Positions 1-8,325 of a stretch of 8,325 nt of DNA are shown piece by piece. The notes under the pieces are model-generated. The model did not search any database, had not been told where the DNA came from, and saw only the letters and a list, made by a program, of their open reading frames with translations. Origin of the DNA: Atribacteria bacterium SCGC AAA255-N14 (GTDB lineage Bacteria > Atribacterota > JS1 > SB-45 > 34-128); the NCBI GenBank assembly GCA_000405345.1, contig ASPC01000051.1:5761-14085 (forward strand), given 5' to 3'. Position numbers and translations under genes: made by a program. Numbering within the stretch: the stretch's first letter is position 1; every line of letters begins with the position of its first letter.

Positions 1-515
1 TTGATTACAGGGATATCATCTCCGGGGAACTCATATTCATTTAAAAGATCCCTTATTTCCATCTCTACCAGTTCGATCAGTTCGGGGTCATCTACCATAT
101 CTACCTTGTTCAGGAAGACTACGATATAGGGGACTCCTACCTGGCGGGCCAGAAGAATATGTTCTCTGGTCTGAGGCATGGGGCCATCGGCAGCAGATAC
201 TACCAGGACGGCTCCGTCCATTTGGGCTGCTCCGGTAATCATATTCTTGATGTAATCGGCATGTCCCGGACAATCGATATGAGCATAGTGTCTCTTTTCA
301 GTCTCGTATTCGGCATGAAAGACCGAGATGGTAATGCCTCTTTCTTTTTCTTCGGGAGCACGGTCGATATCATCAAACTCTTTCACCACGGCAAGACCTT
401 TAGTAGCCAGATATTTAGTCATTGCTGAGGTTAAGGTTGTTTTACCATGGTCTACATGACCGATAGTACCCACATTAACGTGGGGTTTAGTTCTTACAAA
501 TTTCTCTTTTGCCAT
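1..515 (-). CDS. tuf: Elongation factor Tu, N-terminal part (gene runs off the left edge)
   Basis: EF-Tu is the cytosolic GTPase that delivers aminoacyl-tRNA to the ribosomal A site. The visible 171 residues cover the G domain up to just after G4. They contain the P-loop GHVDHGKT (residues 19-26), switch I ending in RGIT (59-62), DCPGH (81-85) and NKVD (136-139). Start codon at 513-515 is fixed by the strong Shine-Dalgarno complement at 524-531, 8 nt upstream, and by the typical [17 protein letters not shown]-terminus. The gene lies last in a tRNA-Thr/Tyr/Thr-tuf block on the same strand and is probably cotranscribed with the tRNAs. It looks clearly richer in G+C than its neighbours, as expected for a highly expressed gene. 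Residues 64-68 read SVFHA where many EF-Tu have NTAHV or similar. The C-terminal domains lie outside the window. Identification is essentially certain. Confidence 0.98.
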
Positions 516-523
516 TTGGTTTT

Positions 524-531
524 TCCTCCTT
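524..531 (-). promoter_or_regulatory. Shine-Dalgarno of tuf
   Basis: The minus strand reads AAGGAGGA, 8 nt before the ATG. The rest of the 78-nt gap between tRNA-Thr(GGT) and tuf is AT-rich, and I see no convincing promoter or terminator in it, which fits tuf being read through from the tRNA genes. Confidence 0.8.
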
Positions 532-593
532 AAATATAAAAAAAACAATATTTTTATGAATGTTTATTTGATTCCATATTTATTCGATTTAAC

Positions 594-669
594 TGGAGCC
601 CACGACCAGAATTGAACTGGTGACCTCATCCTTACCAAGGATGCGCTCTTCCAACTGAGCTACGCGGGC
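594..669 (-). tRNA. tRNA-Thr (anticodon GGT)
   Basis: This 76-nt cloverleaf has acceptor arms 663-669 and 598-604 (GCCCGCG with CGTGGGC, one G-U), D arm with AGCTCAGTTGG, anticodon loop CTTGGTAA giving GGT (reads ACC/ACU), T arm with GTTCAATTC, and an encoded CCA at 594-596. It lies 13 nt downstream of tRNA-Tyr and 78 nt before tuf. The position matches thrT just before tufB in Proteobacteria. The tRNA-Gly of that cluster is missing here. Confidence 0.97.
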
Positions 670-682
670 GTAACAACTAAAG

Positions 683-769
683 TGGTGGGGAGGGAAGGAT
701 TCGAACCTTCGAAGGCGTTCAGCCAGCGGATCTACAGTCCGCTCCATTTAACCACTTTGGTACCTCCCC
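683..769 (-). tRNA. tRNA-Tyr (anticodon GTA)
   Basis: This 87-nt class II tRNA has acceptor GGGGAGG (763-769) pairing with CCTCCCC (687-693), anticodon loop ACTGTAGAT giving GTA, a long variable arm as normal for bacterial tRNA-Tyr, the T-loop GGTTCGAATCC, and an encoded CCA at 683-685. It is separated from the upstream tRNA-Thr(TGT) by 197 nt of repeat-rich DNA, but from the downstream tRNA-Thr(GGT) by only 13 nt. Confidence 0.97.
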
Positions 770-796
770 ATTATTTTCGTATATAGTAAATAAGAT

Positions 797-831
797 AGAA
801 GCCAGAAGACAGAATCCAGTATTCAGAATTA
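797..831 (+). repeat. Family B heptamer array, left arm of an inverted pair
   Basis: Five consecutive 7-nt units on the plus strand: AGAAGCC, AGAAGAC, AGAATCC, AGTATTC, AGAATTA. They are the reverse complement of the TTCTGAN-type units at 880-907, so the two arrays face each other across about 48 nt of AT-rich DNA and could form an imperfect hairpin or cruciform. The array lies inside the tRNA operon, just upstream of tRNA-Tyr. Confidence 0.75.
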
Positions 832-879
832 TTTTAGAATATAAGGTTATATTATTTTTTTAAGTTATTTTATATTTTT

Positions 880-942
880 CTGACTCCTGACTCCTGAATT
901 CTGATTTTCTTAACGCGATACTCGATACGCAATACGCGATAT
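880..942 (+). repeat. In-phase family B to family A heptamer array (9 units)
   Basis: Nine uninterrupted 7-nt units: CTGACTC twice, CTGAATT, CTGATTT, TCTTAAC, GCGATAC, TCGATAC, GCAATAC, GCGATAT. The sequence changes from the CTGACTC family to the CGATAC family without losing the 7-nt register. Its last 42 nt (901-942) match 5271-5312 at 37 of 42 positions, so this is also a dispersed repeat. With 797-831 it fills most of the 197-nt gap between the tRNA-Thr(TGT) and tRNA-Tyr genes. Confidence 0.8.
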
Positions 943-966
943 TATTTTATTTATTATCCTTTATCT

Positions 967-1042
967 TGGAGCCGATGATCCGGTTCGAACGGATGACCTG
1001 CTGATTACAAATCAGCTGCTCTGCCAACTGAGCTACATCGGC
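967..1042 (-). tRNA. tRNA-Thr (anticodon TGT)
   Basis: This 76-nt cloverleaf has acceptor GCCGATG (1036-1042) with its exact complement CATCGGC at 971-977, D arm with AGCTCAGTTGG, anticodon loop TTTGTAA giving TGT (reads ACA/ACG), T-loop GTTCGAACC, and an encoded CCA at 967-969. It is the first gene after the promoter at 1053-1081 and is equivalent in position to thrU of the E. coli thrU-tyrU-glyT-thrT-tufB unit. Confidence 0.97.
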
Positions 1043-1052
1043 AATTTTACAC

Positions 1053-1081
1053 ATTATAATTATTTTTTATAACTAAGTCAA
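1053..1081 (-). promoter_or_regulatory. Sigma-70 type promoter of the tRNA-tuf unit
   Basis: On the minus strand a -35 TTGACT (1076-1081) and a -10 TATAAT (1053-1058) are separated by 17 nt. Transcription would start around 1046, only a few bases before the mature 5' end of tRNA-Thr(TGT) at 1042, as usual for stable RNA operons. The sigH stop codon is 27 nt upstream of the -35. The intervening DNA has ATCTTTTTAAAAA twice (1081 and 1095), with no clear intrinsic terminator for sigH. Confidence 0.85.
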
Positions 1082-1107
1082 TCTTTTTAAAAACATCTTT
1101 TTAAAAA

Positions 1108-1740
1108 TTATTTCGTAATTAATTCTAACTTCCTTTTTATCCTTTGTAAAGCATTATCTATAGATTTTACATGCCTTCCTAAATCAACTGCAATTTCTTG
1201 ATAAGATTTAGCATCTAAATAAGATTCCAGAACATCTCTTTCTAAGTCTGATAATATTCTTTTGATTCTCACTTTAAGATTATTTAATTTTTCACCGTTT
1301 AAAAATAAATCCTGAGGATCATTAATGCTCATATTATCTACGATATCCAATAAAGTTCTGTCAGAATCCTCATTATAAATTGGTCTATTAAGAGACGTGT
1401 ATGAATTTAAAGGTATATGTTTTTGTCGAGTAGCACCTTTTATAGCTGTAATAATCTGCCGAGTAATACATAACTCAGCAAATGCTTTAAAAGAGGAAAG
1501 TTTTTTAAATTGATAATTTCTTACTGCTTTATAAAGTCCAATCATTCCTTCCTGAATAATATCTTCCGTATCAGCACCGATTAAGAAATAAGAGCGGGCC
1601 TTTATTTTTACTAATTTTTTATATCTATTAATCAAACATTCTTCTGCTAACAAATTTCCTTGGCAAGCTAAGTAAATGAGCTCTTCATCATCACAATTCC
1701 GGCAATTAACAGAACTTTTTTCCCCTTCTTTTAGCCTCAT
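1108..1740 (-). CDS. sigH: RNA polymerase sigma factor SigH (Spo0H family)
   Basis: This is a sigma-70 family alternative sigma factor that directs RNA polymerase to its own promoter set; in Bacillus it acts in stationary phase, competence and early sporulation. The 210 residues agree with the family along their whole length. Region 2 carries ARSYFLIGADTEDIIQEGM (48-66), followed by the 2.3/2.4 helix SFKAFAELCITRQIITAIK (83-101). RQKHIPLNSY (105-114) is nearly invariant in SigH. Region 4 has LSDLERDVL (163-171) and the helix-turn-helix SYQEIAVDLGRHVKSIDNAL (179-198). Start at 1738-1740 is supported by an AAGGAGGA complement at 1748-1755. The usual mrnC-rlmB-yacP genes between cysS and sigH are absent. 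Downstream it meets the tRNA operon, not rpmG-secE-nusG. Whether this organism sporulates cannot be told from here. N-terminal C13 and C16 form a CxxC that I do not interpret. Confidence 0.96.
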   Translation of the reverse strand: MRLKEGEKSSVNCRNCDDEELIYLACQGNLLAEECLINRYKKLVKIKARSYFLIGADTEDIIQEGMIGLYKAVRNYQFKKLSSFKAFAELCITRQIITAIKGATRQKHIPLNSYTSLNRPIYNEDSDRTLLDIVDNMSINDPQDLFLNGEKLNNLKVRIKRILSDLERDVLESYLDAKSYQEIAVDLGRHVKSIDNALQRIKRKLELITK

Positions 1741-1747
1741 TGGTTAT

Positions 1748-1755
1748 TCCTCCTT
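1748..1755 (-). promoter_or_regulatory. Shine-Dalgarno of sigH
   Basis: The minus strand reads AAGGAGGA, 7 nt before the ATG; it decides the start codon. I could not find a convincing sigH promoter in 1756-1860, which is repeat DNA. Confidence 0.75.
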
Positions 1756-1769
1756 AGAAATCTTATATA

Positions 1770-1818
1770 GCGTATTCTACTGCCCGTATCTCGTATGTCG
1801 TATATCGCATTTCATATA
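1770..1818 (+). repeat. Family A heptamer array (7 units) upstream of sigH
   Basis: Seven 7-nt units: GCGTATT, CTACTGC, CCGTATC, TCGTATG, TCGTATA, TCGCATT, TCATATA. This is the reverse orientation of the CGATAC family, with consensus NCGTATN. It ends 14 nt upstream of the sigH Shine-Dalgarno, so it lies in the 5' untranslated or promoter region of sigH. Confidence 0.75.
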
Positions 1819-1858
1819 GGACTAGTTAGTTGGTTAGTTAAATTAGTCATTAGTGAAT
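1819..1858 (+). repeat. Octamer array (5 units, TAGTNNNT type)
   Basis: Immediately next to the heptamers the period changes to 8: GGACTAGT, TAGTTGGT, TAGTTAAA, TTAGTCAT, TAGTGAAT. The shared core is TAGT. It is related in style to the octamers after the 132-residue gene at 5851-5944. Confidence 0.6.
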
Positions 1859-1867
1859 GGTATCAGA

Positions 1868-1923
1868 GCGTAAAGTTTAAAGCTAAAAACGCAAAACCAA
1901 AAATTAAAACTTAAAACTAAAGA
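1868..1923 (+). repeat. Family D heptamer array, A-rich arm (8 units)
   Basis: Eight 7-nt units: GCGTAAA, GTTTAAA, GCTAAAA, ACGCAAA, ACCAAAA, ATTAAAA, CTTAAAA, CTAAAGA. AAAACTTAAAAC at 1906-1917 is exactly complementary to 1962-1973, so this arm can pair with the T-rich arm that follows. Confidence 0.7.
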
Positions 1924-1926
1924 AAA

Positions 1927-2101
1927 AGTTTTGAATTTTGAATTATGGTTTTTCACTTTTCGTTTTAAGTTTTTAGTTTGATACTGACGCAATACACTCC
2001 TGCTTTTTTTCAAACTTGAAACTTGTAACCAGTAACTTGTCACTAATTACTCATTACTTATTACTATATTTCTATACGCTATACGCTAAACGCTGTACGC
2101 T
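1927..2101 (+). repeat. 25-unit phased heptamer array running into the cysS stop codon
   Basis: 175 nt divide without remainder into 25 seven-base units. From left to right these are T-rich family D (AGTTTTG, AATTTTG, AATTATG, GTTTTTC, ACTTTTC, GTTTTAA, GTTTTTA, GTTTGAT), a mixed stretch, then CAAACTT, GAAACTT, GTAACCA, GTAACTT, GTCACTA, ATTACTC, ATTACTT, ATTACTA, TATTTCT, and finally family A (ATACGCT twice, AAACGCT, GTACGCT). The period survives complete changes of sequence. The middle units (1976-2010) fit the period mainly by spacing, not by identity. The last unit overlaps the cysS stop codon at 2100-2102. Confidence 0.7.
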
Positions 2102-3521
2102 ATTTTACCCTCTTCCACCTTACTCCCTCAGGGGTATCTTCGAGAAGTATTCCTTTTTCCTTCAATTTATCTCTAATTTGATCTGATTCAACCCAATTCT
2201 TCTTTTTTCTCGCCTCTTCTCTCTCTTCAATTAATTTCTTGATTTCTTGCTCGAAGCTTTCTTCTTGATCAAAATCTTTCAAAATTCCCAATATTTCACC
2301 GGCTAATTCCTGATAATATTCAAGAATTTTTTCTAACACTTCTTTATTTTTTATGCCTGGAGAGTTCAGGTGGATATTTACCTCTCTGGCAAAACCAAAT
2401 AACCGGCTTAGGGCAACAGGGGAATTAAAATCATCATCCATAGCTTCTATAAATTTCTGTTGGCTCTTTCTTCTTTTTTCTAAGATACGCTCATCATTTT
2501 TATCTTTTAATTTTCTAAATTTACCCTGTTTTAATAAATGTTTTACGTTAAAAATTGTATTATTTAGTCTCTGTAAACTACTCTCTGCTTGTTGAAGCTG
2601 CTTTTCGCTAAAATTAAGGGGACTCCTATAATGAGCTGAAAGGATGAAATACCGAATTATTTCTCCTTTGTACTTCTGGTTAATATCTCTTACCTTCATT
2701 ATATTTCCTAAAGATTTAGACATTTTCTGATTATTTAAACAAAGGTAACCATTATGCATCCAGTATCTTACAAACTGTTGATTAGTGTAAGCTTCACTTT
2801 GGGCAATTTCATTTTCATGGTGAGGAAAAATCAGGTCTGATCCTCCAGCATGTATATCAAAAGTTTTTCCTAAATATTTCATCGACATAGCTGAACATTC
2901 AATATGCCAACCGGGTCTTCCCTTCCCCCAGGGGCTCTCCCATGAGGGTTCTCCTTCCTTCGCTCTTTTCCATAAGGCAAAATCTATGGGTTCCTTCTTT
3001 CTTTCATCTACTTCTACTCGAGCTCCCTCTTTTAGTTCTTCGATATTTTGACCAGAAAGTTTTCCGTAACTTTTAAATTTAGATACATTAAAAAATACAT
3101 CTCCATCTATTTCGTAAGCATATCCTTTTTCTTCTAATCCTTTAACCAGTTCTATTATTTCCTTGATATGTTCTGTTGCCCGAGGATGGACATCTGCTCT
3201 TTCTATATTAAGTGAATCAGCATCAATAAAATACTCTTGAATAAATATTTCCGCCAATTCTGAGACTGTAATCTTTAATTCTTTTGCTTTATTTATCATT
3301 TTATCATCTATATCAGTCAAGTTTTGTATGTATTTTACCTTATAACCCTTAAATTTTAGAAATCTTCTAACTACTTCAAAGATTATAAAAGGTCGAGCAT
3401 TCCCTATATGAATGTAATTATAAACTGTAGGTCCACAAATATACATGCTGACTTCGTCTTTTTTGAGAGGAACAAACTCCTCTTTTTTTCTTGTTAAAGT
3501 ATTGTATATCTTTAAAGGCAT
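2100..3521 (-). CDS. cysS: Cysteinyl-tRNA synthetase
   Basis: A cytosolic class I enzyme that charges tRNA-Cys with cysteine using ATP. With the start at 3519-3521 it has 473 residues, close to the usual 460-470. HIGN (38-41) is the HIGH signature and KMSKS (266-270) the second signature. The zinc ligands are C29, C209, H234 and E238, at the same numbers as in E. coli CysS. IERAD (106-110) and the HAGGSDLIFPHHENE block (224-238) are also typical. I prefer this ATG because MPLKIYNTLTRKKEEFVPL aligns with known N-termini and a GAGGGAAG ribosome site precedes it. An in-frame ATG at 3581 would add 20 residues translated from repeat DNA. The stop codon (2100-2102) lies at the edge of a heptamer array. 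A possible promoter is at 3553-3581. The usual gltX-cysE neighbours are missing. Confidence 0.97.
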   Translation of the reverse strand: MPLKIYNTLTRKKEEFVPLKKDEVSMYICGPTVYNYIHIGNARPFIIFEVVRRFLKFKGYKVKYIQNLTDIDDKMINKAKELKITVSELAEIFIQEYFIDADSLNIERADVHPRATEHIKEIIELVKGLEEKGYAYEIDGDVFFNVSKFKSYGKLSGQNIEELKEGARVEVDERKKEPIDFALWKRAKEGEPSWESPWGKGRPGWHIECSAMSMKYLGKTFDIHAGGSDLIFPHHENEIAQSEAYTNQQFVRYWMHNGYLCLNNQKMSKSLGNIMKVRDINQKYKGEIIRYFILSAHYRSPLNFSEKQLQQAESSLQRLNNTIFNVKHLLKQGKFRKLKDKNDERILEKRRKSQQKFIEAMDDDFNSPVALSRLFGFAREVNIHLNSPGIKNKEVLEKILEYYQELAGEILGILKDFDQEESFEQEIKKLIEEREEARKKKNWVESDQIRDKLKEKGILLEDTPEGVRWKRVK

Positions 3522-3552
3522 TTCTTTCTTCCCTCTCTTGCTTTGAACAAAT

Positions 3553-3581
3553 ATTTTATATAGCGAAAAACTAAAATTCAA
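3553..3581 (-). promoter_or_regulatory. Candidate promoter of cysS inside the repeat element
   Basis: The minus strand has TTGAAT (3576-3581), a 17-nt spacer and TAAAAT (3553-3558), about 32 nt before the preferred cysS start. The -35 lies in the A-rich arm of the family D repeat. In such AT-rich DNA a chance match is quite possible. Confidence 0.4.
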
Positions 3582-3637
3582 AAATAAAAATTAAGAAAAA
3601 ATTTTGAAATTTGAATTATGGTTTTTAGTTTTTCGCT
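3562..3637. repeat. Perfect 15-bp inverted repeat in the second family D element
   Basis: AGCGAAAAACTAAAA at 3562-3576 is the exact reverse complement of 3623-3637, with a 46-nt AT-rich loop that holds weaker complementary segments. It lies between the yacL stop and the cysS start, so the transcript could fold here. It lacks the GC-rich stem and clean U-tract of an intrinsic terminator. Confidence 0.7.
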
Positions 3638-3676
3638 TTTCGTTTTTAGTTTTTTCTCTAAACGCTCTACGCTATC
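3600..3676 (+). repeat. 11-unit heptamer array at the yacL 3' end (family D into A)
   Basis: Eleven 7-nt units: AATTTTG, AAATTTG, AATTATG, GTTTTTA, GTTTTTC, GCTTTTC, GTTTTTA, GTTTTTT, CTCTAAA, CGCTCTA, CGCTATC. The first seven match the start of the 1927-2101 array closely, including AATTATG followed by GTTTTT, so this is a second copy of one dispersed element. It stops 2 nt before the yacL stop codon. Confidence 0.75.
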
Positions 3677-3678
3677 CT

Positions 3679-4803
3679 TCATTTTCTCGAAGACAATCTA
3701 ACTACATTTTTAAATTCATTAGATTTTCTATCCCTTACACTTTTTACCCTACCAAAAATCATCCTACCGGCAGGAGTTTGCAAAATACTGGTCACTAAAA
3801 CATTCACCTTTTTCCCAATGTATTTGTGTCCATCTTCCACTACTATCATGGTACCGTCATCAAGATAAGCAATCCCCTGCTCCGGTTCTTTGCCTTCCTT
3901 TATTATTTGGGTATTCATTTCCTCGCCAGGTAGGATAACCGCTTTTAGAGCATTAGATAAATCATTGATATTCAAAACAGGAATACCCTCAAGCTGTGCA
4001 ACTTTATTCAAATTATAATCATTGGTTATTATTTTGGCTTTAATCTCTTTAGCAAGTCTAATTATCTTAGCATCAACCTCTTTGGGTTCATTGTAATCTT
4101 TGCCAACAATTCTTACCTTATTCTTTCTGATTTTAGTCATTTTATTAAGTATATCTAAACCTCGGCGCCCTCGGTTCCTTTTTAAAGAATCTGAAGAGTC
4201 GGCAATATGCTGGAGCTCAGACAAAACAAAACGAGGAATTATAAGTTCACCCTCTAAAAATTCTGTTTGGCAAATGTCTAAAATGCGACCATCAATAATT
4301 ACACTTGTATCTAAGATCTTGGGATAGACAAAATGCTTACTATTTTCTTTTCTTCTTACTTTATTAATATTTTTAAAATACCCAAAAAAATTGAATATTT
4401 CATCTTTTTTATTAATGCCTATATTTATACCTAAAGCTCCTAGTATTATGCTTAATACAATAGGAAGATAAGAACCAATAATGGGAATAAATGAGAGTGA
4501 GTAGGCTAACAAATTTGCAATAATAAGACCAATAATTAATCCAATTGTGGCAGTAGCAAAGTTTTGAGTGGGTATTTTTTGTAAATAGCAAATAATTTCT
4601 GAAAATAAACATTGGATTTTGGTATTAAATAAAAGGGAGAACAAAAAACCAACTGTTCCTCCTACGGCTATTGCTAAGATCTTGAATAAAACATCATAAT
4701 AAATATATAAGTCAGGAATAAAATAGAATACATTATATGCCTCATAGCCTATTACTGCGCCAACAATAATAAATATGATTTTTAAAATTCTTTTCACCGG
4801 CAT
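3679..4803 (-). CDS. yacL: YacL-like membrane protein with PIN nuclease and TRAM domains
   Basis: The 374 residues show an N-terminal membrane part with about four hydrophobic segments (roughly 7-29, 38-59, 84-104, 109-131). A PIN domain follows from about 160, starting [13 protein letters not shown]. Acidic residues fitting the PIN active site are D165, E196, D244 and D262 (IITNDYNL). A C-terminal TRAM-like domain lies at about 288-350, with the [16 protein letters not shown] block. PIN domains are often metal-dependent RNases and TRAM binds RNA, so a membrane-tethered RNA-processing role is plausible; the substrate is unknown to me. Start at 4801-4803 follows AAGGAGGA at 4811-4818. A consensus promoter at 5003-5031 gives a leader of about 190 nt. 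In Bacillus it follows radA-disA and precedes ispD; here disA is replaced by unrelated DNA and cysS comes next. Family assignment is firm, function is not. Confidence 0.93.
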
Positions 4804-4996
4804 AGTTATTTCCTCCTTCTTTGCGCTATTTTATTTATAAAAAGTATAGAAATATCACCTCCTTTTTTAATATTTCGCATTTTATAAATAATATCTTAAA
4901 TTATTTTTAATTTGATACTCATAACTCTAATATACTTATTTGCCCAAATACTAAATCTTCAAGCTCTTAAGTTATTCCTTTAATTCTCTGAAAACC
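4804..4996 (-). other. Long 5' leader of yacL with a second, perfect Shine-Dalgarno
   Basis: From the predicted start near 4996 the leader runs about 190 nt. At 4854-4863 the minus strand carries AGGAGGTGAT, a full match to the 16S rRNA 3' end, stronger than the real yacL site at 4811-4818. No ATG, GTG or TTG sits at a good distance behind it. An ATT codon 4 nt after AGGAGG would open a 15-codon frame ending in TAA inside the yacL ribosome site. I see no known riboswitch or T-box motif. Confidence 0.5.
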
Positions 4997-5002
4997 AAAT
5001 AA

Positions 5003-5031
5003 ATTATAGCATGCTCCCTTATTTCTGTCAA
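5003..5031 (-). promoter_or_regulatory. Consensus extended -10 promoter of yacL
   Basis: The minus strand reads TTGACA (5026-5031), 17 nt, TATAAT (5003-5008), with TGC directly before the -10 (extended -10). All twelve core bases match the sigma-70 consensus. It shows yacL is transcribed separately from radA and is probably strongly and constitutively expressed. The -35 is only about 10 nt outside the inverted-repeat stretch at 5041-5316. Confidence 0.92.
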
Positions 5032-5045
5032 AATAAGAATTTACT

Positions 5046-5080
5046 TCGTATTGCGTATTGCGTATCGAGTATCGCGTGAA
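5046..5080 (+). repeat. Family A heptamer array, left terminus of an inverted pair
   Basis: Five units: TCGTATT, GCGTATT, GCGTATC, GAGTATC, GCGTGAA. Its reverse complement aligns with 5278-5316: both read C-T-T-C-A-C-G-C-G, then TACTCGATACGCAATACGC, then TACGAA. Similarity runs a few bases inward (GAAGAAAA). This makes long terminal inverted repeats around a core of about 190 nt. Confidence 0.78.
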
Positions 5081-5270
5081 GAAAAAACTATAGAAAAATA
5101 GATAAAAAACAAAAATAATAAATATTCTTTTCTTTTTCCTGCTACCCCACTAAAGTTTACACTAACATTATTTGAATTGCCTAAATAATAATTATTAACC
5201 ATAGATAAATAGACAGATGAAACGCCTGTACTGCTTTGGGTACAATACATCGTACCCATACTTCTTAATT
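5081..5270. other. AT-rich core between inverted heptamer arrays; no convincing gene
   Basis: A minus-strand frame of 72 codons (5041-5259) spans this core but has no ribosome site, and its end is translated repeat, so I do not call it. The core has one neat hairpin: TGGGTAC (5237-5243), an 8-nt loop, GTACCCA (5252-5258). It separates two strong promoters that fire outward. Whether it is a mobile element, a decayed gene or a spacer cannot be decided here. Confidence 0.5.
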
Positions 5271-5312
5271 CTGGTTTTCTTCACGCGCTACTCGATACGC
5301 AATACGCTATAC
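5271..5312 (+). repeat. Family B/A heptamer array, right terminus of the inverted pair
   Basis: Six units: CTGGTTT, TCTTCAC, GCGCTAC, TCGATAC, GCAATAC, GCTATAC. It matches 901-942 at 37 of 42 bases in the same orientation and is the inverted partner of 5046-5080. It ends 11 nt before the -35 of the plus-strand promoter. Confidence 0.8.
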
Positions 5313-5323
5313 GAATATATTCC

Positions 5324-5353
5324 TTGACAAAGAGCTTAACCTGTAAGTATAAT
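5324..5353 (+). promoter_or_regulatory. Promoter of the 132-residue gene
   Basis: TTGACA (5324-5329), an 18-nt spacer and TATAAT (5348-5353) match the sigma-70 consensus at all twelve core positions. Transcription should begin near 5360, giving an untranslated leader of about 87 nt. It diverges from the yacL promoter. Confidence 0.88.
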
Positions 5354-5446
5354 TAAATAAAGCTGAAATTGATAATTTTAGTAATTTCATTAAAACTATC
5401 TCGGTATTTCTCTAAATAGCAAAATGCTTTCACGGGGGTACTAATT

Positions 5447-5845
5447 ATGAATAAAGAAAATGGAAATGTTACTTTTCAAAAAAGTGTCGACCAATTTTTA
5501 ATCCAGCATCGAAGTATCCTTGACCTTATGACTAAATATCAAGAATCTAATGCCCGAGTAAACCGTGCAATTGCTAAAGCGGTTACCCAATGCGGTTGTA
5601 TAAAAATTAAAGCAAAGAAACAAATCATTCCTTCTAATGCAAAATTAACGGAAATCTATAAATTTATGGATACCCATATAGAAGGTTCATTGTGTAATAG
5701 TTGTAAAGAAATTATCGAAACAGAATTAGGTTCCAGTCTTTTTTACGCCACCGCAATATGTAACGTACTAAATTTAGATTTTGATGAAATAATTAAAAAA
5801 GAAGAAGAAAGAATATCAACTTTAGGGATTTATAATCTTACATAA
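5447..5845 (+). CDS. Conserved-looking 132-residue protein with paired cysteines, unknown function
   Basis: This is the only plus-strand gene. It has its own consensus promoter and a GGGGG ribosome site 8 nt before the ATG (5447), so it is very probably real. It is soluble-looking and mostly helical. The N-terminal part has SILDLMTKYQESNARVNRAI (23-42), then TQCGC (C49, C51) and a basic stretch. GSLCNSC (C83, C86) follows, so a CxC and a CxxC could bind a metal. The end, ETELGSSLFYATAICNVL (91-108) followed by DEIIKKEEERI, has a MazG-like look but lacks clear MazG acidic motifs. From memory it resembles a small family of about 130 residues in Clostridia found near radA/disA; I am not sure of its Pfam name. 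It sits exactly where disA stands in Firmicutes, but inverted. Its stop codon lies in a 28-bp palindrome. Confidence 0.85.
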   Translation: MNKENGNVTFQKSVDQFLIQHRSILDLMTKYQESNARVNRAIAKAVTQCGCIKIKAKKQIIPSNAKLTEIYKFMDTHIEGSLCNSCKEIIETELGSSLFYATAICNVLNLDFDEIIKKEEERISTLGIYNLT

Positions 5846-5865
5846 TTGGTTAACCAATTATGTAA
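5838..5865. repeat. Perfect 28-bp palindrome over the stop codon
   Basis: Positions 5838-5865 equal their own reverse complement for all 28 bases, centred on GGTTAACC. The TAA stop (5843-5845) of the 132-residue gene lies inside. As RNA it gives a 12-bp stem with a 4-nt loop. It lacks a following U-tract, so it is not a standard intrinsic terminator, but it could serve as a 3' stabilising hairpin. It forms where octamers of opposite orientation (ATTGGTNA and TNACCAAT) meet. Confidence 0.85.
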
Positions 5866-5944
5866 TTAACCGATTGACCAATTAGCCAATTCTCCAATTA
5901 AATTAGTCTACCAGTCCACCAGTCACCCGGTCTTCCAGTCTACT
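5851..5944 (+). repeat. Octamer arrays (AATTNNCC then AGTCNACC)
   Basis: Five units AATTAACC, GATTGACC, AATTAGCC, AATTCTCC, AATTAAAT (5864-5903), one extra T, then AGTCTACC, AGTCCACC, AGTCACCC, GGTCTTCC, AGTCTACT (5905-5944). The period is 8, not 7. Half of each unit (CC plus neighbours) is shared across both families, which suggests one drifted into the other. The array lies in the convergent 3' region between the 132-residue gene and radA. Confidence 0.75.
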
Positions 5945-6009
5945 TAGCCGTTAATATTTGATTTGTTCTTTTCTCTTCTTCACACTACCTGCTTATCCTC
6001 ACACAATAT

Positions 6010-6079
6010 GCAATACTAGTTTATTCTGAATTCTGACTCTTGGATACTGACTTCTTTACTAGATACGATTCACGAGATA
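6010..6079 (+). repeat. Mixed heptamer array (10 units)
   Basis: GCAATAC, TAGTTTA, TTCTGAA, TTCTGAC, TCTTGGA, TACTGAC, TTCTTTA, CTAGATA, CGATTCA, CGAGATA. The centre is family B, as at 880-907; the edges look like family A. After it, 6080-6203 is pyrimidine-rich on the plus strand, without a recognisable gene, promoter or terminator. Confidence 0.6.
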
Positions 6080-6203
6080 AGAATAAGGTTTCTTTACTTA
6101 TCGCTGTATTTTATTCTATCTTCTTTTTTCTTTCTCTCAGTTTTCCTTTTCTTTACTATATACTAAATACTAATTTGTCCTGACTTCGGGTTTCTTGTTT
6201 TTT

Positions 6204-6252
6204 CTTAGCTATGCGCTAATGCACGCGATACTCGATACGCGATACTCGATAC
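6204..6252 (+). repeat. Family A heptamer array at the radA 3' end (7 units)
   Basis: CTTAGCT, ATGCGCT, AATGCAC, GCGATAC, TCGATAC, GCGATAC, TCGATAC. The last four are the cleanest tandem copies in the window: a 14-nt dimer repeated exactly twice. The array ends 4 nt before the radA stop codon. Confidence 0.8.
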
Positions 6253-6256
6253 GAAT

Positions 6257-7630
6257 TTAATTAAGGGCAAGATCTATAGCTTCTTGAACAGTCTTTACTC
6301 CTATAATCTCTAAACCCTTTTTTGATGAAAAATTGCTTAAATTCTTTAAATTACTTTTTGGAATAATACATCTTTTAAAGCCCATTTTAGATACTTCCTG
6401 TATCCGCTTTTCTACTTGATTCACCATCCTGACTTCTCCGGCCAGCCCTACTTCTCCAAATATAACTGTTGCAGGATCAATCGGCACATCCTTAAAGCTT
6501 GAGGCTACAGCTATAATAATAGCCAAATCTAAGGCAGGTTCTAATACTTTTATTCCCCCAGCAATATTTACATGAACATCTTGAGAGTGTAAGGAATATC
6601 CCACTCTTTTTTCGAGAACCGCCAGGATAAGTAAAACCCGATTATAGTCTACGCCAGTAGTCATTCTTCGAGGTATACCCAGGTTGCTATAACTCACCAG
6701 GGCTTGCATCTCTACCAATAATGGCCTACTGCCTTCAAAGGTAGCTGCCACCACTGAACCAGAAACATGAGAAGGTTTTTCTGAAAGAAGTAATTCAGAA
6801 GGGTTTAATACTTCTGCTAATCCTTTTTCTCCCATTTTAAATATTCCCAATTCATTGGTAGAACCAAATCTATTCTTTGTAGAGCGAAGTATCCGGTAAA
6901 TATTGTATTGTTCACCCTCCAGATAGAGAACAGTGTCTACAATATGTTCAAGAACTTTGGGCCCAGCCAGTATCCCTCCTTTAGTTACATGTCCAATAAT
7001 AAAGACAGAAATTTCTTTACTTTTAGCTAAACGCATTAATTGAGCAGTACATTCTCTTACTTGACTAATACTTCCCGGTGAGGAACTAATCTCGTAATCA
7101 TTAATAGTTTGAATGGAATCTACAATAACTACTTTTGGTTTAATTTCACTGATATGTTTTTTTATAACTTCTATATCGGTTTCGGAAACTAAAAAAAGCT
7201 TTTCCGCAAAAACACCTAATCGGGTAGCTCTTAATTTAATTTGATAAAGTGATTCTTCTGCAGAAATATATAAAATTACCCCACAGTTGCTGCTCAAGGA
7301 ATTGGCTATTTGTAAAAGAAGGGTAGATTTTCCAATACCCGGTTCTCCCCCAACTAATATTAGAGAACCAGGGACAATCCCCCCACCTAATACTCTATCA
7401 AACTCCGAAATTTCTGTTTTATATCTCGATTTACCTTCTTCGATCTCAATTTTACTAATGGGCAAGGGTATAGAATGCCCTTCGGGATGAAGAGAATATT
7501 TCTTCTCTTCCTTAAGCACTTCTTCAATTAAGGTATTCCATCCATCACAATCAGGGCAGCGCCCTAACCATCGTGAAGATTCATAGCCACATTGCTGGCA
7601 TCGAAAAATAGTCTTTTTCTCTTTGCTCAT
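6257..7630 (-). CDS. radA: DNA repair protein RadA
   Basis: RadA (Sms) is a RecA-related ATPase and helicase that helps process recombination intermediates and branch migration. At 457 residues it has normal length. The zinc finger is C11-x2-C14 and C25-x2-C28. The Walker A motif GEPGIGKST is at 95-103 and Walker B VVIVDSIQT at 167-175. The RadA-specific KNRFG motif is at 252-256. The C-terminal part from about 280 is the Lon-like domain (GVDYNRVLLILAVLEKR, NIAGGIKV, FGEVGLAGEVR). Start at 7628-7630 has AGGAG (7636-7640) 5 nt upstream. The gap to the clpC stop is 24 nt without a promoter, so clpC-radA is one operon, as in Firmicutes. Downstream disA is missing and the next 411 nt to the convergent gene are repeats. 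All catalytic motifs look intact. Confidence 0.98.
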   Translation of the reverse strand: MSKEKKTIFRCQQCGYESSRWLGRCPDCDGWNTLIEEVLKEEKKYSLHPEGHSIPLPISKIEIEEGKSRYKTEISEFDRVLGGGIVPGSLILVGGEPGIGKSTLLLQIANSLSSNCGVILYISAEESLYQIKLRATRLGVFAEKLFLVSETDIEVIKKHISEIKPKVVIVDSIQTINDYEISSSPGSISQVRECTAQLMRLAKSKEISVFIIGHVTKGGILAGPKVLEHIVDTVLYLEGEQYNIYRILRSTKNRFGSTNELGIFKMGEKGLAEVLNPSELLLSEKPSHVSGSVVAATFEGSRPLLVEMQALVSYSNLGIPRRMTTGVDYNRVLLILAVLEKRVGYSLHSQDVHVNIAGGIKVLEPALDLAIIIAVASSFKDVPIDPATVIFGEVGLAGEVRMVNQVEKRIQEVSKMGFKRCIIPKSNLKNLSNFSSKKGLEIIGVKTVQEAIDLALN

Positions 7631-7654
7631 TTTAGCTCCTTTATTTTAATCTAA

Positions 7655-8325
7655 TTATTTCTTTTTTTTGGAAAATATTATTTTCCCGCCCTTTGTCTTA
7701 ATTAATATACAATCCCCTTCCTTAAACTCACCAGCCAATAACTTCTCAGAAATAGGATTTTCTATCAATCTTTCAATGGTCCGCCTTAAAGGACGAGCTC
7801 CAAAATTAGAATCATAACCCTCTTTGGTTAATAATTCTTTAACTTCCTCAGCCGTTTCCAGATCAATCTTTTGCTCCTCTAATAATTTTTTTACTTCATT
7901 GTTTATTATTAAACTGGCTATTTTTTTAATTTCCTCCTTAGTAAGAGATTTAAAAACTATTACCTCATCAATTCGATTTAAAAATTCCGGTCGGAAAGTT
8001 TTATTTAACTCTCCCATTACTCTACTTTTTATATCTTTATAGGAAATCTCTTCAGGTTCATTAGTTCCCCGAAATCCTAAAGTAGCTCCTTTTTTAATCA
8101 AGGTAGCCCCAACATTGGAAGTCATAATAATAACTGTATTTTTAAAATCTACTACTCTTCCCTGGGAATCAGTCAATCTACCGTCTTCAAAGATCTGCAG
8201 TAAAATATTAAAGACATCGGGGTGTGCTTTTTCTATTTCATCTAACAATACTACTGAATAAGGTTTTCTCCTTACTTTTTCAGTCAATTGACCTCCCTCT
8301 TCATACCCCACATAACCAGGGGGGG
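7655..8325 (-). CDS. clpC: ClpC-type AAA+ unfoldase, C-terminal part (gene runs off the right edge)
   Basis: A Hsp100 subunit that unfolds proteins and feeds them to ClpP. Only the second AAA+ domain is visible (222 residues plus stop). It opens with [15 protein letters not shown], the conserved pore-loop region. Walker B is [14 protein letters not shown]. Sensor 1 follows in [10 protein letters not shown], the arginine finger region in [14 protein letters not shown], and sensor 2 in [17 protein letters not shown] hydrophobic LGF stands where ClpC carries its ClpP-binding loop, so it should partner ClpP. The GTG at 8309-8311 is an internal valine, not a start; the frame is open to the window end. 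I choose ClpC over ClpA/ClpB/ClpE because of radA directly downstream and the LGF loop. ctsR-mcsA-mcsB would be expected beyond the edge, but cannot be seen. Confidence 0.93.

Follow-up and report, generated by a model that had tools for sequence, protein, structure and literature searches.

Heptamer and octamer arrays between genes of an Atribacterota genome are probably orphaned arms of small S23/IVP elements

The window, i.e., the whole stretch of 8,325 nt that was analysed (Atribacteria bacterium SCGC AAA255-N14, contig ASPC01000051.1), carries protein genes, among them cysS and radA, as well as tRNA genes. Its intergenic fraction amounts to 1911 bp in seven gaps of at least 40 bp. A preliminary description had placed repeat arrays in nearly every gap; they are present in five of the seven (770-966, 1741-2099, 3523-3678, 4804-5446 and 5846-6256), but gap 514-593 is without a TRF row and the sole TRF repeat in gap 1043-1107 is a 14-nt one. 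None of the listed open reading frames reads, by eye, as an S23 or 23S-rRNA-intervening-sequence protein (IVP; PF05635, "four helix bundle", Avd-like); the window itself holds arrays only.

Lag-7 identity in the intergenic DNA was 0.434, and 200 dinucleotide shuffles gave 0.301 (z 13.0), which shows that the arrays are real. Harmonics were found at lag 14 (z 8.3) and lag 21 (z 5.2), together with a smaller excess at lag 8 (z 4.0). The coding DNA (seven segments of at least 200 bp, totalling 6138 bp, without tRNAs) has no lag-7 excess (z -0.7), and the 16 period-7 rows among the 28 TRF rows are all intergenic. The arrays are therefore largely confined to the gaps, as described, but two of the four period-8 rows lie within cysS. 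In six related genomes, array windows are enriched at lags 7 and 8 alone (lags 5 to 12: 4, 3, 161, 102, 2, 9, 6 and 8). Contigs for this sample were chosen for the CGATACG pattern, except 20 contigs of one genome (G001 C1-C20), and these unselected contigs gave a lag-7 z of 12.5. Sampled stretches of some IVP-bearing genomes have a weak or absent lag-7 peak (G010 z 1.6, G016 z 2.2, G033 z -0.3). Unit length is indeed kept while the sequence drifts. The register that was said to continue from family to family breaks: in the stretches cited for it the lag-7 match is lost at the junctions at approximately 901-912, 1973-2008 and 2059-2071. In 44 spacers of up to 60 nt separating adjacent arrays, lag-7 identity is 0.448 compared with 0.25-0.33 at lags 5, 6, 8 and 9.

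Comparison with the arms that flank IVP genes in relatives gave the following features (F1 to F9, arm families).

797..822, plus strand: left arm of a solo element, CAGAAG(N) family (F9); 797-815 has 9-mers in common with arms of IVP loci L234/L239; TRF 792-819
876..907, minus strand: right arm, TTCTGAC, reverse complement of the CAGAAG(N) family (F9); IVP-arm word match, TRF 880-897
911..941, minus strand: arm, CGTATCG/GATACG family (F1); IVP-arm word match, TRF 913-941
1766..1807, plus strand: left arms AGCGTA (F6, 1766-1774), CGTATCT (F2, 1785-1796) and CGTATGT (F1, 1791-1807); IVP-arm word match, TRF 1785-1818
1823..1858, plus strand: TAGTTAGTTGGTTAGTTA (octamer family F8, 1823-1840), then TTAGTCATTAGTGAAT (F4, 1843-1858); IVP-arm word match
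1872..1980, no strand: A/T-rich inverted pair AAAACTA.../...GTTTTTAG (F7-like); inverted-repeat search, IVP-arm comparison
2009..2066, minus strand: array running from AAACTTG over GTAACTT to ATTACTC; IVP-arm word match, TRF 2042-2066
2072..2103, minus strand: right arm CTATACGCTATACGCTAAACGCTGTACGCTAT (F6, KDLIVW IVP subtype); IVP-arm word match, TRF 2072-2103
3562..3655, no strand: solo inverted element, GTTTTTAG family (F7); inverted-repeat search, IVP-arm word match
3658..3675, minus strand: F6 arm remnant CTAAACGCTCTACGCTAT; IVP-arm word match
5045..5085, plus strand: left arm TTCGTATTGCGTATTGCGTATCGAGTATCGCGTGAAGAAAA (F1) of the clearest solo element; inverted-repeat search, IVP-arm word match
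5086..5274, no strand: interior of this element, without an IVP gene; comparison with L006
5275..5315, minus strand: right arm TTTTCTTCACGCGCTACTCGATACGCAATACGCTATACGAA (F1); inverted-repeat search
5846..5943, plus strand: octamer arrays of the CCAATT and CCAGTC kind (F8, EEL..W IVP subtype); TRF 5864-5901 and 5905-5943, period 8/16; IVP-arm comparison
6025..6079, minus strand: TTCTGAC remnant (F9, 6030-6039) and TACTAGATACGATTCACGAGATA (F2, 6057-6079); IVP-arm word match
6149..6174, minus strand: TACTATATACTAAATACTAAT (F3/F4 type); TRF, IVP-arm word match
6223..6253, minus strand: ACGCGATACTCGATACGCGATACTCGATACG (F1/F3), adjoining radA; TRF, IVP-arm word match

Inverted arms such as 5045-5085 with 5275-5315, which are 41 nt long and 95% complementary, had been overlooked in the preliminary description. 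The element that they enclose matches L006 7391-7669 (85% over 5045-5316), which lies at the same place in opposite orientation, on the strand contrary to its L006 neighbours; the fold of 5040-5320 has a z of -9.4. The F7-like pair consists of arms 1872-1918 and 1927-1973 (47 nt, 74% complementary), and its polarity is the reverse of that of the arms of F7 IVP genes. The solo F7 element has arms at 3562-3597 and 3602-3637 (78% complementary) with the array running on to 3655, and its gap folds with z -3.5; reversed polarity is seen throughout the solo F7 elements of the window. For two of the five array gaps, 770-966 and 5846-6256, no inverted pairs of at least 14 nt are listed. Gap 770-966 has a fold z of -3.1, and gap 5846-6256 folds no better than shuffles (z 1.0). 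The segment 2042-2066 has 9-mers in common with arms of the KDLEVW IVP subtype (F5). Altogether, 716 of 1948 intergenic bases share words with IVP-flanking arms of relatives, compared with a mean of 189 and a maximum of 274 of 1911 bases in shuffled gaps. The mirrored arms in the window look mostly orphaned.

IVP was matched in 15 of 19 genomes of relatives (one protein with E 9.4e-42). Paired inverted 7/8-nt-periodic arms, a criterion fixed after a first look at the data and then used throughout, flank 39 of the 48 Atribacterota IVP genes and 38 of 48 when the flanks are cut to the 220 nt of the control. Only 20 of 787 other ORFs in array-rich Atribacterota genomes and 2 of 691 ORFs in diverse phyla are armed. 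In later samples from other phyla 50 of 75 IVP loci carry arms (genomes outside Atribacterota, 21/29; cyanobacterial plasmids, 8/12; named genomes and plasmids, 21/34), so that 89 of 123 loci are armed overall. Among the 34 that fail are loci with an array on one side only, with 9-nt units or with the stop codon overlapped by the 3′ arm, and loci that show no arms whatever (L226, L229 and L271). The 5′ arm is mostly G-rich on the IVP strand (68 armed loci: G>C 60, C>G 7, one tie; 20 of 21 in named genomes and plasmids), and 9 of the 89 armed loci are C-rich or equal.

The arms follow their protein. IVP identity correlates with arm 6-mers (Mantel r 0.61, 0/2000 permutations; 717 pairs after removal of 24 flank-similar pairs), and arm words are shared (cosine > 0.1) in 41 of 50 IVP pairs with at least 0.8 identity compared with 7 of 500 pairs below 0.6. 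Unit length (7 vs 8/9) changes five times on the IVP tree compared with 7.7 times in shuffles, 3 of 1000 of which had as few. Across phyla, arm sequence barely tracks the protein (r 0.05, 48/2000). Arms within one element are only slightly closer to each other than to family arms (20/32, p 0.034), and arm-to-arm copying within an element is thus only weakly indicated. The families had been taken for one sequence shifting its letters; from the Mantel test, the tree and the word sharing they look rather like arm types of distinct IVP subtypes. The arrays do not form a single drifting microsatellite; they are arranged as inverted arms, and their families match those of IVP-subtype arms in relatives. 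Fixed-step copying or selection on spacing had been offered as causes; a free copying machine fits less well than a constraint that the protein belonging to a unit places on it.

These data suggest, with a probability of roughly 0.85, that the arrays are inverted terminal arms of small elements whose sole gene encodes S23/IVP; that they are IVP arms as such is very likely. Ordinary heptamer and octamer microsatellites, generated by replication slippage without a protein of their own, with IVP merely residing in repeat-rich gaps, would agree with the mainly intergenic position, with the CGATACG arrays in two genomes without detected IVP (G002 and G013) and with differences in whole units between orthologs. 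As anticipated, such a difference was found at one shared IVP locus, where the 3′ arm in G006 exceeds that in G005 by approximately two heptamers, as judged by eye. Slippage is nevertheless very improbable, as it explains neither the lack of enrichment at lags 5, 6 and 9 nor the mirrored arms of one and the same family on both sides of IVP genes, which other ORFs rarely have, nor the tracking of IVP type by family and unit length. Arms are also present at IVP genes of named genomes in which radA stretches of up to ~21 kb contain few arrays. Less favourable to the IVP reading, IVP count and arrays at radA loci are uncorrelated in 45 named genomes (rho -0.01, 10 arrays altogether), and adjacent CGTATC/GATACG arrays are inverted inward in only 11 of 20 cases.

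IVP loci with annotated or called neighbours lie between protein genes, not in a 23S rRNA helix, and the IVP gene is co-directional with both neighbours at 39 of 40 loci (named genomes and plasmids, n=34: ++ 23, -- 0). IVP genes were also seen in line between cas6 and cas4 as well as between the Cas10/Cmr2 and Cmr3 genes. Together with the strong fold of 5040-5320 and the RNase III processing of the Coxiella burnetii intervening sequence (IVS) described in the available part of PMC4990558, this would fit an element acting chiefly as RNA, like the 23S rRNA IVS. Its arms would form an RNase III-cleavable stem in the host transcript, so that insertion inside an operon is tolerated, and spread would be rare, by recombination or reverse transcription. 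We consider this unlikely as the main explanation, since arrays occur in every gap type, with solo arrays in divergent and convergent ones too (non-tandem gaps, 61/397), three cyanobacterial plasmid copies are oriented against both neighbours, and of the 19 genomes, many of which are incomplete, only four have a reverse transcriptase match (PF00078), the other 15 having none.

Co-orientation, the long retention at one site (an IVP common to G005, G006, G010 and G011) and an IVP dN/dS below 1 (median of 184 pairs, 0.40; range for the 11 closest pairs in which dS was usable, 0.12-0.56) might also indicate host-selected operon spacers, i.e., domesticated terminators or mRNA-stabilising stems with a regulatory S23 protein. 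This is improbable, because orthologous sites in relatives are empty, solo or occupied by another arm family, and the gap next to radA varies from 12 to 418 bp (12 bp in L001/L004, apparently one contig under two names). Site comparisons by eye gave no clear target-site duplication, none of the transposases could be assigned to the elements, and no movement of an element was seen.

REP/REPIN sequences with RAYT, and MITEs, are non-autonomous inverted-repeat elements that multiplied between genes and have a parent protein. The solo elements resemble them in sharing arm families with parent IVP elements, but their arms consist of 7/8-nt arrays that drift. REP/REPIN-like repeats moved by a Y1 (RAYT) transposase, with IVP as a passenger, would be in keeping with the Y1 transposase matches, which 17 of the 19 genomes have, and with short hairpin-type inserts within elements. 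This is very improbable: arm family tracks the IVP subtype, and G013 and G015, without an IVP match, have Y1 matches (4 and 2) and no clear lag-7 peak (z 2.4 and -2.1).

The short tandemly repeated repetitive (STRR) heptamers of cyanobacteria are degenerate 7-nt head-to-tail units that are intergenic and dispersed, and the window arrays fit these features; IVP arms on cyanobacterial plasmids are a similar kind of heptamer. The Nostoc GGGGA(C/T)T and Xanthomonas GGGAATC arrays are likewise degenerate, intergenic and dispersed, but the accessible text of PMC4692102 names no partner gene. The same text reports 70 cases of two nearby arrays in convergent orientation in X. campestris, and for Nostoc PCC 7120 few paired arrays, with none on its plasmids; a general association with mobile elements was not found there. 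XCC0516 of X. campestris (2gsc) is a close IVP relative. Beggiatoaceae TAACTGA repeats are also abundant intergenic heptamers, patchy across phyla, but according to the available part of PMC4679880 they form mostly direct sets and one inverted set; the terms "S23" and "four helix" are absent from that paper. The C. burnetii 23S rRNA IVS, as far as covered by the section of PMC4990558 available, is 428 nt long, encodes S23/IVP, a family described there as without known function, and has strain-variable numbers of tandem heptamers before the S23 ORF as well as terminal inverted repeats. It shares with the present elements the protein family and the small size with a single ORF between inverted repeats. 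In contrast, the elements examined here lie between protein genes, have 7/8-nt arms of many families and occur as solo copies genome-wide. IVP also resembles the DGR accessory protein Avd (PF22296, 4DWL; IVP vs bAvd E 1.3e-8, 35.7 bits, below the cut-off of 40), a homology stated in the consulted portion of PMC10053308, but DGRs differ in their reverse transcriptase, which is found in few of the genomes.

The window arrays are best read as what remains of IVP elements, in solo and nested form; these elements would be relatives of the selfish intervening sequences in 23S rRNA. An intact element would start with an arm in which at least two units of 7 or 8 nt follow each other head to tail, in most cases rich in G when read on the IVP strand; then would come a short spacer, the IVP gene oriented like the surrounding genes, and a 3′ arm with units of the same family in reverse complement. 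Unit family and unit length would be specific to each IVP subtype. The elements appear to have multiplied in this Atribacterota family, many copies being gene-less, one-armed or nested, and solo copies may account for much of the gaps in the window. IVP, for which a solved relative shows a toroidal pentamer, might bind the heptad array of its own element, either as single-stranded DNA or in the form of an RNA/DNA hairpin, and thereby render the element mobile or protected; that each IVP recognises its own arms is somewhat probable. We know of no nuclease activity of IVP. The fixed unit length might be the footprint of the protein, with the letters drifting within its tolerance. If IVP expression depends on host read-through, this would explain why gene-bearing copies survive co-directionally. 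As to how the elements move, we infer that mobility at the DNA level might be the main route, with chances just short of even, and an RNA-level contribution, by IVS-like excision from transcripts and RNase III cutting of the stem, is possible but somewhat doubtful.

Tentatively, S23/IVP could represent a wide and largely unrecognised class of mobile elements with ends defined by a fixed step instead of a fixed sequence. A protein ring would read or copy a 7-nt repeat (8 or 9 nt in other clades) and tolerate drift of the letters, by which every lineage would rewrite the ends of its elements; the cyanobacterial STRRs, the Xanthomonas GGGAATC arrays and the Atribacterota gaps would then all be mostly orphaned arms.

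No agreed origin exists for the heptamer repeats known from cyanobacteria, Xanthomonas and Beggiatoaceae, as far as the available parts of PMC4692102 and PMC4679880 go, and in the literature searched we found no paper tying heptamer or octamer repeats to S23/IVP in general. Since the same kind of arm surrounds the IVP gene in several other phyla, the origin of such repeats becomes testable. With this link the repeats gain a candidate maker or reader and the protein gains a candidate substrate, so that both questions reduce to straightforward tests of binding and mobility. The drift of the letters at constant unit length would be accounted for, and the known mobile elements would be joined by a kind with ends set by step length, not by sequence.

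The window comes from the chromosome of an uncultured Atribacterota (JS1) bacterium, whose nearest relative among the genomes compared is G001. Apart from the tRNAs, the genes carry putative names based on translations read by eye; their order is as follows:

EF-Tu, start
tRNA-Thr
tRNA-Tyr
tRNA-Thr
sigma factor
cysS
PIN/TRAM-like gene
small ORF
radA
clpC

Rfam at gathering scores identified nothing but tRNAs across the window. Across the seven intergenic gaps with a length of 40 bp or more (1,911 bp), lag-7 self-match was 0.434 compared with 0.301 in shuffles (z 13.0); harmonics appeared at lags 14 and 21, and lag 8 gave a smaller signal. Chance in AT-rich DNA is rejected as the source of the arrays. 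The lag-7 signal is absent from the coding DNA of the window. The preliminary description had proposed length-locked arrays drifting through heptamer families that succeed each other in register. A single array drifting in register is rejected, since the lag-7 match breaks off at the junctions cited for it. A 132-aa ORF (5447-5845, + strand) is flanked by two array-filled gaps and kept in several relatives; its sole Pfam match, PF07159 (CYRIA-B Rac1-binding, 26.7 bits), is probably not meaningful.

With N runs left in, lag-7 z values were 12.5 for 20 unselected contigs of G001 and 12.4 for stretches of two contigs of G012 (lag 8: 11.3), weaker within the same family (G014 3.6, G013 2.4, G010 1.6 with 4.3 at lag 8), and at most 2.2 in the stretches tested of the outgroups G015, G016, G026, G027, G029 and G033, where a comparable peak is absent. 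Array windows in six genomes numbered 161 at lag 7 and 102 at lag 8, with 9 or fewer at each of the remaining lags from 5 to 12. The pattern CGATACNCGATACG was found in 14 of 61 genomes: 9/9 of the nearest genus, 4/5 others of the family, 1/10 others of the order and 0/37 beyond.

Comparison of orthologous gaps among relatives showed that left arrays are mirrored by right arrays. In the window, the 41-nt arms at 5045-5085 and 5275-5315 show 95% complementarity, and the interior of this element (5045-5315) has the reversed orientation in L006, a stretch of a related genome. In 20 cases adjacent CGTATC/GATACG arrays were separated by less than 700 bp; 11 of these were inward-inverted, 3 outward and 6 direct. 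The gap beside radA is 411 bp long in the window, 12 bp in L001/L004, which look like one contig under two names, and 106-418 bp in the six others measured. Short GC-rich hairpins of GGGCAGACACAAGGTCTGCCCCTAC, GACAGGCGAGACGCCTGTCCTAC and GGGCGTATGCAATACGCCCCTAC types recur within elements (cysS-yacL gap of L003/L006, L157 13190-13700, L302) and would seem to form another class of small dispersed repeats, lodged inside the array elements. Downstream of an IVP element, about 64 nt (L145 9238-9301) have at least dozens of matches in the related genomes searched and are probably another dispersed repeat.

A composite in G005 encloses an ORF similar to S23/IVP, the 23S-rRNA-intervening-sequence protein (PF05635). 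An intact element consists of a 5′ arm (a head-to-tail 7/8-nt array), the IVP gene and a reverse-complement 3′ arm; solo elements have no gene. Of 19 Atribacterota genomes, 15 have PF05635 matches (71 in all, some being pieces of one gene). We examined 49 loci, 30 from the first set of matches and 19 from 20 further matched stretches, one of which duplicated a locus; 48 had the flanks of 60 bp or more that the test required. The arm criterion was an inverted pair score of at least 14 together with a periodicity of 0.6 or more at 7 or 8 nt, applied to flanks starting at the protein-match edges. It was passed by 39 of the 48 loci with 240-nt flanks (38 in the first pass, with 220 nt), a count that is not independent of the criterion because this was fixed after a first look. 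Other ORFs of the same array-rich genomes, with 220-nt flanks from the ORF edges, passed in 20/787 cases (5/230 for those below 200 aa), a rate inflated by the origin of most of them in contigs chosen for CGATACG arrays. G002 and G013 contain CGATACG arrays and no PF05635 match; these may be relic arrays, or the gene may be missing from the draft.

Samples beyond Atribacterota were scored after the arm criterion had been fixed and are therefore independent of it. PF05635 matches occur in 40 of the 116 genomes surveyed around G056; of 30 loci obtained there, 29 were testable and 21 passed. On cyanobacterial plasmids, sampled from 43 records with a match, 8/12 loci passed, their arms including TAGGGAG, CAGGGAA and GGGAAAA; at three more of the 12 (L279, L281, L284) the 3′ partner of a GTCAGGA-type array extends into the stop codon, and at L276 no array was found upstream of the IVP. 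A further set of 34 loci (30 of 23 named genomes, 4 of further plasmids) yielded 21 that passed, from Nitrospira, Bacteroidetes, Desulfobacterales/-aceae, Anaerolineales, Clostridiaceae, Gemmatirosa, Azospirillum, Picosynechococcus and Leptolyngbya. Five IVP genes of these samples (L244, L248, L261, L263, L320) seem, by eye, to have an array on a single side; they are possibly decayed or captured copies and could help to show how elements decay. ORFs in the radA neighbourhood of diverse phyla served as controls, with 240-nt flanks from the ORF edges; 2/691 passed, both at one solo element (L037) where no IVP was found. The 5′ arm has more G than C in 60 of 68 armed loci (the reverse in 7, a tie in 1), among the passing loci of the 34-locus set in 20 of 21. 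IVP number showed no relation to arrays at the radA loci of 45 named genomes, which hold 10 period-7/8 arrays in all.

Within Atribacterota, IVP subtypes tend to be accompanied by arm families of their own.

Arm families and the IVP subtypes they accompany
CGTATCG or CGTATAT: KDLRIWQKGIEI
AGTATCG: QDLRIWQ
TTAGTCG: KDLNIW
AGTAATG: KDLEVW
TAGCGTA: KDLIVW
GTTTTTA: KKLKVW
octamers: EEL..W
CAGAAG-like: QDLIVWQKSY and KDLKVC

IVP similarity correlates with arm sequence (Mantel r 0.61, 717 pairs after 24 flank-similar pairs had been left out, 0/2000 permutations), and IVP pairs of the same genome have arm words in common in 5/5 cases at 0.8 identity or more and in 0/42 below 0.6. Nine-mers common to the window arrays and IVP arms cover 716 of 1,948 intergenic bases, compared with a mean of 189 and a maximum of 274 of 1,911 in gap shuffles and 550 of 6,377 in genic DNA. 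Our best reading is that the window arrays are solo, nested remnants of IVP elements.

The content of a site differs between relatives. Site 1 holds an IVP element in G005, a solo element with CGTATCT arms in G004 (120 bp) and other families in G006 (169 bp); the gap measures 426 bp in G003, 111 in G008, 87 in G010, 62 in G013 and 24 bp in G002, and the anchors on either side meet directly in G014 (1/9 loci was not bridgeable). At site 2, where 4/11 loci were not bridgeable, an IVP element is present in G003, and its arm family recurs in G010 with the gene lacking (148 bp); the gap is 61 bp in G014, and other families occupy 209-539 bp in G001, G002, G005, G012 and G013.

Unit length, 7 versus 8/9 nt, requires 5 changes on a quick IVP tree with few columns and many open forks (shuffles: mean 7.7, 5 or fewer in 3/1000). 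The tree comprises 68 sequences, namely 67 of the 68 armed loci (one was too short) and L251, an IVP locus with a 9-nt unit that fails the 7/8 criterion and was added by hand. Across phyla, arm letters barely track the IVP (r 0.05, 48/2000). Architecture and step are thus kept while the letters drift. Conserved length with drifting letters had been suspected from the start; the drift, however, goes per protein subtype and not along one array. An IVP at a serS-like gene, a name taken from reading, is common to four genomes, and by eye its 3′ arm in G006 exceeds that in G005 by about two heptamers, in line with the expectation that related genomes differ by whole units.

Hairpins of degenerate heptanucleotides occur in the tRNA-Leu introns of Nostoc, and short tandemly repeated repetitive heptamers (STRRs) are reportedly present in RNase P RNA. 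In the mainly open-access literature searched, we found no paper that makes a general connection between heptamer arrays and S23/IVP genes; earlier notice in subscription journals or preprints is possible. The closest is a description of tandem heptamers ahead of the C. burnetii S23 ORF, in a source that also mentions older ideas of the intervening sequence as a mobile element (PMC4990558). Convergent heptamer pairs are described in Xanthomonas, and few in Nostoc, in PMC4692102, which reports no general mobile-element link, and PMC4679880 imagines a repeat-binding protein as the mobile element.

On cyanobacterial plasmids, two IVP genes lie between cas6 and cas4 and a third is placed between the genes for Cas10/Cmr2 and Cmr3 (L275, L278, L341), and "23S rRNA IVP" is spelled out among the domain names in a figure legend of a CRISPR survey (PMC10910872). 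These positions may reflect operon insertion and not a CRISPR function.

Several routes by which the arms might arise were considered. A Y1 transposase is rejected as sole agent, being found also in genomes with weak arrays, and copying by reverse transcriptase is rejected as a general route, with no match in 15/19 genomes, many of them incomplete drafts. Hairpin-templated arm copying is weakly supported: arms match slightly better within an element than across the family (20/32, p 0.034), and so small a difference favours a constraint acting on the whole family over copying from one arm to the other. The median dN/dS of the IVP is 0.40 (184 pairs). At 39 of 49 loci the gene is co-directional with both neighbours and at 1 it runs against both (2 were too far to judge, 7 had no called gene on both sides), in genomes where 336/397 gaps are tandem anyway. 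The 34-locus set gave 23 ++ and 0 -- orientations, the remainder being mixed or uncalled on a side; at three cyanobacterial plasmid loci (L273, L276, L283) the IVP runs against both neighbours. Among solved structures, XCC0516 (2gsc, E 1.2e-23) is a close relative; according to PMC4990558 its four-helix bundles form a toroidal pentamer. A resemblance to Avd, stated in PMC10053308, lay below the Pfam cut-off here. We therefore favour the view that the IVP recognises its arms; the elements may move at the DNA level or be tolerated at the RNA level.
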